The notes beneath the pieces are model-generated. The model was not told the origin of the DNA. It did no database searches and saw only the letters and a program-made list of their open reading frames with translations. The translations under genes were made by a program, and so were the position numbers. A DNA stretch of 64,000 nucleotides from Mucilaginibacter flavus (GTDB lineage Bacteria; Bacteroidota; Bacteroidia; Sphingobacteriales; Sphingobacteriaceae): the NCBI RefSeq assembly GCF_030409315.1, contig NZ_JAUFPS010000012.1, forward strand, positions 47,820-111,819, read 5' to 3'. Each line of letters opens with the position of its first letter. Position 1 is the stretch's first letter. This document shows, in pieces, positions 1 to 64,000 of this stretch.

Positions 1-143
1 CCTTATTTCTTCGAAATAATTAGGTGGTATGAAACCCTACTTTTACTTAATTGATAAAATTACATCCGTATAACCTAAAACCTAATACGTAAAACCACTC
101 AAGCTAAAACATTCATTATATTGGCTCCATAAACAACTATAGC
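1..143. other. AT-rich leader before the first gene
   Basis: No gene is visible. The stretch is AT-rich, and TATATTGG at about 117-124 resembles the Bacteroidota -7 box TAnnTTTG with one mismatch. It could be the promoter of the exonuclease-ABC pair. The window edge hides what lies further upstream. Confidence 0.3.
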
Positions 144-854
144 ATGCTTGAGCAGTACGATCTGCATAATTTACTGGTAATTGATATTGAAACGGTGCCG
201 CAGTATGGTACTCATGATGAACTGCCGCCTAATTTGCAAAAACTGTGGGACCTAAAAACCCAATATCAGCGTAAGGAAGAAACTGCCGAGAACTACTATG
301 AACGCGCCGGTATATGGGCCGAGTTTGGCAAAATAGTTTGCATTTCGGTGGGTATTTTTACCGGTAATAAAGATACTGTTGGCTTAAGAGTAAAATCATT
401 TGCCGGGCACGATGAAAAAGATGTGCTTACCCGGTTTTCTGCCTTACTATTCAATCAACCTGCAAACCTGGTGATGGTGGCCCATAATGGTAAGGAGTTT
501 GATTTTCCGTATATCTGTCGCCGGTTGTTGATTAACGGGCTGCCTTTTCCATCGCAGTTGCAACTTGCAGGTAAAAAGCCCTGGGAAATTATCCACCTGG
601 ATACCATGGAACTTTGGAAATTTGGCGATTATAAAAACTATACATCGTTAAACCTGCTTACGGCCATTTTTGATATCCCTACCCCAAAAGACGATATTGA
701 CGGCAGCATGGTTGGGCATGTTTATTGGAAAGAACAACAGCTTGACCGTATTTGTACTTATTGCCAAAAAGATGTAGTAGCTACCGCGCAACTCATCCGG
801 CGTTACCGCGGCGAGGAGTTGATTAAGGACGAACTGATAACCATAGTTGGGTAA
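144..854 (+). CDS. DEDDy 3'-5' exonuclease, PolB-like
   Basis: Predicted 3'-5' exonuclease of the DnaQ-like fold, of the type related to the proofreading domain of family-B polymerases but free-standing. Visible motifs: Exo I with D14 and E16 (DIET); Exo II around H114-N115 to D120 (HNGKEFDF); a conserved D153; Exo III Y206-x3-D210, which makes it the DEDDy subclass. The 236-aa length fits a single nuclease domain with no polymerase. It probably trims DNA or RNA 3' ends in the cytoplasm; the substrate cannot be read from sequence. The next gene starts 2 bases after its stop, so the two are probably co-transcribed, though no functional link is obvious. Confidence 0.85.
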
Positions 855-856
855 TA

Positions 857-2569
857 ATGCTGAAAATAAAAGACCTTGAAGTTAGTTTTAAAACCGGCGA
901 TGGCTTATTTAAGGCTGTTAAAAACATATCTTTTAGTTTAAACAAAGGCGAAACCATTGGCATAGTTGGCGAATCCGGCTCGGGCAAATCGGTTACCTCA
1001 CTGGCATTGATGCGCCTACTGAATACAGAGCAGGCTATCATTAAAGGCGAAGTATTGTTGAACGGTGTTTGCCTTTGTAAAATACCTGAAGCCGAAATGC
1101 GGCACATCCGCGGTAACCGCATGGCTATGATTTTCCAGGAGCCTATGACTTCGCTTAACCCGGTGCTTACCTGTGGTTTTCAACTTACAGAGGCTATCCG
1201 GCTGCATTTGGGGGTATCAAAGGCCGAGGCAAAAGCCAAAACAATCGAGCTTTTCAAAGAAGTACAACTCCCCCGCCCCGAAGCTATTTTTGATAGTTAT
1301 CCGCACCAGATTTCTGGCGGGCAAAAGCAAAGGGTAATGATTGCAATGGCCCTCTGCTGCAACCCCGAAATATTGATAGCCGATGAACCCACCACCGCGC
1401 TCGATGTAACCGTACAAAAAACCATTATAGAACTGCTGCTGAGTTTAAAAGCGACAAGGCATATGAGTTTGATATTTATATCGCACGATTTGGGCGTAAT
1501 TAAAGAAATTGCCGACCGTGTGATGGTGATGTACAAAGGCGAAATTGTGGAGGAAGCCAAAGTAAGCGATCTGTTTGCCAATCCCCAACATCCCTATACC
1601 AAGGGGCTACTCGCTTGCAGGCCATCACCTCGCCAGCATTTAAAAAAACTGCCCATTGTGGCCGATTTTTTTGACGGGGATAACCCGGCCGATACGCCAT
1701 CGACCACCATTGAAAGCATCAGGTTAAAATACCACTACCCTTCACAGGAAATTGAAGATAGAAAAGCGGCGTTGTATAAACAATCGCCGCTGCTAAAAAT
1801 AGACGAACTATCAACCTGGTTCCCGGTTAAAAACGGTTTGTTTGGGCAATCAACTAAAGTGGTTAAAGCTGTAAATAATGTAAGCTTTAATGTTTACCCC
1901 GGCGAAACCTTAGGACTGGTAGGCGAATCGGGTTGCGGTAAAACTACGCTGGGCCGAACCATTTTAAGATTGATAGAACCGACCGCAGGCAATATCAGTT
2001 TTGAAAACACCGATTTGCGGAGTTTAAAAAAGAACGATCTGCGGGAGATTCGCCGTAACATACAGATTATTTTCCAGGACCCGTATTCGTCATTAAACCC
2101 GAGGCTCACCGTTGGCCAGTCGTTAATGGAACCGTTGCAGATACACCAATTTTACACCAGCGATACCAAACGCAAAAAACACGTATTTGACCTACTGGAA
2201 CGTGTAAACCTCTCGCCCGATCATTTTAACCGATACCCGCATGAGTTCTCGGGCGGGCAAAGGCAGCGTATAGTTATCGCGAGGGCGTTGGCGTTGCAGC
2301 CCAAGTTTATCATTTGTGATGAATCTGTATCGGCCTTAGATGTATCTGTACAGGCGCAGGTATTGAACCTTATCCGCGAGTTGCAGGAGGAATTTAGGCT
2401 CACCTATATATTTATATCTCATGATCTGGCAGTTATCAAACACATCTCCGACAGAATGATGGTAATGAATAAAGGCGAGATAATTGAAACCGGATATCCC
2501 GATGATATTTATTATCGCCCTAAGGAAGCGTATACTAAGAATTTGATAGCCTCAATACCACAGGGGTAA
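857..2569 (+). CDS. Dipeptide/oligopeptide ABC transporter ATPase, two NBDs fused
   Basis: Cytoplasmic ATPase of a peptide-type ABC importer with DppD-like and DppF-like halves fused in one 570-aa chain, as in GsiA and YejF. NBD1 has Walker A GESGSGKS at 38-45, signature ISGGQ near 155 and Walker B IADEP. NBD2 has GESGCGKT near 355, signature FSGGQ near 465 and ICDES. NBD1 is followed by the oligopeptide-type C-terminal element ([12 protein letters not shown]). No permease or substrate-binding gene is in the window, so partners must be encoded elsewhere. A hairpin terminator follows the stop. Family assignment is firm; the transported peptide is unknown. Confidence 0.93.
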
Positions 2570-2583
2570 ATCGATGGCTAAAG

Positions 2584-2610
2584 TCATGCTCCGCTGGAGC
2601 ATTTTTCTTC
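2584..2610 (+). terminator. Intrinsic terminator after the ABC gene
   Basis: ATGCTCC and GGAGCAT form a 7-bp GC-rich stem with a 3-nt loop, followed by a T run. It lies about 15 nt after the ABC stop codon. Confidence 0.6.
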
Positions 2611-2848
2611 CTTTTAATTACTTCTACAAAGCTTTTGTCCCTCTGGGACAGCCTATCAAGTGTAGCAGATCTTAAAACTCGTATTTGCCGAAACTATATC
2701 CCGCGTGAAAAGCATCCCAGAGGGATGAAAGCTTTGTAGAAAATACAAACACAATTTTAGAACTCCATAGGAGTTCAACTCAACTTACCTTAATTATAAT
2801 CCAGCATTACAATCCAACGTGTTAAAACGGCAAATTCCCCTTAAATAC

Positions 2849-2881
2849 TATATTTCCGTATCTTAGCGCAAATACTTTTGT
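2849..2881 (+). promoter_or_regulatory. Candidate promoter of rnr
   Basis: TACTTTTG at 2873-2880 matches TAnnTTTG exactly but abuts the ATG, which would give a nearly leaderless mRNA. TATATTTC near 2849 is an alternative with one mismatch and a more usual distance. Which is used cannot be decided by eye. Confidence 0.35.
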
Positions 2882-5020
2882 ATGTCTAAAAAAAAGAAAA
2901 ATAACTCATCTATAGTACAGGTACTCACCCAAATGGTGCTTGATATATTTGAGCAAAACGGCAATACGCCGCTTAATTACAAACAAGTTTCTGCTAAACT
3001 AAACGTACGCGATCCCGAATCGCGCGAAATCATATTCGATATTTTAAAGGAAGAGGCTTTTAAATCCGTACTAAAAGAGATTTCTCCGGGCAAATTCCAG
3101 TTACTTGAACTTAAAACCTTTGTTGAAGGCAAGGTTGACCTTACCAATGATGGTTCGGCATTTATAATTACCGATGATGAATTAGAGGGCGATATTTTCA
3201 TTGCACCACGCAAATTGCGCAATGCGCTTAATGGCGACCGCGTAAAGGTTTATGTTTACGCCAAAACCAAGGGTAAACGCAAAGAAGGTGAGATCATTGA
3301 AATTCTGCAACGTGCTAAAATGGAGTTTACCGGTGTGGTAAAACTCTCTGAACGTTTCGCGTTTTTTATTCCTGATGACCGCAAAATGATGCACGATATC
3401 TTTATCCCCATGACAGAGCTTAACGGGGCTAAAAACGGCATCAAAGCTGTTGCCGAGATCACAGATTGGCCTGTTGACGCTAAAAACCCCATCGGCAGGA
3501 TTAAACACATTCTTGGCGCGCAAGGCGAAAACGATACCGAAATGAACGCCATATTGGCCGAATACGGTTTTCCTTTATCATTCCCCGCCGAGGTTGAACA
3601 CGAATCGGAAGAAATTTCTGACGTGATCACCAAAGAAGAAATTGCCCGCCGTAGGGATTTCAGAGATATTACCACTTTCACTATCGACCCATTTGACGCT
3701 AAGGACTTTGACGATGCTTTATCGTTCAAGGTATTGGAGAACGGCAACTACGAAGTTGGCGTGCACATCGCCGATGTATCACATTACATCATTCCCGATT
3801 CTGCTTTGGATAAAGAAGCATTGGACAGAGCAACATCGGTTTACCTGGTTGACAGGGTTATCCCCATGCTGCCCGAGCGTTTATCAAACGGCTTATGTTC
3901 GCTTCGCCCTAAAGAAGAAAAACTATGCTTCTCGGCTGTTTTTGAATTAGACGAAAACGCTTTTATTCAAAACGAATGGTACGGTAAAACCATTATCTAT
4001 TCTGACCGGCGCTTTACCTATGAGGAAGTACAGGAAGTTATTGAAAGCCAGCAAGGCGACTTTAAAGATGAGATCCTGAAACTAAACGCCTTAGCCTACA
4101 AACTACGCGATCGTAAATTCAAAAACGGCGCTATCAGCTTTGAAACTACTGAGGTTAAATTTAAACTGGATGAAACTGGCAAACCTACCGGCGTATATGT
4201 AAAGGAACGTAAGGATGCCCACAAGCTTATTGAAGATTTTATGCTGCTTGCCAACCGTAAGGTAGCCGAGCATGTGAGCAAAATGGGTAAAGGCAAACAT
4301 AAATATACTTTTGTGTACCGCACCCACGATTCGCCCAAACCCGATTCATTAGCCAATTTTGCGCAGTTTGCTGCCAGGTTTGGATATAAGATCAACACCA
4401 AATCGGACAAGGAAACGGCCAAATCGCTTAACTTTTTGATGGAAGATGTGGAAGGTAAAAAAGAGCAGAATGTGCTTACACACCTGGCTATCCGGTCGAT
4501 GGCCAAAGCTATTTATACCACCAAAACAACCAGCCACTACGGTTTGGCCTTTGACCATTACACGCACTTTACCTCGCCTATACGCCGGTACCCGGATGTG
4601 ATGGTTCATAGGCTGTTATTCCATTATTTAAACGGCGGGCAATCTGCCAATGCCGAGCATTATGAAAAACTGTGCAGCCATAGCTCGCAGATGGAGAAAA
4701 AGGCCGCTGATGCTGAACGAGCTTCTGTAAAATACAAACAGGCAGAATACCTTAGAGATCAGGTGGGCAACATGTTCACCGGCATTATCTCGGGCGTTAC
4801 CGAATGGGGCATGTATGTAGAGATCATCGAAAACAAATGCGAGGGCATGATTCGCCTGCGCGATATATCCGATGACTTTTATACTTTGGATGAAAAAAAC
4901 TATTGCATTATCGGTCAACGTAAAAAGAAAGTTTACCAGCTTGGCGACGAAGTGCGCATCCGTGTTAAACATGTAGATTTAACCAAAAAACAGATTGATT
5001 TTTCTTTAGTACAGGATTGA
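2882..5020 (+). CDS. rnr: Ribonuclease R
   Basis: Processive 3'-5' exoribonuclease of the RNB (RNase II/R) family that degrades structured RNA and takes part in RNA quality control. Order of domains: N-terminal winged helix (about 10-65) after a Lys-rich start, two cold-shock domains (about 80-230), RNB catalytic domain (about 255-590) with the metal-binding cluster D269-x2-D-x2-D-x-D-D278 (DPFDAKDFDD), and a C-terminal S1 domain (about 625-710). At 712 aa it is shorter than E. coli RNase R and lacks a long Lys-rich tail, as is common in Bacteroidota. It is transcribed alone, with repeats on both sides. Confidence 0.95.
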   Translation: MSKKKKNNSSIVQVLTQMVLDIFEQNGNTPLNYKQVSAKLNVRDPESREIIFDILKEEAFKSVLKEISPGKFQLLELKTFVEGKVDLTNDGSAFIITDDELEGDIFIAPRKLRNALNGDRVKVYVYAKTKGKRKEGEIIEILQRAKMEFTGVVKLSERFAFFIPDDRKMMHDIFIPMTELNGAKNGIKAVAEITDWPVDAKNPIGRIKHILGAQGENDTEMNAILAEYGFPLSFPAEVEHESEEISDVITKEEIARRRDFRDITTFTIDPFDAKDFDDALSFKVLENGNYEVGVHIADVSHYIIPDSALDKEALDRATSVYLVDRVIPMLPERLSNGLCSLRPKEEKLCFSAVFELDENAFIQNEWYGKTIIYSDRRFTYEEVQEVIESQQGDFKDEILKLNALAYKLRDRKFKNGAISFETTEVKFKLDETGKPTGVYVKERKDAHKLIEDFMLLANRKVAEHVSKMGKGKHKYTFVYRTHDSPKPDSLANFAQFAARFGYKINTKSDKETAKSLNFLMEDVEGKKEQNVLTHLAIRSMAKAIYTTKTTSHYGLAFDHYTHFTSPIRRYPDVMVHRLLFHYLNGGQSANAEHYEKLCSHSSQMEKKAADAERASVKYKQAEYLRDQVGNMFTGIISGVTEWGMYVEIIENKCEGMIRLRDISDDFYTLDEKNYCIIGQRKKKVYQLGDEVRIRVKHVDLTKKQIDFSLVQD

Positions 5021-5028
5021 GGGCTGGT

Positions 5029-5235
5029 TGATTAAGTGAGTGGTTGATTGGGTTGGATTAAGTTGAATAAGCGAATGGTTGATTGAGTTAGATTAGATTG
5101 AATAAGTGACATGGAGATTCCCCCTGTCTCGTCCTTAGATAATCCAACTCAATCAACTTAGTCCAACCTAATCAACTTAATCCAACTCAATCAACTCACT
5201 CCAACCCATCAACTTAATCCAACTCAATCAACTAT
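5029..5235. repeat. Inverted heptamer-repeat array, TTGATTG/GTTGGATTAA family
   Basis: The left half (about 5029-5106) is built from 7-bp units such as TTGATTG, AGTTAGA and GAATAAG. The right half (about 5149-5232) is the same vocabulary reversed and complemented (AATCCAACTCAATCAAC). The centre is a unique 40-bp stretch. The words recur at 22241-22395. In RNA the halves could pair into a long imperfect stem. There is no coding potential. Confidence 0.7.
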
Positions 5236-5245
5236 TAACAAATAC

Positions 5246-6220
5246 ATGAAACAACTTACAGAACTACACGCCTTGGTGAGCGAGGCCGTAGATAAACTTA
5301 CTTTTCCGTCCTATCCTGCCGACCTTTACGAACCTATAAGTTATATACTGGCACTGGGCGGCAAACGCCTGCGCCCTGCCCTGCTGTTGATGGCTTGTGA
5401 TTTATTTGGCGGCGATGTGGAGAGCGCTATTGAACCGGCCATGGCTATTGAGGTGTTCCACAACTTTACACTGATGCATGATGACATCATGGATAAAGCC
5501 CCCCTACGCCGTGGTAAAGTAACTGTTCACGAAAAATGGAACGCCAACGTAGCTATCCTATCCGGCGATGCCATGATGGTTGAGGCCAACAAGCTTATGA
5601 TGATGGTTGACGACGCCATTTTACGCCCGGTAATGAATGTTTTTAACGAAACGGCCATTGGTGTATGCGAAGGACAGCAAATTGACATGAGCTTTGAGCA
5701 ACTTACTAATGTAGAAATAGAAGAATACATCAACATGATTCGCCTTAAAACAGCGGTATTGTTGGGCGGAACGCTTAAAATAGGATCTATCATAGGCGGT
5801 GCCAGCGCAAACGATGCACAACTACTATATGATTTTGGTGTTAACCTCGGCATAGCTTTCCAGCTACAGGATGACATTTTAGATGTGTATGGAGATCCCG
5901 AAAAGTTTGGCAAACAGGTTGGCGGCGATATCATCTCCAACAAAAAAACATACCTGCTTATTAAAGCGCTTGAGCTTGCCAAAGGCGATCAAGCTGCCAC
6001 ACTGAACAATTGGCTTACTGTTGAGCAATTTGATGCCACAGAGAAGGTTACAGCGGTTACTGCCATATACAATCAATTAGATATCAGGCAATATGCTGAA
6101 GAAGCGATGCAATCATACGCCGAAATGGCCTTTAACGCATTAGATAAAATCAACCTGCCCGAAGACCGCCGCCAATACCTGCGTCAGTTTGCTGATAATT
6201 TGCTGGTAAGGGAGTATTGA
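5246..6220 (+). CDS. Polyprenyl diphosphate synthase, probably short-chain
   Basis: Trans-isoprenyl diphosphate synthase that condenses isopentenyl diphosphate with allylic diphosphates. First aspartate-rich motif D79-D80-x2-D83 followed by RRGK; second motif D209-D210-x2-D213. The residue five before the first motif is F74. In the family an aromatic there limits product length (as in GGPP synthases), whereas octaprenyl synthases have a small residue. I therefore infer a C15-C20 product, a precursor of carotenoids or longer isoprenoids. All-helical, cytosolic, 324 aa, complete. ispD at 46.7 kb supplies the same pathway. Confidence 0.9.
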   Translation: MKQLTELHALVSEAVDKLTFPSYPADLYEPISYILALGGKRLRPALLLMACDLFGGDVESAIEPAMAIEVFHNFTLMHDDIMDKAPLRRGKVTVHEKWNANVAILSGDAMMVEANKLMMMVDDAILRPVMNVFNETAIGVCEGQQIDMSFEQLTNVEIEEYINMIRLKTAVLLGGTLKIGSIIGGASANDAQLLYDFGVNLGIAFQLQDDILDVYGDPEKFGKQVGGDIISNKKTYLLIKALELAKGDQAATLNNWLTVEQFDATEKVTAVTAIYNQLDIRQYAEEAMQSYAEMAFNALDKINLPEDRRQYLRQFADNLLVREY

Positions 6221-6288
6221 TTATATTTAGGGATAATAATTTGCAAGAAGCTACTCAAAAACGTTAAACAAAACTGCAATATCCCAAA

Positions 6289-6370
6289 CGTCATTGCGAG
6301 GTACGAAGCAATCCCCTACTGTACAGAGCGGATTTGCTTCCGGGGGATTGCTTCGTACCTCGCAATGACG
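6289..6370. repeat. REP-like element with 28-bp perfect arms
   Basis: Bases 6289-6316 and 6343-6370 are perfect reverse complements. Each arm contains the words CGTCATTGCGAGG and GAAGCAATCCCC; the loop is 26 nt. Related copies lie at 9971-10064 and, degraded, at about 8190-8266. It sits between the prenyl synthase and the M1 peptidase and could also act as a transcript end. Confidence 0.85.
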
Positions 6371-6451
6371 GATTCTATATATTTTAAACAGCTTCTTAGA
6401 TCACGATACATAGTCCCAATCATCTTCACTTTAGGTGAATAAAATAACTAA

Positions 6452-8044
6452 ATGAAAAAAACGATACTCACAACATTGGCGCTACTTGCCGTAGTGTTGA
6501 CCAACGCCCAAACCCTAACCTCTGGCGGTAAACTTAAACCCGAGCAGGCTATTATGGATGTAAGACATTACACCATTTCGCTGGCGGTTGATCCTGCTCA
6601 AAAAACCATTGATGGTTTTACTACCATTGATGTAATTATGGCGCAGCCAACTAAGGTTTTACTGTTTGATTTGTTAGATTCTTTAAACGTAAGTAACGTA
6701 TTGGTGAATGGCAAAAAAGAGCCTTTTACTTATCAAAACAATCTTATTACGATCAATACCACTAAAGAACTACCCGCCGGTAAGGCAAGCGTAAAGGTTA
6801 TTTATGGCGGTAAGCCACATGTTGCACGTCGCCCGCCTTGGGATGACGGCTTCATATGGGCCAAAGATTCAACCGGGCATGCCTGGGTTGCTATTACTGC
6901 CGAAGGAACCGGTGGCAAGCTGTATTTTCCGTGTAAAGACCATCCTTCTGATGAACCAAACGAGGGTGTGGATATGATTATTACCGTTCCTAAAGATTTG
7001 GTGGTATGCGGTCCGGGTTTGTTGCAAAAGGTTACTAAACAAAACAATACGGCAACTTATCATTGGAAAACTAATTACAGTATCAACAACTATAGTATTC
7101 TGTTTAATGCAGGCGATTATACTGTAGTGAGCAGGCAGTATAAAACAGTTGCCGGCAACACCGTGCCTATCCAGTTTTATATATTAAAAGAAGATGCATC
7201 AAAAGCGAACCATCATTTGGATATTTTTGAGCGCACCATCCACATACAGGAAAAATACTTTGGCGAATACCCATGGGCGAAAGAGAAAATAGGCATTGCC
7301 GAAACGCCGCATCTGGGCATGGAACACCAAACCATGAATGCTTACGGGAATAAATTCAGGTACACCAAACTGGCCGGCCAGGATTTTGACTGGCTGATGC
7401 ATCACGAGTTTGGCCATGAGTGGTGGGGCAATAAAGTTACGGCTAAAGACTGGGCCGATTACTGGATTCACGAGGGCATCTGTACATTTGGCGATGCCAT
7501 GCCAATCCGCGATCTGGAGGGCGAAAAGGCTTATAATAAACATTTCGCACAAGCCTCGCTTTCATTTGGCAACAAGATTCCTTTGGTTGTTGGTAAGGAT
7601 ATTGACGAAGAAGCGGCCTACAATGGCGATATCTATGGCAAGGGCGCGTTCTTTATGCACACGCTAAGGTATATTATGGGCGATAGCGTTTTCTTCCCTA
7701 CCATAAAAGGCTTTGTAACCAGTCCGAAGTATACTTACAGCAATTTGGTTACCACTGCCGACGTACAGGAGTATTTCAGCAAAGCGGCGGGTATTGATCT
7801 GAAACCGTTATTCGATCTATACATCTACTCCATCAACAAGCTCGAAATACACGTAAAAGCACAGCCACGTGATATGTACCTGGTACAATTACAAAATATA
7901 GATATGCCTTTACCTGTTGATGTCACCGCTGACGGGGTTACCAAACGCTATACGTTAGATAAAAAAGGGATTAGGATAAAGAGCGCAACGGCACCGGTTA
8001 TTGATCCGGATACTTTTTATTTAAAAAAGCTGATTACTGAGTAA
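6452..8044 (+). CDS. Secreted M1-family zinc metallopeptidase
   Basis: Aminopeptidase-type M1 enzyme. The first ~19 residues form a Sec signal peptide ending in NAQ, so it acts in the periplasm or outside. Zinc site: H318-E319-x2-H322 with third ligand E341 (HEFGHEWWGN...WIHEG). The exopeptidase motif reads GMEH rather than the usual GxMEN. The 530-aa chain has the N-terminal beta domain and catalytic domain but ends soon after and lacks the large helical C-terminal domain of eukaryotic M1 enzymes. A perfect 18-bp hairpin follows the stop. Substrate unknown. Confidence 0.9.
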   Translation: MKKTILTTLALLAVVLTNAQTLTSGGKLKPEQAIMDVRHYTISLAVDPAQKTIDGFTTIDVIMAQPTKVLLFDLLDSLNVSNVLVNGKKEPFTYQNNLITINTTKELPAGKASVKVIYGGKPHVARRPPWDDGFIWAKDSTGHAWVAITAEGTGGKLYFPCKDHPSDEPNEGVDMIITVPKDLVVCGPGLLQKVTKQNNTATYHWKTNYSINNYSILFNAGDYTVVSRQYKTVAGNTVPIQFYILKEDASKANHHLDIFERTIHIQEKYFGEYPWAKEKIGIAETPHLGMEHQTMNAYGNKFRYTKLAGQDFDWLMHHEFGHEWWGNKVTAKDWADYWIHEGICTFGDAMPIRDLEGEKAYNKHFAQASLSFGNKIPLVVGKDIDEEAAYNGDIYGKGAFFMHTLRYIMGDSVFFPTIKGFVTSPKYTYSNLVTTADVQEYFSKAAGIDLKPLFDLYIYSINKLEIHVKAQPRDMYLVQLQNIDMPLPVDVTADGVTKRYTLDKKGIRIKSATAPVIDPDTFYLKKLITE

Positions 8045-8054
8045 ATGAGATGGC

Positions 8055-8112
8055 TACCGTTTTTATTGGGGCTATGTTTGGTGCCCCAATAAAAACGGTA
8101 TTTCTTCTTTAT
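8055..8112 (+). terminator. Strong hairpin after the M1 peptidase gene
   Basis: Bases 8055-8072 and 8083-8100 are perfect 18-bp reverse complements with a 10-nt loop, followed by TTTCTTCTTT. It begins 10 nt after the stop and is probably an intrinsic terminator. Confidence 0.7.
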
Positions 8113-8189
8113 AAAGCTCCATATTATATCACTGACGGCAACTATTAAGAACTTTCCGAGAAATAGATGATTGTGTCTATTGATACCAT

Positions 8190-8373
8190 AATTGCGAAGT
8201 ACGAAGTAATCGCGAGTTTGCAAACCTGCCCTGTAAAGCACGATATTGCCTCGTGCCTATTCATTGGACTATAAAAAAATTGTTGTCATTCTGAACGTAG
8301 TGAAGAATCTTCTTCGCTATAAAGGTCTGCAATTAGCATGGCGAAGAAGATCCTTCGTTCCTCAGGATGATAG
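8190..8373. repeat. Two REP-like palindromic elements
   Basis: About 8190-8266 is a degraded copy of the ATTGCGA/GAAGCAAT element seen intact at 6289. Bases 8284-8317 and 8341-8372 are imperfect reverse complements of another family (TGTCATTCTGAACGTAGTGAAG versus CTTCGTTCCTCAGGATGA). Together with the hairpins on each side they fill most of the 556-bp gap 8045-8600. A 67-codon ORF here consists of repeat sequence and is not taken as a gene. Confidence 0.7.
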
Positions 8374-8542
8374 GGTGAAGAAGCTATTTTACCTCCTTTC
8401 TAATTCCCGAAGCCGCCGATTTCACCATTTACAGCAATCGTATGGTTGAAGTATACAGAATTTATAGCTCACAATGGGCTTTTCCTTTTGATAACCAACA
8501 ATTAACCCAGTACTTTTAAGGGGCATCCAAAATCTCCTTAAA

Positions 8543-8579
8543 CAAAAAATCCCTGATCAAAATTGACCAGGGTTTTTTA
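8543..8579. terminator. Terminator of rplU-rpmA
   Basis: AAAAAATCCCTG...CAGGGTTTTTT is a hairpin with one mismatch and U tracts on both strands. It is 22 nt beyond the rpmA stop on the minus strand and can also stop readthrough from the plus side. Confidence 0.8.
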
Positions 8580-8600
8580 ATATCTAAAAGCTTTTGCTAA

Positions 8601-8987
8601 TTACTCAGCTACTGCTTCTTCAGCATCTGCTGCTTTTTTAGCTTTTGGTGCTGCTGCTTTCTTTGCTTTTGGAGCTTCTTCAACAACCGGAGCTGCAACT
8701 GGTGCAGGCGCTGCAACTTCAGCAACTTTTTCTGTTGCAGGAACAACAGAAACGTATGAACGGTTATCAGCTTTTTTGCGGAAAACTACAATACCTTCGG
8801 CTAAAGCGAACAAAGTATGGTCTTTACCAATACCTACGTTAACGCCTGGGTTGTGTTGGGTACCACGTTGACGAACGATGATATTACCTGCAATTGCTGG
8901 TTGACCACCGAAAATTTTGATACCTAAACGTTTGCTATGCGATTCGCGGCCGTTTCTGGAACTACCGGCCCCTTTTTTGTGTGCCAT
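8601..8987 (-). CDS. rpmA: 50S ribosomal protein L27, with Ala/Lys-rich tail
   Basis: Ribosomal protein L27 of the large subunit, whose N-terminus reaches the peptidyl-transferase centre. Residues 1-85 are canonical ([16 protein letters not shown]... to [13 protein letters not shown]). There is no cleavable Firmicutes-type N-terminal extension. Residues about 86-128 are an extra low-complexity tail rich in Ala, Lys, Pro and Glu, making it roughly 40 aa longer than the usual ~85. It lies 49 nt downstream of rplU on the same strand, the standard order. The tail is in frame with no sign of sequence error. Confidence 0.95.
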
Positions 8988-9036
8988 TGTTTATATCTTT
9001 TATGAGCTGATAAAACAGCTCGGTTTAAACCTTTAA

Positions 9037-9345
9037 TTATAATGTAATACCGGTGATCTCGATCTTGGTAAATTGTTGACGGTGACCGTTTTTCTTTTTG
9101 TAACCTTTTCTACGTTTCTTTTTGAAAACGATTACTTTATCACCTTTTAAATGAGACAAGATCTTAGCTGAAACTTTAGCACCTTTCAAATCAGAACCTA
9201 ATTTGAATGCGCCTTCGTTTTCTGCTAACAATACACTGTCAAATTCAATACTAGCGCCTTCGTCACCTTGTAACCTGTGTACAAAGATCTGCTGGTCTTT
9301 TGCAACTTTGAATTGCTGTCCGGCTATACTTACTATTGCGTACAT
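9037..9345 (-). CDS. rplU: 50S ribosomal protein L21
   Basis: Primary 23S rRNA-binding protein of the large subunit. At 102 aa it has the typical length; MYAIVSIAGQQFKV at the start and the basic KKKRRKGYKKKNGHRQ segment near residue 76-91 are family hallmarks. It is the first gene of the rplU-rpmA unit and has a good promoter just upstream. Confidence 0.97.
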   Translation of the reverse strand: MYAIVSIAGQQFKVAKDQQIFVHRLQGDEGASIEFDSVLLAENEGAFKLGSDLKGAKVSAKILSHLKGDKVIVFKKKRRKGYKKKNGHRQQFTKIEITGITL

Positions 9346-9378
9346 GTTTGTTAATTATTTGTTTTAAAATTCGAGGTG

Positions 9379-9409
9379 CAAATATAGAAATTGATTCCTT
9401 AATATACAA
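9379..9409 (-). promoter_or_regulatory. Promoter of rplU-rpmA
   Basis: Read on the minus strand: GTTG (9406-9409), a 19-nt spacer, then TATATTTG (9379-9386). This fits the Bacteroidota sigma-A consensus TTG / 19-21 nt / TAnnTTTG. The start codon is about 34 nt further on. Confidence 0.7.
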
Positions 9410-9414
9410 CCCTG

Positions 9415-9921
9415 TTACTTATTATTTTTCAGCCTGGTTTCGGCTGTAGTTAAACTCTGATCTATTTCTTTGATCAATTGCTTGTTGGCATCAATTAATT
9501 TAGGGTCGCCTACAAAGTTTGAATCAAACACCACGCGCTTACTTTTCTTTTTGTATTTAAACTCGATGATGTAACGTACAGGTTTTTCCTTACCTGTAGT
9601 ATCACCGGTTTCATTGGAAGGAAAATCCCAGAAGCCCAGGTCGGCTGCCTTGCGGTGCAGGTATAATAAATCATCATCAGTTAACCTAACGTTTAGCTTT
9701 ACCAATGAATCCCTTTTATTGAGATACTGATATTCGCGTGTTTTTGAATCGTATTTGTTTACCAGGCTATCCTTAATACCGTACTGAATTGAAAGCGACT
9801 GAAAATCAGAATAACGGTAAGGCGCATTCTTGATCATCATGCTGTAATAATAAACGCAGTACACTATAAAAGGTACCACAACAACCATGGTTAAGAATAT
9901 TTTTTTTGAAGTTGAAGACAT
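9415..9921 (-). CDS. Membrane-anchored protein of unknown function
   Basis: 168 aa. One hydrophobic segment at about residues 9-27 (IFLTMVVVVPFIVYCVYYY) is followed by a soluble, Lys-rich and beta-prone domain, so it is probably anchored with the domain outside the cytoplasm. I do not recognise a family. A 15-bp direct repeat (9929-9943, 9945-9959) lies immediately upstream. Not obviously linked to the ribosomal genes beside it. Confidence 0.7.
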   Translation of the reverse strand: MSSTSKKIFLTMVVVVPFIVYCVYYYSMMIKNAPYRYSDFQSLSIQYGIKDSLVNKYDSKTREYQYLNKRDSLVKLNVRLTDDDLLYLHRKAADLGFWDFPSNETGDTTGKEKPVRYIIEFKYKKKSKRVVFDSNFVGDPKLIDANKQLIKEIDQSLTTAETRLKNNK

Positions 9922-9928
9922 CTTTTAA

Positions 9929-9959
9929 TTAGTGAATTATTGAGTTAGTGAATTATTGA
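9929..9959. repeat. Two 15-bp direct repeats
   Basis: TTAGTGAATTATTGA occurs at 9929-9943 and 9945-9959, directly upstream of a minus-strand gene. It is A/T-rich with a period of 16. Confidence 0.75.
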
Positions 9960-9970
9960 TTTTATCCATC

Positions 9971-10064
9971 CGTCATTGCGAGGAACGAGGCAATCCCCGA
10001 TTAGCTGAGCAACCATACAAGCCTACTCTATATAGTTGGAGATTGCTTCGTGCCTCGCAATGAC
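9971..10064. repeat. REP-like element, second copy of the 6289 family
   Basis: Arms 9971-9995 and 10041-10064 are near-perfect reverse complements (CGTCATTGCGAGG... / ...CCTCGCAATGAC) around a unique 45-nt centre. It ends about 20 nt before the symporter stop codon on the other strand. Confidence 0.8.
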
Positions 10065-10084
10065 TATTTTTTATTTATTAGGTA

Positions 10085-11482
10085 TTAAATTACTGTATCC
10101 TCTGGCTGTTTTTTTAATTCGCCCTCCCACTTACTTACCACAGCCGTTGCCATTGCGTTACCAAGCACATTGGTTGCCGATCTGCCCATATCCAAAATCG
10201 GATCAATACCTATCAGCAAAAACAATCCGGCTTCGGGGATATTGAACATTGATAACGTACCGGCAATGACCACCAGCGATGCCCGCGGTACGCCTGCAAC
10301 ACCTTTGCTGGTAAGCATCAGTACCAACAGCATGGATAACTGGTGACCAAATGATAAATGAATATCATATGATTGTGCCAGGAACAACGACGCGAAGGTC
10401 ATGTACATCATTGAGCCATCCAGGTTAAAGGAATAACCCAGCGGCAAAACAAAACTTACAATTTTATTGCTGCAGCCAAACTTTTCCAGTTCAACCAAAA
10501 CTTTGGGGTATGCGGCCTCACTTGTAGAAGTACTAAAGGCAATCAGCATGGCATCTTTGATGCTGTTAATTAACCTGAAAACCGGTTTGCGCAACACTAC
10601 AAACCCCGCCAGTATAATTAGAAGCCAAAGCAAAACCAGCGAAAAATAAAACTCGCCTATAAAAATACCATAGGTTGAAAGCACACCAAGTCCCTGTTTG
10701 GCTATTACCGCGGTGATGGCACCAAAAACAGCTAATGGAGCCAATTTCATTACATAACCTGTTATTTTCATGATCACGTGGGCTATGGCATCCATCGCTT
10801 TAATCACTATTTTACCCTGCTCGCCAATGGCAGCCGTGGCGATACCAAAAAACATGGCAAATACCACAATTTGTAATATCTCGTTATCGGCCATTGATTT
10901 GATAAAGCTTGTAGGAAAAACGTGCCCTATAAACTCTACTAATGAAAGTGCCGATTTTTTTATACCGGTATTCAGGTGACTATCCGGTAAAGGCAGGTGC
11001 ATGGTTTTGCCAGGCTCAAACAGGTTAACCAACAACATACCTAACAACAACGAAACCAACGTAGCACTGATAAACCAGAGCATAGTTTTACCGCCAATGC
11101 GCCCAACTGCCTTAATATCCCCTACTTTGGCTACGCCGACAACCAACGTGGTGAATACCAATGGTGCAACCACCATTTTTATCAGGTTAAGGAAAATCTT
11201 ACTTAAAATATTGAAGTATTCCAGCTTATCTTCACGCAGTGTAGTGTTATCCTGTTGGGCTTTTACAAAAGTAGCCCTTTGTGTTTTTAATTGTTTGTAA
11301 ACAGTAGTGGTGGTATCTGCCGATGTGGCTAAACTTTTATCGATACTTTTAATGCCGGCTTCGGCAGTGCTTATATTGGCATTAATACTTTTAATTACAT
11401 TGGTATTGTAAATATTGCCTAATATCACACCCAAAATAAGGGCGATAAAAATATACAGCGTCAGTCTGTTTTTTGTCTGCAT
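10085..11482 (-). CDS. Dicarboxylate/amino acid:cation symporter (DAACS)
   Basis: Inner-membrane sodium- or proton-coupled transporter of the GltP/GltPh/DctA fold for acidic amino acids or C4-dicarboxylates. Visible: serine/threonine-rich HP1 tip (AFSTSTSEAA, 315-324), the NMDGT-equivalent NLDGS at 353-357, and TM8 residues D427, D431 and R434, matching positions that bind the acidic side chain in GltPh. An unusually long hydrophilic segment of about 65 residues (26-90, Thr/Lys-rich) lies between TM1 and TM2. Glutamate, aspartate or succinate/fumarate are all plausible substrates. Confidence 0.9.
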   Translation of the reverse strand: MQTKNRLTLYIFIALILGVILGNIYNTNVIKSINANISTAEAGIKSIDKSLATSADTTTTVYKQLKTQRATFVKAQQDNTTLREDKLEYFNILSKIFLNLIKMVVAPLVFTTLVVGVAKVGDIKAVGRIGGKTMLWFISATLVSLLLGMLLVNLFEPGKTMHLPLPDSHLNTGIKKSALSLVEFIGHVFPTSFIKSMADNEILQIVVFAMFFGIATAAIGEQGKIVIKAMDAIAHVIMKITGYVMKLAPLAVFGAITAVIAKQGLGVLSTYGIFIGEFYFSLVLLWLLIILAGFVVLRKPVFRLINSIKDAMLIAFSTSTSEAAYPKVLVELEKFGCSNKIVSFVLPLGYSFNLDGSMMYMTFASLFLAQSYDIHLSFGHQLSMLLVLMLTSKGVAGVPRASLVVIAGTLSMFNIPEAGLFLLIGIDPILDMGRSATNVLGNAMATAVVSKWEGELKKQPEDTVI

Positions 11483-11505
11483 CGATTTTTTTGAAGCCGT
11501 AAAAG

Positions 11506-11632
11506 TACGGAAAAAATAGAATCAAGAATTAAGAGTCAAGAACCAAGATAAAAATATGTAACGCAGGTCAAACGAGCGGCACTTTCCTGTCTTAACTCTT
11601 GATTCTTGTCTCTTGATTCTATTTTTTCCGTA
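11506..11632. repeat. Inverted AGAATCA-heptamer repeat with 22-bp perfect arms
   Basis: Bases 11506-11527 and 11611-11632 are perfect reverse complements. Inside them run 7-bp units (AGAATCA, AGAATTA, AGAGTCA, AGAACCA) at 11519-11550 and their complements at 11588-11618. It fills the gap between two divergent genes, so it probably overlaps the promoters of both. Confidence 0.8.
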
Positions 11633-11654
11633 TTTTGGCTCAATTAACAACAGA

Positions 11655-12182
11655 ATGACGGTTACTACCTACGGATTGCAGCATATCAAAAAGGAAATTC
11701 AGCACCTGCCCAATGAGCAGGTTGCCGAGTTATTGTTGCGACTGGCCCGTTATAAAAAAGAAAATAAAGAGCTGTTGGCCTACCTTTTATTTGAAGCACA
11801 TGACGAGGCCGGCTTTATTGAAAAGGTTAAAGCTGAAGCGGGTTTTATGTTTAGTCAGTTGCCTTCGTTAAGTTACAACGCGGCTAAAGGCATGCGTAAA
11901 ATTTTACGGCTGCTGGGTAAGTACACCAAGTTTATGGCATCAAAAACTGCAGAGATAGAACTATTGCTAAACTTTTGCAGCAATTACCTGGAATACGCCG
12001 ACAGGCGCACATCGTACAAACCCATCAGACTAATATTAACCCGGCAGGTTGAAAAGGTGCGGGGGCTGATAGGCAAATTGCATGAAGATCTCCAATATGA
12101 CTATGCCGATACCTACAATACGTTAATAGCCGACGCCGAGAAAAAATTGAACTGGTTTAAAAAGAGTGATTACCCGTTGTAA
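11655..12182 (+). CDS. Hypothetical helical protein
   Basis: 175 aa from the ATG at 11655 (MTVTTYGLQHIKKEIQHL). An upstream in-frame ATG at 11613 lies in repeat DNA and is rejected. Soluble, basic and predicted mainly helical, with no signal peptide or membrane segment and no motif I can name. It precedes the sigma-factor gene by 43 nt on the same strand and may share its transcript. Confidence 0.7.
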   Translation: MTVTTYGLQHIKKEIQHLPNEQVAELLLRLARYKKENKELLAYLLFEAHDEAGFIEKVKAEAGFMFSQLPSLSYNAAKGMRKILRLLGKYTKFMASKTAEIELLLNFCSNYLEYADRRTSYKPIRLILTRQVEKVRGLIGKLHEDLQYDYADTYNTLIADAEKKLNWFKKSDYPL

Positions 12183-12225
12183 CATATTTACCTGCCGGTA
12201 ATCTAAAATAAAAAATCTATTAACA

Positions 12226-12723
12226 GTGGCCAACAAAGAAGCAGCATTCAAGCAAATATATGAAGCTAATTCTAAAAAGATATTTCACCTGTGCTATGGT
12301 TATACCGGCGATGATGATGCCGCGAACGACCTTTTACAGGAAACCTTTTTAAAAGTATGGCAAAACCTGGATAAATTCCGCAACCAGGCCATGATCTCTA
12401 CCTGGATCTATCGTATTGCGGTAAATACCTGTTTAACCTACCTCCGATCAGAGAAGCGACAGGCTAAAGACGAACTTACCGAACAAATAGCCGAAACAAA
12501 ACGAGAGGAGTTTTCTGAGAAGAATGAACAGGTGGCGCTTTTATATAAATGTATATCTAAACTGGAAGAATCAGAAAGAATTATTATAACATTGGTACTT
12601 GATGAGGTACCGTACCCCGAAATAGCAGACGTTTCGGGTATATCGGAAGGGAATCTGAGGGTGAAAATTTATCGTATTAAACAAAAGTTAACAGAATTAT
12701 ATAACCAGTATGAAAGACTTTGA
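12226..12723 (+). CDS. ECF-type RNA polymerase sigma factor
   Basis: 165 aa, GTG start. Region 2 (about 10-80) has the ECF pattern NDLLQETFLKVWQNLDKF and STWIYRIAVNTCL. Region 4 (about 105-160) holds the helix-turn-helix YPEIADVSGISEGNLRVKIYRIKQKL. There is no sigma-1.1 or region 3, as expected of group 4 sigma factors. The next gene overlaps it by 14 nt and encodes a membrane protein, the usual place for an anti-sigma factor. It would direct polymerase to a stress regulon that cannot be named from sequence. Confidence 0.92.
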   Translation: MANKEAAFKQIYEANSKKIFHLCYGYTGDDDAANDLLQETFLKVWQNLDKFRNQAMISTWIYRIAVNTCLTYLRSEKRQAKDELTEQIAETKREEFSEKNEQVALLYKCISKLEESERIIITLVLDEVPYPEIADVSGISEGNLRVKIYRIKQKLTELYNQYERL

Positions 12724-13300
12724 TCATTTGATGTCGGTTTGGCAGGGACAGCCAAAGCAAGATCAGCTTTCAGTGGATGAGGTGCTGAAGCAGGTAAAGA
12801 AGGGAATTCGCAGCATAACTAATAAGTTGTACTGGACAATAGTGGCTATGGTGGCTATCACCATATTTGCGGCCATCGTAACATTTTTTCTGGCGTTTAA
12901 ATCAACGGTTACAACGGCCGGTATATTAATAGTATTGGTTACCATGTTAATGTACCTGTCATTAACCGTAAGGCATTACCACATTTTGGGCAAGCATGAT
13001 GCTACCCTTAATCCATCAGAATATTTAGAAAGCTTAAAAGAATACCAAAAAACACGCTCAAGGGTGATTGGCTGGTTTTATTACATCTATATACTGCTCA
13101 TCAGCACGGGGCTTGCCTTATATTTTATTGAGGTATTGGAACATTCATCCACGGCGTTTAAAATAGGCACTTACAGTTCGATTATCGTTTGGTTTTTATT
13201 TACCACCTTTTACTTAAAGCCCCGTATGTTTAAAAACGAGGAGGAAAAACTAAACCTGATGATAGATAGATTGGTAAGATTGAAAGAACAGTTCAATTAA
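12710..13300 (+). CDS. Four-TM membrane protein, possible anti-sigma partner
   Basis: 196 aa. A soluble N-terminal segment of about 40 residues begins with MKDFDHLMSVWQGQPKQD. Four hydrophobic helices follow (about 42-64, 70-88, 118-138, 150-168) and a charged C-terminus. It starts inside the end of the sigma-factor gene (14-nt overlap), which implies translational coupling. Position and the short cytosolic N-terminus suggest it binds the sigma factor, but there is no recognisable zinc anti-sigma motif, so the role is inferred from context. Confidence 0.75.
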   Translation: MKDFDHLMSVWQGQPKQDQLSVDEVLKQVKKGIRSITNKLYWTIVAMVAITIFAAIVTFFLAFKSTVTTAGILIVLVTMLMYLSLTVRHYHILGKHDATLNPSEYLESLKEYQKTRSRVIGWFYYIYILLISTGLALYFIEVLEHSSTAFKIGTYSSIIVWFLFTTFYLKPRMFKNEEEKLNLMIDRLVRLKEQFN

Positions 13301-13330
13301 GTATTATTGCGCCGTAATTTTTAATAAAGA

Positions 13331-13858
13331 ATGACGGACAATACCATTAAGCTTCACAAAGTAACCCCGGCAGATGCCGGCGCCCTGCTTACCATAAGCC
13401 GGGATACTTTTTATTATTTCTTCGGTCCGTTAAACGAGCCGGCTAATATGGATGCGTACGCTGCCAAAGCGTTTACCCCAGAACGCATTCGCTCCGAAAT
13501 TGAAAACCCTCACTCCCAATTTTATTTCGCGTTAGTTGATGGCGAGGTAGCAGGCTATCTTAAACTGAATTTTGAGGATGCCCAATCTGAATTTCAGGAT
13601 AAGGATGCCTTGGAAGTTGAACGCATTTACGTATCAAAAGAGCATCATGGCAAAAAAATTGGCCAGTATCTTTTAAATTTCGCCACCCAAACAGCCATCG
13701 ATTTAAATATGAATTACATTTGGCTTGGCGTTTGGGAACACAACCACAACGCTATAGGTTTTTACCAGCACAACGGTTTTACTTTATTTGCCAACCATCC
13801 GTTTATGCTGGGCAGCGATTTGCAGAATGATCTGCTGATGAAAAAGGAGCTTAAATAA
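13331..13858 (+). CDS. GNAT-family N-acetyltransferase
   Basis: 175-aa cytosolic acetyltransferase. The acetyl-CoA-binding motif A is seen as VERIYVSKEHHGKKIGQYLLNFA (about 96-118), with the beta5/alpha4 part GFYQHNGF (about 147-154). The substrate is unknown. Similar small Bacteroidota GNATs are often annotated by resemblance to spermidine acetyltransferases, but nothing here proves it. Its stop codon directly abuts the stop of the convergent response-regulator gene with zero bases between. Confidence 0.88.
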   Translation: MTDNTIKLHKVTPADAGALLTISRDTFYYFFGPLNEPANMDAYAAKAFTPERIRSEIENPHSQFYFALVDGEVAGYLKLNFEDAQSEFQDKDALEVERIYVSKEHHGKKIGQYLLNFATQTAIDLNMNYIWLGVWEHNHNAIGFYQHNGFTLFANHPFMLGSDLQNDLLMKKELK

Positions 13859-14560
13859 TCAAAGCTTATTTTGATTGATGAGGTTATGAATTACCTGCTC
13901 TCGTAATTGCCTGCTTATAGGTACCTGGTGCCCGTCGATATTTAAGGTATTACCTTCTATGGAAGATACCTTTCCCCTCGCTATAATGTAAGATTTATGT
14001 GTTTGCAAAAAATTACGCTGAGGTAGTTTATCGGCAAAGGCTTTTAAAGTGCTGTGGGTAATAACCTTGCGGGTTGTGGTATAAATTTCAAGGTAGTTTT
14101 CCATCCCTTTAATATAAAGCACATCTTCAAACATTATTTTTTCCAGCTTACCCTCGCTCTTTACAAACAGGTAGGTGGCTTCAGATTGATTGTTCGTCAA
14201 ATCGAAATAATCTTTGGCCTTAAACGCGGCCTTCATAAAGCGCTCAAAAGAAATTGGTTTAAGCAGGTAATCTAACACATCCAAATCAAAACCATCGGTA
14301 GCATATTCTTTAAACGCGGTGGTAAAGATCACTTTTGGCGGTTTGGGCAATGATTTAATAAAATCCACGCCGTTTAAATGGGGCATCTGGATATCCAAAA
14401 AAAGTAAGTCGACAGGGTGCTGCAACAGCATCGTGCCTAATTCCATGGCATCCTCGCATTGCGTCTTCAAATCTAAAAAATTGGCTTTGGCAACGTAGCC
14501 TTCCAATCCTTTACGGGCAAAGGGTTCATCATCGGTAATAATGCAGGTGATGGGCTTCAT
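13859..14560 (-). CDS. LytTR-family response regulator
   Basis: 233 aa from the ATG at 14560 (MKPITCIITDDEPFARKG); an in-frame start 12 codons earlier would lie in the kinase gene and is less likely. Receiver domain 1-115 with acidic pocket D10-D11, phospho-acceptor D56 (FLDIQMP), T80 and K101. LytTR DNA-binding domain about 130-230 (LYIKGMENYLEIYTT, FLQTHKSYIIA). Its start codon overlaps the stop of the kinase gene (ATGA), so the two are translationally coupled. Targets are not visible. Confidence 0.93.
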   Translation of the reverse strand: MKPITCIITDDEPFARKGLEGYVAKANFLDLKTQCEDAMELGTMLLQHPVDLLFLDIQMPHLNGVDFIKSLPKPPKVIFTTAFKEYATDGFDLDVLDYLLKPISFERFMKAAFKAKDYFDLTNNQSEATYLFVKSEGKLEKIMFEDVLYIKGMENYLEIYTTTRKVITHSTLKAFADKLPQRNFLQTHKSYIIARGKVSSIEGNTLNIDGHQVPISRQLREQVIHNLINQNKL

Positions 14561-15603
14561 GCTTGAAGTTTTAATTTTAATTCGGCCATATAACAATCAT
14601 CCTGCAAACCGGCAGCTAACTGGTGCTTGTCCGGATAAAGCAAATGTAACCTGCGTCTTAAATTTTCCAGCCCTATTCCGCCAAATTCATTTGATAACTT
14701 AACCATATCTGGCACATGGTTACTTACCGCAAAAACAACCTCGTTATCGATAAGCCTTGCGCTGATATTTAATTGATACTTCCCCCCTACGTACTTAAAA
14801 GCGTTTTCTACCAGGGGCAGCATCAACAGGGGATAAATTTGCTGATCAGTCAAATGCGGATCGAAGTTTACCTGTAATTGCATTTTACTACTTGCCCTTA
14901 TCGTTTGCAGTTCAATATAATCGCCAAGGTACTTTAACTCCTGTTGTATAGGCACCAACAGTTGTTGGTCATATAGCTGATAACGCAACAGGTTTGATAG
15001 CAACTCTGTGCTTTTTTTTGCCCCTGGCACATCTTCATCCATCTGAAAATAAATGGTATTTAAAGCATTGAACAACAAATGAGGGTGATATTGAGCTTTT
15101 AAAAACTTCAGTTCGGTTTCCAGTTGATCATTAGTCAGTTTTTCTAATTGAACCTTATTCAATACGTAAGCCTTTAGCCAGGTACTGCTTCGGGCCATGC
15201 CGTAATAAACAATGGCGTAAAGCGTGGGGATCATGTTAATGTCGGCAACATCGGCCCAGGGCATCAGCTCTAAACCCTGAGTGCTGTGCAAACCTATGTC
15301 CATTGGCATAAATATCAGGTTCACCAGTATAATATTTGCCCCTACCAATATGGCCAGCTCCTTTACCACGCCCTTGTAAGAAAGCTGTACCGCCCAGCAC
15401 CTATCATAATACCTGAAAAGCCATTCAAAAATATAGATGGCCGAATAGCCTACTAATATAGAGCATGCCATTTCAATGGCATTGATATAAAATTCCCTTT
15501 CCCAAAAATGCTGACCAATATCGGTATCATGCAACAGCCTAACAGTAAAATATACCAATAGGCCATATAATGCAGGAAAAATATACTTTCTGAAAAACCT
15601 CAT
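14557..15603 (-). CDS. Sensor histidine kinase, LytS/YpdA type
   Basis: 348 aa. The N-terminal half has about four membrane helices (5-25, 38-62, 80-105, 118-140) without a recognisable sensor domain. A His_kinase segment (PF06580 type) follows, with the acceptor region LKAQYHPHLLFNALN, then a HATPase domain with N box LVENAFKYV and G box GGIGLENLRRR. It pairs with the LytTR regulator through the ATGA overlap. Together they form a membrane two-component system of the kind common in Bacteroidota. The signal is unknown. Confidence 0.92.
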   Translation of the reverse strand: MRFFRKYIFPALYGLLVYFTVRLLHDTDIGQHFWEREFYINAIEMACSILVGYSAIYIFEWLFRYYDRCWAVQLSYKGVVKELAILVGANIILVNLIFMPMDIGLHSTQGLELMPWADVADINMIPTLYAIVYYGMARSSTWLKAYVLNKVQLEKLTNDQLETELKFLKAQYHPHLLFNALNTIYFQMDEDVPGAKKSTELLSNLLRYQLYDQQLLVPIQQELKYLGDYIELQTIRASSKMQLQVNFDPHLTDQQIYPLLMLPLVENAFKYVGGKYQLNISARLIDNEVVFAVSNHVPDMVKLSNEFGGIGLENLRRRLHLLYPDKHQLAAGLQDDCYMAELKLKLQA

Positions 15604-15606
15604 TTT

Positions 15607-15647
15607 TGAATAAGAGTCAAGAATTAAGAATCAAGAGTTAAGACTAA
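15607..15647. repeat. AGAATCA-family heptamer tract
   Basis: Consecutive 7-bp units AGAGTCA, AGAATTA, AGAATCA, AGAGTTA, AGACTAAG lie directly upstream of the kinase gene. It is the same family as 11506-11632, 15766-15798, 17044-17078 and 28783-28806. Confidence 0.75.
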
Positions 15648-15718
15648 GATCGTAATTTGATTGTGTTTAAGGTATGATAATTGTTTTGCTTTCCAAGAAT
15701 CTGCAATTACCGTAATAT

Positions 15719-16948
15719 CTATACTGCAAGAGACTCTCCTACTCGCGGGTTCGATGCAACACTGCTGTCTTGATTCTTAACTCTAACCTCTTGATTCTTC
15801 CCCAAAGGCTTCATGCCAAACAGAAACCGGGTTAAGGCATAGGGTTTTATAAATAAATGGTAAGTAAGCGTAGTTACAAAAAATGTAATACCCACGGTAT
15901 AAATGTATTTAGAAAGGATACTTTCATTTTGCGTTTGCACTATGTAATACGCTATTAAAACAATAACCGTTTGATGGAGGATATAAAAGGGATATACCGC
16001 CTGGTTTAGATAGTTTAATGTTTTATGGGGGCGGTTTAGGTAACATTTACCATAACCCACCAATGCCAATACCCAGCCCCATGCAATTGTTGGTCTTAAG
16101 GCTGTAAAAGCGTATGAAAAACCAATATATTGAAAAGGCCAGCCGGGATGTTCTGGTTCAATGCCGTTCCAGCGCATTACTTCCCAGGTTATCAAACTTA
16201 AAAAACCAATGGCTAAGGCAAAGTGGCGGTTGCGTTCCAGGCTGTCCATCAGTTTGGGTTGAAGGATACAAATAAAACCTGCCAAAACAAACAATAACCA
16301 GTATATAAAGTAGCTGCCATCATGAATCAGATCGTTGGTTTCGGGCAAATCCCAACTGGTAAAAGTAAACCACAAAATTCCGGGTAGCGCTAAAACGTAA
16401 ACCCATTTCCCACGGGCTAAAAATGTCAGACTTCGTTTAAAACCTTCGCTTTTAGGCGATACCATCCAGGCAAACGCGGGCGCGAATATCAAATCGTAAA
16501 TAAACAAATAGGCAATAAACCAAAGGTGGTGCCAACTAAAACTTCCTTTAGGATAAGGCACAAAATTAAACACACTTGCATAAAAATGCCAGTAACTGCC
16601 TTGATAACCATGGGCGATGCGTTCCATGTAAATTTGCGGCGGCACAATGATAAACATGCCCACTAACAGCGGTATAAAAAGCCTGCGGAAACGTAAGCCG
16701 ATGAAGTTTAAAGTAGATCGCCGCTGCATCATGTAGTAACTCACGGTACCAGAAATAAAAAAGAGCAGCGGCATCCTGAAAAGGTGCAAAAAATGATTCG
16801 ATTCCATCATCAGGTTACTGGTTTGGTCATTTTTGATATGCCAGCCATCTTCGGCCACAAATGGCATAGCCGAATGAAAAAACAATACACCAATAATGGA
16901 TATAATCCTGAGCCAATCAAGGTAGGTTTGTCGTTGTGTGGTTTCCAT
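15719..16948 (-). CDS. Acyltransferase 3 family membrane protein
   Basis: 409 aa from the ATG at 16948 (METTQRQTYLDWLRII). A longer reading to 17032 adds 28 hydrophobic residues before the family's usual start and is rejected. About ten membrane helices; the family motif LDWLR...FFHSAMPF near 10-32 carries the conserved Arg and His. Such enzymes O-acylate glycans or other envelope molecules at the inner membrane (OpgC-like). The last ~20 residues (from about QEVRVKNQDSS) are encoded by an AGAATCA-type heptamer tract, so the normal C-terminus appears replaced or extended by repeat DNA. Confidence 0.85.
   Translation of the reverse strand: METTQRQTYLDWLRIISIIGVLFFHSAMPFVAEDGWHIKNDQTSNLMMESNHFLHLFRMPLLFFISGTVSYYMMQRRSTLNFIGLRFRRLFIPLLVGMFIIVPPQIYMERIAHGYQGSYWHFYASVFNFVPYPKGSFSWHHLWFIAYLFIYDLIFAPAFAWMVSPKSEGFKRSLTFLARGKWVYVLALPGILWFTFTSWDLPETNDLIHDGSYFIYWLLFVLAGFICILQPKLMDSLERNRHFALAIGFLSLITWEVMRWNGIEPEHPGWPFQYIGFSYAFTALRPTIAWGWVLALVGYGKCYLNRPHKTLNYLNQAVYPFYILHQTVIVLIAYYIVQTQNESILSKYIYTVGITFFVTTLTYHLFIKPYALTRFLFGMKPLGKNQEVRVKNQDSSVASNPRVGESLAV
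15766..15798. repeat. Heptamer tract inside a coding end
   Basis: Units TTGATTC, TTAACTC, TAACCTC, TTGATTC are the reverse complement of the AGAATCA family. They lie within the last codons of the acyltransferase gene. Confidence 0.7.
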
Positions 16949-17043
16949 AACTTGTTCTTTTTTTAACAAAAGAACCAAGCAGCAACCACCCGGTAAAAAT
17001 ATTTTGACCAATGGTAGCAAAGCTTTGACCAACGGCGGTTAGA

Positions 17044-17078
17044 AGAGGCAAGATATTAGAATCAAGAGTTAAGACCTT
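17044..17078. repeat. AGAATCA-family heptamer tract
   Basis: Units AGAGGCA, AGATATT, AGAATCA, AGAGTTA, AGACCTT lie between dinB and the acyltransferase gene. With 15766-15798 they form an inverted pair that encloses the acyltransferase gene. Confidence 0.7.
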
Positions 17079-17096
17079 ATTGAATCTTTACTCCTA

Positions 17097-18281
17097 TTAT
17101 CCCCTCATAAACGGGTTAAAATTACGGGTACCAATCTCCATACCTGCGGCCCTACATATTGTTTTATCGCCAAATTTAAAGTTAATGTTATCCATAGCCT
17201 GGTAAAGGCGAATGCGCTCCTCATTGTCTTCAAACAGGTTAATCTGGTAACGGCCGCTGGCCAGGTCACTTAACCTAACGCCTATTAGCCTGATGGGCCT
17301 GTGTTGATTCCAGGCTTTTTTGAGCAGTTTTTTAATGCCGGGTAATAAAATATGCTCGGCGGCGGTAAGGGCTATTTTTTGCTGTTGTGTATGGGTTTCA
17401 AAATTGGCGTAACGGATTTTGATAGCCAGGCAGGATGCCAGCTTATTTTCGCGCCGCAGTTTTGAGGATAACTCTTCGGTCATGGATACCAAAATGGTTT
17501 CAAGCGTACGCTGGTCATTAATGTTGATATCAAAAGTACGTTCGGTGGAAATCGACTTTCTATCAGAATGCGGCACTATCTCGCTATGATCAATCCCATG
17601 CGCCTTTTCCCAAACATATATACCCATCTTACCAAAAACAGCTTCCAGGAACTTGATATTGGTACGCTGCAAATCTCCTATTTTTTCAATGCCATATCGA
17701 TACAATTTTTGGCTTGTACTTTCGCCCAGGCCAGGAATCCTACTAATGGGTAAAGGAGCCAGAAATTTAATTTCTTCGCCGTGTTTTATCCAAAGTTGTC
17801 CGTTGGGTTTGGCCGCGTTGGTGGCCATTTTTGCAACTGTTTTGCCCGATGCCATACCAAAAGATATTGGCAGCCCGGTTTCTTTGATTACCCGTTGCCG
17901 CAAATCGCAAGCAATTTTAAAACAATCGTAAAAACGATCCATTCCTGTCAGATCGATATAGAACTCATCTACCGACGTCTTTTGATATAGCGGCACAGCA
18001 TCGTGAATAATTTCGGTAACCTCGCGTGAAGCCTCTGAGTAACGCCCATGCGTACCCCGCACGATGATAGCTTCGGGACACAGTTTCATCGCCTGTTTCA
18101 TGGGCATGGCCGAATGGATACCAAACTTACGCGCTTCATAACTACACGAAGCCACTACTCCACGCTCGGCCGAGCCACCGATAAGTACAGGCTTGCCAAT
18201 GAGCGCGGGATTAAACTTCCGCTCAACCGATACAAAAAATGAATCGAGATCGATGTGTACAATGTGTCGCTTTTGATCCAT
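17097..18281 (-). CDS. dinB: DNA polymerase IV (Y-family)
   Basis: Error-prone lesion-bypass polymerase, 394 aa from the ATG at 18281 (MDQKRHIVHIDLDSFF); the 16 upstream in-frame residues are untypical. Catalytic carboxylates D11, D105 and E106 (HIDLD, SVDEF); steric-gate aromatic F15/F16; thumb HhH around RIPGLGES (181-188); little-finger domain about 245-355. A clamp-binding-type peptide QINLF lies at 346-350, like QLNLF of UmuC, about 45 residues before the C-terminus. It is divergent from the 2H phosphoesterase genes across a 73-bp gap, so promoters may be shared. Confidence 0.95.
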   Translation of the reverse strand: MDQKRHIVHIDLDSFFVSVERKFNPALIGKPVLIGGSAERGVVASCSYEARKFGIHSAMPMKQAMKLCPEAIIVRGTHGRYSEASREVTEIIHDAVPLYQKTSVDEFYIDLTGMDRFYDCFKIACDLRQRVIKETGLPISFGMASGKTVAKMATNAAKPNGQLWIKHGEEIKFLAPLPISRIPGLGESTSQKLYRYGIEKIGDLQRTNIKFLEAVFGKMGIYVWEKAHGIDHSEIVPHSDRKSISTERTFDININDQRTLETILVSMTEELSSKLRRENKLASCLAIKIRYANFETHTQQQKIALTAAEHILLPGIKKLLKKAWNQHRPIRLIGVRLSDLASGRYQINLFEDNEERIRLYQAMDNINFKFGDKTICRAAGMEIGTRNFNPFMRG

Positions 18282-18354
18282 AAAACAAATGTGAAAATAA
18301 ATTTGCGATTTTACTAATATTTTTAGCAATTTTGATTTATCAATAACGATAGCT

Positions 18355-18975
18355 ATGCCGATGTACGAAGATTATTTAATGCTCCTTTCGCCACCTGAGG
18401 CTATTAAGCATGAAATATCTCGCTATAAAAAAGCTTCGGCTAAAATTATTGGCAATTACAAAAGCATCAATTCTCCGGCCCATATTTCTATCATGCATAT
18501 GGAGCGGCAGAAACCGTTCATGGCCGATAAAAATGTAGAGTTGATGGAGCAAACACTGGCTCAATTGCCGCCGGTATTATTGCATTGGGATGGCTTTGCC
18601 CATTTTACGCATCTGCATAAAAAGATGACGATATACGGCAATATCCGATCTACACCGGCGAGTGACGAATGGTTTAACCAATTGAAGAAAAAGCTAAAGA
18701 TCAAAAAGAATATTGCCCCTCATATTACTGTAGTACGCGATGTGCCCGAGGAACAGTTTAATATGCTGTGGCCGCATTTCAGGCATAAAAAATTAGTTGA
18801 ACCATTTTGGATAAACGCCTTGACGGTGGTAAAGCGCGATACTTTTGACGCGTATGCCAAATGGGAGTTTTTTAAATCCTTCGGCTTTAAAAACAAAACA
18901 GGTTTTATAGGGGCAAATAACATCGAAGCTGGTCGGATAGACGTAGCGGGCCAGGACCAGTTCAATTTATTTTAA
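18355..18975 (+). CDS. 2H phosphoesterase (2'-5' RNA ligase/CPDase family), copy 1
   Basis: 206-aa protein of the 2H superfamily, whose members open 2',3'-cyclic phosphates or act on 2'-5' linkages. Both catalytic HxS/T motifs are present: H43-I-S45 (PAHISIMHM) and H123-I-T125 (APHITVVRD), with the family-typical spacing. QFNMLWPHF at 134-142 is shared with the next gene. The chain ends exactly in QFNLF (202-206), matching the beta-clamp-binding consensus Qxx-L-F. It is divergent from dinB and followed 20 nt later by a paralogue. Substrate unknown; an action on nucleic-acid ends near replication is my inference from the tail and neighbour. Confidence 0.85.
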   Translation: MPMYEDYLMLLSPPEAIKHEISRYKKASAKIIGNYKSINSPAHISIMHMERQKPFMADKNVELMEQTLAQLPPVLLHWDGFAHFTHLHKKMTIYGNIRSTPASDEWFNQLKKKLKIKKNIAPHITVVRDVPEEQFNMLWPHFRHKKLVEPFWINALTVVKRDTFDAYAKWEFFKSFGFKNKTGFIGANNIEAGRIDVAGQDQFNLF

Positions 18976-18995
18976 ACAATTTAATAATTAGAAAT

Positions 18996-19616
18996 ATGAA
19001 TTCGCCATTTTTTCACTTCGTGTTATCATTACCGGATCATGTGAATACGGATATTGTTAAATTAAAAAATGGATCCAAACGGATCATCGGCGATTATCCG
19101 GGCGCAAGCTCCAAACCTCATATTACTACCAATAACTATCCACGGCATCCGGTTCATGTGCATGATAACGGCTTCTCGATGTTTGAGCGCAGGCTAACCG
19201 CATTGCCTCCCATTATTTTTGAAATTGATGGCTTTGATTGCTTTAATGAAAACAATGACTATAGCAAAACCATTTACGCCAAACTCAAAATCAGCGATCA
19301 TCATAACTACTGGCTTAAGTTATTAGGCGATATTGTGGGTAAAAGCAGCGGCACGCCACACATCACCATAGCACGCGGCCTTAACCCCGATCAGTTTAAT
19401 ATGCTGTGGCCTCATTTTCAAAAACGGCAATTCCAAAAGAAATTTGTGGTATCTAAATTCACCATTTTAAAAAACCTTGTTACCACAGGCACAGCCGTTT
19501 ATCGCGAGTTTGAGTTTAAAGGGTCGGCCGATTCATTAAGCGCTGTTTACCAAGATTATTTATTGCGCAATTTAAAAAGCGCGTCGTCTTTTAGCCAGCA
19601 AATAAGCCTTTTTTGA
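18996..19616 (+). CDS. 2H phosphoesterase, copy 2
   Basis: Paralogue of the preceding gene with the same length of 206 aa. Catalytic motifs H42-I-T44 (KPHITTNN) and H122-I-T124 (TPHITIARG) are intact, and NMLWPHF near 135-141 is conserved. Sequence outside the motifs has diverged strongly, so the duplication is old. It too ends in a clamp-type pentapeptide, QISLF at 202-206. No signal peptide, so cytosolic. Same strand, 20 nt downstream of copy 1, presumably one transcript. Annotation as 2'-5' RNA ligase would be by family only. Confidence 0.83.
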   Translation: MNSPFFHFVLSLPDHVNTDIVKLKNGSKRIIGDYPGASSKPHITTNNYPRHPVHVHDNGFSMFERRLTALPPIIFEIDGFDCFNENNDYSKTIYAKLKISDHHNYWLKLLGDIVGKSSGTPHITIARGLNPDQFNMLWPHFQKRQFQKKFVVSKFTILKNLVTTGTAVYREFEFKGSADSLSAVYQDYLLRNLKSASSFSQQISLF

Positions 19617-19785
19617 CATGGTATAAATAAATAACTTACTCAAACATGTTACTGTCGCAAAATGACACCATAACAGAAATAATTGGCGAATAGCGATGTC
19701 GTAAACTCGATTTCTCTATTAAAATAAACAACCTAAACCTTATCATTTCAATTAACATCATTACTTAAATCAAAAAAAATCACAA

Positions 19786-20319
19786 ATGAAAAAAGTTTAT
19801 TTAACAGCTTTATTAGCTGCTGGCATTGCCATATCTGCAAACGCGCAAAAATTAGAAAAGCCCGAGATTGATAAAATTAAAGGCGATACCACCTGGAAAA
19901 CGTCAGACGAGAGAATTTACACTCAATTAGGATTAGCTTCGGGCAGGTTATTATATGTTTATGCCGAAAAAATAGGCCAAAGCTATATCCTGTGCTTCAG
20001 GATAGATAATATGAATGGGCCGCGTGTATGGTCTGTGGGTGCGGCCGATATCACTAACATTAAATTTACCGATAATAGCGTATTAGATTTGAAACCCGAA
20101 GTTGGAGGCGAAGCCCGCGTAAGTTATAACTCCCAGGCCGACCGCGTTATTAACCTGATATTTTATAAATTGGATAAAGAAGACATAGAAACACTCAGAA
20201 CAAAGTCCGTATCCGTTATCCGGATTGCGACCGACGGTGCAGGTAATTTTGACTATGAAATAAAACCTAAAAATGCTGATCTGATCAAAAAAGATCTCGA
20301 TTTGATACTAACACAATAG
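19786..20319 (+). CDS. Small secreted protein of unknown function
   Basis: 177 aa. Clear signal peptide (about 1-20, ending SANAQ) and then a soluble, probably beta-rich domain. I recognise no catalytic motif or family. Transcribed alone, with a good terminator right after it. Probably periplasmic. Confidence 0.75.
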   Translation: MKKVYLTALLAAGIAISANAQKLEKPEIDKIKGDTTWKTSDERIYTQLGLASGRLLYVYAEKIGQSYILCFRIDNMNGPRVWSVGAADITNIKFTDNSVLDLKPEVGGEARVSYNSQADRVINLIFYKLDKEDIETLRTKSVSVIRIATDGAGNFDYEIKPKNADLIKKDLDLILTQ

Positions 20320-20320
20320 T

Positions 20321-20354
20321 AATAAAGGCGGTTAGAAAATCGCCTTTATTATTA
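20321..20354 (+). terminator. Terminator of the small secreted protein gene
   Basis: AATAAAGGCG (20321-20330) and CGCCTTTATT (20341-20350) form a perfect 10-bp stem with a 10-nt loop. It begins 2 nt after the stop. Confidence 0.75.
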
Positions 20355-20527
20355 AAATCGTCCCCCTCTCTGATAAAACACGTATCCAAACACCAATTAT
20401 AAATATCATAAAAGATGATTTTAAACTCAGCAGATAGTCTAACCGCTTCAAATCAAATTATATCACCCTAACAATCAACCCCTAAAGCATTTTTAACAAT
20501 TTATTAACCAAAAACGTATCCTTTTTC

Positions 20528-20535
20528 TATATTTG
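20528..20535 (+). promoter_or_regulatory. -7 box of the SRP RNA promoter
   Basis: TATATTTG matches TAnnTTTG exactly and lies 5 nt before the first base of the SRP RNA helix, the expected spacing. A -33 TTG is not obvious. Confidence 0.65.
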
Positions 20536-20539
20536 CGCC

Positions 20540-20640
20540 GGGGTAAGTCTTTTACGGCCAGCTCCTCTTGAACTCCCCCAGGGTGGGAACGCAGCAAGGG
20601 TAGAGAGTTGAGCGGCGCGATAAAAGTAGCTTACCCTTTT
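20540..20640 (+). ncRNA. ffs: Bacterial small signal recognition particle RNA (4.5S-type)
   Basis: About 100 nt. The ends pair (GGGTAAG with CTTACCC, then TTTTA with TAAAA). The distal part holds the conserved Ffh-binding helix: CCCCCAGGGTGGGAACGCAGCAAGGGTAG-type core at about 20575-20603, with the symmetric-loop strand GCAGCAAGGG that is typical of this RNA. With Ffh it targets nascent membrane proteins. A TAnnTTTG box sits just upstream and a T run follows the closing stem. Ends are approximate to a few bases. Confidence 0.9.
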
Positions 20641-20839
20641 TTGTGCCTTTATTTTTCCTCATCAGAATCTGAATGCGAGAGAAGGCACAATTTAGTTTCA
20701 TCATAATCAATCCAGCCCTACCTGCCGCAGTAATTAACTACGTTATGAAACAAAATGCTGTTAACTCCGCAACAGAATACTAAATTTAACCAGGCATAAG
20801 TAAAATATAAACCATGCCTATAAACCTAAAAGCCCGTTT
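20641..20839. other. Gap between SRP RNA and DUF1304 gene
   Basis: I see no gene. A short inverted repeat, AGGCAT...ATGCCT (about 20793-20819), lies just before the DUF1304 start. Confidence 0.4.
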
Positions 20840-21217
20840 ATGGAAAACATCATACCAGTGTTAGCTAAAATTTTTACAGGATTGGTAGCCATTGAACACA
20901 TCTTTATTTTATGGATGGAAATGTTTGCCTGGGAAATCACCGGAAAGAAGATATTTAAAGACGCCTTGGCCGCAGATTTGTTTAAACCAACCAAAGGTTT
21001 GGCGGCTAACCAGGGGCTATATAACGGCTTCCTGGCAGCAGGCTTGATATGGAGCTTCTTTATTGCAGACCCGGTATGGCAAAAAAACATAACTTATTTC
21101 TTTTTAAGCTGCGTAATTGTTGCGGGGATATATGGCACATTCTCGGCGTCAAAAAGAATATTTTTTACACAGGCCTTACCGGCAATTATTGCATTGATAC
21201 TGGTTGTTTTAGTTTAG
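20840..21217 (+). CDS. DUF1304 membrane protein
   Basis: 125 aa with four membrane helices (about 4-24, 58-77, 82-100, 104-124). The family-typical segment NQGLYNGFLAAGL is at 57-69. Function of the family is unknown. It lies 65 nt before the YpdA-like reductase gene on the same strand. Confidence 0.85.
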   Translation: MENIIPVLAKIFTGLVAIEHIFILWMEMFAWEITGKKIFKDALAADLFKPTKGLAANQGLYNGFLAAGLIWSFFIADPVWQKNITYFFLSCVIVAGIYGTFSASKRIFFTQALPAIIALILVVLV

Positions 21218-21282
21218 TCTACCAAAGGTAAATTGGCAATTGAGCGTTACACATCTCAGTCAAAACTGTTTATCTTCGCCAC

Positions 21283-22239
21283 ATGCTGGATATACTTATT
21301 ATTGGTGGTGGCCCTATCGGCTTAGCTTGTGGCCTGGCCGCGCAAAAAGCAGGTTTAAGTTTTGTTATTGTCGAAAAAGGCTGCCTGGTAAACTCGCTGT
21401 ACAACTATCCTTCAACCATGACTTTTTTCTCTACTTCAGAGAAATTGGAAATTGGCGGGGTACCTTTTGTAACCGTTCACAACAAGCCAACCCGTAATGA
21501 TGCTTTAGAGTACTACCGTCGCGTGGCGTTATCAAACAACCTTCCTCTCCGTTTATTTGAGGAAGTAACCAATGTAAAAGCTGAAGGAGAAGGATATACC
21601 ATTACCACGAGCAAGGCCAGCTATCAAGCTAAAAAGGTAATCTTATCAACTGGTTTTTATGACATTGCCGTTAACCTTGATATCCCCGGCGAAGACCTCC
21701 CCAAAGTAAAACACTATTACCAGGACCCGCATTATTATACTTCGCAAAAAGTAGTGGTGGTGGGCTCAAGCAACTCGGCCATTGATGTTGCCCTGGAAAC
21801 CTACCGCAAGGGTGCCGAAGTAACCCTCGTGGTGCGCGGCCCTGAAATTAGCAGCCGTGTAAAATATTGGGTACGTCCTGATATTATCAACCGTATTAAA
21901 GAAGGCAGCATTAAGGCTTATTTTAACTCCAACCTTGAGGCGGTGCGGGAACATGAGGTAGATATTAAAACTCCTGATGGGCGAGTTACTATTCCCAATG
22001 ACTTTGTAATGGCGATGACCGGCTACAAACCCAATTTCGAATTTTTGAAAAAGCTGGGCATTACCTTATCAGACGATAAGTTTATCCCCCAATATAATCC
22101 CGAAACTATGGAAACTAATCTACCGGGGCTTTACCTCGCCGGCGTAGTTTGCGGCGGCCTTGATACGCACCTATGGTTTATTGAAAACTCCCGCATTCAC
22201 GCCGAAATGATTTTGAGCGATATTGTGGCGAAGCGGTAA
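21283..22239 (+). CDS. ypdA: YpdA/Bdr-like flavin disulfide reductase
   Basis: 318-aa FAD/NAD(P)H oxidoreductase of the thioredoxin-reductase-like fold. FAD site GGGPIGLACGLA at 8-19; NADPH site VVGSSNSAIDVALE near 163-176; the C-terminal PGLYLAGVVCGG closes the FAD site. It lacks the CxxC pair of thioredoxin reductase but keeps the YpdA pattern with a lone Cys in EKGCLVNSLYNYP. In Firmicutes YpdA reduces bacillithiol disulfide; Bacteroidota also make bacillithiol, so that role is plausible. The start codon follows a TATCTTCG -7-like box. Confidence 0.85.
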   Translation: MLDILIIGGGPIGLACGLAAQKAGLSFVIVEKGCLVNSLYNYPSTMTFFSTSEKLEIGGVPFVTVHNKPTRNDALEYYRRVALSNNLPLRLFEEVTNVKAEGEGYTITTSKASYQAKKVILSTGFYDIAVNLDIPGEDLPKVKHYYQDPHYYTSQKVVVVGSSNSAIDVALETYRKGAEVTLVVRGPEISSRVKYWVRPDIINRIKEGSIKAYFNSNLEAVREHEVDIKTPDGRVTIPNDFVMAMTGYKPNFEFLKKLGITLSDDKFIPQYNPETMETNLPGLYLAGVVCGGLDTHLWFIENSRIHAEMILSDIVAKR

Positions 22240-22240
22240 G

Positions 22241-22395
22241 TGGTTTATTGAGTTGGATTAAGTTGAATATGTTAGATGGAGTTGACAATCTAAATTATAC
22301 TGATTTACGATGCTCAATCAGCTTATCCTAACTCACACTAACTGGATCAACTTATTCAACTTAATCCAACTCACTTAACCCAATCAACTCCCCCT
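22241..22395. repeat. Inverted heptamer repeat, same family as 5029-5235
   Basis: GAGTTGGATTAAGTTGAATA near 22249-22268 is repeated in reverse complement near 22338-22357 (TATTCAACTTAATCCAACTC). Further degenerate units lie on both sides. The same core words appear at about 5054-5072. It fills the space between the reductase gene and the arginine leader. Confidence 0.75.
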
Positions 22396-22412
22396 CCAAT
22401 TAAATAACTTTT

Positions 22413-22446
22413 TTCTTGTATAAGTAAAAATTTATGGCCTAATTTG
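22413..22446 (+). promoter_or_regulatory. Candidate promoter of the arginine operon
   Basis: TTG at 22416-22418, 20 nt, then CTAATTTG at 22439-22446. Spacing fits the Bacteroidota pattern but the -7 box has its TA displaced by one. It lies 36 nt before the leader ORF. Confidence 0.4.
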
Positions 22447-22481
22447 CACCCAAATTAAAAACACAGTAATACCTCAAAAAA

Positions 22482-22607
22482 ATGAATCAACCAAGCTTAA
22501 ATAAGCCCGCATTAAGAGCAACGTTTGCTCCCATTGCCGCTGCTTTGGGTTCGACTGTTTTTTTATGCTGTTCTTCACGACGAAGAACCTATATGCCCCG
22601 GGTTTGA
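22482..22607 (+). CDS. Putative 41-aa arginine leader peptide
   Basis: Short ORF beginning MNQPSLNKPALRATFAPIAA and ending CCSSRRRTYMPRV. Six of its 41 codons are Arg. Three are consecutive (33-35) and use CGA, CGA and AGA, codons that look uncommon in the neighbouring genes. It lies between the promoter-like element and the first gene of an arginine operon, with candidate competing hairpins after it. This is the layout of transcription attenuation by ribosome stalling at Arg codons. No homologue was searched for; a chance ORF remains possible. Confidence 0.5.
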   Translation: MNQPSLNKPALRATFAPIAAALGSTVFLCCSSRRRTYMPRV

Positions 22608-22615
22608 ATTAACAT

Positions 22616-22663
22616 CCTCTCCTAAACCCTCAAAAACAAAAAGAGGTTATTAAACTTCTTTTT
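22616..22663 (+). promoter_or_regulatory. Possible attenuator: competing hairpins
   Basis: AAAAAGAGGT (22638-22647) pairs with ACTTCTTTTT (22654-22663), giving a 10-bp stem that ends in a T run. The alternative CCTCT (22616-22620) pairs with AGAGG (22642-22646), using the same bases. The terminator stem is A/T-rich and weak, so this is tentative. Confidence 0.35.
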
Positions 22664-22727
22664 AAAAAGCCATCTAATTACTAAGGCCATCAAAAGCCAA
22701 TTAATTTAACGGTAATCATCTATTTAA

Positions 22728-23369
22728 ATGACCATACAAGATTTTGATATTCAGGTTGCTACAGCACAACATGTAGATTATGCCACCATGATTTGCGATG
22801 AAATGGCCGAATCGGCCAAAGCCCGCGGAACAGGTATAGCACAACGTTCGCCAGAATATGTTGCCAATAAAATGTTGGAAGGCAAGGCGGTTATAGCCCT
22901 GCATAAAGACGGTACCTGGGCCGGTTTCTGCTACATTGAAACCTGGAGCCACGGCGATTTTGTGGCTAATTCCGGGCTTATTGTTAATCCAAACTTCAGG
23001 AAAGTGGGTTTAGCAAAAGCTATTAAGCATGCCATTTTCCAACTCTCACGCAAAAAATACCCCGAAGCTAAAATATTCGGACTTACCACTGGCTTAGCCG
23101 TAATGCGTATCAATTCAGAAATCGGCTATGAACCGGTTACATACTCTGAGCTTACACAGGACGAAAACTTTTGGGCGGGTTGCAAAAGCTGTGTAAACTA
23201 TGACATACTGATGAGCAAAGGCCGTAAAAACTGCATGTGCACCGCCATGCTGTTTGATCCTGCCGAAAAGCTAAAGCAAGATGCCGAAAAAATGCAACGC
23301 ATTACCCATAAAGCTACCTTACTTGAGCGAATAGAAAATGCAATAAAAAAACGTATCCATCACGATTGA
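22728..23369 (+). CDS. GNAT acyltransferase, probable first step of arginine synthesis
   Basis: 213 aa. GNAT core with the acyl-CoA loop NPNFRKVGLAKAIKHAIF (about 89-106). A Cys-containing C-terminal segment (GCKSCVNYDILMSKGRKNCMC, about 158-178) is typical of the Bacteroidota version found at the head of arg operons. Inferred to acylate glutamate (acetyl or succinyl), replacing classical ArgA/ArgJ. The context is strong: it opens the argG-argC-argD-argF' run. Whether it uses acetyl- or succinyl-CoA cannot be decided from sequence. Confidence 0.8.
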   Translation: MTIQDFDIQVATAQHVDYATMICDEMAESAKARGTGIAQRSPEYVANKMLEGKAVIALHKDGTWAGFCYIETWSHGDFVANSGLIVNPNFRKVGLAKAIKHAIFQLSRKKYPEAKIFGLTTGLAVMRINSEIGYEPVTYSELTQDENFWAGCKSCVNYDILMSKGRKNCMCTAMLFDPAEKLKQDAEKMQRITHKATLLERIENAIKKRIHHD

Positions 23370-23371
23370 TA

Positions 23372-23406
23372 AGAGGTGAAAGGATAAAGGTTAAAGGCGA
23401 AAGGTA
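23372..23406. repeat. Left arm of heptamer inverted repeat around the four-helix gene
   Basis: 7-bp units GAGGTGA, AAGGATA, AAGGTTA, AAGGCGA, AAGGTAG. The core 23386-23405 is a perfect 20-bp reverse complement of 23786-23805. Confidence 0.85.
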
Positions 23407-23420
23407 GAAATTAAATAAAA

Positions 23421-23786
23421 ATGAGGGATTATAAAAAGTTAGACATCTGGAAAAAATCGCACTTGTTTACAAAGCAGGTATATGCAGATATCTTACCAAT
23501 TATGCCTCATGAAGAAAGATTCGCCTTAACCAACCAATTGCGCAGATCCACATACTCAATTCCACTAAATATAGTTGAGGGGTGTGGAAAAAACACGGAT
23601 AAAGACTTTGCTCATTACTTAGACAATGCATTAGGATCGGCACATGAAGTAGAATATACTTGTTATTTAATACATGATCTTGGTTTTATATCAAAAGAAA
23701 TATATGATAACGTACATACAGCTATTAACGAAATAAAAGCCATGTTGATAGGATTTATAAAATTTTTACGAAGCGAAAACCTTTAA
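23421..23786 (+). CDS. Four-helix bundle protein (23S rRNA intervening-sequence type)
   Basis: 121 aa. Matches the S23/IVP family pattern: DYKKLDIWKKSH near the start, LRRSTYSIPLNIVEGCG (about 39-55), then ALGSAHEVEYTCYL and the LGFIS motif. Proteins of this fold occur in intervening sequences of 23S rRNA and as the Avd accessory protein of diversity-generating retroelements; no general function is known. It interrupts the arginine operon between the GNAT gene and argG and is enclosed by complementary arms, the right one overlapping its stop codon. Its codons look more A/T-rich than its neighbours, consistent with insertion. Confidence 0.88.
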   Translation: MRDYKKLDIWKKSHLFTKQVYADILPIMPHEERFALTNQLRRSTYSIPLNIVEGCGKNTDKDFAHYLDNALGSAHEVEYTCYLIHDLGFISKEIYDNVHTAINEIKAMLIGFIKFLRSENL

Positions 23787-23815
23787 CCTTTCGCCTTTAA
23801 CCTTTTACCTCTAAA
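23783..23815. repeat. Right arm of heptamer inverted repeat around the four-helix gene
   Basis: Units CCTTTAA, CCTTTCG, CCTTTAA, CCTTTTA, CCTCTAA are the reverse complement of the left arm. It contains the stop codon of the four-helix gene and ends 7 nt before argG. Confidence 0.85.
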
Positions 23816-23821
23816 GAAAGA

Positions 23822-25018
23822 ATGAAAAAAAAAGTAGTATTAGCATACAGCGGCGGATTAGACACCTCATTTTGCTGTATATATTTAACACAGGATTTGG
23901 GTTATGAAGTACACTCGGTTATTGTTAACACCGGTGGCTTTAGCGACGAAGAATTAAAAGGAGTTGAAGAACGCGCTTACAAAATGGGCGTTACATCACA
24001 CCACGTGGTTGATGAAACTAAAAACTTTTATGATACCTGTGTTCGCTTTTTGATTTATGGTAATGTTTTAAAAAACAATACTTACCCACTTTCGGTAAGT
24101 GCCGAGCGTGTTAGCCAGGCTACTGCTATTGCTAACTACGCCAAAGAAATTGGTGCCGAATTTGTTGCCCACGGTAGCACCGGTGCCGGTAACGATCAGG
24201 TGCGTTTTGACATGATCTTTAACATCCTGGTTCCGGATGTAAAAATCATCACTCCTATCCGCGATTTAAAATTAAGCCGCGAGGCCGAGATCCAATACCT
24301 AAAAGATCATGGTGTGGATATGAACTTTGAGAAGGCTAAATATTCAATCAATAAAGGTATCTGGGGTACATCTGTTGGTGGTAAAGAAACTTTAACATCA
24401 AACTTAGGCTTACCAGAAGAAGCATGGCCAACACAGGTAACCGAATCTGATGTGAAAGACCTGGTTCTTACCTTTGATAAAGGCGAATTGGTAGGTATAA
24501 ACGATGAAAAATATGATCACCCTACTAAAGCCATCCAGGCTTTACAAGCCATTGCGCAACCTTACGGCATAGGCCGGGATATTCACGTTGGGGATACCAT
24601 TATTGGTATTAAAGGTCGTGTAGGCTTTGAAGCTGCCGCGCCAATGGTAATTATTAAAGCTCACCATACTTTAGAAAAACACGTACTTACCAAATGGCAG
24701 TTATCATGGAAAGACCAGCTTTCTGCTTTTTACGGTAACTGGTTGCATGAAGGTCAGTTCCATGACCCCATTATGCGCAACATGGAAGCCTTCCTGAGCG
24801 ATACTCAATCAAATGTAAGCGGCAAAGTATTTGTACAGTTGCATCCGTACCGTTTCCAGGTTGTTGGTATCGAGTCGGATCATGATCTGATGTCGAACAA
24901 GTTTGGCAGTTATGGCGAAATGAATAACTCATGGAGCGGCGAGGATGTTAAAGGTTTCTCTAAGATTTTCGGCAACCAGGTAATGATTTATCATAAAGTA
25001 AACGGCGAAGGCAAATGA
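23822..25018 (+). CDS. argG: Argininosuccinate synthase
   Basis: Joins citrulline and aspartate using ATP to give argininosuccinate, the penultimate arginine step. 398 aa, complete. ATP-pyrophosphatase P-loop AYSGGLDTSFCC at 8-19 and the GSTGAGNDQVRFD segment near 118-130 are diagnostic. The next gene overlaps its stop by 4 nt (ATGA). The matching argH is not in the window. Confidence 0.96.
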   Translation: MKKKVVLAYSGGLDTSFCCIYLTQDLGYEVHSVIVNTGGFSDEELKGVEERAYKMGVTSHHVVDETKNFYDTCVRFLIYGNVLKNNTYPLSVSAERVSQATAIANYAKEIGAEFVAHGSTGAGNDQVRFDMIFNILVPDVKIITPIRDLKLSREAEIQYLKDHGVDMNFEKAKYSINKGIWGTSVGGKETLTSNLGLPEEAWPTQVTESDVKDLVLTFDKGELVGINDEKYDHPTKAIQALQAIAQPYGIGRDIHVGDTIIGIKGRVGFEAAAPMVIIKAHHTLEKHVLTKWQLSWKDQLSAFYGNWLHEGQFHDPIMRNMEAFLSDTQSNVSGKVFVQLHPYRFQVVGIESDHDLMSNKFGSYGEMNNSWSGEDVKGFSKIFGNQVMIYHKVNGEGK

Positions 25019-25371
25019 TCAACGTAACCTTTTCAAAGGGAGAATGCCTTAAGCATTATAATTGGGGCGATGATTGCCACGGCTGGACTTTTATTGATAC
25101 CGAAGCATTATCTGTTAAACAAGAATTAATGCCACCAGATACCGCCGAGCAATTGCATTACCACGAAAAAGCAACCCAGTTATTCTTCATTTTGAAAGGA
25201 CGGGCAACATTCACTATCGATGGGGAAACAACTGTTTTAAAACCAGAGCAAGGCATCGAAATATTGCCGGGACAAAAACACTTCATCAGTAACAACGACC
25301 GGAGCGACCTGGAATTTATTTTATACTCATATCCATCAACCAATAATGACAGGATTAATGTCGCCCCCTAA
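25015..25371 (+). CDS. Cupin-domain protein
   Basis: 118-aa single-domain cupin. Metal-site residues are seen in QLHYHEKATQLFFILKGRATF (about 43-63), and a second motif IEILPGQKHFISN lies near 83-95. Translationally coupled to argG by a 4-nt overlap, but no arginine-pathway role is known to me. Its last codons and stop lie in the left arm of a REP-like palindrome, so its C-terminus may be repeat-derived. Confidence 0.8.
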   Translation: MINVTFSKGECLKHYNWGDDCHGWTFIDTEALSVKQELMPPDTAEQLHYHEKATQLFFILKGRATFTIDGETTVLKPEQGIEILPGQKHFISNNDRSDLEFILYSYPSTNNDRINVAP

Positions 25372-25463
25372 CCCCCTAAAGGGGGAATAATAATTGAGAT
25401 TATGACTGAAAACATAAAAGATATAACCAATAGTTCAACTCCCCCTTCAGGGGGTCGGGGGGC
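25362..25463. repeat. REP-like palindrome spanning the argC start
   Basis: Left arm 25362-25385 (CGCCCCCTAACCCCCTAAAG..) and right arm 25441-25463 (CCCCCTTCAGGGGGTCGGGG..) are near reverse complements. The left arm holds the cupin stop codon and the right arm is inside argC. A relative lies at 27732-27766. Confidence 0.75.
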
Positions 25464-26439
25464 TATTAAAGCGGGCATCATTGGCGGTGCGGGATATACC
25501 GGTGGCGAAATGCTGCGTATCCTCATTAACCACCCTAATGTGGAAATTGCCTTTGCTCATAGCAATAGTAACGCGGGCAATTTCATTTACGAGGTGCACA
25601 CCGATTTGTTTGGCGATACCGATTTGAAATTCGCTGCAGAATTTACTACCGATGTAGATGTGCTTTTCCTTTGCGTTGGCCATGGTGATGCCAAAAAGTT
25701 TTTGGATGCAAATGAGATTCCTGATAATGTAAAGATCATCGACTTAAGTCAGGATTTCCGTTTAACCCAAAACTCAAAGCTCAATACTAAAAACTTCACA
25801 TACGGCTTACCTGAGTTAAACAGGGAGGCCATTAAAACGGCCGAAAATATAGCTAATCCGGGTTGTTTTGCTACTTGTTTACAATTGGGGTTATTGCCTT
25901 TAGCTTCAAAAGGTTTGCTGAATAACGAGGTTCATATTACCGCGACAACCGGCTCTACTGGCGCAGGCCAAAGTTTAGCTGCTACTTCTCATTTTACCTG
26001 GCGCAATGATAACCTATCGGTTTACAAAGCGTTTAATCACCAGCATTTGAATGAAATTGGTCAGTCGTTAAAGCAGTTACAGCCTGGTTTTGATAAGGCT
26101 ATTAACTTTATCCCTTACCGTGGTGATTTTACCAGGGGTATAATCGCCTCTATGTACACCGAGAGTGATTTGAGCGAAGAAGAGGCTTTAGCATTATATC
26201 AAAGCTATTACGATGGCCATCCGTTTACGTATGTAACCAATCGTAATATCGATTTGAAACAAATTGTAAACACCAATAAGTGCTTTATACAAGTTAAAAA
26301 ACACGATAACAAAATTTTCATTATTAGCATAATGGATAACTTACTTAAAGGCGCTTCGGGCCAGGCGGTACAAAACATGAACTTAATGTTTGGACTGGAC
26401 GAGCGCGCAGGACTACGACTTAAGGCGACCGCTTTTTAG
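25402..26439 (+). CDS. argC: N-acetyl(succinyl)-gamma-glutamyl-phosphate reductase
   Basis: NADPH-dependent reductase that makes the N-acyl glutamate semialdehyde. 345 aa. The Rossmann motif GIIGGAGYTGGE is at 25-36, the catalytic C155 is in ANPGCFATCLQL, and the HQHLNEIGQ helix follows. The family normally begins directly before the Rossmann motif. Here about 22 extra residues precede it, and P14-A21 (PPSGGRGA) are encoded by one arm of a REP-like palindrome. A start nearer the core is not available as ATG, so the extension is probably real. Confidence 0.95.
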   Translation: MTENIKDITNSSTPPSGGRGAIKAGIIGGAGYTGGEMLRILINHPNVEIAFAHSNSNAGNFIYEVHTDLFGDTDLKFAAEFTTDVDVLFLCVGHGDAKKFLDANEIPDNVKIIDLSQDFRLTQNSKLNTKNFTYGLPELNREAIKTAENIANPGCFATCLQLGLLPLASKGLLNNEVHITATTGSTGAGQSLAATSHFTWRNDNLSVYKAFNHQHLNEIGQSLKQLQPGFDKAINFIPYRGDFTRGIIASMYTESDLSEEEALALYQSYYDGHPFTYVTNRNIDLKQIVNTNKCFIQVKKHDNKIFIISIMDNLLKGASGQAVQNMNLMFGLDERAGLRLKATAF

Positions 26440-26440
26440 G

Positions 26441-26586
26441 CTGAAAGCTTAAGGCCTAAAGCAAAAAGCTGTTGCCGTTCATTTGTTTAATAAAAAGTAA
26501 GTATCAACATAGTAAGGTTAATTATTAACCTGATAAAATACGCTAAGAAAATAAAGGCTTTATGCCTTAAGCTTTTAGCTTTAAGC
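26441..26586. repeat. Inverted heptamer repeat, GCTTAAG/GCTGAAA family
   Basis: Units GCTGAAA, GCTTAAG, GCCTAAA, GCAAAAA at 26441-26470. Reverse-complement units GCCTTAA, GCTTTTA, GCTTTAA lie at about 26562-26585. About 90 bp of unique A/T-rich DNA lies between. It separates argC from argD, and the same family recurs at 35450-35543. Confidence 0.75.
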
Positions 26587-26594
26587 TCAACAAA

Positions 26595-27722
26595 ATGAAA
26601 TTATTTGACGTATATCCAATAAACCCAATAAATATAGTAAGAGGCCAGGGCAGTTTAGTTTATGATGAGCAGGACACCGAATACCTTGATATGTATGGAG
26701 GTCATGCTGTTATCTCTATCGGCCACACCCACCCGCATTATGTAAAAAGACTGGAAGACCAGTTACACAAACTGGGTTTTTACTCTAACTCTATCGAGAT
26801 CCCTATCCAAAAAGAGCTTGCCGCCAAACTGGGTAAGGTATCTGGTAAAGAAGATTACCAGTTATTCCTTTGTAATTCTGGTGCCGAAGCAAATGAGAAT
26901 GCTTTAAAACTGGCCTCATTTTATAATGGCAAAAAGAAAGTGATTGCCTTTACCAAAGCGTTTCACGGGCGTACATCTTTAGCTGTGGCGGTTACTGATA
27001 ATCCTAAAATTGTAGCGCCGGTAAACGAAACTGACAATGTTATATTTTTACCATGGGCGGATGAAGCCGCATTAGCACAGGCTTTTGCCGAAAACGAGAT
27101 CTCGTCTGTAATCATCGAGGGCATCCAGGGTGTTGGTGGCATCCAGGTGGCACCTGAAAGCTTCCTACAAAAAATCCGTTCACTTTGCGATGAATATAAC
27201 GCGGTGTTTATTGCCGATTCTGTTCAGTGCGGTTATGGCCGTACCGGTAAATTCTTTTCACAGGATTTCGCCGGTATTGATGCCGATATTTATAGCATGG
27301 CTAAAGGCATGGGCAATGGCTTCCCGGTTGGTGGTATTATCATATCGCCTAAAATACAGCCTGCTTACGGCATGCTGGGTACCACTTTTGGTGGCAACCA
27401 CCTGGCTTGTGCCGCCGGTTTAGCAGTGTTGGAAGTAATGGAACAAGATAACCTGATGCAAAACGCGGCCGAGGTTGGCGGCTACCTGATTAAAGAACTA
27501 AAAAAATTAGAGCAGGTAAAAGAAGTGAGAGGCAGAGGCTTAATGATTGGTATTGAACTGCCAGATGAACTGGCCCATGCCCGTAAAGAACTTTTATTTA
27601 AGCACCATATTTTTACCGGCGAGGCCAAACCAAATGTTGTAAGGTTATTGCCAGCGCTCAATTTAACAAAAGCACATGCTGATAGATTCCTGGAAGCATT
27701 TGTAAGTGTTTTAAATCAATAG
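26595..27722 (+). CDS. argD: N-acetyl(succinyl)ornithine aminotransferase
   Basis: PLP-dependent class-III aminotransferase converting N-acyl glutamate semialdehyde to N-acyl ornithine. 375 aa, complete. PLP-binding K237 lies in YSMAKGMGNGFPVGG; the phosphate-binding region NSGAEANENALKLA is near 95-108; ADSVQCGYGRTGKF is near 205-218. Short N-terminus (FDVYPINPINIVRGQGSLVYD), as in other ArgD proteins. Position between argC and argF' fixes the role. Confidence 0.95.
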   Translation: MKLFDVYPINPINIVRGQGSLVYDEQDTEYLDMYGGHAVISIGHTHPHYVKRLEDQLHKLGFYSNSIEIPIQKELAAKLGKVSGKEDYQLFLCNSGAEANENALKLASFYNGKKKVIAFTKAFHGRTSLAVAVTDNPKIVAPVNETDNVIFLPWADEAALAQAFAENEISSVIIEGIQGVGGIQVAPESFLQKIRSLCDEYNAVFIADSVQCGYGRTGKFFSQDFAGIDADIYSMAKGMGNGFPVGGIIISPKIQPAYGMLGTTFGGNHLACAAGLAVLEVMEQDNLMQNAAEVGGYLIKELKKLEQVKEVRGRGLMIGIELPDELAHARKELLFKHHIFTGEAKPNVVRLLPALNLTKAHADRFLEAFVSVLNQ

Positions 27723-27731
27723 AAAACCCAA

Positions 27732-27766
27732 GCCCCCTCTAAATCTCCCCCTAAAAGGGGAGACTT
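27732..27766. repeat. Short REP-like palindrome
   Basis: GCCCCCTCTAAATC followed by the hairpin TCTCCCC/GGGGAGA. It lies between argD and argF' and resembles the arms at 25362-25463. It could serve as a processing site or weak terminator. Confidence 0.6.
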
Positions 27767-27807
27767 AAAAATATAATCAGTTTGTTAAATCGATATTAAA
27801 TAGGCTC

Positions 27808-28755
27808 ATGAAACTGTTCTCTTCTGTAAATGACGTTACCAATATTGATGCTCTTGTAAAAGAGGCATTGGCACTTAAGCAAAATCCTTACGCTCACCAG
27901 GAATTAGGTAAAAATAAAACACTTGCTTTGGTGTTTTTAAACCCAAGCCTGCGTACCCGCATGAGCACACAAAAAGCAGCCCTTAACCTGGGTATGAATG
28001 TGATGGTGCTTAATATTGATAAAGAAGGTTGGGCTTTAGAGCTACGCGACGGTGTGATCATGGACGGTACAACAGTTGAACACATCCGTGAAGCAGCAGG
28101 CGTTATGGGGCAGTACGCAGATATTATTGGCGTACGCTCGTTCCCTGGTTTGCGTAACCGCGAAGAGGATTATAGCGAAATGATATTTAACAAGTTTGTG
28201 GAATTTTGTAAAGTACCGGTGGTGAGCCTGGAATCGGCCACACGCCATCCTTTACAAAGTTTGGCAGATTTGGTTACCATAACAGAATTAAAAACTGCTG
28301 CCCGCCCCAAAGTTGTATTAACCTGGGCACCGCACATTAAACCGTTACCACAAGCGGTACCTAATTCTTTTGCCGAGTGGATGTGTAAAGCAGATGTTGA
28401 CTTTACCATAGTACAACCAAAAGGCTACGAGCTTTGTGCCGATTTTACGCAGGGCGCAAAAATAGCTTATGATCAGGATGAGGCTTTAGCCGGTGCCGAT
28501 TTTATCTATGTAAAAAACTGGTCGGCTTATGAACCTTACGGTAATATACTGGGCAAGCATGAGGAATGGATGCTTACCAACGAAAAGCTAAAGGCAACTA
28601 ACGATGCCAAGGTAATGCATTGTTTACCTGTACGCCGTAACCTGGAATTATCTGACGAGATTTTAGACGGACCAAACAGCATTGTAGTACACGAAGCAGG
28701 TAATCGTGTTTGGGCTGCGCAAGCGGTGTTGAAGCAGATGTTGGAAAGTTTGTAA
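27808..28755 (+). CDS. argF': N-acylornithine carbamoyltransferase
   Basis: 315-aa transcarbamylase acting on N-acetyl- or N-succinyl-ornithine, not free ornithine. The carbamoyl-phosphate motif is FLNPSLRTRMSTQ (43-55, in place of STRTR). W75 followed by MDGTTVEHI (85-93) replaces features of ordinary OTCases, and HCLPVRRN near the end fits the acylornithine group. The residue before EHI, V90, aligns with the position that in studied enzymes is Pro (succinylornithine type) or Glu (acetylornithine type); here it is Val. It ends the first arginine gene block. Confidence 0.93.
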   Translation: MKLFSSVNDVTNIDALVKEALALKQNPYAHQELGKNKTLALVFLNPSLRTRMSTQKAALNLGMNVMVLNIDKEGWALELRDGVIMDGTTVEHIREAAGVMGQYADIIGVRSFPGLRNREEDYSEMIFNKFVEFCKVPVVSLESATRHPLQSLADLVTITELKTAARPKVVLTWAPHIKPLPQAVPNSFAEWMCKADVDFTIVQPKGYELCADFTQGAKIAYDQDEALAGADFIYVKNWSAYEPYGNILGKHEEWMLTNEKLKATNDAKVMHCLPVRRNLELSDEILDGPNSIVVHEAGNRVWAAQAVLKQMLESL

Positions 28756-28782
28756 ATAACCGTACTTTTATTAGGCTTGGTT

Positions 28783-28806
28783 CTTGAATCTAATTTCTTG
28801 ATTCTT
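28783..28806. repeat. AGAATCA-family heptamer tract (reverse)
   Basis: Units TTCTTGA, ATCTAAT, TTCTTGA, TTCTTTT lie just before the PaiB-like start codon. Confidence 0.65.
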
Positions 28807-28811
28807 TTCTA

Positions 28812-29420
28812 ATGTATATCCCTTCATCCAACCAATTCCCAAATCAACAAGAGGTTATCAGCTTCATGCAGCGGTACAGCTTTGCCACTGTAGTAACTGC
28901 TCATGATGGTGTTCCTGTTGCAACACACCTCCCCTTTTTGATTGAATTACGTGATGACAAAATAGTTTTGCTTTCGCATTTTGCCAAGGCGAACCCACAG
29001 GCAGCGCAAATTTTGAATAAAACGGTTTTGGTGATCTTTGCCGAACCTCATGCCTACATTTCGCCGGCCAACTATTCAAAGGGAACCAACGTACCTACCT
29101 GGAATTATATAGCTGTTCATGCTTATGGCAAAGCGGTTTTGCTATCAGAAGAAGCACAAACTGCCAACCTGTTAGCCAAAACCATCAGTAATTACGAAGC
29201 TGGTTACCTGCAACAATGGAACAGCCTGCCGGATGCTTACAAACAAAAAATGATGAAGGGTATCGTCGCTTTTGAAATATTGGTAGACGACCTGCAAGGC
29301 AAACAAAAGCTAAGTCAAAACCGGACTGAGGAAGAGCGCGACAATATCATCAACACGTTAAGCAAAAGCGCAGACAGCACCGAAAGCGAGATAGCCAACT
29401 ACATGTCGAAATTAAAATAG
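28812..29420 (+). CDS. PaiB-family FMN-binding protein
   Basis: 202 aa with the PaiB split-barrel pattern: MYIPSSNQFPNQQEVISFM at the start, FATVVTAHDGVPVATHLPF (about 23-41), HFAKANPQ, SKGTNVPTWNY and AVHAYGKA. In Bacillus, PaiB is described as a negative regulator; in other bacteria these proteins bind flavin and the activity is uncertain. It follows argF' by 56 nt, but an arginine role is not evident. Its stop is next to the convergent antiporter stop. Confidence 0.88.
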   Translation: MYIPSSNQFPNQQEVISFMQRYSFATVVTAHDGVPVATHLPFLIELRDDKIVLLSHFAKANPQAAQILNKTVLVIFAEPHAYISPANYSKGTNVPTWNYIAVHAYGKAVLLSEEAQTANLLAKTISNYEAGYLQQWNSLPDAYKQKMMKGIVAFEILVDDLQGKQKLSQNRTEEERDNIINTLSKSADSTESEIANYMSKLK

Positions 29421-29421
29421 G

Positions 29422-30666
29422 TTATTCAATATACCTCGATGCCCTGTTAATCATCGCGTTGAGCGTTAATCCTTGTACTATTACCGAAAAGATCACAATA
29501 AAATAACTTCCCGATAGAATCAAATGCCTGTATGGCGTATCCGGTAAGGTTAGTGCAAGGGCAATAGATATACCTCCCCTTAAACCAGCCCAGGTCATTA
29601 CATTAATATTGCTATAATTTACTTTTAATGAATGGCGTAAAAACGTAAGCGGAAGGGTGATACTTAACCAACGGGCTATCAAAATCATTACAATGGAAAT
29701 ACTGCCCGTTACCCAGTAATTATTTACAAACGGCAGGTTGATCAATTGCAGACCTATCATCACAAACAAAATGGTGTTCAGCATTTCATCAACCAACTGC
29801 CAGAATTTCTCCAATGCTTCGTGCGATCTTTCTTTATTATCCTGGTTAATAGAGTGGCTGCCGGCAAAAAGTCCGGCTGTAACAACAGACAAAGGGATAG
29901 AAAACTCAAATATGGTGGCTAAAACAGAAAGTCCCATTACCAAGGCTAAGGAGATCAGCACAATAGTTTGAAAATCTGTTACCGATTTCATCAATCGCTG
30001 GGCAAGGTATCCTAATATCGCGCCGGCAAAAATACCTCCTATTACTTCTTTTACAATCAATAGTAAAACTTTCGAAGCTTCTATATTATGCTCACCTACC
30101 TGGGTTATCTCTAATAAGATTACAAACAAGATCAACCCTACCCCATCATTAAAAAGTGATTCGCCGGATATGATGGTTTCCAAGTGGGCAGGTAATTTGG
30201 AATTTTTAACAATCGCCGATACTGCTACGGGATCTGTTGGTGAAACCAAAGCACCGAACAACAGGCAGTAGATCAACGGCATACGGATATGAAAAAATGG
30301 TGCTATATAATACAATAAAAGGCCAAAAACGGCTGTGGATAAAATCACACCTAATGTGCTTAGTACCAGAACTGGTCGCATTTCTTTCTTAAGCTTCTTT
30401 CCGTCGAGGTTAAAGGCGCTGGAGAACAGCAGGAAGCCCAACATAATATTAAGCACCACCTTTGAGAAATCGATATTTTTGGCTAAAGTGGTTAAATACC
30501 TGGCCGATACAGGATCAAGTTTATCGACAACAAGAATGACTATTGAAACTATAGTAGCTATCAGCACTATCCCAATGGTACCGGGCAGTTTAATAAAACG
30601 CGCGTTTAAATAAGAAAACAGCGCGCTCACAATAACCAATAAAGCAATTACAAAAAACAGATCCAT
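29422..30666 (-). CDS. CPA1-family sodium/proton antiporter
   Basis: 414 aa with about 12-13 membrane helices. Ion-site residues of the NhaP/NHE class: TDP at 144-146 and the ND pair N173-D174 in SGESLFNDGVGLILF. No long cytoplasmic regulatory tail. It would exchange Na+ (or K+) for H+ at the inner membrane and regulate pH. Lies 60 nt downstream of the NDH-2 gene on the same strand; co-transcription is possible and would pair a redox enzyme with an ion antiporter. Confidence 0.92.
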   Translation of the reverse strand: MDLFFVIALLVIVSALFSYLNARFIKLPGTIGIVLIATIVSIVILVVDKLDPVSARYLTTLAKNIDFSKVVLNIMLGFLLFSSAFNLDGKKLKKEMRPVLVLSTLGVILSTAVFGLLLYYIAPFFHIRMPLIYCLLFGALVSPTDPVAVSAIVKNSKLPAHLETIISGESLFNDGVGLILFVILLEITQVGEHNIEASKVLLLIVKEVIGGIFAGAILGYLAQRLMKSVTDFQTIVLISLALVMGLSVLATIFEFSIPLSVVTAGLFAGSHSINQDNKERSHEALEKFWQLVDEMLNTILFVMIGLQLINLPFVNNYWVTGSISIVMILIARWLSITLPLTFLRHSLKVNYSNINVMTWAGLRGGISIALALTLPDTPYRHLILSGSYFIVIFSVIVQGLTLNAMINRASRYIE

Positions 30667-30726
30667 AAGCGTTTACCTGCTTTACAAATAAAATAAACGG
30701 CTTAATGTTTGGAAGCCTATTGCTTT

Positions 30727-32025
30727 TTATTTCGATTCAGGATCGGTCATTCGGGTTTCTGTATCAAAATAACGCACTATTAAACGGTTATCGCTGTTCT
30801 TATTAAAGTAATTAATGGCCCAGCTAAAAAAGATGATCCCTTTATTGGTAAAACCCGCTAAGGACATTAAATGCACAAAGCCCCACAAAAGCCAGGCAAA
30901 AAATCCCTGGAAATGAAGTTTACCTAAATCGGCTACCGCCTTATTCCTGCCAATTGTGGCTAACGAGCCCTTATCATGATATTTAAAAGGAACGGTTGAC
31001 TGCCCATTGATCATGCGCACTAAGTTTTTAGCCAGCCAACCACCTTGCTGAATTGCTGTAGGCGCTACCCCAGGGTGCCCGTTTGGCGTTTCGGGTGTTA
31101 TCATGGCAGATACATCGCCTATGGCGAAAATATTGGTGTAGCCAATAACCTTGCTGATTTCATCAACCTGGATACGGTTACCGCGGGTTATACTTTGTGC
31201 CGTTAATCCCTCGGGCACTTCGCCTTTTACGCCTGCAGCCCAAAGTACATTACGGGTAAGTATGGTGGTACCATTGTCTATTTTTAGCAGTATCCCATCG
31301 TAGCTTTGTACGTGAACACCATTATAAATGGTAACATCCATGTTTTCCAAAAACTTTTTCGCTTTTTCAGAAGCTTTGGGCGAAAACGCGCCGAGAACAA
31401 CATCTTTACCTTCAACAAGGTAAACCTTCATGTTGTGCTTGCGCAAGCCATGATAATCTTTCATTAATATCAGCTGCCGCATTTCGGCCAGCGCGCCCGA
31501 TAACTCTACACCGGTTGGACCACCACCTACCACCACAAAGGTCATGAGTGCCGCTTTTTCTTCAGGGTCTTTGGTCACTAATGACATTTCAAGGTTTTGC
31601 AGTATCAAACTACGTAGATTGAGCGCCTCGGGAATATTTTTCATCGGCATGGCAAAATGTTCAATCTCTTTATTGCCGAAGAAATTTGTATTTGAGCCTG
31701 TGGCTATAATAAGATAGTCATAATATATTGTACCAATATCTGTAGTGAGCGTATTGGTTTCAGGATGAATTTGCTGCACTTCAGCCAGCGCGAACCTGAA
31801 ATTATCCTGTTTAGTGAAAATCCGGCGAATGGGGAAACCTATGGAGTCGGCCGCTATGGAACCGGCTGCTACCTGATACAATAAAGGTTGAAAAGTGTGA
31901 TAGTTATGCTTATCAAGCAGTAAAACATCTACCGGCGCGTTTTTAAGGTTTTTAGCTAATTCAAGGCCGCCAAAGCCCCCGCCAATAATAACTACACGGG
32001 GCTTAGTACTTTTCTTTTGTTCCAT
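30727..32025 (-). CDS. ndh: Type II NADH dehydrogenase
   Basis: 432-aa non-pumping NADH:quinone oxidoreductase. FAD motif GGGFGGLELAK at 15-25; NADH motif VVVGGGPTGVELSGALAE near 165-182; the FAD-closing segment IFAIGDVSA follows. The C-terminal stretch (about 375-410, GFFAWLLWGFVHLMSLAGFTNK) is the membrane-surface helix typical of bacterial NDH-2. Acts on the cytoplasmic face of the inner membrane and passes electrons to menaquinone. Confidence 0.93.
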   Translation of the reverse strand: MEQKKSTKPRVVIIGGGFGGLELAKNLKNAPVDVLLLDKHNYHTFQPLLYQVAAGSIAADSIGFPIRRIFTKQDNFRFALAEVQQIHPETNTLTTDIGTIYYDYLIIATGSNTNFFGNKEIEHFAMPMKNIPEALNLRSLILQNLEMSLVTKDPEEKAALMTFVVVGGGPTGVELSGALAEMRQLILMKDYHGLRKHNMKVYLVEGKDVVLGAFSPKASEKAKKFLENMDVTIYNGVHVQSYDGILLKIDNGTTILTRNVLWAAGVKGEVPEGLTAQSITRGNRIQVDEISKVIGYTNIFAIGDVSAMITPETPNGHPGVAPTAIQQGGWLAKNLVRMINGQSTVPFKYHDKGSLATIGRNKAVADLGKLHFQGFFAWLLWGFVHLMSLAGFTNKGIIFFSWAINYFNKNSDNRLIVRYFDTETRMTDPESK

Positions 32026-32228
32026 AGGTAAATTTTAAAGCAAGTTTAATGCCTTAATTTCAAGTATACTAATTATTTCATAATCAAATTGTAAACTTAC
32101 AAATGTGTAAGCAAACAATCATTTTGGATTACTTTTAGTAAAAAATACAGTATAAATTCTTATTTTTAACAGATTTATATCAAAAAAGGTAGTAAATTGG
32201 CAAATGCAGTGTTAAATTATTGTGAAGA
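32026..32228. other. Divergent promoter region between ndh and argB
   Basis: A/T-rich 203-bp gap with no ORF. TAAATTGG near 32194-32201 resembles a -7 box for argB about 30 nt before the start. I see no arginine-operator palindrome. Confidence 0.3.
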
Positions 32229-33074
32229 ATGAATAAAAGTGAGACAGTTTCTATAAATTCGACCGAAATAGTAGCTAAAAAAAGCCTGCACATCATAAAA
32301 ATCGGTGGAAATGTTATAGATAACTCTGAAAACCTATATCATTTCCTGAAAGACTTTCAGTCGCTTGATGGATTGAAAATTTTGGTTCACGGCGGCGGCA
32401 AGGTTGCAACCCAAGTAGCTGAGGATATGGGCATTGAAGCTAAGCTGGTTGACGGCAGGCGGATAACCGATATTGAGACTTTAAGAGTAGTTACCATGGT
32501 TTATGGCGGCCTTATTAATAAAAATATAGTTGCCCAGTTACAACGTTTTGGCAACAACGCTATAGGCCTTACAGGTGCCGACGGCAATTTCATCAAAGCA
32601 AAAAAACGACCGGTAAAAACTATAGACTACGGTTTTGTAGGCGATATTGACGAAAACTCCATTAATCCGGGCAATATAAGCAGGTTGATGGAAGCAGGTT
32701 TTACCCCTGTTTTTTGCGCGATAACGCATGACGGCGAAGGGCAACTGTTAAATACCAACGCCGATACCATAGCATCCGCACTGGCGGTAAATCTGGCATC
32801 TATTTACGAAACAACCCTAATTTATTGTTTCGAGAAAAAAGGAGTTTTGAAGGATATTGACGATGAAGATTCTTTGATACGGGAAATTACCCCCGGATAT
32901 TATGAAGAGTTGAAAAAGGACGGCATTATACACAGCGGGATGCTCCCCAAGCTTGATAATGCTTTTACAGCGATAGCCTGCGGCGTAAGCGCTGTAATTA
33001 TTGGCAAGAGCGACGATTTAGGAAATATTAAAAATAACAAACCATTTGGAACACGTTTAAGTACAACCACATGA
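32229..33074 (+). CDS. argB: N-acetyl(succinyl)glutamate kinase
   Basis: Phosphorylates the acylated glutamate, the second arginine step. 281 aa. Phosphate loop KIGGNVID at 24-31 and HGGGKVATQ at 54-62; VDGRRITDIETL near 74-85 binds the substrate; a C-terminal ATP-site region includes GMLPKLDNAF. An N-terminal extension of about 18 residues before the core lacks the helix of arginine-inhibited hexameric kinases. It overlaps proC by 4 nt (ATGA). It belongs with the genes at 22.7-28.8 kb but is separated from them by two opposite-strand genes. Confidence 0.95.
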   Translation: MNKSETVSINSTEIVAKKSLHIIKIGGNVIDNSENLYHFLKDFQSLDGLKILVHGGGKVATQVAEDMGIEAKLVDGRRITDIETLRVVTMVYGGLINKNIVAQLQRFGNNAIGLTGADGNFIKAKKRPVKTIDYGFVGDIDENSINPGNISRLMEAGFTPVFCAITHDGEGQLLNTNADTIASALAVNLASIYETTLIYCFEKKGVLKDIDDEDSLIREITPGYYEELKKDGIIHSGMLPKLDNAFTAIACGVSAVIIGKSDDLGNIKNNKPFGTRLSTTT

Positions 33075-33889
33075 ACGCATCACAACAAATAGCAATTTTA
33101 GGCTCGGGAAACATCGGGCTGTCATTAGCCAAAGGGTTAGTTAAAGCGGGCATTTGCAAACCCCAGCAAATTACCCTAACAAGAAGAAACGTAGCCGCCC
33201 TGGCAGATTTTGCAGCGCTGGGCTATCACACTACCGATAATAATTTAAAGGCCGTTAAAAAGGCGGATATTGTTGTATTAGCCGTATTGCCGCAACAATT
33301 AAATAAGTTACTTGATGAGATCAGGCCAGCTATAAAGCCAGAGAAACAGCTTTTAATATCAGTAATATCAGGCGTAAGCTGCAGCGATATCCGCCTGCAA
33401 CTAGAGCTGAATGTACAGGTGGTACGCGCCATGCCTAACACGGCTATAGCCATCGGCCATTCCATGACCTGTATCGCTACCGATAATGGTACCAATAAAA
33501 ACATCAACCTGGTAAAATCGCTTTTTGATACCGTTGGTGTAAGCATCCAGATCAATGAAGAACTGATGACATCGGCAACCGCGCTTTGCGCCTGTGGTAT
33601 AGCGTTCTTTTTACGCTCTATCCGCGCGGCATCACAAGGCGGTACCGAAATTGGGTTCCACGCCGGCGACGCTTTGAAGATGGCAGCGCAAACTGCTAAA
33701 GGCGCAGCCGATCTTTTATTGCAATTAGCGTCACATCCGGAGCAGGAAATTGATAAGGTAACCTCGCCAAGCGGCTGTACCATTGCAGGCTTAAACGAAA
33801 TGGAGCACAACGGCTTCAGTTCGGCCATGATTAAGGGTATTAAGTTATCTGCAGAGAAAGCCGGCGATCTTTATAAGAAGGAAGATTAA
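33071..33889 (+). CDS. proC: Pyrroline-5-carboxylate reductase
   Basis: Last proline-synthesis enzyme, reducing pyrroline-5-carboxylate with NAD(P)H. 272 aa. Rossmann motif LGSGNIGLSLAKGL at 10-23; the mid-protein segment VVRAMPNTAIAIGHSMTC (about 117-134) and the C-terminal VTSPSGCTIAGLNEMEHNGF are diagnostic. Translationally coupled to argB, so proline and acyl-glutamate synthesis, which draw on the same precursor, appear co-expressed. A hairpin terminator follows. Confidence 0.94.
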   Translation: MNASQQIAILGSGNIGLSLAKGLVKAGICKPQQITLTRRNVAALADFAALGYHTTDNNLKAVKKADIVVLAVLPQQLNKLLDEIRPAIKPEKQLLISVISGVSCSDIRLQLELNVQVVRAMPNTAIAIGHSMTCIATDNGTNKNINLVKSLFDTVGVSIQINEELMTSATALCACGIAFFLRSIRAASQGGTEIGFHAGDALKMAAQTAKGAADLLLQLASHPEQEIDKVTSPSGCTIAGLNEMEHNGFSSAMIKGIKLSAEKAGDLYKKED

Positions 33890-33928
33890 CAGCATAAAAC
33901 GCAACCAATTATAAACCATCAATATTGA

Positions 33929-33965
33929 TAATCCCTGTATCATTTTGATATGGGGATTTTTATTG
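33929..33965 (+). terminator. Terminator of argB-proC
   Basis: ATCCCTGTATCA and TGATATGGGGAT pair (12-13 bp with two G-U pairs) around a short T loop and are followed by a T run. Confidence 0.75.
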
Positions 33966-34003
33966 CATGCAAATACATCCCTTTAATAATTAAGCTATTA
34001 TAA

Positions 34004-34011
34004 TAACTTTG
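34004..34011 (+). promoter_or_regulatory. -7 box of the aspartate kinase promoter
   Basis: TAACTTTG matches TAnnTTTG exactly, 58 nt before the start codon. A clear TTG -33 element is missing. Confidence 0.55.
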
Positions 34012-34069
34012 CGGCAGCCTAAGGGCCTGGCACAATTATCGTATTTGCGTGCTATCTTTTTAGTATAAA

Positions 34070-35446
34070 ATGTTAACAGTAGAAAAAATCGGCGGTACAT
34101 CCATGACCGCATTGGCTGATGTTATCAAAAACATCATCCTGTTTGAACGTAGCGGCGACCAATTGTATAACCGCATCTTTGTAGTATCGGCCTTTTCGGG
34201 AGTAACCAACCTCCTGCTTGAAAATAAGAAGACCAAGGCTCCCGGCGTATATCACCGCCTGGCAACTTACAAGGATTTCCACAAGCCACTTAAAGAACTT
34301 ATTGTTAAGCTAAAACAGCTTAACAAAAACTACGAAAGCCTTGGCTTAAATCTTAACCAGGCCGATGCTTTTATTGAACAACGCTTAAAAGACGCGCAAA
34401 CTTACCTCGAAAACATTGCCAACATCCTGGCCTCGGGCTATGTGAATAAAGCGGATGTATTATTAGCAGCCCGCGAAATCCTGGCTTCGATAGGCGAAAC
34501 CCATTCAGCTTTTGTGTTTGCTAATATTTTGCAAAACATGGGCATCAACGCCACGTTTGTTGATTTGAGCGGCTTTCATGACCACCGGTCGTTAACTATT
34601 GATCAACGTATCCGCAAAGATCTGCAACATATTGATTTTGCCAATACCATCACCATTGTGACCGGTTACGCTAAAGGTACAGAAGGTATTATGCGCGAAT
34701 TTGACCGCGGCTACTCTGAAGTTACCTTTAGCAAAATAGCTGTTGAGGTACAGCCGCAGGAAGCCATTATACACAAAGAATACCACTTATGTACTGCCGA
34801 TCCACAACTGGTAGGCGTTGAAAACTGCTTCCCGGTGGGCAATACCAATTATGACGTGGCCGATCAATTGGCCGACGTTGGTATGGAGGCTATACACCCT
34901 AAGGCATCAAAACCGTTGGAGATAAACGATATTGACCTGCGTATCAAAAACACTTTTCAGCCAGAGCACCCCGGTACGCTGATAACCCGCGAATATATAT
35001 GTGATAAAAAACGGGTTGAAGTTATCACCGGCACCGAACATGTGCTGATGATAGACATTTACGATCCATCAATGGTGGGCAACGTAGGTACCGATTTTCA
35101 TATCATGCAGCTATTTTACAAATACGGCGTTAGCTACACCTTTAAGGCTACCAGCGCCAATAGCATTTCGATAGTAATCTGGGAAAAAGATTTCAATAAA
35201 AAACTAATCCAGGAGCTGGAGGATGATTACGAAAAAGTAACCGTTGAAAAAATGGCTATGGTTTGCCTCATCGGCTCAAACATGGATCAGCCCGGCCTAT
35301 TAGCCCGTTCGGCAACAGCATTGGCTAATCACGGCATCAATATCAAAAGCTGCGGGTTTGCATTGAGAAAAGTAAATATCCAGTTTTTAGTTGCAAGAGA
35401 AGATTTTGCCGAGGCTATTAAGGCTTTGAATAAGGTGATGATATAA
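34070..35446 (+). CDS. Aspartate kinase
   Basis: Phosphorylates aspartate, the entry step to lysine, threonine, methionine and diaminopimelate. 458 aa. N-terminal kinase motif EKIGGTSM at 5-12, where most aspartokinases read KFGGTS; catalytic-domain segments VTGYAKGTEGIMREFDRGYSEVT near 202-224. Two C-terminal ACT domains (about 320-385 and 390-458) make allosteric feedback likely. Monofunctional, with no homoserine dehydrogenase attached. The variant motif suggests a distinct subfamily. Transcribed alone. Confidence 0.92.
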   Translation: MLTVEKIGGTSMTALADVIKNIILFERSGDQLYNRIFVVSAFSGVTNLLLENKKTKAPGVYHRLATYKDFHKPLKELIVKLKQLNKNYESLGLNLNQADAFIEQRLKDAQTYLENIANILASGYVNKADVLLAAREILASIGETHSAFVFANILQNMGINATFVDLSGFHDHRSLTIDQRIRKDLQHIDFANTITIVTGYAKGTEGIMREFDRGYSEVTFSKIAVEVQPQEAIIHKEYHLCTADPQLVGVENCFPVGNTNYDVADQLADVGMEAIHPKASKPLEINDIDLRIKNTFQPEHPGTLITREYICDKKRVEVITGTEHVLMIDIYDPSMVGNVGTDFHIMQLFYKYGVSYTFKATSANSISIVIWEKDFNKKLIQELEDDYEKVTVEKMAMVCLIGSNMDQPGLLARSATALANHGINIKSCGFALRKVNIQFLVAREDFAEAIKALNKVMI

Positions 35447-35449
35447 AAA

Positions 35450-35543
35450 AGCTGAAAGCTTAAGGCTAAAAGCAGAGAGCGCTTATTTGCTTTCCGCTTT
35501 TAGCTTTCTGTGTTGGGTTTTCTGCCTTAAGCTTTCAGCTCTA
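35450..35543. repeat. Inverted heptamer repeat, GCTTAAG/GCTGAAA family
   Basis: Left units GCTGAAA, GCTTAAG, GCTAAAA, GCAGAGA (about 35451-35480). Right units GCTTTTA, GCTTTCT and then GCCTTAA, GCTTTCA, GCTCTAA (to about 35545). Same family as 26441-26586, with a shorter centre. Confidence 0.75.
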
Positions 35544-35616
35544 AATTGTAACTTTCCCGTAGCTAATTTCAATAATTGGCGCTTTTTAAGCATATTTAAA
35601 CTTACACAAGTTTCAT

Positions 35617-38427
35617 ATGCGTAGAATTTTACTCATCACCTGTCTATCAGTCATTGGCTTTAACGCATCCGCTCAACAAATTTCAAAAAAGCCTTTGGAT
35701 CATACCGTTTTTGACGGCTGGCAAAGCATCAGCGATCAACGGATCAGCAATGACGGTAAATGGATATTATACGTTATAAAACCGCAACAAGGTGATGCCG
35801 ACCTGGTAATTACAGATTCAAAAAACACCAATAAAATCCACGTTCCACGCGCGGATACGGCAAGGTTTAGCAAAGATGGTAAATTCGCGGTATTTCAGAT
35901 CAGGCCGTTTTATAAGGATACCCGGCAGGCTAAGATCAAAAAGAAAAAGCAATCGGAATTCCCGAAAGATACATTGGGATTTATAAGTCTTGCTTCACAG
36001 GCAATCACCAAAATACCATCTGTCAGAAACTTTAAAATAGCAGAACGGGCTGATGTAATAGCCTACCTTGCCGCGGGCGATACCCTAAAGAAACCGGCAG
36101 CAGCGGATACTTCAAAAAAAGCAGCAAGTAAAACAATTGCACCGCCTACTCACGAAGGTGCCGAGCTCACTGTAAAACAACTTGATGGTAAATTAAACCG
36201 CACTTTTAAATATGTTACAGAATATCAGGTTAGTAAGAATGGCAAGCTGGTAGCCTTTGTGGTCACCGCTCCTGCTAAGCAAAAGGAAGCCATATCCGGG
36301 TTGTATGTGTTCGAGGTTGACAAAAACACGGTGAAAACCATAAGTACAGGCAAAGGAACCTATAGCAACATTGTATTTGATGAAGCAAGCAGGCAAATTG
36401 CTTTTACAGCCGAAAAAAATCTGGAGAAAGCATTAGTAAAACCATTTAAACTATATTATTATAATTCAACGCAGGATAGCGCCCGGATAATATCGGCAGA
36501 AGGTTTCGCCAACATGCCCGAAAAATGGGCTGTGAGCGGTGATGGTAAGGTATACTTTAGCAAAAGCGGGGCTAAACTATATTTCGGCACCGCTCCTATC
36601 CGCAAACCCGTCGATACCACCATTGTTGATTTTGAGGTGGCCAAGCTGGATATATGGAACTACAAAGATGACTACCTGCAACCCCAGCAGCTTAAAAATC
36701 TTCAAAAAGAATTGAAACGCAGCTACCTGGCGGTCATCAAACCCGAAGATGCTGAATCAAAGCAAATACAATTAGGCAGCAAGGCCATCCCTGAAATATT
36801 TGTTGCCGAAAATAAAGATGCTCGTTATGTTTTAGGTGTTACCGATACCGGCGCGCGTGTACAATCGCAATGGGAAGGCGATACCAAACAACAAGCCATT
36901 TTGATTGATACCAAAAGCGGCAACAAAAGGTTAATTAACGGCAGCACCAATGCCCGCTACCGCATATCGCCAGATGGGCAATACGTTTTATGGTTTGATT
37001 TGGCGGAACAACAATGGTATAGCTACACTATTGCCACAGGCAGCAAAATAAACCTAACCAAATCCGTCGGCACAAAAATGGGCGACGAGTTGAATGATGT
37101 ACCTAACTTTGCCGGAGAGTACGGTGTAGCCGGCTGGACCAAAGATGATAAGGCCGTTTTGATTTATGACCGCTACGATATCTGGAGTATCGACCCGGCT
37201 ACGGGCGTAGCTACCAACTTTACCAATGGTATAGGCCGTAAAAACAAATTGATTATCAGGTATGATCAAACCGATCCTGAACAAAAGTTTATCCCATCCA
37301 AACAACCAATGTGGCTTTCGGCCCAGGATGAGGAAACCAAAGAATGGGGGTATTTTACAAAAAATCCTGAAGGTATTGATCCCCCTAAAAAAGCAGCATG
37401 GGGTAAAATGAGTTATGGCGACTTAACCAAAGCGAAAAACACCGCGCTATACATTTACACCAAAAGCAATTATCAATTACCTCCTGATTTATACGTATCA
37501 GCTGATCTTAAAAACGAGATCAAGCTAAGCGACATCAACCCTCAACAAGCCGAATACAACTGGGGCACGGCCGAGCTGGTTTCGTGGACAACCCCCAAAG
37601 GATACAAATCAAAAGGTATATTATACAAACCTGAAGATTTTGACCCCAATAAAAAATACCCGATGATTGTTTATTTTTATGAGAAATTATCAGAGGGATT
37701 ATACAATTACCTGCCTCCTGCCCCAACACCTTCACGGCTGCCTATATCCTTTTTTGTAAGCAATGGTTATCTGGTTTTCGCGCCGGATATCAGTTATCAA
37801 ACCGGCCACCCCGGCGCTTCGGCCGTTGAATTTATCAATTCGGGGGTTGAATCATTGAAGAAAAACACCTGGGTTGATGGCGCGCATATTGGTATACAGG
37901 GCCAAAGTTGGGGCGGTTACCAGGTGGCATACCTCATCACGCAAACCAATATGTATGCTGCCGCATGGGCAGGAGCGCCTGTCGCCAACATGACCTCGGC
38001 TTACGGTGGCATCCGCTGGGAATCGGGTGTAAACAGGCAATTTCAATATGAAAAAACACAAAGCCGTATTGGCGCAAGCCTTTGGGAAAAGCCCGAGTTA
38101 TACATTGAAAACTCTCCCCTTTTTCAGCTACCTAAAGTACAAACGCCCGTTATGATCATGAGCAACGATGCCGACGGTGCCGTGCCATGGTACCAGGGGA
38201 TAGAAATGTTTACCGGCTTACGCCGCCTGGGTAAACCGGTTTGGCTATTGCAATACAATGGCGAAGCCCACAACCTGGTACAGCGCCAAAACCGTAAAGA
38301 CATTACTATAAGGGAGCAGCAATATTTTGATCACTTTTTAAAAAGAGCCCCAATGCCGGTTTGGATGGCCAAAGGCGTACCAGCCGTTGATAAGGGTAAA
38401 GACTGGGGATTTGAACTGGAAAAGTAG
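35617..38427 (+). CDS. Secreted S9-family serine peptidase
   Basis: 936-aa prolyl-oligopeptidase-type enzyme. Signal peptide about 1-19 (ending ASAQ). Residues about 30-640 form the propeller-like region, and the alpha/beta-hydrolase domain occupies about 660-930. Catalytic triad: S764 in GQSWGG, D853 in NDADGAVP, H885 in GEAHNLV. Probably periplasmic and acting on oligopeptides. Longer than DPP-IV-type enzymes because of a charged Lys/Ala-rich stretch near 150-190. A terminator lies 30 nt after the stop. Confidence 0.92.
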   Translation: MRRILLITCLSVIGFNASAQQISKKPLDHTVFDGWQSISDQRISNDGKWILYVIKPQQGDADLVITDSKNTNKIHVPRADTARFSKDGKFAVFQIRPFYKDTRQAKIKKKKQSEFPKDTLGFISLASQAITKIPSVRNFKIAERADVIAYLAAGDTLKKPAAADTSKKAASKTIAPPTHEGAELTVKQLDGKLNRTFKYVTEYQVSKNGKLVAFVVTAPAKQKEAISGLYVFEVDKNTVKTISTGKGTYSNIVFDEASRQIAFTAEKNLEKALVKPFKLYYYNSTQDSARIISAEGFANMPEKWAVSGDGKVYFSKSGAKLYFGTAPIRKPVDTTIVDFEVAKLDIWNYKDDYLQPQQLKNLQKELKRSYLAVIKPEDAESKQIQLGSKAIPEIFVAENKDARYVLGVTDTGARVQSQWEGDTKQQAILIDTKSGNKRLINGSTNARYRISPDGQYVLWFDLAEQQWYSYTIATGSKINLTKSVGTKMGDELNDVPNFAGEYGVAGWTKDDKAVLIYDRYDIWSIDPATGVATNFTNGIGRKNKLIIRYDQTDPEQKFIPSKQPMWLSAQDEETKEWGYFTKNPEGIDPPKKAAWGKMSYGDLTKAKNTALYIYTKSNYQLPPDLYVSADLKNEIKLSDINPQQAEYNWGTAELVSWTTPKGYKSKGILYKPEDFDPNKKYPMIVYFYEKLSEGLYNYLPPAPTPSRLPISFFVSNGYLVFAPDISYQTGHPGASAVEFINSGVESLKKNTWVDGAHIGIQGQSWGGYQVAYLITQTNMYAAAWAGAPVANMTSAYGGIRWESGVNRQFQYEKTQSRIGASLWEKPELYIENSPLFQLPKVQTPVMIMSNDADGAVPWYQGIEMFTGLRRLGKPVWLLQYNGEAHNLVQRQNRKDITIREQQYFDHFLKRAPMPVWMAKGVPAVDKGKDWGFELEK

Positions 38428-38456
38428 CGTTCATTATAATAAACACATACTCAAAC

Positions 38457-38492
38457 AAAAAGGGTGACGGAAAAACTCCATCACCCTTTTTT
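38457..38492. terminator. Bidirectional terminator between S9 peptidase and gltA
   Basis: AGGGTGA (38461-38467) and TCACCCT (38481-38487), with an A run before and a T run after, so it works for both convergent genes. Confidence 0.8.
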
Positions 38493-38514
38493 ATTATTAT
38501 CTATCTGATTTTAC

Positions 38515-38572
38515 TCCTTTATCCTTACTCCAAAAGTCTTTTGTCCAAAAGTCCAATAGTCCCAAAAACCTA
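38515..38572. repeat. 7-8-nt periodic GTCC/GACTTTTGG tract
   Basis: Repeated words CCAAAAGTC, TTTTGTCC, AAAAGTCC, AATAGTCCC directly after the gltA stop. A related tract sits after yidC at 52401-52455. Confidence 0.6.
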
Positions 38573-39856
38573 CCTGTCTTTAATATTCTTATATTCCCTA
38601 TCAGTAGTACCGGTATAGATTTGTCTCGGGCGACCGATAGGCTCTTTGTTTTCTTTCATTTCTTTCCATTGCGCAATCCAACCCGGTAAACGGCCCAGGG
38701 CAAACAATACAGTAAACATTTCTGTAGGGAAGCCTAAAGCACGGTAAATAATACCAGAGTAAAAGTCAACGTTTGGATAAAGCTTGCGCTCTACAAAGTA
38801 AGGGTCTTTCAAGGCTACTTCTTCCAGCTTTTTAGCTATCTCCAACACCTCATCGTTAATACCTAACTTCTCTAAAATATCGTCACAAGCTTTTTTAATG
38901 ATCTTGGCACGCGGATCAAAGTTTTTGTATACACGGTGACCAAATCCCATTAAACGGAAAGGATCATTTTTATCCTTGGCTTTGGCAATCCATTTATCGG
39001 TATCGCCGCCATCATCCTTAATTTTTTCAAGCATTTCAATTACCGCCTGGTTAGCACCGCCGTGTAACGGACCCCAAAGTGCAGAGATACCGGCAGAAAT
39101 AGACGCATATAAATTAGCATCAGATGAACCTACGATACGCACAGTTGATGTTGAACAATTTTGCTCGTGATCTGCGTGCAGAATCAATAGTTTATTCATT
39201 ACATCAACTACTACCCTATCCACTTTATAATCCTCCGTACGTTCGGCAAAGGTCATGTACAGAAAGTTGGTTACATAGTCGTATTTGTTTTGAGGATATA
39301 CAACCGGGTGACCTAATGACTTTTTATAGATCCATGATACTACCGTACTCATTTTGGCCAACAGTTTCATTATCTCCAGGTTAACCTCTTCGGTTGATAA
39401 ACCTTGTTTTAATGATTCTGGGTTAAAGGCAGCCAATGCGCCAATCAATGATGAAAGCTGACCCATTGGATGAGATTTTGACGGGAAGCCGTCAAAAAAC
39501 TTCTTCATATCCTCATGAACCAATGTATGGCGACTCACCTGGTATTGAAAGTCTGCTAATTGAGTTTCAGTAGGTAATTCACCATAAATCAACAAGTAAG
39601 CAACTTCAATAAAGCTGGCATTTTCTGCCAGTTGTTCAATAGAATAACCACGATATTTAAGGATACCTTTTTCGCCATCGAGGAACGTGATAGCGCTTTT
39701 GGTAGCCCCTGTGTTTTTGTAGCCGATATCCAGCGTTACATAACCGCTTTGATCTCTCAGTTTTGAAATATCTATCGCTTTTTCACCTTCTGTACCCTCA
39801 ATTACCGGGAGTTCAAATGTTTTATCACCAATTATTAGTTGTGCTGTTTCCGACAT
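38570..39856 (-). CDS. gltA: Citrate synthase
   Basis: First enzyme of the TCA cycle, condensing oxaloacetate with acetyl-CoA. 428 aa, close to the Gram-negative type II (hexameric) length, with the N-terminal beta domain (about 1-60). Active-site histidines occur in WGPLHGGANQAVIEML and MGFGHRVYKNFDPRA, and the catalytic Asp in NVDFYSGI. Transcribed alone from a TAnnTTTG promoter. Confidence 0.96.
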   Translation of the reverse strand: MSETAQLIIGDKTFELPVIEGTEGEKAIDISKLRDQSGYVTLDIGYKNTGATKSAITFLDGEKGILKYRGYSIEQLAENASFIEVAYLLIYGELPTETQLADFQYQVSRHTLVHEDMKKFFDGFPSKSHPMGQLSSLIGALAAFNPESLKQGLSTEEVNLEIMKLLAKMSTVVSWIYKKSLGHPVVYPQNKYDYVTNFLYMTFAERTEDYKVDRVVVDVMNKLLILHADHEQNCSTSTVRIVGSSDANLYASISAGISALWGPLHGGANQAVIEMLEKIKDDGGDTDKWIAKAKDKNDPFRLMGFGHRVYKNFDPRAKIIKKACDDILEKLGINDEVLEIAKKLEEVALKDPYFVERKLYPNVDFYSGIIYRALGFPTEMFTVLFALGRLPGWIAQWKEMKENKEPIGRPRQIYTGTTDREYKNIKDR

Positions 39857-39876
39857 AGAAATTTTTGTATCTGCAA

Positions 39877-39884
39877 CAAATGTA
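39877..39884 (-). promoter_or_regulatory. -7 box of the gltA promoter
   Basis: On the minus strand TACATTTG, an exact TAnnTTTG match, about 20 nt before the gltA start. Confidence 0.55.
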
Positions 39885-40011
39885 AATAAATCTGCGTATT
39901 AATACCTGCTAAGATAATTTACTATTTGTAAATTTTTGGCTGCAAATTTATTAATTTAACCACCTTATAATAGGGACTATCCCTTCTTTACCCCTAAAAA
40001 ACCTGTAAATA

Positions 40012-43000
40012 ATGTCGTTGAAAGTTAGAACAATGTTAATGATCCAAAACGACGTCACTATTTATCGCTTGTTACTTCTTGGTTTAATTATAGCAAGCCC
40101 CTCGTTACATTACCTCTGCTATTACAATTCATATGATCCTATTTTACTTAGGTTAATCAATTGTTTTTTTTGCTTTGTATCACTTGCATTATCTTTTAGC
40201 GATAATAAAAAACTGTATACCATAAGCACTTATATTACGGTGCTGGCGTTTTTGGTTATTAATAATTGTGTATTGCTAAGTATTAATGGCTTTGAGCACG
40301 CTTATCTTTTTAGCTCCATTACCGTTTTTATTGCGTTAACATTATTTTGCAAACAGGGTTGGGAATTTGTTACTATTTGCGCACTTAATTTATGTGCCAT
40401 TATAACTGCATACATTGATGCTCCCGGGTTAAATATTTCTTTACCTGTACTTGTTGTGCTTGGTATTGTTTTCACCATCATAGCTTACGTATCCTTCCTG
40501 GTGGTTAAGGCCTACCAATTTCAGCTAAAAAATGCTGTGGATAAAGTAATGACTCTCAACAACAATATGCACTCACTCATCAGTTCATTTACCGATATGG
40601 TATTTGAATTTGATGAAAATAAAGTTTGCATCAATGTATGGTATAATGAACTCATTGAAAGATCTACCGACCCCAAATCAATTGTCGGTAAAACGCTTGA
40701 CCAGGTATTGCCACCAGAGAAAGCTAAGAAATACATTGATTGCCTTGATTTTGTGATAGCTAATCACCTGCCCATTTCTATTGAATACATTTCTGATTAT
40801 GGAACCGGGCAATGGTTTAGGTGTAACATGGTGCCGGTTTTTGACAGCAGCTTAAACTACACCGGGCGAATTTCGGCCACGCTGGTTGATATATCGGAAC
40901 AAAAAGTTGCTGCCGACGCTTTAAAAACCAACGAAGCCCTGTTACTTGAAGCCCAGGCCATTTCAAAAACCGGCAACTGGTGGTATGATCATGGCACCAG
41001 CGAAACCTATTGGAGCGATAACTTATATACACTGCTGGAAATTGACAGCATTCCGGCTAATATCAGCAAGTTTCATTATTACCTTAGCTTAATACACCCG
41101 GAGGATAGGGATGGTGCCGAAAGCTATTTATCGGCCATACACAAATTACCCCAGCCGCAATTTGAACACAAGTTTATCACCCCAAAAGGCAACATAAAAT
41201 ATATCAAAATTATCCGCGGCGATCTTTTAAAAGACGATGAAGGTAATAACAAGCGTATTTTTGGGGTATTACAAGATATAACCGATGCCCGCCTATCAGA
41301 AAAAGCTGTAAAAATTAGCCAGGTTGAACTAATGGAGGCGCAGGCCATTGCCAGAATTGGTAACTGGAAATGGAACCTTGATAAAAATTACCTGGCCTGG
41401 TCTGATGAGTTATACAACATTCACGAAATTTCGGTAGCCGCGGTTGAAGGGACCAATCCTTTAAAACTATTGCTAAAATATGTACATCCTAATGACAGGT
41501 ATATTTTAAAGCATTTGCTCAAAAAGCCAGGGCAACTAAAAGATGTATCGCACGAATACCGCATCATAACACCTAAAGGCAATGTCAAACACCTAAGTAT
41601 TATTATAGGTAAGTTATTATACCGCGAAGATGGCAGCATACGTAAATTTATTGGCACCTTACAAGACATTACCGAGCGTAAACAGGCCGAACTGGATTAT
41701 CGCCAGTCTGAAAGTAAATATAAGCTGGTTTTAGAAACCATTAACCTGGCTGCCATTACGCTTGATAAAGATGCCAACGTAGTATTCTGCAATAAACACC
41801 TGGCCGATTTAGTTGGTTATACGCAGACCGAGATTATTGGCATGAACTGGATGAAAAACTTTGTGCCCGATGATTTGCAGGAGTTTTTATTAGGATGGTT
41901 TGAAAACAATACCGTTAACGCGCATTTTGTAAATCCTATCATTTGCCGTAACGGCGAGCGGCGCATCATGAGCTGGCAAAACACCGTTAGTTACGATGAA
42001 AATGGCCACCTTAAAGGCACCACCAGTATTGGCGAGGATATAACCGACCAACAAAAAGCCAGGCAGGAACTCATCTGGGCCAAGGAAGTGGCCGAAAAGG
42101 CATCCAAATTCAAATCGGAGTTTCTATCCATCATGAGTCATGAAATTCGTACACCGATGAACGCGGTTATTGGTACCACCAATTTATTGCTATCAGAAAA
42201 CCCGCGGCCCGAGCAGTTAGAATATCTTAATACGCTCAAATTCTCTGGCGAGAACCTCTTGGCCATCATTAACGATATTTTAGATTATAATAAAATAGAA
42301 GCCGGAAAACTGGAGCTTAACAACTCGCTATTTAACCTGCACCAGCTTATTCAAAAAATAAAGCAATCTTTTCACGCAAGGGTTACCGAAAAACAGCTGG
42401 AACTTAATGTACACATTGATGATGGCATCCCCGAAATGATAACCGGCGATAGCATGCGTTTAAGACAGGTATTAAACAACCTTGTTAGCAATGCTGTTAA
42501 ATTTACACATACCGGTGGCGTTAGCATCAAACTGGCAAAGGAATTAATCAATAGCAATAACGTTACCGTAAAGTTTACTATTACAGATACAGGTATTGGC
42601 ATCTCACCAGAGAGTTTTAACCTTGTGTTTGATCCTTTTATGCAGGATAAACAGGTAATAAATAATGATTACGGTGGTACCGGGCTTGGCCTGGCTATTA
42701 CCAAACGCCTGGTTGAATTACATAACAGTACCATATCTGTTACCAGCGAGTTGGGCAAAGGAACATCTTTTACTTTTGCTATCGCATTTAATATCGCCCC
42801 CAAAACAATCGGCGATCAACCGGTTACACCTTCCGTTGCCGGCCATGCGCTAAGCCTAGGCGGCATGAATATACTGGTGGTTGACGATAATAAAATGAAC
42901 CTGATGATAGCTACCCGCTTCCTGAAAAAATGGAACGCCAGCGTTGATGAAGCGCTAAATGGACAAGTTGCGGTAGATATGGTAAACAGCAATAGTTATA

Positions 43001-43254
43001 ACCTAATCATTATGGATTTGCAAATGCCGGTTATGGATGGCTTTGAGGCTACCGCGATAATTAAAACTTTGCACCCAAACATCCCTATCATAGCCTTAAC
43101 AGCCGATGCCATGCCCGAAACCCATAACAAAGCATTTGAAGCAGGTATGTGCGATTACCTCACCAAGCCATTTATTCCAGAAACTTTGTTTGAAAAAGTA
43201 GCCAAATACGGTTTATCCACCTTGACCGCTATAGTAAAAAATGATATTGATTAG
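40012..43254 (+). CDS. Membrane hybrid sensor histidine kinase with PAS repeats
   Basis: 1080 aa. Six membrane helices within about 1-180, then four PAS/PAC modules (about 185-300, 305-430, 435-560, 565-690; WWYDHGTSETYWSDNLY and WKWNLDKNYLAWSDELY belong to PAS 2 and 3). HisKA carries the acceptor H710 (MSHEIRTPMNAVIG); HATPase has a G box around GGTGLGLAITKRL; a C-terminal receiver has D1002 in IMDLQMPVMDGFEAT. No output domain, so signal passes by phosphorelay to another protein. The stop overlaps the convergent lipoprotein stop by 4 nt. Its kinase-receiver half resembles the kinase at 56105-57637. Confidence 0.93.
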   Translation: MSLKVRTMLMIQNDVTIYRLLLLGLIIASPSLHYLCYYNSYDPILLRLINCFFCFVSLALSFSDNKKLYTISTYITVLAFLVINNCVLLSINGFEHAYLFSSITVFIALTLFCKQGWEFVTICALNLCAIITAYIDAPGLNISLPVLVVLGIVFTIIAYVSFLVVKAYQFQLKNAVDKVMTLNNNMHSLISSFTDMVFEFDENKVCINVWYNELIERSTDPKSIVGKTLDQVLPPEKAKKYIDCLDFVIANHLPISIEYISDYGTGQWFRCNMVPVFDSSLNYTGRISATLVDISEQKVAADALKTNEALLLEAQAISKTGNWWYDHGTSETYWSDNLYTLLEIDSIPANISKFHYYLSLIHPEDRDGAESYLSAIHKLPQPQFEHKFITPKGNIKYIKIIRGDLLKDDEGNNKRIFGVLQDITDARLSEKAVKISQVELMEAQAIARIGNWKWNLDKNYLAWSDELYNIHEISVAAVEGTNPLKLLLKYVHPNDRYILKHLLKKPGQLKDVSHEYRIITPKGNVKHLSIIIGKLLYREDGSIRKFIGTLQDITERKQAELDYRQSESKYKLVLETINLAAITLDKDANVVFCNKHLADLVGYTQTEIIGMNWMKNFVPDDLQEFLLGWFENNTVNAHFVNPIICRNGERRIMSWQNTVSYDENGHLKGTTSIGEDITDQQKARQELIWAKEVAEKASKFKSEFLSIMSHEIRTPMNAVIGTTNLLLSENPRPEQLEYLNTLKFSGENLLAIINDILDYNKIEAGKLELNNSLFNLHQLIQKIKQSFHARVTEKQLELNVHIDDGIPEMITGDSMRLRQVLNNLVSNAVKFTHTGGVSIKLAKELINSNNVTVKFTITDTGIGISPESFNLVFDPFMQDKQVINNDYGGTGLGLAITKRLVELHNSTISVTSELGKGTSFTFAIAFNIAPKTIGDQPVTPSVAGHALSLGGMNILVVDDNKMNLMIATRFLKKWNASVDEALNGQVAVDMVNSNSYNLIIMDLQMPVMDGFEATAIIKTLHPNIPIIALTADAMPETHNKAFEAGMCDYLTKPFIPETLFEKVAKYGLSTLTAIVKNDID

Positions 43255-43781
43255 TTAATTTGTTCCTTAACTTGCCCGCACTCTTTCATATGCTCTGGAA
43301 AGTAAGGGTTTTCTATCTTTTTGCTAAGCGATAGCCAGTACCCACCTTTACCACTATCAGCCATGGGGCAATAGTCAATATAAATGGTTGAAGCTTCAAT
43401 ACTTGAGCCTTTTACAAGAGCGATGATATCTGTACTTAAAATTAAAAAAGCGGCCCGTTGTGCTTTGATATCATTGGTGGTAGCTATTTGATGGGCAAGT
43501 GTAGCGGTTTCTGAGCAACCTTTAATGCTGGCCAGTTTGCCGTCAAGCGTAGCAGCCGCGGTTTTTATAGCCTCAACATCTGATTTTAGCAGCTGATCTT
43601 TTAAGCCAATGTATGCTGTAAATACATTATTGGTATTAACAGTATCTGCAACCTGCGCGTTTACAGCTTCAACAGCCGTAGTATCTTTTTTAACAGTATC
43701 CTGTTGTTTTTTTGTAGATTGATTACAAGCAGATGCAGCTAAAAGAGCCGCAAACATAAGAGTTTGGTTTACAATTTTCAT
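43251..43781 (-). CDS. DUF3347 lipoprotein
   Basis: 176 aa. Lipoprotein signal with cysteine at C19 (LLAASAC), then a low-complexity linker and a DUF3347 domain (about 50-170) ending in the typical YCPMADSGKGGYWLSLSKKIENPYFPEHMKECG. Such domains are often found with heavy-metal (CusB-like) efflux proteins, and the Cys, Met and His residues fit metal binding, but this is inference. It lies 7 nt downstream of an ABC permease gene on the same strand. Confidence 0.88.
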   Translation of the reverse strand: MKIVNQTLMFAALLAASACNQSTKKQQDTVKKDTTAVEAVNAQVADTVNTNNVFTAYIGLKDQLLKSDVEAIKTAAATLDGKLASIKGCSETATLAHQIATTNDIKAQRAAFLILSTDIIALVKGSSIEASTIYIDYCPMADSGKGGYWLSLSKKIENPYFPEHMKECGQVKEQIN

Positions 43782-43788
43782 TTATTGC

Positions 43789-45036
43789 TTAGTTAGTTCG
43801 TATGGCTTCAACAGGATCAAGTATGGAGGCAAAGTAAGCCGGGATAATTCCCGACGCCACCCCTATTCCTACCGAATAACTTAAACCGATAATTATATTT
43901 TTTGACCCTAATACCACCTGCACATCCGCGGCAGCTTTGATACCAAAAGTTAAAAAATAAACCAGTAAAAGCCCCACAAGTCCGCCCATTATACAAAGGG
44001 CGACGGATTCAATTAAAAACTGCAATAATATGAAATAATTTTTGGCACCCAATGACTTTTGAATACCGATGATGTTGGTACGTTCCTTTACGGATACAAA
44101 CATGATGTTGGCAATACCAAAGCCACCAACCAACATCGAAAATAAACCGATAATGAAACCTCCCGTATTGAGCACTTTAAAAACCGAATCCAATTGTTCG
44201 GTAAGCATAGTGGTACGGTTAAGAGCAAAGTTATCCTCAACACCGGGTCTTAAACTCCTTATCGAGCGCATCAAACCCCTGATTTCGCTTTCTACATCAT
44301 CGGTAGGGATGCCTTCTTTACCACGCACAATAATGGATGGGTGGTAACTTTCGTTTTGAATATCTATCAGGTTATGCGCAAAGTTTAGCGGCAGCAATAC
44401 TTCTTTATCGGTTGATATGCCCAGCATATCTTTACCCTGTTTTGAAAACACGCCAACAACCGTTACATAACGCCCCATCACCTTTATTTGCTTACCAATG
44501 GCATCACCATTCGGAAAAAGGTTTTGGGCAATATCAAACCCTATATCCGTTATGGGCGAACCGGTTTTTGATTCCATATCGGTAAAATACCGGCCCTGGG
44601 CAAAGTCAAAATTCCAGGTTTTGTTATGATCCTGTGATGCCGCGTCAATCTGCGCGCCATCAACGGTATTACTTTTAAATTTAATGGTGCGGTTATCAAT
44701 GCTGATCTCGTATGATAATGCTTCGGCAGTTTGGCTGCGGCGCGATAACTCGTTAAAATCCCTCAATTTTGATACCGGGCGTTGCAGGTATTTCCACCAC
44801 GGAAAATCACTGCCGCCTACCCATGGCCATTTTTCAACATAAATACTGTTGTTGCCCAATTTATTAACGCTGCTTTGCAAATTATTGCGCAAGGTATCAA
44901 CCGCCGAAAACACCGCGATAATGGTGAATATGCCAATAGTAACCCCAAGCAACGAAAGCGTTGTGCGGGTTTTGTTTTGCCTTAGCGCATCATAAGCAAA
45001 TAAAAAGCTTTCGCCGAAAAGTTTTAAAAACAGCAT
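43789..45036 (-). CDS. MacB/FtsX-type ABC transporter permease
   Basis: 415 aa. One N-terminal membrane helix (about 20-42), a periplasmic MacB_PCD domain (about 45-270), then three membrane helices forming the FtsX domain (about 285-410; IANIMFVSVKERTNIIGIQKSLGAK). Such permeases couple ATP hydrolysis to periplasmic work and exist mainly for lipoprotein, peptide or drug extrusion. The partner ATPase gene is not adjacent. It is followed by the DUF3347 lipoprotein gene. Confidence 0.92.
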   Translation of the reverse strand: MLFLKLFGESFLFAYDALRQNKTRTTLSLLGVTIGIFTIIAVFSAVDTLRNNLQSSVNKLGNNSIYVEKWPWVGGSDFPWWKYLQRPVSKLRDFNELSRRSQTAEALSYEISIDNRTIKFKSNTVDGAQIDAASQDHNKTWNFDFAQGRYFTDMESKTGSPITDIGFDIAQNLFPNGDAIGKQIKVMGRYVTVVGVFSKQGKDMLGISTDKEVLLPLNFAHNLIDIQNESYHPSIIVRGKEGIPTDDVESEIRGLMRSIRSLRPGVEDNFALNRTTMLTEQLDSVFKVLNTGGFIIGLFSMLVGGFGIANIMFVSVKERTNIIGIQKSLGAKNYFILLQFLIESVALCIMGGLVGLLLVYFLTFGIKAAADVQVVLGSKNIIIGLSYSVGIGVASGIIPAYFASILDPVEAIRTN

Positions 45037-45277
45037 ATAAACTTATTTGGATTTCAATGGTTAAACCTATTACTAAATTGCAGTATGCCAGGCAGTAAAA
45101 AGATTAAAATATACCGGGTTGAATGTTTTTATTTTTTAGACGATATTACATGCTTTAAGTTACAGTATTTTAATATTAAACTTAACGGTTGATAAAACAT
45201 TATAACCCTTAAAAAAATCGGTGATATTAACAAAAAAAATTCATACATTTGCGCCCTGAAAATTCATATACACAAAC
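45037..45277. other. Divergent promoter region before queA
   Basis: 241-bp A/T-rich gap with no gene. It contains the queA -7 box and presumably the promoter of the permease operon on the other strand. Confidence 0.4.
45244..45251 (+). promoter_or_regulatory. -7 box of the queA promoter
   Basis: TACATTTG matches TAnnTTTG exactly, 27 nt before the start codon. Confidence 0.6.
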
Positions 45278-46327
45278 ATGAAATTATCTCAATTTAAATT
45301 CAATTTACCAGAGTCGTTAATTGCACATAACCCATCAACCACCCGCGATGAAGCCCGCTTAATGGTTTTACACAAGGATTCTGGCAAAATTGAGCATAAA
45401 ATTTTTAAAGACGTATTGGATTATTTTGATGATAAGGATGTAATGATCCTTAACAATACCAAAGTATTCCCAGCACGTTTGTATGGAAACAAAGAAAAAA
45501 CAGGCGCTACCATTGAGGTTTTCTTACTGCGCGAATTAAATAAAGAATTGCGCTTATGGGATGTGCTGGTTGATCCGGCACGTAAAATACGCGTAGGTAA
45601 TAAATTATATTTTGGCGACGACGATTTGTTAATTGCCGAAGTTGTTGATAACACCACTTCACGTGGCCGTACCATCCGCTTTTTGTTTGATGGTACCGAT
45701 GAGGAGTTCCGTCGTAACGTAGAGATCCTTGGCGAAACACCACTGCCAAAATACATTAAACGTAAAGCTACTGCCGAAGATAAAGAACGTTACCAAACCA
45801 TTTTTGCTAAACACGAAGGTGCTGTTGCAGCCCCTACCGCTGGTTTGCACTTTAGTCGTGAGCTAATGAAACGCCTTGAATTAAAAGGTGTTGATTTTGC
45901 CGAGGTTACCCTGCACGTTGGTTTAGGCACCTTCCGCCCGGTTGAGGTTGAGGATTTAACCAAACACAAAATGGATTCTGAGCAGTTTATCATTGAGCAA
46001 AAACAAGCTGATATTGTAAACCGTGGTATTGAGCGTAAATCACGCATCTGCGCGGTTGGTACCACTTCAATGCGTACCATCGAATCGGCTGTTTCGGCAA
46101 ACAAAACCCTTAAAGCCGCTAACGACTGGACCAGCAAATTCATCTTCCCTCCGTACGATTTCAGCATCGCTAATTCCATGATCACCAACTTCCACACTCC
46201 GGAGTCAACTTTATTGATGATGGTATCGGCATTTGGCGGTTACGAGCATGTAATGAACGCTTACGAAGTCGCAGTTAAAGAAAAGTATCGTTTTTACAGC
46301 TATGGCGATGCCATGCTGATCATCTAA
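45278..46327 (+). CDS. queA: tRNA preQ1(34) S-adenosylmethionine ribosyltransferase-isomerase
   Basis: Transfers the ribosyl part of SAM to preQ1 in tRNA, giving epoxyqueuosine at position 34. 349 aa, full length. Diagnostic segments: [34 protein letters not shown], the [13 protein letters not shown] core near 183-195, [15 protein letters not shown], and the [18 protein letters not shown]-terminal part. Transcribed alone with its own promoter and terminator. Other queuosine genes are not in the window. Confidence 0.97.
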
Positions 46328-46351
46328 TTTTAGATTTTCAGATATGAGATT

Positions 46352-46388
46352 TGAGATATGTGACTTCGGTTCATATCTCATTTTTTTT
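46352..46388 (+). terminator. Terminator of queA
   Basis: TGAGATATG and CATATCTCA form a 9-bp stem with an 11-nt loop that includes CTTCGG, followed by eight T. The 5' arm is itself part of a short AGATATG/AGATTTG heptamer run (46332-46360). Confidence 0.8.
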
Positions 46389-46477
46389 GTCTTAGATTTG
46401 GATTAAAAAAATGTCATCTTGGGTTTTAGAATCCGCAGCTTATAAAAATGTTAGATGACGTAAACTAACCAAGGAAC

Positions 46478-46623
46478 GACTCACCCCGAACATCGCTATG
46501 CTCGTTCACCCCTCTCTCCGACCGCGTCGCATAGAGGGGTGAAGAAACAAAAAATGGGGTTACCCTCTATGCGGCTTTAGCCGGAGAGAGGGTCGGCCAG
46601 CGAAGCGCTGCCGGGGTGAGTCG
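46478..46623. repeat. REP-like element in the 353-bp queA-ispD gap
   Basis: Outer arms CGACTCACCCCG (46478-46489) and CGGGGTGAGTCG (46612-46623) are perfect. Inner arms CCCTCTCTCCG-like (about 46510-46520) and CGGAGAGAGGG (46582-46592) pair too. The element is richer in G+C than its surroundings. The rest of the gap shows no gene. Confidence 0.75.
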
Positions 46624-46680
46624 TAGCCCGCGTTCAAATGATAATTGAAAAAAGAAATACGGCATCGCGAGTTAAAATTT

Positions 46681-47403
46681 ATGGAAAACCCACCACTCAC
46701 CACTCACCACTCACTACTCACCACTCAAAAATACGTCATCATCGTTGCCGGCGGCTCTGGTACGCGTATGCAATCGGCAGTGCCTAAACAATTTTTGCTG
46801 GTAAATGGCTTGCCAGTGGTAATGCATACCATGCAGGCTTTTTATAACTCGGGTGTAAGCCCCGAATTGATACTGGTGCTCCATACCGATTTCCATACCT
46901 ATTGGAAACAACTTTGCAATGACCATCACTTTACCCTCCCCCATCTTTTAGTTGCCGGTGGCGAAACCAGGTTCCATTCGGTAAAAAACGGATTGAGCCA
47001 GATAAGATGTACCGACGATGCACTAATCGCCGTACATGACGCCGTTCGTCCGCTTACCAGTGGCGCTGTTATTCAAAAATCATACACTGCCGCCAATGAA
47101 TACGGCAACGCGGTAACAGCCGTTAAAAGTCGTGATTCTATAAGGCGGGTAGTTGATGGCAAATCCGTGAGCTTATTGCGGGACGAGATTTACCTGGTGC
47201 AAACGCCGCAAACATTTAAAGCAGGCTTGCTAAGGAAAGCTTATGAGCAGGAGTTCGACTCAAAATTTACAGACGACGCCAGCGTGGTTGAAGAAATGGG
47301 CATTGAAATTAAACTTACCGAAGGCGACCACGAGAACATCAAAATCACCTTCCCCCAAGACATTGCCATTGCAGAGTTACTGTTAAACAAAAAAAGCCAC
47401 TAA
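46681..47403 (+). CDS. ispD: 2-C-methyl-D-erythritol 4-phosphate cytidylyltransferase
   Basis: Third step of the MEP isoprenoid pathway. 240 aa from the ATG at 46681; a TTG at 46645 would add 12 untypical residues. CTP-binding motif VIIVAGGSGTRMQS near 19-32, then PKQFLLVNGLPV; substrate segments HDAVRPL and DDASVVEEMG. The family normally starts right before IIVAGG. Here about 15 residues (PPLTTHHSLLTTQK) are encoded by a CACTCAC-type heptamer run inserted after the first codons. The terminator stem overlaps the stop. Confidence 0.94.
   Translation: MENPPLTTHHSLLTTQKYVIIVAGGSGTRMQSAVPKQFLLVNGLPVVMHTMQAFYNSGVSPELILVLHTDFHTYWKQLCNDHHFTLPHLLVAGGETRFHSVKNGLSQIRCTDDALIAVHDAVRPLTSGAVIQKSYTAANEYGNAVTAVKSRDSIRRVVDGKSVSLLRDEIYLVQTPQTFKAGLLRKAYEQEFDSKFTDDASVVEEMGIEIKLTEGDHENIKITFPQDIAIAELLLNKKSH
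46690..46728. repeat. CACTCAC heptamer run inside ispD
   Basis: Five consecutive 7-bp units (CACTCAC three times, TACTCAC, CACTCAA) in the first codons of ispD. Confidence 0.85.
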
Positions 47404-47430
47404 CCTACAAGGCTAATGGCTTTTATCTTT
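47392..47430 (+). terminator. Terminator overlapping the ispD stop
   Basis: AAAAGCCA (47392-47399) and TGGCTTTT (47417-47424) form an 8-bp stem; a T-rich run follows. Confidence 0.6.
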
Positions 47431-47440
47431 TGATTGCAGT

Positions 47441-47578
47441 TTACGCTCTTCGGATTACTCCTAATAGTACAGCTATAATAGCTATAACTAAAAGTATGTG
47501 AATTAAGCCTCCACCAAATGGGTGAATAAATGCTCCGAATAACCATCCTATTACCAGGATAACCGCGATGATGTACAA
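47441..47578 (-). CDS. Lmo0937-family small membrane protein, start uncertain
   Basis: 45 aa from a TTG at 47578, reading LYIIAVILVIGWLFGAFIHPF and ending in LLGVIRRA. Two hydrophobic helices separated by a Gly-rich turn match small Lmo0937-type membrane proteins of unknown function. Family members start with a few residues before LYIIAV. An ATG exists at 47591 but is out of frame by one base, because an A triplet (47580-47582) sits where two A would restore the frame. Either the start is TTG, or this is a frameshift or homopolymer error. Confidence 0.6.
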   Translation of the reverse strand: MYIIAVILVIGWLFGAFIHPFGGGLIHILLVIAIIAVLLGVIRRA

Positions 47579-47660
47579 TAAGCCTCTCATTGTTATATGT
47601 TTTTAAGTGATAAATGTGTTAAGCTTATTACTAAAATCATTCCAAAAAGTTAAGGCCAAT

Positions 47661-47688
47661 AAAAAAGCCCTTTGTTAAGGGCTTTTTT
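47661..47688. terminator. Terminator of the DUF2795 gene
   Basis: AAAAAAGCCCTT and AAGGGCTTTTTT, a 12-bp perfect stem with a 4-nt loop, 8 nt after the stop on the minus strand. It works in both directions. Confidence 0.85.
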
Positions 47689-47695
47689 ATATTGA

Positions 47696-47917
47696 TTAAT
47701 ACTCGTCTTCGTTAAAAAAGAAATCGTCTTTAGTTGGGTAATCCGGCCATATCTCTTCGATATTCTCATACGGTTCACCATCGTCTTCCAGTGCCTGCAG
47801 GTTTTCAATCACCTCCACAGGAGCTCCTGAACGAATAGCATAGTCAATTAATTCATCTTTTGTTGCGGGCCATGGCGCATCTTCAAGGTGAGATGCTAAT
47901 TCAAGTGTCCAATACAT
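47696..47917 (-). CDS. DUF2795 small acidic protein
   Basis: 73 aa. MYWTLELASHLEDAPWPATKDELIDYAIRSG is the DUF2795 pattern, followed by an acidic tail. Found as a conserved single gene in Bacteroidota; function unknown. It has its own promoter and a strong terminator, so it is a real monocistronic gene. Confidence 0.88.
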   Translation of the reverse strand: MYWTLELASHLEDAPWPATKDELIDYAIRSGAPVEVIENLQALEDDGEPYENIEEIWPDYPTKDDFFFNEDEY

Positions 47918-47960
47918 GTTTCTCTATATTTTATAATTTATAAGTAAATTTACTTTTTCG

Positions 47961-47992
47961 CAAAAGTATAACATTTTGAAATGAAATATCAA
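47961..47992 (-). promoter_or_regulatory. Promoter of the DUF2795 gene
   Basis: On the minus strand TTGA (about 47989-47992), 20-21 nt, then TACTTTTG (47961-47968), fitting TTG / 19-21 / TAnnTTTG. Confidence 0.6.
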
Positions 47993-48009
47993 TATTTTTT
48001 TTCACAAAA

Positions 48010-48558
48010 TCAAATCCTTGGTACCCACTGATTTTCAGGCACATTAGTTTCATTTGCAATTTTGCGGGCCAAAGTGAACAGGTAATCACTCAGCCTGTTC
48101 AGATAAATATTCACTTTTTCATCAACAGTACTTTCGCTGGCAAGCTGCACGGTGATCCGCTCGGCACGCCTGCAAATGCATCGTGCAATATGGCAAAACG
48201 AAATGGTATTACTACCACCAGGCAAAATAAAATGACGCAACTCCGGCAATTGCTGGCTTATGCTATCCATCTCCAACTCCAGCAATTCTACATCGGCCGT
48301 TTGCAGATCCGGCAAAATCATTTTAGCTTTTTCCGGGTCGGCCGCCAGCGAGGAGCCTATTGTAAACAATCTGTCCTGTATCTGCTTCAATATCTCTTTA
48401 TCGTGTACAGTAATATTCTGATCACGGATAAGGCCGATGTACGAGTTTAACTCATCTACCGTGCCGTAACTTTCAATTCGCAAATGATATTTAGGCACAC
48501 GCGTGCCGCCTATTAATGATGTTAACCCCTTATCCCCTGTTTTAGTATATATCTTCAT
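48010..48558 (-). CDS. Cob(I)alamin adenosyltransferase, PduO type
   Basis: 182 aa. Transfers the adenosyl group of ATP to cob(I)alamin to make coenzyme B12. N-terminal ATP loop KIYTKTGDKGLTSLIGG at 2-18; ESYGTVDELNSYIGL near 29-43; C-terminal CRRAERITVQLA with the conserved Arg pair near 130-141. Trimeric helical bundle by family. No B12-dependent enzyme and no cobalamin riboswitch are seen beside it. Confidence 0.93.
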   Translation of the reverse strand: MKIYTKTGDKGLTSLIGGTRVPKYHLRIESYGTVDELNSYIGLIRDQNITVHDKEILKQIQDRLFTIGSSLAADPEKAKMILPDLQTADVELLELEMDSISQQLPELRHFILPGGSNTISFCHIARCICRRAERITVQLASESTVDEKVNIYLNRLSDYLFTLARKIANETNVPENQWVPRI

Positions 48559-48742
48559 GAATATTGTTAATTGAATATACCATTTTTACATTTAAACTAA
48601 GGCCGTAAAATAAAGCTTTACATTTCATATTTAAGGCCGATTTAGCATTTTAGTATAATTTTTGCTTATTGAGTGTTTTTAATAAATGATACCTTTAAAC
48701 TTGCATTTATAACAACGTATAACACGCACCATCTATAACATT

Positions 48743-49753
48743 ATGAAATCTATCATATTATCCTCCAAACTGCTATTCCTGTTCGCCTCAACTATGCTGG
48801 TATCTGCATTGAGTTGCGGCGGAAACACCACAGCAAATAAAACAGCAGATAGCGCTTCCGTTGCCAAACCCAAATCATCTGTAAGCAGTATTTTGAGCGA
48901 AAAGCAGTTTAATGACCTTTTCCCACAGCGTAATAAATTTTATACCTATGCCGCCTTTATTAAAGCAGCCGATGAACTGGGAGAAGTAAAAATAAAAATT
49001 ACCCGCAGGGCGGTATCTGTTTACCAGTTTATCCGTACCGATAAAAGTGGCAAGGCAACCGTTGTACGGCAAGATGCCGACTGGAATGAAGGCTGGGCCA
49101 AGCAAAAGCCAGATAGCGCCTTCACCGTTAATTACGGCGAATTTTGCACAGCATTTAGTGCAGATGTTAACAAAAAAGAACTGGCCGCTTTTTTTGCGCA
49201 GATCTCGCACGAAACCCGCCATGGTATGAATGCCAGCTATACCGATGGCTTGATGCTCATCCACGAAACCAATACCGCAAACATCTATATTTCTGATAGC
49301 GACGAATACCCGGCCGTGAAGGGTAAAACCTATTATGGCCGTGGCCCGATGCAATTAAGCTACAACGGCAATTATGGCTATGCTTCCAATATCATTTTTG
49401 GCGATCCAAAAATCCTGCTTAATAAACCCGAATTAGTGGAAACCGATCCCGTTGTAGCGTTCAAAGCCGCCATCTATTTTTGGATGACCCCGGAAACCCA
49501 CAAGCCATCGGCCCATGATGTAATGACCGGCAAATGGCAGCCTAACGCGGTTGACAAAGCACACGGTCGTACCACACCCGGTTTTGGTATGACTATCAAC
49601 ATTGTAAACGGCGACGTAGAATGCGGTAAGGGTGATAATGTAGAGCCAATGAACGACCGGATTGGCTTTTACCAGTTTTATCTTAAAAAATTGGGGATTA
49701 CCGATGCTAATTGTGCTTGCTCTTGCGGAAAAATGGAGCCTTATAAATATTGA
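48743..49753 (+). CDS. Glycoside hydrolase family 19 lipoprotein
   Basis: 336 aa. Lipoprotein signal with cysteine C25 (VSALSC), so it is tethered to a membrane. GH19 chitinase-type catalytic domain about 50-330: catalytic E157 in FAQISHETRHG, family segment YYGRGPMQLSYNGNYG near 193-208, and GRTTPGFGMTINIVNGDVECG. It would cleave beta-1,4-linked N-acetylglucosamine polymers: chitin, or peptidoglycan as in some bacterial GH19 enzymes. No chitin-binding domain is present. Confidence 0.9.
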   Translation: MKSIILSSKLLFLFASTMLVSALSCGGNTTANKTADSASVAKPKSSVSSILSEKQFNDLFPQRNKFYTYAAFIKAADELGEVKIKITRRAVSVYQFIRTDKSGKATVVRQDADWNEGWAKQKPDSAFTVNYGEFCTAFSADVNKKELAAFFAQISHETRHGMNASYTDGLMLIHETNTANIYISDSDEYPAVKGKTYYGRGPMQLSYNGNYGYASNIIFGDPKILLNKPELVETDPVVAFKAAIYFWMTPETHKPSAHDVMTGKWQPNAVDKAHGRTTPGFGMTINIVNGDVECGKGDNVEPMNDRIGFYQFYLKKLGITDANCACSCGKMEPYKY

Positions 49754-49778
49754 GATAACGCTTTTAAGAAGCAGCGAA

Positions 49779-49809
49779 AACTTACGAAGTTTTAAAAACT
49801 TCGTAAGTT
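49779..49809. terminator. Palindrome T1: bidirectional terminator, copy 1 of 3
   Basis: Near-perfect palindrome AACTTACGAAG-TTTT/AAAAA-CTTCGTAAGTT between two convergent genes. Other copies are at 52319-52351 and 62277-62307. Confidence 0.75.
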
Positions 49810-49826
49810 TGTTATCAAAAAGCGAC

Positions 49827-51029
49827 TTACCGTTTCAAAGTAAACGTAAAAGTAGTAAACTCATCAATAACCGAATTAACCGTTATAGTGCCTCCTAAAG
49901 CCTCCACAAGCCCTTTTACGGTACTTAAACCAATGCCAGAGCCATCTTTATCAAAACGATCTTTTGTTCCCAGTGTGGTCATGGGTTCAAAAATCTTTTT
50001 ATAATTTCCGGGGGAAATTCCTATCCCATTATCGGTAACATTGAAAGTGTAAAACCAGTTATCGGCCGAGAAATCAATTTTGATTACTCCTTCTGCTTTG
50101 TTGTTATACCGGATGGCATTGTTAAGCAGATTGATCATAATCTGATCAAAGGCGATGATTGAGGTTGTTATTTTCATCGGCCGGGATGGCATATTAATGG
50201 TAAAAGCCGGCGGCACGTTAACCAATTTAATTACCTCGTGCAACAGTTGCAAAACCTCGGCCTCTTCCTTATTTTGCATCAGCACTTTGCTCGATTTGGA
50301 GTAGTCGAGCATTTTCTCCAACAGGGATATGAGCTTATGGGCCGATCCGTTGATAATATCCAGGAACTTGTTCCCTTTTTCATCCAGCTTATCTTTAAAT
50401 CTATCCCGCAAAACCTGGCTGGTGAGCAAAATATTAGTTAATGGGTTACGAATATCATGCGCCGCCATTACCGCGAATTTCTCCAGGTATTCATTTGATT
50501 GCTCCAATTCGCGTTTGGTGGCATTTAACTCGGTTACTTTTTTCTTGAGTTCTAACTGAGCAACCACCTGGTTGGCTAAGGCTTTAAGCGCTATGATCTG
50601 GGTATTATTAAGTTCGCGCGCTTTATGATCTATAACGCACAACGTACCCAAAGCATAACCATCGGGGTTAATAAGCGGTACACCGGTATAAAAAATCACT
50701 TTAGGATTCCCGGTTACTAACGGGTTATCAGCAAAACGCTCATCGCTAAAAGCGTCCTTAACTATCATTACCTTATCGGGCTCAATAATAGCATGCGCGC
50801 AAAAAGCAAGTTCTTTAGGGGTTTCGGTTACTTCTAAACCTTTGTTTGATTTAAACCATTGCCTGTCGTTATCAATAAGGCTCACCAATGAAATTGGTGT
50901 TTGACAAATTTCTGATGCAATGAGTGTTATTTCGTCAAAGCCTTGCTCGGGCAACGTATCCAGAATCTGGTAGGAATTTAACGCCGCAAGGCGCCCACTT
51001 TCATTTTCCGGAATAGGCGGTTTTAACAT
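49827..51029 (-). CDS. GAF-domain sensor histidine kinase
   Basis: 400 aa, soluble. GAF domain about 25-160 (QILDTLPEQGFDEITLIASEI, GVPLINPDGYALGTLCVID). HisKA acceptor H191 in MAAHDIRNPLTNILL. HATPase about 285-398 with N box INLLNNAIRYN and G box GSGIGLSTVKGLVEALGG. No receiver, so the partner regulator is elsewhere. The GAF type in this arrangement is often called phytochrome-like, but there is no chromophore Cys evidence here. The ligand is unknown. Confidence 0.9.
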   Translation of the reverse strand: MLKPPIPENESGRLAALNSYQILDTLPEQGFDEITLIASEICQTPISLVSLIDNDRQWFKSNKGLEVTETPKELAFCAHAIIEPDKVMIVKDAFSDERFADNPLVTGNPKVIFYTGVPLINPDGYALGTLCVIDHKARELNNTQIIALKALANQVVAQLELKKKVTELNATKRELEQSNEYLEKFAVMAAHDIRNPLTNILLTSQVLRDRFKDKLDEKGNKFLDIINGSAHKLISLLEKMLDYSKSSKVLMQNKEEAEVLQLLHEVIKLVNVPPAFTINMPSRPMKITTSIIAFDQIMINLLNNAIRYNNKAEGVIKIDFSADNWFYTFNVTDNGIGISPGNYKKIFEPMTTLGTKDRFDKDGSGIGLSTVKGLVEALGGTITVNSVIDEFTTFTFTLKR

Positions 51030-51179
51030 TCGATATTATAAAAACTTAATAGCTTCTAAATTAGCAATTATAAATACGTAAATTTTATTTATAATTTAAT
51101 TAATTTCAACTACGATAACTACCCAATTTTGGATTTGTTTGGTTCTGATTGCTTTTGTTTTAAGCTACCTTTATCTGCC

Positions 51180-52214
51180 ATGAATCTACTTGCTATAACT
51201 TTGTCTATGCTCCTTGGGATCGCCTCGCCTGTTCAACATGCCGATACTGTAAAAACGATTAAGCATATTCCAGGTCGCCCCGCCTCTATAGGCATCATCG
51301 GCGATACAGTTAATGTAAATACTACGGTAAATGGTGGCATTGCGATGATTGGCGGTGGTAAAGATGTTGATGCCGCTTTTAAATGGATGATTAACCGTAG
51401 CGGCGGCGGCGATGTGGTGATAATCCGCGCATCGGGGACCGATGCTTACAATCCGTATATCAATCAGCTTGGCAAAGTAAATTCAGTTGAAACCCTGATG
51501 ATCAACTCACGTGAGTTGGCTAATAATGACACTGTAGCCAATATTATCCGGAATGCCGAAATGCTATTTATTGCCGGTGGCGATCAATCTAATTACATGA
51601 AGTATTGGAAAGGTACGAAAACTCTTGAGGCCATCAATTACCTGCTCAATGTAAAGCATGCACCCATAGGCGGTACCAGCGCGGGTTGCGCTATTTTGAG
51701 TGGGTTTTATTATAGCGGCGAAGATGGTAGCATTACTGCCGATGAAGCGCTTAAAGATCCGTACAATAAATTAGTGAAGGTTTACAATAACGACTTTCTG
51801 CAAGCGCCATATCTGCATTCCGTAATTACCGATCAACATTACCTGACACGTAAAAGACAAGGCCGGCATGTAGCTTTTTTAAGCAGAATCACCAAAGACT
51901 GGCACCTGTTTGCCAAAGGTATCGCTGCCGACGAACGCACCGCCGTATGCATGGACCAAAACGGACAAGCCACGGTTATAGGAACAAGCAAAGTCTACTT
52001 TTTAATTACAGATCATAAAAAGAAACCAGAAATATGCGAACCAGGCAAATCCCTAACCTGGAACCGCAACCATAAAGCTATTAAAGTTTACGAAATACAA
52101 GGAACGCCCCAAGGCAACGGCCACTTTGATATAGCTGGCTTTGATATCAATAAAGCATCCGGAGGTAAATGGCTTTGGTGGTGGGTTGAAGACGGGGTGT
52201 TGAAAATGGAATGA
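51180..52214 (+). CDS. Cyanophycinase-family serine peptidase, secreted
   Basis: 344 aa from the ATG at 51180 (MNLLAITLSMLLG), which gives a signal peptide; a TTG at 51129 would hide it. S51-type peptidase: nucleophile S167 in GGTSAGCAILSG, upstream LFIAGGDQSNYMKYWKGT, and YLHSVITDQHYLTRKRQGR. Cyanophycinases release Asp-Arg dipeptides from multi-Arg-poly-Asp. The signal suggests use on external polymer or other beta-linked peptides. No cyanophycin synthetase is in the window. Confidence 0.88.
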   Translation: MNLLAITLSMLLGIASPVQHADTVKTIKHIPGRPASIGIIGDTVNVNTTVNGGIAMIGGGKDVDAAFKWMINRSGGGDVVIIRASGTDAYNPYINQLGKVNSVETLMINSRELANNDTVANIIRNAEMLFIAGGDQSNYMKYWKGTKTLEAINYLLNVKHAPIGGTSAGCAILSGFYYSGEDGSITADEALKDPYNKLVKVYNNDFLQAPYLHSVITDQHYLTRKRQGRHVAFLSRITKDWHLFAKGIAADERTAVCMDQNGQATVIGTSKVYFLITDHKKKPEICEPGKSLTWNRNHKAIKVYEIQGTPQGNGHFDIAGFDINKASGGKWLWWWVEDGVLKME

Positions 52215-52221
52215 TTTATTG

Positions 52222-52267
52222 ATGTGCAGAATTCAAATGTGCAGATTTCAGATTTCAAATGTGCAGA
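52222..52267. repeat. Three copies of ATGTGCAGA
   Basis: ATGTGCAGA at 52222, 52237 and 52259 with TTCAA words between, just after the cyanophycinase stop. Spacings are 15 and 22 nt. Confidence 0.7.
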
Positions 52268-52318
52268 TGTTGAAAAGGGATTCTGATAGCTTATACAAAA
52301 AAACAACAACGTAACGAA

Positions 52319-52351
52319 AGACTTCCGAAGTTTTAAAAACTTCGGAAGTCT
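52319..52351. terminator. Palindrome T1, copy 2 of 3
   Basis: AGACTTCCGAAG-TTTTAAAAA-CTTCGGAAGTCT. Compared with copy 1 it has compensating changes (C and G) that keep the stem paired. It lies between convergent genes. Confidence 0.75.
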
Positions 52352-52371
52352 GGGCGTGCTGTAAATGCAAA

Positions 52372-52401
52372 AAATCCCGGGAAGCTAACCTCCCGGGATT
52401 T
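52372..52401. terminator. Terminator of pyrG-yidC
   Basis: AAATCCCGGGA and TCCCGGGATTT, an 11-bp perfect stem with an 8-nt loop, A run before and T run after. It lies between convergent genes. Confidence 0.8.
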
Positions 52402-52455
52402 AAAAGTCTTTTGCCTTTTAGTCCTTTGTCCTAAAGTCCCAAAGTCTAATAGTTC
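52401..52455. repeat. 7-8-nt periodic GTCC tract
   Basis: AAAAGTC, TTTTGCC, TTTTAGTCC, TTTGTCC, TAAAGTCC, CAAAGTC units directly after the yidC stop, related to the tract after gltA at 38515-38572. Confidence 0.6.
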
Positions 52456-52462
52456 AAAAAAT

Positions 52463-54286
52463 CTATTTCTTAGCTTGTTGCTGGGCTTTCATCATTTCTT
52501 CCATGCGAGCCTGGAAGCCTGATTTTTTCTTTTTAGGATCTTCTGGTTTCTTTTTGTTCTCCTGAATCTGGGCATGGATCTTTTTATCATCAACCATAAA
52601 TTTAATCAGGTATTGCTGCGTAAAGGTTAACATGTTGGCCAGGAAGTAATAATAGTTCAAACCTGCTGGGTAGCTGTTAAGGGTGAAAAGGAAAATAAGC
52701 GGTGTAATGTAACCGATATATTTCATTTGACCTGTAGCGCCAGAAATCTGGTTATTGAAATATGTGTAAATCAAGGTTGATACCGTCATCAGCAAACACA
52801 TTAAGCTGATATGATCAACACCCATAATAGGTGCGAATTTGATTACAGAATCGTAAGTTGAAAGGTCATGCATCCATAAAAAGCTTTGTCCGCGCAGTTC
52901 AAATAAACTTGGGAAAAACTTAAAGAACGCGATAACAATAGGCATCTGGATTAACAACGGTAAACATCCGCCCAGCGGATTTACACCTGCTTTTTTGTAA
53001 AGCTTCAAATACTCCTGCTGTAACAGCGTAGGGTTATCTTCACCTACTTTTGCTTTTATCTCGTCCATTTCCGGCTTCAATACGCGCATTTTAGCCATAG
53101 ATAGGTATGACTTGTAGGTAAGCGGTGATAACACCAATTTAAGCGCAATAGTGAGGATCAGGATGATTAACCCGTAGTTCCAGTTAAATTGGTTAAGGAA
53201 GTTAAACAACGGTAATACCGCAAACTGGTTAATGTATTTTAATGGGCTAAAGCCTAAGTAAACCAATTTTTGAAGGTCATGACCCTGATCTTTTAACGTT
53301 GAATAACGGTTAGGGCTAAAATAAAACTCCAATGGTACGCTACCATCTGTAGAACGGGCCAAAGTAAGATCAGCCTTCATTTGTTTCACATCGGCAGTAT
53401 CCGCTACATCTGTTACAACAGCAAAGTTTGATTTGCTGATGCCATTTTGAGCAACCAGCGTGCTTGAAAAGAAATGCTGTTTAAATGAAACCCAATTCAT
53501 CTTTTTATCAGCAATCTCTTTCTGATCGTCTTTAGTTTCGGCCAACCAATCTACCGTATTTTCGGTATTGTAGTAGTAAACAGTAGAGTATTGGCGCTCC
53601 TGCTTCATATCCTTTTCCTGTTTGTGCAGGCTGGCTGCCCAGTTAAGGTTAAGGCTGCTGTTATTAGCTATAATGCCATCCAAACCTACAGGTTTAATGG
53701 TTAAGCCCAATTTAAAGCCGGTACCTTTTAAGCTGTATACATAATCGATATACTGCGTAGCGTTATAGCTTAAACGCAAAGTAATTGAAGCCGAATCTTT
53801 TTCGGCAACTTTTAAATCGCCTGCACTTGGTGTAAAGTAATATTCATCCGTATTGATATTTTTACCGGCCGCGTTAAAATTTAAACCAAAATGATCTTTA
53901 TCGCCACTGAAAAGTATCAAAGGCTTTTTATCAAAGGTTTTAAAATTTTTAAGTTCAACAGAAGCTACTTTACCTCCTTTTGTACTTAGTTTAACTACCA
54001 ACTCCTGGTTTTCAATGGTAACCAGTTTATCAACACCTACAGATGCCGCACCAAATGGCGTTTTTAAAGTTGCCGAATCGGCCACTGTTTTAACAGGTGC
54101 TTTAGTGGTATCAAATTTAGTGGCTGCCTGAGCGCCGGTTTTATTAAACAACCCCTTTTTTACCGAATCCTGGTGTTGTACCAGGCGTTCTTTTTTCAAT
54201 TCGGCTTCACTCGGCTTTAAAAAATAAATTGAGCCGGCTATGATAGCCATAATCAGGAATAATCCTGTGAAAGTATTTTTATCCAT
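52463..54286 (-). CDS. yidC: Membrane protein insertase YidC
   Basis: 607 aa. Inserts and folds inner-membrane proteins, alone or with SecYEG. N-terminal helix 6-23; large periplasmic domain about 60-340 as in Gram-negative forms; then the five-helix insertase core about 360-590, with GGCLPLLIQMPIVIAFFKFFPSLFELRGQSF and the coiled cytoplasmic loop KMRVLKPEMDEIKAKVGEDN. The basic C-terminal tail (KKPEDPKKKKSGFQARMEEMMKAQ) probably contacts ribosomes. It lies 21 nt downstream of pyrG on the same strand. Confidence 0.96.
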   Translation of the reverse strand: MDKNTFTGLFLIMAIIAGSIYFLKPSEAELKKERLVQHQDSVKKGLFNKTGAQAATKFDTTKAPVKTVADSATLKTPFGAASVGVDKLVTIENQELVVKLSTKGGKVASVELKNFKTFDKKPLILFSGDKDHFGLNFNAAGKNINTDEYYFTPSAGDLKVAEKDSASITLRLSYNATQYIDYVYSLKGTGFKLGLTIKPVGLDGIIANNSSLNLNWAASLHKQEKDMKQERQYSTVYYYNTENTVDWLAETKDDQKEIADKKMNWVSFKQHFFSSTLVAQNGISKSNFAVVTDVADTADVKQMKADLTLARSTDGSVPLEFYFSPNRYSTLKDQGHDLQKLVYLGFSPLKYINQFAVLPLFNFLNQFNWNYGLIILILTIALKLVLSPLTYKSYLSMAKMRVLKPEMDEIKAKVGEDNPTLLQQEYLKLYKKAGVNPLGGCLPLLIQMPIVIAFFKFFPSLFELRGQSFLWMHDLSTYDSVIKFAPIMGVDHISLMCLLMTVSTLIYTYFNNQISGATGQMKYIGYITPLIFLFTLNSYPAGLNYYYFLANMLTFTQQYLIKFMVDDKKIHAQIQENKKKPEDPKKKKSGFQARMEEMMKAQQQAKK

Positions 54287-54307
54287 TATATTGTATCGTA
54301 CAATTAC

Positions 54308-55918
54308 TTATTTCTTACGGGCATAAGCCAGTGAAGCGGCGACAAAGTTAATAAAAAGTGGGTGTGGATTAGCAACTGTTGATTTTAATTCGGGGTGAAA
54401 TTGCGAACCCACAAAAAACGGGTGGTTTTTAAGCTCTACAATCTCAACCAAGCCGTTATCGGGGTTAATACCTGATGGCGTCATACCGGCAGCTTCGTAC
54501 TGCTTAAAATATTCATTATTAAACTCATAACGGTGACGATGGCGTTCCGAAATATGAGTTTTTCCGTATATGGCGGCTGCTTTTGTTCCTTTTTTAATAT
54601 CGCAGGGATAAGCACCTAAACGCATGGTACCGCCTTTGGCTGTAATGGTTTTTTGTTCTTCCATCATGCCGATAACCGGGTTTGGCGTTTCGGGGTTCAT
54701 TTCGGTACTGTTGGCGTTTTCTAAACCTAAAACGTTGCGTCCAAATTCAACCACCGCGCATTGCATACCCAGGCAGATACCAAAAAACGGAATATTGTTT
54801 TCACGTACGTGACGAATGGCCTGAATTTTACCTTCAAACCCACGCTCGCCAAAACCAGGAGCCACTAAAACGCCATGCATACCTTTTAGTTTTTCAACAG
54901 CGTTTTCTGGAGTTAATGATTCTGATGGAATATATTCAACCCTCACTTTACATTCTTTGGCGGCTCCCGCGTGAATAAATGCTTCGGTGATAGATTTATA
55001 AGCATCCGGCAGCTCCACGTATTTACCAACAAGCGCAATGCGCACATCGGCTAAAGGGTTTTTTAAGCGGCCCAGGAAATCTTTCCAGTTATTTAATTCA
55101 GGCTCGGTTTTATGTGGTAATTTAAGTTTGGTAAGTACCGTTTTATCCAGCTGCTCTTTCAGCATCAGCAAAGGCACATCGTAAATGGTTGACGCGTCAA
55201 TGGACTCAATAACCGCGTTGATATTTACGTTACAGAAAAGAGCTATTTTTTTACGGATATCAGGCGTTAAGTGGTGTTCGGTGCGGCAAACCAAAATATC
55301 CGGCTGAATACCATACTCTAATAACATTTTAACAGAGTGTTGCGTTGGTTTGGTTTTTAACTCGCCTGCCGCTGCCAGGAAAGGCACAAGGGTAAGATGA
55401 ATTACCAATGAGTTACCAGAACCTATCTCCCACCTGAATTGACGCACAGCCTCAATATAAGGTAATGATTCAATATCACCTACGGTACCACCCAATTCGG
55501 TGATTACGATATCATAATCACCGCTTTCGCCTAAAATGCGGAAATTGTGTTTAATCTCATCGGTAATGTGTGGCACCACCTGTACGGTTTTGCCTAAAAA
55601 AGCACCTTCACGCTCTTTATTGATCACATTTTGGTAAATACGACCGGTAGTAATATTATTGGCTTTTGAAGTTGGCGTGTTTAAAAAACGCTCGTAATGA
55701 CCCAAATCTAAGTCTGTTTCGGCACCATCTTCGGTAACGTAGCATTCACCGTGCTCATAAGGATTTAATGTTCCCGGATCGATGTTGATATAGGGATCAA
55801 ACTTTTGAATGGTAACACGATATCCGCGCGATTGAAGTAGTTTGGCTAATGAGGCTGAGATAATACCTTTCCCTAAAGACGAGGTAACGCCACCCGTAAC
55901 AAAAATATATTTAGTCAT
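54308..55918 (-). CDS. pyrG: CTP synthase
   Basis: Makes CTP from UTP, ATP and glutamine. 536 aa from the ATG at 55918 ([18 protein letters not shown]); a start at 55939 adds 7 untypical residues. Synthase domain 1-270 with the P-loop [10 protein letters not shown] at 9-18. Glutamine amidotransferase domain about 290-536 with the nucleophile Cys in [10 protein letters not shown] and the HPE triad end in [10 protein letters not shown]. Upstream of yidC in the same unit; this pairing looks like shared transcription rather than shared function. Confidence 0.97.
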
Positions 55919-56104
55919 GATTTTTTTGAAAAATGGCACCAGTTTTAAGCCGGAACCAAATGTTTGTGTACGGGATACAAAAGTAAGAAAATTTTCAGGT
56001 TTTGCCTTACCTGTTTATAAAAAACGAAACGGGCAAAGCGCTTAAACAACTTTTAACCTGCTAACACTTTGATTTATTGGGCCATAAAAGCCAGGAGCTG
56101 TTTT

Positions 56105-57637
56105 TTACACACGCTCCTTTTGCCTGCTATACAAAGCTATTTTACGATGTAATTCATTAGGATTAAATGGCTTACTGATATAATCATTCATCCCTACGGT
56201 AAATGCCATATCCTGGATATCCAACATAGCCGAGGCTGTAAGAGCGATGATGGGTAAGTTTTTATACTTATCGCCAGGCAATTCCCTGATGGCGCTGGTG
56301 GTTTGATAACCATCCATTTCGGGCATTTGCAAATCCATCAGTATCATATCATAATCATGGGTTTTTACCAGCATCAGGGCAATTTCACCGTTTTCTGCAA
56401 CATCGCACTCTACCTCCCACTGCTTCATGAATTGTTTGGCCAGTATTACGTTGATCTGGTTATCCTCGGCAATGAGCAACCTGGTGCCTTTTAAGCTTTT
56501 AAGAGCGTAAAACTCATCGCTATCTGATGTGCTGCTTAGCCGCTTCTTACTATTTTTAAAAGTAAGGTTGAAACTAAATACCGATCCTTTACCATATTCG
56601 CTTTTTAAATGAATATCACTGCCAAGTAATTGCAGTAATCGCTTGGTTATGGTTAAACCCAGGCCCGTGCCTCCATATTTGCGGGTAGTATCTGAGCTGG
56701 CCTGGCTAAAGCTTTCAAAAATGTGCTCAATTTTATCGGGCATAATACCTATACCGGTATCCGCAATTTCAAAATCAATAGCCGATGTATCCTCATTACT
56801 GTGAATCAGAGAGGCGGTTATGGTAACTTTGCCTTTATGGGTAAACTTTACCGCGTTGCTAATCAGATTTGTAAGGATTTGGCCTAACCGAACCGGATCG
56901 CCAATGAGAGCATTAGGCAAATCCTGATCCATCATTAATTTAATCTGTATATTTTTTTCGTTGGCTTTTTGGAGCAGGGAAAGGCGGATATTTTTTATCA
57001 GATCTGTTACACTAAAATCAACACTTTCAAATTCAACCTTACCAGCCTCTATCTTGCTAAAATCCAATATATCATTAATAAGTACCAGCAGATTTTCGGC
57101 AGAGAACTTTAAAAAGCCTAAAAACTCCTCTTGTTCGGGCTTTGGGTCCTGGTGAATAAGTAAATGTGTAAAGCCAATCACCGCGTTCATCGGCGTACGA
57201 ATTTCATGACTCATAATAGAAAGGAACTGCGCCTTGGCCATTGCCGCTTTCTCGGCCAGTTCTTTTGAATGGATGAGAGCAACTTCGAGCTCCTTGGCTT
57301 TGGCTATGCGCTCCTGCAAAAAACTGATGATATGTATAAGATCGTCGTCGGACTCGGAAGCTTTGAGTTCCACATCCGGATCAAGCGATTTAATGGCCCG
57401 TTTCAGCTGTGAAATCGATTCCTGCTTAATCTCGTTTTGCTCTTGCAGGTTATTGGTTACTGAAAGGTATTCGCGTTCACTGATGTTAAAAGCGTGATCG
57501 GCCAGTTTAATCGATTTATCGAAATTATTAAAGCTATTATTTATGGAGTTTAAAAACTGCAAAATAGCATCGTCCTGCAAATACCGGGCAGGTAAAGTCT
57601 TTTTTATTTGTTTATCTAACAGGCGATGATATTCCAT
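56105..57637 (-). CDS. Cytosolic hybrid histidine kinase paired with FIST
   Basis: 510 aa without membrane segments. The N-terminal 1-120 is a coiled, conserved-looking module (LLDKQIKKTLP...FLNSINNSF...KLADHAFNISEREY) instead of PAS or GAF. HisKA acceptor H144 (MSHEIRTPMNAVIGF), HATPase about 190-370 with GGTGLGLTITKRL, receiver about 388-505 with Asp in ILMDLQMPEMDGYQTT. It starts 3 nt after the stop of the FIST gene, so FIST most likely supplies the sensor. No DNA-binding output, so a phosphotransfer partner is needed. Confidence 0.92.
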   Translation of the reverse strand: MEYHRLLDKQIKKTLPARYLQDDAILQFLNSINNSFNNFDKSIKLADHAFNISEREYLSVTNNLQEQNEIKQESISQLKRAIKSLDPDVELKASESDDDLIHIISFLQERIAKAKELEVALIHSKELAEKAAMAKAQFLSIMSHEIRTPMNAVIGFTHLLIHQDPKPEQEEFLGFLKFSAENLLVLINDILDFSKIEAGKVEFESVDFSVTDLIKNIRLSLLQKANEKNIQIKLMMDQDLPNALIGDPVRLGQILTNLISNAVKFTHKGKVTITASLIHSNEDTSAIDFEIADTGIGIMPDKIEHIFESFSQASSDTTRKYGGTGLGLTITKRLLQLLGSDIHLKSEYGKGSVFSFNLTFKNSKKRLSSTSDSDEFYALKSLKGTRLLIAEDNQINVILAKQFMKQWEVECDVAENGEIALMLVKTHDYDMILMDLQMPEMDGYQTTSAIRELPGDKYKNLPIIALTASAMLDIQDMAFTVGMNDYISKPFNPNELHRKIALYSRQKERV

Positions 57638-57640
57638 AAC

Positions 57641-58786
57641 TTATTTTTCGGTAAAGGTGGTTATGGTCATGGTTTGGTTGTGCAGCTCACAATTTGAACC
57701 TTTGTTTAAAGGCGACAATTCGCCGTATGAATAGAAACCCGCTATTACGGTATCGTTACCAAAAATATCTTTAGCGGCCAATAATTCTTCGTCGGTACGT
57801 TCATTTAATACCAGTTTACGGCCAACACAACTTACCATAATAGCCAGTTCTGTTGATGCCAGGCTGCCGCTTGCGTCTGTAGCCGCTGTTGACGACGCTT
57901 TGATGAGCTTATCAAAATTGGCTTTCATTAAGCGCACGTTACTCCCTTCGGGCAGGTTACCGGCAAAGGTCATAGATTTTTCGTCCTCGTTTACGCTCAA
58001 AATTGTGCGCACCAGTTTTTTATCAGATCCCTGAATACTTAGCGATAAAGGAAACAACAAGGCCGAACCAGGCAGCTCTTTTACATATTCGCCAAGGTAT
58101 TCTTTATATAAATCGAGCGCGCTTTTATGGTCAATTTCATAAAGCACATTTTTATCAGATTTAGTGATGGTACGTTGCGGACCAAATTCTTCCCAACCGC
58201 CGCTTGAGCCATGATTAATCATTAAGTCATCTCCATAAAAGCCGATGGCTATTACATTGCCCTGCGCCGGTACTTCGTTTAAGCTGGTGAATGTACTGTT
58301 AAATCTTGCCGCGTCGCCTGCCAAACCACCGGTAACCGGTACATTATCAGGATTATCACTATTAAAGCCTTCTACCAGATCACTCCCGTTGATGAATGTT
58401 CCATCAGAAATGATGAAAACACAATTCAAGCCTTTTTTGTCCAGCTGCGACATGAGGTACGCCCCCACTTCAAAACTTTTGGCGTATTTGTTTACATGAG
58501 TAGCGGTACAAGCTATGGTCGATTTTTCAAATTCAATTGCAGTAACTACAATGCTATCGTCATAAAAATCGCTATCTATGATCTCTCCGGATGTTGACGA
58601 AAACACAATATTTGCCGCCGGGTAAATACTTTTCAAATGTTCAAATATTGCAGGCCCGGTAATTAAAACCGGTGCACCAAAAGCCAAAACAAGCTGGCAT
58701 TTCTGGGCATCAAATTCTGCATCAGCAAAACGCTCGGTCCATTTATTGTCAATAAAATGATGTTGTTTTATTCGCATAAATCTCAA
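57641..58786 (-). CDS. FIST-domain sensor protein
   Basis: 381 aa. FIST_N about 25-225 (LVLAFGAPVLITGPAIFEHLKSIYP, GGLAGDAARFNSTFT) and FIST_C about 226-365 (ALDLYKEYLGEYVKELPGSALLFPLSL, SCVGRKLVLNERTDEEL, GFYSYGELSPL). FIST domains are predicted small-ligand sensors, possibly for amino acids, found next to signalling proteins. No membrane helix, so cytosolic. It is the first gene of the unit with the kinase. An ATG three codons downstream (MRIKQHHF) is an equally possible start. Confidence 0.9.
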   Translation of the reverse strand: MRFMRIKQHHFIDNKWTERFADAEFDAQKCQLVLAFGAPVLITGPAIFEHLKSIYPAANIVFSSTSGEIIDSDFYDDSIVVTAIEFEKSTIACTATHVNKYAKSFEVGAYLMSQLDKKGLNCVFIISDGTFINGSDLVEGFNSDNPDNVPVTGGLAGDAARFNSTFTSLNEVPAQGNVIAIGFYGDDLMINHGSSGGWEEFGPQRTITKSDKNVLYEIDHKSALDLYKEYLGEYVKELPGSALLFPLSLSIQGSDKKLVRTILSVNEDEKSMTFAGNLPEGSNVRLMKANFDKLIKASSTAATDASGSLASTELAIMVSCVGRKLVLNERTDEELLAAKDIFGNDTVIAGFYSYGELSPLNKGSNCELHNQTMTITTFTEK

Positions 58787-59213
58787 CGGTTTACAATACT
58801 GTATCTACCTGTAAATTAATAAATTAAAAAGAATAAAAACATCAATCAGCAGATAATTTGCAGAATTATTGCTGCTGTAAAACTTCTTAACTATTAATGA
58901 TAATTACTTTTTCCTATAGTTTAAACTGGCTTTCTTTATCCAAGTGCATTACTCCCGTAATGGATTTTTCTACGAATACTTTTCATTTTGGTTACAATAT
59001 AGCAGACTGCCTTTCAAGGCGTTCTGTTCATTTTGTTCACAATCATTTATGATCAACTTCAGAATCAAACACATTCATTACATACTCACAATCAATAAGT
59101 TAAAATGTGTTAAAAGTTGTTAAGTGATGTTAATGTTTATCGCCCTTTTAAAATTAAGGCCGAAATTGTGGTCATCAATTCACATATGATAAAACATTTA
59201 CACCTTATTCATT
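58787..59213. promoter_or_regulatory. 427-bp divergent regulatory region
   Basis: Lies between the minus-strand FIST gene and the plus-strand DUF2723 gene. No ORF is credible. CATTAC-TCCC-GTAATG at about 58948-58963 is a 16-bp palindrome that could be an operator. I find no exact TAnnTTTG box close to either start. Confidence 0.4.
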
Positions 59214-62200
59214 ATGCAGTACAAAAAAATCAATAACCTGCTGGGCTGGCTCTGCCTCGGTATTGCCTTTAGCACGTATGTTTTAACTTTAGAGCCATCT
59301 GTTAGTTTTTGGGATTGCGGCGAATTTATTTCCTGTGCATACCGTTTGCAGGTATCGCACCAGCCAGGCTACCCTATGTTTGCCATGCTGGGTAAGGTAT
59401 TCTCACTGCTATCATTTGGTAACAATACCAAAGTGCCTTATTTTACCAATTTGGGTTCGGCCCTGGCAAGCGGTGCTACTATTATGTTTTTATTTTGGAC
59501 GATAACCGCGCTGGCAAAAAAACTATTGACTGCCAAGGGCGATGAAGCGACATCATCACAAACTATATTGATTATGGGCGCTGGTTTAGTTGGCGCCCTG
59601 GCTTTTGCTTACACCGATACGTTTTGGTTTTCGGCGGTAGAAACCATTGTATTTGCCTTATCCTCGCTATGTACCGCTATAGTTTTCTGGGCCATTTTAA
59701 AATGGGATAACCACGCCGATGAACGTGGTGCCGACAAATGGATTGTGCTGATAGCCTACATTATGGGTTTATCTATAGGCATCCACCTGTTAAACCTGCT
59801 TACTATACCGGCGGTGGCTTTGGTGTACTACCTGCGCAGGTACAAAAACCCAACATTAAAAGGCGGTATCATCGCTTTTTTTATCAGCATTGGTATCCTT
59901 GGCCTTGTTCAATACGGTATCAGGGAATACACCATTAAAATAGCGGCTTATTTTGACCTGTTTTTTGTGAATACGCTTGGCCTCGGCTTTTGGAGCGGGG
60001 GGATATTTTTCTTCGCGCTTATCATTGCCATATTAGCCGCAGGTATTGCGTACAGCATAAGGTATAAAAAGCCGGTTTTAAACCTGGCTTTGTTGTGTAT
60101 TACGTTTATTTACTTTGGGTACAGTTCGTTCGCGTATATCCCTATCCGGGCAACGGCTAATACCGATCTGAATAACTCGCACCCCGATAACGCTTTTACG
60201 CTTAACAGCTATCTTAACCGTATTCAATACGGCGAAAACCCTTTGCTGTACGGGCCTTATTTTGATGCCAAGGTTACCGATCAAACCGAGGGCGCCAATA
60301 TTTATGTTAAAGGCAAAAACCAATATGAAGTGGCCGGCAAAAAGCTGAACAACACTTACGATCATAACACCATTATGCCCCGAATGCACAGCACCGAGGG
60401 CGACCCGGAATATGCTCAAAATGTACAATTTTACAAGCAGTGGCTGCAACTGCCCGATGGCCAAAGCCCTACCTTTGCCGATAACATGAAATGGATGCTG
60501 AGCTGGCAAATGTATCAGATGTACTGGCGCTATTTTATGTGGAACTTTGTTGGCAGGTACAACGACGCCGACGGACAGCAAAACACCCAGAGCATTGATG
60601 GCAACTGGACTTCGGGGATTTTCGACGGAACCAAACATCTGCCTAAATCTGTGACCCTGTCTGACACTTATACCCCACTTTATGCCTTACCGTTCGTTAT
60701 CGGTTTGTTTGGGATGGTGTACCATTTTAGTCGTAAAAAAGGTGATGCAACGGTGATAGCCCTGCTCTGGTTCTTTACGGGGTTGGCCATAGTGCTGTAC
60801 GTTAACCAGGTTAACCTGCAACCCCGCGAACGTGATTACTCCTACGTGGGCTCCTTTTACGCCTTTGCCATTTGGATCGGCCTTGGCGTGCTGGCTATTA
60901 ATGATTTTATAAGCCGAAAAGCAAACGCCCGTGGTGCGGCACTGGCATCAATAGCACTTTGTTTATTGGCTGCGCCCGTGTTGCTGGCCAAACAGGAATG
61001 GGGCGGTCACGACCGGTCGACCAAAATGACGCCGCATGATATGGCTTACAATTTCCTGATCTCCTGCCCTAAAAACGCCATTTTGTTTACCAATGGCGAT
61101 AACGATACCTACTCGTTATGGTATAACCAGGAAGTTGAAGGCGTACGCCCCGATGTACGGATAGTTTGCAGTAGCCTGTTTAGCGGCGATTGGTATATCC
61201 ATCAAATGCAGCACACCATGAATCAATCAGCACCACTGCCTATTACCATGCCTTTTGATAAATACAAACAAGGCACAAGGGATGTAATTGCCTACAATGA
61301 TGCCAAACTGCCCGGTTCGGTTGAAGCCAAAGAGGTTTTTGATTTTATAACATCGGATGATAGTCGTGCCAAAGTGCAGTACCAAAGCGGCGAAACCATG
61401 AACTATTTGCCCACCAAAAACTTTAAGGTAACAGTTAACCCCGATGAGCTGGTAAAAAATGGCGTAGTAACTGCCGCCCAAAAAGACAAATTAACTAATA
61501 GTATGGAGTGGAAATACCCAGCCAACTATATGTTTAAGGATAACCTGGCCATGCTGGATATTATGGCGCATAATGATTGGAAACGCCCGATTTGTTTTAC
61601 CATTGGCGTGCCACCAAGCGGCATGCATGGCTTGCAGCCCTATTTGTACAAAGAAGGCTTTGTTTACCACCTTATCCCTTTTAAAGCCGATACCAGCGTT
61701 AAAAATGACCAGCTAAGCAAGGTGAACAGCCTGGTGATGTACGGCAACGTGATGAACAAATTTAAATTCGGCAATTTTAAACATGCCAAGTATTTGGATA
61801 ATGTTTCAAAAACGGAGTTTTACCCTTTTATTGAAAGCACTTTTCACGATTTGGCTATGGGGCTGATTAAGGATGGGCGAAACGATCTCGCGCTAAACGC
61901 CATCCATAAATTTGATAACGTGATGCCAGATATCAACCCGGATATTGATACGGCGCACCGGAAATTATTGCTGGCCCAGGTTGCCTATAAACTTAACGAT
62001 AAGGAGCTGGCCAACCGCTATGTAAAAGGCATTGGTAATTACCTTACAGATCAGCTGGATTATAATTATCATTTGTTACAGGATAACCCGGCCGCTATTG
62101 ATTCAAACACGGTGCAATTTCAGCTATATGTGTTAAATGGCCTTGCCCAAACCACCAAAGCATACCAGGAAACAGCTTTGAGCAAACAATATCAATCGCA

Positions 62201-62249
62201 GCTGGATGATTATGGGAATAAGTTCGCGGTTTTGCTGAACAGGGAGTAG
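59214..62249 (+). CDS. DUF2723 multi-spanning membrane protein
   Basis: 1011 aa. The N-terminal ~640 residues carry about 12 membrane helices. The family hallmark LEPSVSFWDCGEFISCAYRLQVSHQPGYPMFAMLGK lies at about 26-61 in the first external loop; its acidic pair (WDCGEF) resembles the catalytic loop of GT-C glycosyltransferases. The rest (about 640-1011) is a soluble domain with TPR-like helices near 880-1000. Probably a lipid-linked-sugar-dependent glycosyltransferase of the inner membrane; substrate unknown. Transcribed alone. Confidence 0.87.
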   Translation: MQYKKINNLLGWLCLGIAFSTYVLTLEPSVSFWDCGEFISCAYRLQVSHQPGYPMFAMLGKVFSLLSFGNNTKVPYFTNLGSALASGATIMFLFWTITALAKKLLTAKGDEATSSQTILIMGAGLVGALAFAYTDTFWFSAVETIVFALSSLCTAIVFWAILKWDNHADERGADKWIVLIAYIMGLSIGIHLLNLLTIPAVALVYYLRRYKNPTLKGGIIAFFISIGILGLVQYGIREYTIKIAAYFDLFFVNTLGLGFWSGGIFFFALIIAILAAGIAYSIRYKKPVLNLALLCITFIYFGYSSFAYIPIRATANTDLNNSHPDNAFTLNSYLNRIQYGENPLLYGPYFDAKVTDQTEGANIYVKGKNQYEVAGKKLNNTYDHNTIMPRMHSTEGDPEYAQNVQFYKQWLQLPDGQSPTFADNMKWMLSWQMYQMYWRYFMWNFVGRYNDADGQQNTQSIDGNWTSGIFDGTKHLPKSVTLSDTYTPLYALPFVIGLFGMVYHFSRKKGDATVIALLWFFTGLAIVLYVNQVNLQPRERDYSYVGSFYAFAIWIGLGVLAINDFISRKANARGAALASIALCLLAAPVLLAKQEWGGHDRSTKMTPHDMAYNFLISCPKNAILFTNGDNDTYSLWYNQEVEGVRPDVRIVCSSLFSGDWYIHQMQHTMNQSAPLPITMPFDKYKQGTRDVIAYNDAKLPGSVEAKEVFDFITSDDSRAKVQYQSGETMNYLPTKNFKVTVNPDELVKNGVVTAAQKDKLTNSMEWKYPANYMFKDNLAMLDIMAHNDWKRPICFTIGVPPSGMHGLQPYLYKEGFVYHLIPFKADTSVKNDQLSKVNSLVMYGNVMNKFKFGNFKHAKYLDNVSKTEFYPFIESTFHDLAMGLIKDGRNDLALNAIHKFDNVMPDINPDIDTAHRKLLLAQVAYKLNDKELANRYVKGIGNYLTDQLDYNYHLLQDNPAAIDSNTVQFQLYVLNGLAQTTKAYQETALSKQYQSQLDDYGNKFAVLLNRE

Positions 62250-62276
62250 AAAGATGCTGTGAATTTGGACGTTTCA

Positions 62277-62307
62277 GACTTACGAAGTTTTAAAAACTTC
62301 GTAAGTC
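62277..62307. terminator. Palindrome T1, copy 3 of 3
   Basis: GACTTACGAAG-TTTTAAAAA-CTTCGTAAGTC followed by TTTTATT, between convergent genes. The core is identical to that at 49779-49809. Confidence 0.75.
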
Positions 62308-62349
62308 TTTTATTAAAAAAAGTTAGAGTCGTAGGACTTAAAATTATTT

Positions 62350-62916
62350 TTACTTCGCATCAACGCTTCCACCATTATAAAACCTGATACAATTGGTAAC
62401 TTTATTTATCGTATAACTACCCTCATTATTTAAAAGATCAGTTGCCTGTTGGTTGTCATTTACCAATTGAGATAACGATGTTTTGTTATCGGCCTTATCA
62501 TTATATCCAAATACCTGCACAACAGGTTGGTTTCCTTTTATTGCAAATAAGTGAGTGTTTACCTGCTTCCCTACCCGCTCATGAAAAGCAAACAGGTTTA
62601 TTTTTCCCGAATCTATCAACTGCATGTAAACGGGGGTCAAAGTTGCGGGAATTGTGATAGCCTTAAACAGTTGCTGTTTCCGGGTGTATTTATATTCTTT
62701 AATGAATCCTGCATCTCCACGGTGAAAAAGTGTATCTCCCTGTGGTTTGTAATAAACAGATGAGTTTTGAGGTCTTTTAATAATACAGGCTATGGTATCG
62801 CCCTGTTTTGTAATCACATAACCTTGCTGTGGCTTTGGCGATAGAAAAGCAATTTCAAACACGAAGAAACCTAAACTTCCTAAAGCTACCAGTATTTTTA
62901 CCAACATATGCTGCAA
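62350..62916 (-). CDS. Hypothetical membrane-anchored protein
   Basis: 188 aa. One N-terminal hydrophobic helix (about 5-25), then a soluble beta-rich domain with repeated strand patterns (GYVITKQGDTIACIIKRPQ; GDTLFHRGDAGFIKEYKYT). It resembles in style the many small Bacteroidota envelope proteins, but I cannot name a family. A TACATTTG box (minus strand, 62954-62961) lies about 40 nt upstream and is a fair promoter. Confidence 0.7.
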   Translation of the reverse strand: MQHMLVKILVALGSLGFFVFEIAFLSPKPQQGYVITKQGDTIACIIKRPQNSSVYYKPQGDTLFHRGDAGFIKEYKYTRKQQLFKAITIPATLTPVYMQLIDSGKINLFAFHERVGKQVNTHLFAIKGNQPVVQVFGYNDKADNKTSLSQLVNDNQQATDLLNNEGSYTINKVTNCIRFYNGGSVDAK

Positions 62917-62953
62917 TTTAAATAGGCGCTAACCGTCTTATAAAATTACACGC

Positions 62954-62961
62954 CAAATGTA
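62954..62961 (-). promoter_or_regulatory. -7 box upstream of the hypothetical gene
   Basis: On the minus strand TACATTTG, an exact TAnnTTTG match, 38 nt before the start. No -33 TTG at the usual distance. Confidence 0.45.
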
Positions 62962-63041
62962 TAGCATGTATATACTAATAAACTTCGTTCATCAAAACTT
63001 CAGGAAACAAAAATCAAGGGTAATTGCTCTTACTAAACTAT

Positions 63042-63776
63042 CTATTTAAAAAGTTTTAGCTTCTCTAAATCAGCAGGCACATCAACCGAATGGGTTTCTA
63101 ATTCGGTTTCGGCAACTTTAATACGGTAGCCGTTCTCTATCCACCTTAACTGTTCCAGGCTTTCTGCTTTTTCGAGGCCGGAAATAGGGAGTTTAGTAAT
63201 TTGCTGCAAAACATCGGCCCGGTAACCGTAAATACCAATGTGTTTAAAATAGGTGTAAAACTCCAGCCAGTTATCTGGCTCCTCTCCGCGGATATGAGGA
63301 AGGGTTGCGCGCGAAAAATATACAGCCTCGGATAGTTTATTGATCACTACCTTGGGCGAATTATAGTTAAACAACTCCTCCTGCGTAGTAATCTTTTTAA
63401 TCAGCGTCGCAATCTGGGTGCTCTCATCATTGAAACAGGCAGCAAGCTTGGTGATCTGTTCCGGGTCAATATACGGTTCATCGCCCTGGATATTGATAAT
63501 CACGTCGTATTCGGGATGTAAAGAAGCTACCTCGGCACAACGATCTGTTCCGCTTTGATGATCGGCACCGGTCATCAAAGCAACGCCTCTAAAAGCCTGT
63601 ACATGCGCAAAAATACGCTCATCATCGGTAGCAACAATAACTTCGGCAAGGCTCGCGCATTTCTTAGCCTGCTCGTAAACCCGCTGTATCATGCTTTTAC
63701 CGGCAATATCAACCAGTGGCTTGCCAGGAAAACGGGAAGACGCATAGCGCGCGGGAATTATACCTAATGTTTTCAT
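63042..63776 (-). CDS. kdsB: 3-deoxy-manno-octulosonate cytidylyltransferase
   Basis: Activates Kdo as CMP-Kdo for the lipopolysaccharide core. 244 aa. Start IIPARYASSRFPGKPLVDIAGKSMIQRV (about 5-32) with the CTP loop; VIVATDDERI; INIQGDEPYIDPEQI near 92-106 with the metal Asp; KHIGIYGYRADVL and the C-terminal LEKAESLEQLRWIENGYRI. Presence implies a Gram-negative outer membrane with Kdo. It overlaps the upstream gene by 4 nt (ATGA). Confidence 0.96.
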   Translation of the reverse strand: MKTLGIIPARYASSRFPGKPLVDIAGKSMIQRVYEQAKKCASLAEVIVATDDERIFAHVQAFRGVALMTGADHQSGTDRCAEVASLHPEYDVIINIQGDEPYIDPEQITKLAACFNDESTQIATLIKKITTQEELFNYNSPKVVINKLSEAVYFSRATLPHIRGEEPDNWLEFYTYFKHIGIYGYRADVLQQITKLPISGLEKAESLEQLRWIENGYRIKVAETELETHSVDVPADLEKLKLFK

Positions 63777-64000
63777 TTGATTACGATAGATTTAAAAGCC
63801 TGTAATGCCAAATCCTGATCTGATTTAGATAAATCAGCCGCCGACATTTGAAAGTTAAACCTTGAGTTGCGGCTTTTGAAATATACCCCGGTCATTCCTT
63901 TTCCTGGTATTTTGGGCCAGATAGTTTTTATGACATATTTTTCGATGGTATCAATTTTAATATTGTGCATTTTTATTACCGTTGGAATCTCTATCGGCAC
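63773..64000 (-). CDS. 3' part of an unidentified gene, cut by the window edge
   Basis: At least 75 codons; the true start lies beyond base 64000, and the GTG at the edge is not to be trusted as the start. The visible part (IKTIWPKIPGKGMTGVYFKSRNSRFNFQ...DQDLALQAFKSIVIK) has no motif I recognise. It ends in the kdsB start codon (ATGA), so the two are translationally coupled. Confidence 0.6.
   Translation of the reverse strand: MPIEIPTVIKMHNIKIDTIEKYVIKTIWPKIPGKGMTGVYFKSRNSRFNFQMSAADLSKSDQDLALQAFKSIVIK

Follow-up and report, generated by a model that had tools for sequence, protein, structure and literature searches.

The window analysed in this study, a 64,000-nucleotide stretch of Mucilaginibacter flavus DNA, carries dinB and, divergent from it, two tandem genes for 2H phosphoesterases. 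The dinB gene (17097..18281, minus strand) encodes a Y-family DNA polymerase IV of 394 aa, counted from the ATG, with the Pfam domains IMS (8.7e-47) and IMS_C (2.3e-26). Its clamp-type peptide QINLF (residues 346-350) was placed at 17232..17246 on the same strand from its position in the translated gene. Both 2H genes lie on the plus strand and encode PF13563 proteins of 206 aa each. 2H phosphoesterase 1 (2H-1; 18355..18975) was assigned by Pfam, AlphaFold and PDB matches and ends with QFNLF (18958..18972, plus strand), while 2H phosphoesterase 2 (2H-2; 18996..19616) was assigned by Pfam and ends with QISLF (19599..19613, plus strand). The tail of 2H-1, residues 183-206 (18901..18972, plus strand), is predicted to be disordered. 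Between the ATGs of dinB (18281) and 2H-1 (18355) lie 73 bp, and these contain at 18312..18328 the palindrome TACTAATATTTTTAGCA, a putative operator for the non-canonical LexA of Bacteroidetes that includes the CTAA-N5-TTAG element described in the main text of PMC8565304. The first-pass annotation had named the QINLF peptide, the equal length and Q-x-x-L-F ends of both 2H proteins and the 73-bp gap, all of which were found again in the translations and ATG coordinates. The shared palindrome had not been seen then and is a feature added here.

Both window proteins are members of the 2H phosphoesterase superfamily, as judged by Pfam score (PF13563 with 48.1 bits and 32.7 bits at a cut-off of 27), by the pair of HxS/T motifs and by predicted fold. 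The motifs, which had been described earlier as kept in both proteins, are indeed present as HIS at residue 43 and HIT at 123 in 2H-1, and as HIT at 42 and HIT at 122 in 2H-2; over 180 aligned residues, the two proteins are 29% identical. AlphaFold models with 40 sequences gave a pLDDT mostly above 90 for residues 1-179 of 2H-1 and below 50 for residues 183-206. For 2H-2, a helix from 178 to 199 followed by a low-confidence end was predicted. When the predicted 2H-1 model was compared with the PDB by Foldseek, 37 chains matched at E<=0.001. The top match was YjcG of B. subtilis (2d4g, E 3.8e-9, 168 residues), followed by the plant CPDase 1jh6, an archaeal relative, the D. radiodurans CPDase 5h7e and E. 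coli LigT. By these models, the tail is an addition onto a standard 2H fold. With the YjcG, LigT-ThpR and CPDase group (PF13563, PF02834, TIGR02258), the window proteins thus have the fold and both HxS/T motifs in common, but they add about 27 residues ending in Q-x-x-L-F as well as an SOS-type operator. Unlike LigT-ThpR, they score below the TIGR02258 equivalog cut-off of 65.7 (2H-2 with 21.2 bits; 2H-1 unlisted at E 0.1). 2H enzymes are widespread, with PF13563 matches in 11 of the 14 control genomes. Human ASCC1, which is part of an alkylation-damage repair complex, was also among the matches (8tly, E 8.6e-5); it is eukaryotic and alike at the level of the fold only, and we know of no clamp peptide in it.

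Conservation of the tail was followed in a genus set consisting of the 82 of 90 first-sample Mucilaginibacter genomes with a match to 2H-1, the window's included, and of 18 more genomes of the genus. After two of 101 loci had been dropped (L062, a 74-residue fragment, and L114, cut by the contig end), the set comprised 99 loci with 138 2H ORFs, counted without requiring an HxS/T match. Seven loci at which genomes of the genus carry distant 2H copies (L115, L159, L222, L231, L241, L243 and L297) are neither in this set nor in the other-genus set described below; the copy at L159 ends with QLDLF, and in that at L297 QTDLF stands five residues from the end. Q..LF within the last eight residues was found in 72 of the 138 2H ORFs, compared with 0/361 other ORFs from the same loci, the latter being stop-to-stop frames of at least 200 residues, not all of which are genes. 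The 66 motif-less 2H ORFs are mostly shorter proteins, not proteins with degenerate tails, and 37/99 loci have no 2H protein with a tail motif. Tail length was measured from a core-only model, and the unconditioned test of the motif is the one by tail length: it is present in 72 of 78 tails of at least 18 residues and in 0/60 shorter ones. Random loss of the terminal pentapeptide, which the first-pass annotation had set against its own reading, was therefore not seen. Five of the six exceptions among the long tails (QMNLL, QISLS, QVKFF, LQLSAF, and QTSLF with 11 further residues behind it) are, judged by their sequence, variants or near-misses of the motif, and the sixth (L143) shows none.

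The linkers between core and peptide vary in length and cannot be aligned. Among the 63 cases with the peptide exactly at the end, a set in which the zero entropy at Q, L and F is due to its construction from exact terminal matches, position 2 is I, F, V, T or M and position 3 is S, N, K, D or G. The codons vary in the same set (for Q, 17 CAA and 46 CAG; for L, five codons), and therefore selection acts on the protein; conservation of the tail at the DNA level was ruled out by this synonymous variation. In the 6.96-Mb genome of the window, a DNA-level search for a terminal Q-[hydrophobic]-[N/S/D/G]-[L/F]-F followed by TAA or TGA gave 10 hits, of which only those of 2H-1 and 2H-2 fall in ORFs of more than 62 codons; a looser terminal pattern was unselective in this genome (417 vs 221 in the control). 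By the genome-wide count together with the background of neighbouring ORFs, a chance origin of the paired tails was ruled out, which bears out what had been argued from the two sequences at first.

Since the sequences of the genus are related and not independent, these counts are not probabilities, and the clades carry the weight. A tree of the cores, drawn midpoint-rooted from 114 of 116 closed ORFs (two of less than 150 residues were left out), placed tails in a group of 60 rows, 54 of them tailed (SH-aLRT 87), and in a separate clade of 10 rows, all tailed (SH-aLRT 99). Tail presence changes 8 times on this tree compared with 37 times on average when the labels are shuffled, and the tree is compatible with two gains of the tail or with many losses. 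Both HxS/T motifs are intact in 97 of the 114 aligned rows, and two of the other 17 are tailed fragments. Among 72,556 plasmid records, no match to 2H-1 was found.

Proteins such as Pol IV, UmuC and MutS bind the beta clamp through short peptides. The bacterial consensus of these peptides is of the QL[S/D]LF type (excerpts of PMC9690074). The 2H proteins resemble such clamp clients by carrying a pentapeptide, Q-[I/F/V/T/M]-[S/N/K/D/G]-L-F, at a flexible C terminus, a likeness seen here at the level of the motif only. No 2H enzyme was described as a clamp client in the literature searched; the only paper found there to contain both "2H phosphoesterase" and "sliding clamp", PMC7824862, does not link them in the excerpts considered. 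In the genus loci, Q..LF occurs inside the last 70 residues of all 95 dinB ORFs of more than 350 aa and reads QINLF in 94. The genome has an ordinary DnaN (G000:C38), whose best PDB match is 8dt6 (E 6.4e-102). Docking of the 2H tails onto the clamp is likely, given their motif and flexibility, the occurrence of this peptide class in the DinB proteins as well, and the ordinary DnaN.

Within the genus, dinB lies next to the 2H genes and divergent from them at 95 of the 99 loci. In seven of the 95, the open frames of dinB and 2H gene are more than 200 bp, and up to 2.3 kb, apart. Two loci without dinB (L061 and L102) are cut by the contig end directly upstream of the 2H gene, while no dinB was found in 2.5 kb upstream up to the contig end at L064 and in about 4 kb at L069. 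Eight of the 90 genomes, among them three with a completeness of 97% or more, have no match to 2H-1, and all eight have a DinB-family protein. In G007, G040 and G054, this DinB shows 72-73% identity and no 2H gene lies in its 1.5-kb flanks. dinB is thus kept in genomes without a match to 2H-1, so the 2H genes are common but not essential companions of dinB. In the other genera of the family, dinB was seen in the examined stretches, which reach 1.5 to 4 kb to each side, at 7/79 2H loci, in all seven divergently. An absence of linkage to dinB, which would also have spoken against the first-pass reading, was thus not seen in Mucilaginibacter. The proposed recruitment of 2H enzymes to the clamp is partly supported: it agrees with the long tails and the dinB linkage, while the loci without the motif, the genomes without 2H-1 and the small share of dinB-linked loci in other genera speak against a strict form of it. 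Further observations concern single loci: At L056:2742-4002, dinB is split into two open frames and the adjoining 2H gene keeps the terminal motif, and in G004, G058, G065, G248, G310, G339 and G344 a further PF13563 gene is found on the strand opposite to that of the dinB-linked 2H gene, at a distance of about 1.3-3.7 kb.

The palindrome TRCTAA-N5-TTAGYA is present between dinB and 2H gene in all 95 loci that have both. The pattern had been written from 18 intergenic regions before it was counted on all 95, which leaves 77 loci that played no part in choosing it. Altogether, 109 sites were found in 97 loci compared with 0-2 in five first-order simulations; at L064 and L069, where dinB is absent from the examined stretch, the site lies just upstream of the 2H genes. 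In the window it occurs only once, and in the whole genome of the window it occurs 14 times compared with 4 times for a reversed control pattern. The ORFs flanking these sites encode, according to Pfam, RecA, two IMS polymerases, SRAP, two radical-SAM proteins, an HD protein and an HTH_3-S24 protein. One of the operator-linked IMS polymerases lies behind an ORF read by eye as ImuA-like, with no Pfam hit, and a RadA-like protein next to a site was also read by eye. The gene for HTH_3 and Peptidase_S24 carries two operators, the first at its start and the other within the HTH-coding part (L343 and L344; G000:C30:137322 and 137490), and from this arrangement it is likely the LexA-type repressor of this genome.

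According to the main text of PMC8565304, CTAA-N5-TTAG is bound by the non-canonical LexA of Bacteroidetes in gel shift and precedes dinB, recA, imuA-imuB-dnaE2, splB, UDG and SRAP genes. The palindrome of the genus contains this element with matching half-sites, and as far as that text describes the regulon, both have in common dinB, recA, imuA-imuB, SRAP and an S24 repressor with a site at its own gene. The set of 14 sites therefore looks like an SOS regulon including its repressor. Since they share the LexA-type operator, the 2H genes are very probably SOS genes, and their induction by DNA damage is to be expected with high probability. The shared operator thereby links these genes with DNA damage, as far as sequence can tell, independently of the evidence used in the first-pass annotation. 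Some sites deserve separate mention. A second operator-linked dinB-like gene (L352; G000:C97:105432), followed by a DnaE2-like start recognised by eye, is distinct from the ImuA-like/IMS cassette at L351, and on contig C97 two further DnaE-type genes lie near the two polymerase cassettes. Of the 14 sites, four (L340, L345, L347 and L348 on G000:C14, C36, C38 and C66) adjoin genes that are not commonly regarded as part of the SOS response, one of them with an HD domain, and may reflect either chance or new members.

For the other genera of the family, 83 loci were used, four of which gave no 2H ORF at the threshold, and 76 different proteins were obtained. Of these, 44 end with Q..LF or L.LF within eight residues, while one Q..LF and one L.LF were found among 227 background frames. 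The operator is present for 33 of the 57 proteins without Q..LF, which often end with xLxLF and thus have the Q missing. Proteins ending with Q..LF (QLSLF, QGKLFA and others) have the exact operator in 2/19 cases and lack it in 17/19. The combination [LM]F within six residues of the end was found in 33 of 35 proteins with operator compared with 22 of 41 without it (Fisher 7e-5, on related sequences; background 12/227). In the nearest genus sampled (L144-L146), the motif occurs in 0/3 2H proteins, though two of them have the operator. A second 2H branch, represented by L147, L149, L153, L159, L278, L303 and similar loci, shows the Q-x-x-L-F end with no dinB in the examined stretch and no exact operator; its members are possible clamp clients outside SOS control.

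On balance, we favour a mechanism in which LexA-controlled 2H phosphoesterases are tethered to the clamp and clear RNA-type or blocked ends while lesions are bypassed. Of its elements, the operator match, the linkage to dinB, the predicted core fold and the conserved motif can be read from the sequences. Together with dinB, both 2H genes would form one divergent SOS locus, in which the LexA-type (S24) repressor occupies the palindrome between them. DNA damage would free this palindrome, so that bypass polymerase and 2H proteins are produced together. Each 2H protein would consist of a folded catalytic core and a flexible tail, the last five residues of which would dock into the hydrophobic pocket of the beta clamp like QINLF of DinB. 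The substrates of the tethered enzyme would then be RNA-type ends with a 2',3'-cyclic phosphate, a 2'-5' bond or another block, as they may arise at stalled forks, at gaps or from misincorporated ribonucleotides, and clearing of these ends would let synthesis or ligation continue. The substrate and the cooperation with DinB are proposed tentatively and could well turn out otherwise, the substrate being deduced from family membership only.

Instead of acting at the fork, the 2H enzymes might respond to genotoxic stress by repairing tRNA or other RNA that has been damaged, with the tail as a minor localisation aid or as a binder of another partner. Such SOS-linked RNA repair would fit the tail-less 2H genes of the genus, which also occur in operator-bearing loci, and ligT of Deinococcus, which belongs to the radiation regulon described below and may do likewise. 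It leaves unexplained, however, why a clamp-type peptide is fixed at the extreme C terminus beyond linkers that cannot be aligned, and we regard it as unlikely. Somewhat less likely still is that the SOS-induced 2H proteins serve traffic control by occupying or sharing the clamp pocket and thereby set which polymerase works. The 2H fold would then sense a nucleotide or be structural, and catalysis would be secondary. Regulation by pocket occupancy has a precedent in the clamp-binding toxin SocB (excerpts of PMC9690074). Eight of the 64 tailed rows do not keep both HxS/T motifs (two fragments and six with substitutions), and the six substituted proteins keep the terminal motif; but both catalytic motifs are kept in 56/64 tailed rows, and traffic control offers no role for the tail-less paralogues under the same operator. 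Binding of the peptide to another partner or to the protein's own core would agree with the missing Q in many relatives from other genera, but it is improbable given the same peptide class in every DinB ORF of sufficient length at the same loci, a 2H-1 tail that is predicted to be disordered and not packed against the core, and the ordinary DnaN.

Clamp-tethered end cleaning under LexA control thus remains the preferred reading, and for its regulatory part the ligT gene of Deinococcus is, by analogy, a precedent for a 2H gene inside a DNA-damage regulon. As described in excerpts of PMC1978522 and PMC5552922, ligT lies in a cinA-ligT-recA operon under a radiation-response site; it differs from the locus described here in repressor and operator, and in forming an operon with recA, not dinB. 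In the main text of PMC8565304, supplements aside, the terms RNA ligase, phosphoesterase and COG1514 are absent. If the assignment is true, the 2H genes would be a new member of the Bacteroidetes LexA regulon, unnamed in that main text. To our knowledge, the role of most bacterial 2H enzymes is unsettled, and a 2H branch placed in the SOS regulon and, by its motif, on the sliding clamp would give them a specific and testable job in DNA repair. It would also point to RNA-type ends or DNA-embedded ribonucleotides as a class of substrate that damaged forks must clear.

In a wider sense, the LexA-induced, clamp-riding 2H phosphoesterases could perhaps represent an unrecognised class of SOS effectors that repair RNA-type or cyclic-phosphate DNA ends in translesion synthesis, spread across Sphingobacteriaceae in dinB-linked and unlinked branches. 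For comparison outside the family, the top hits to PF13563 or 2H-1 in the genomes searched, which are not a random draw, were collected from 39 loci; five of these gave no 2H ORF at the threshold, and 32 different sequences resulted. In these sequences from other Bacteroidota families, Q..LF or L.LF was found in 0/32 and the operator in 0/32, by which the tail as a general property of 2H proteins was ruled out. dinB was seen at one of 34 such loci (L120 in G103, a member of another family), where it lies on the same strand as a tail-less 2H gene and the two open frames overlap.
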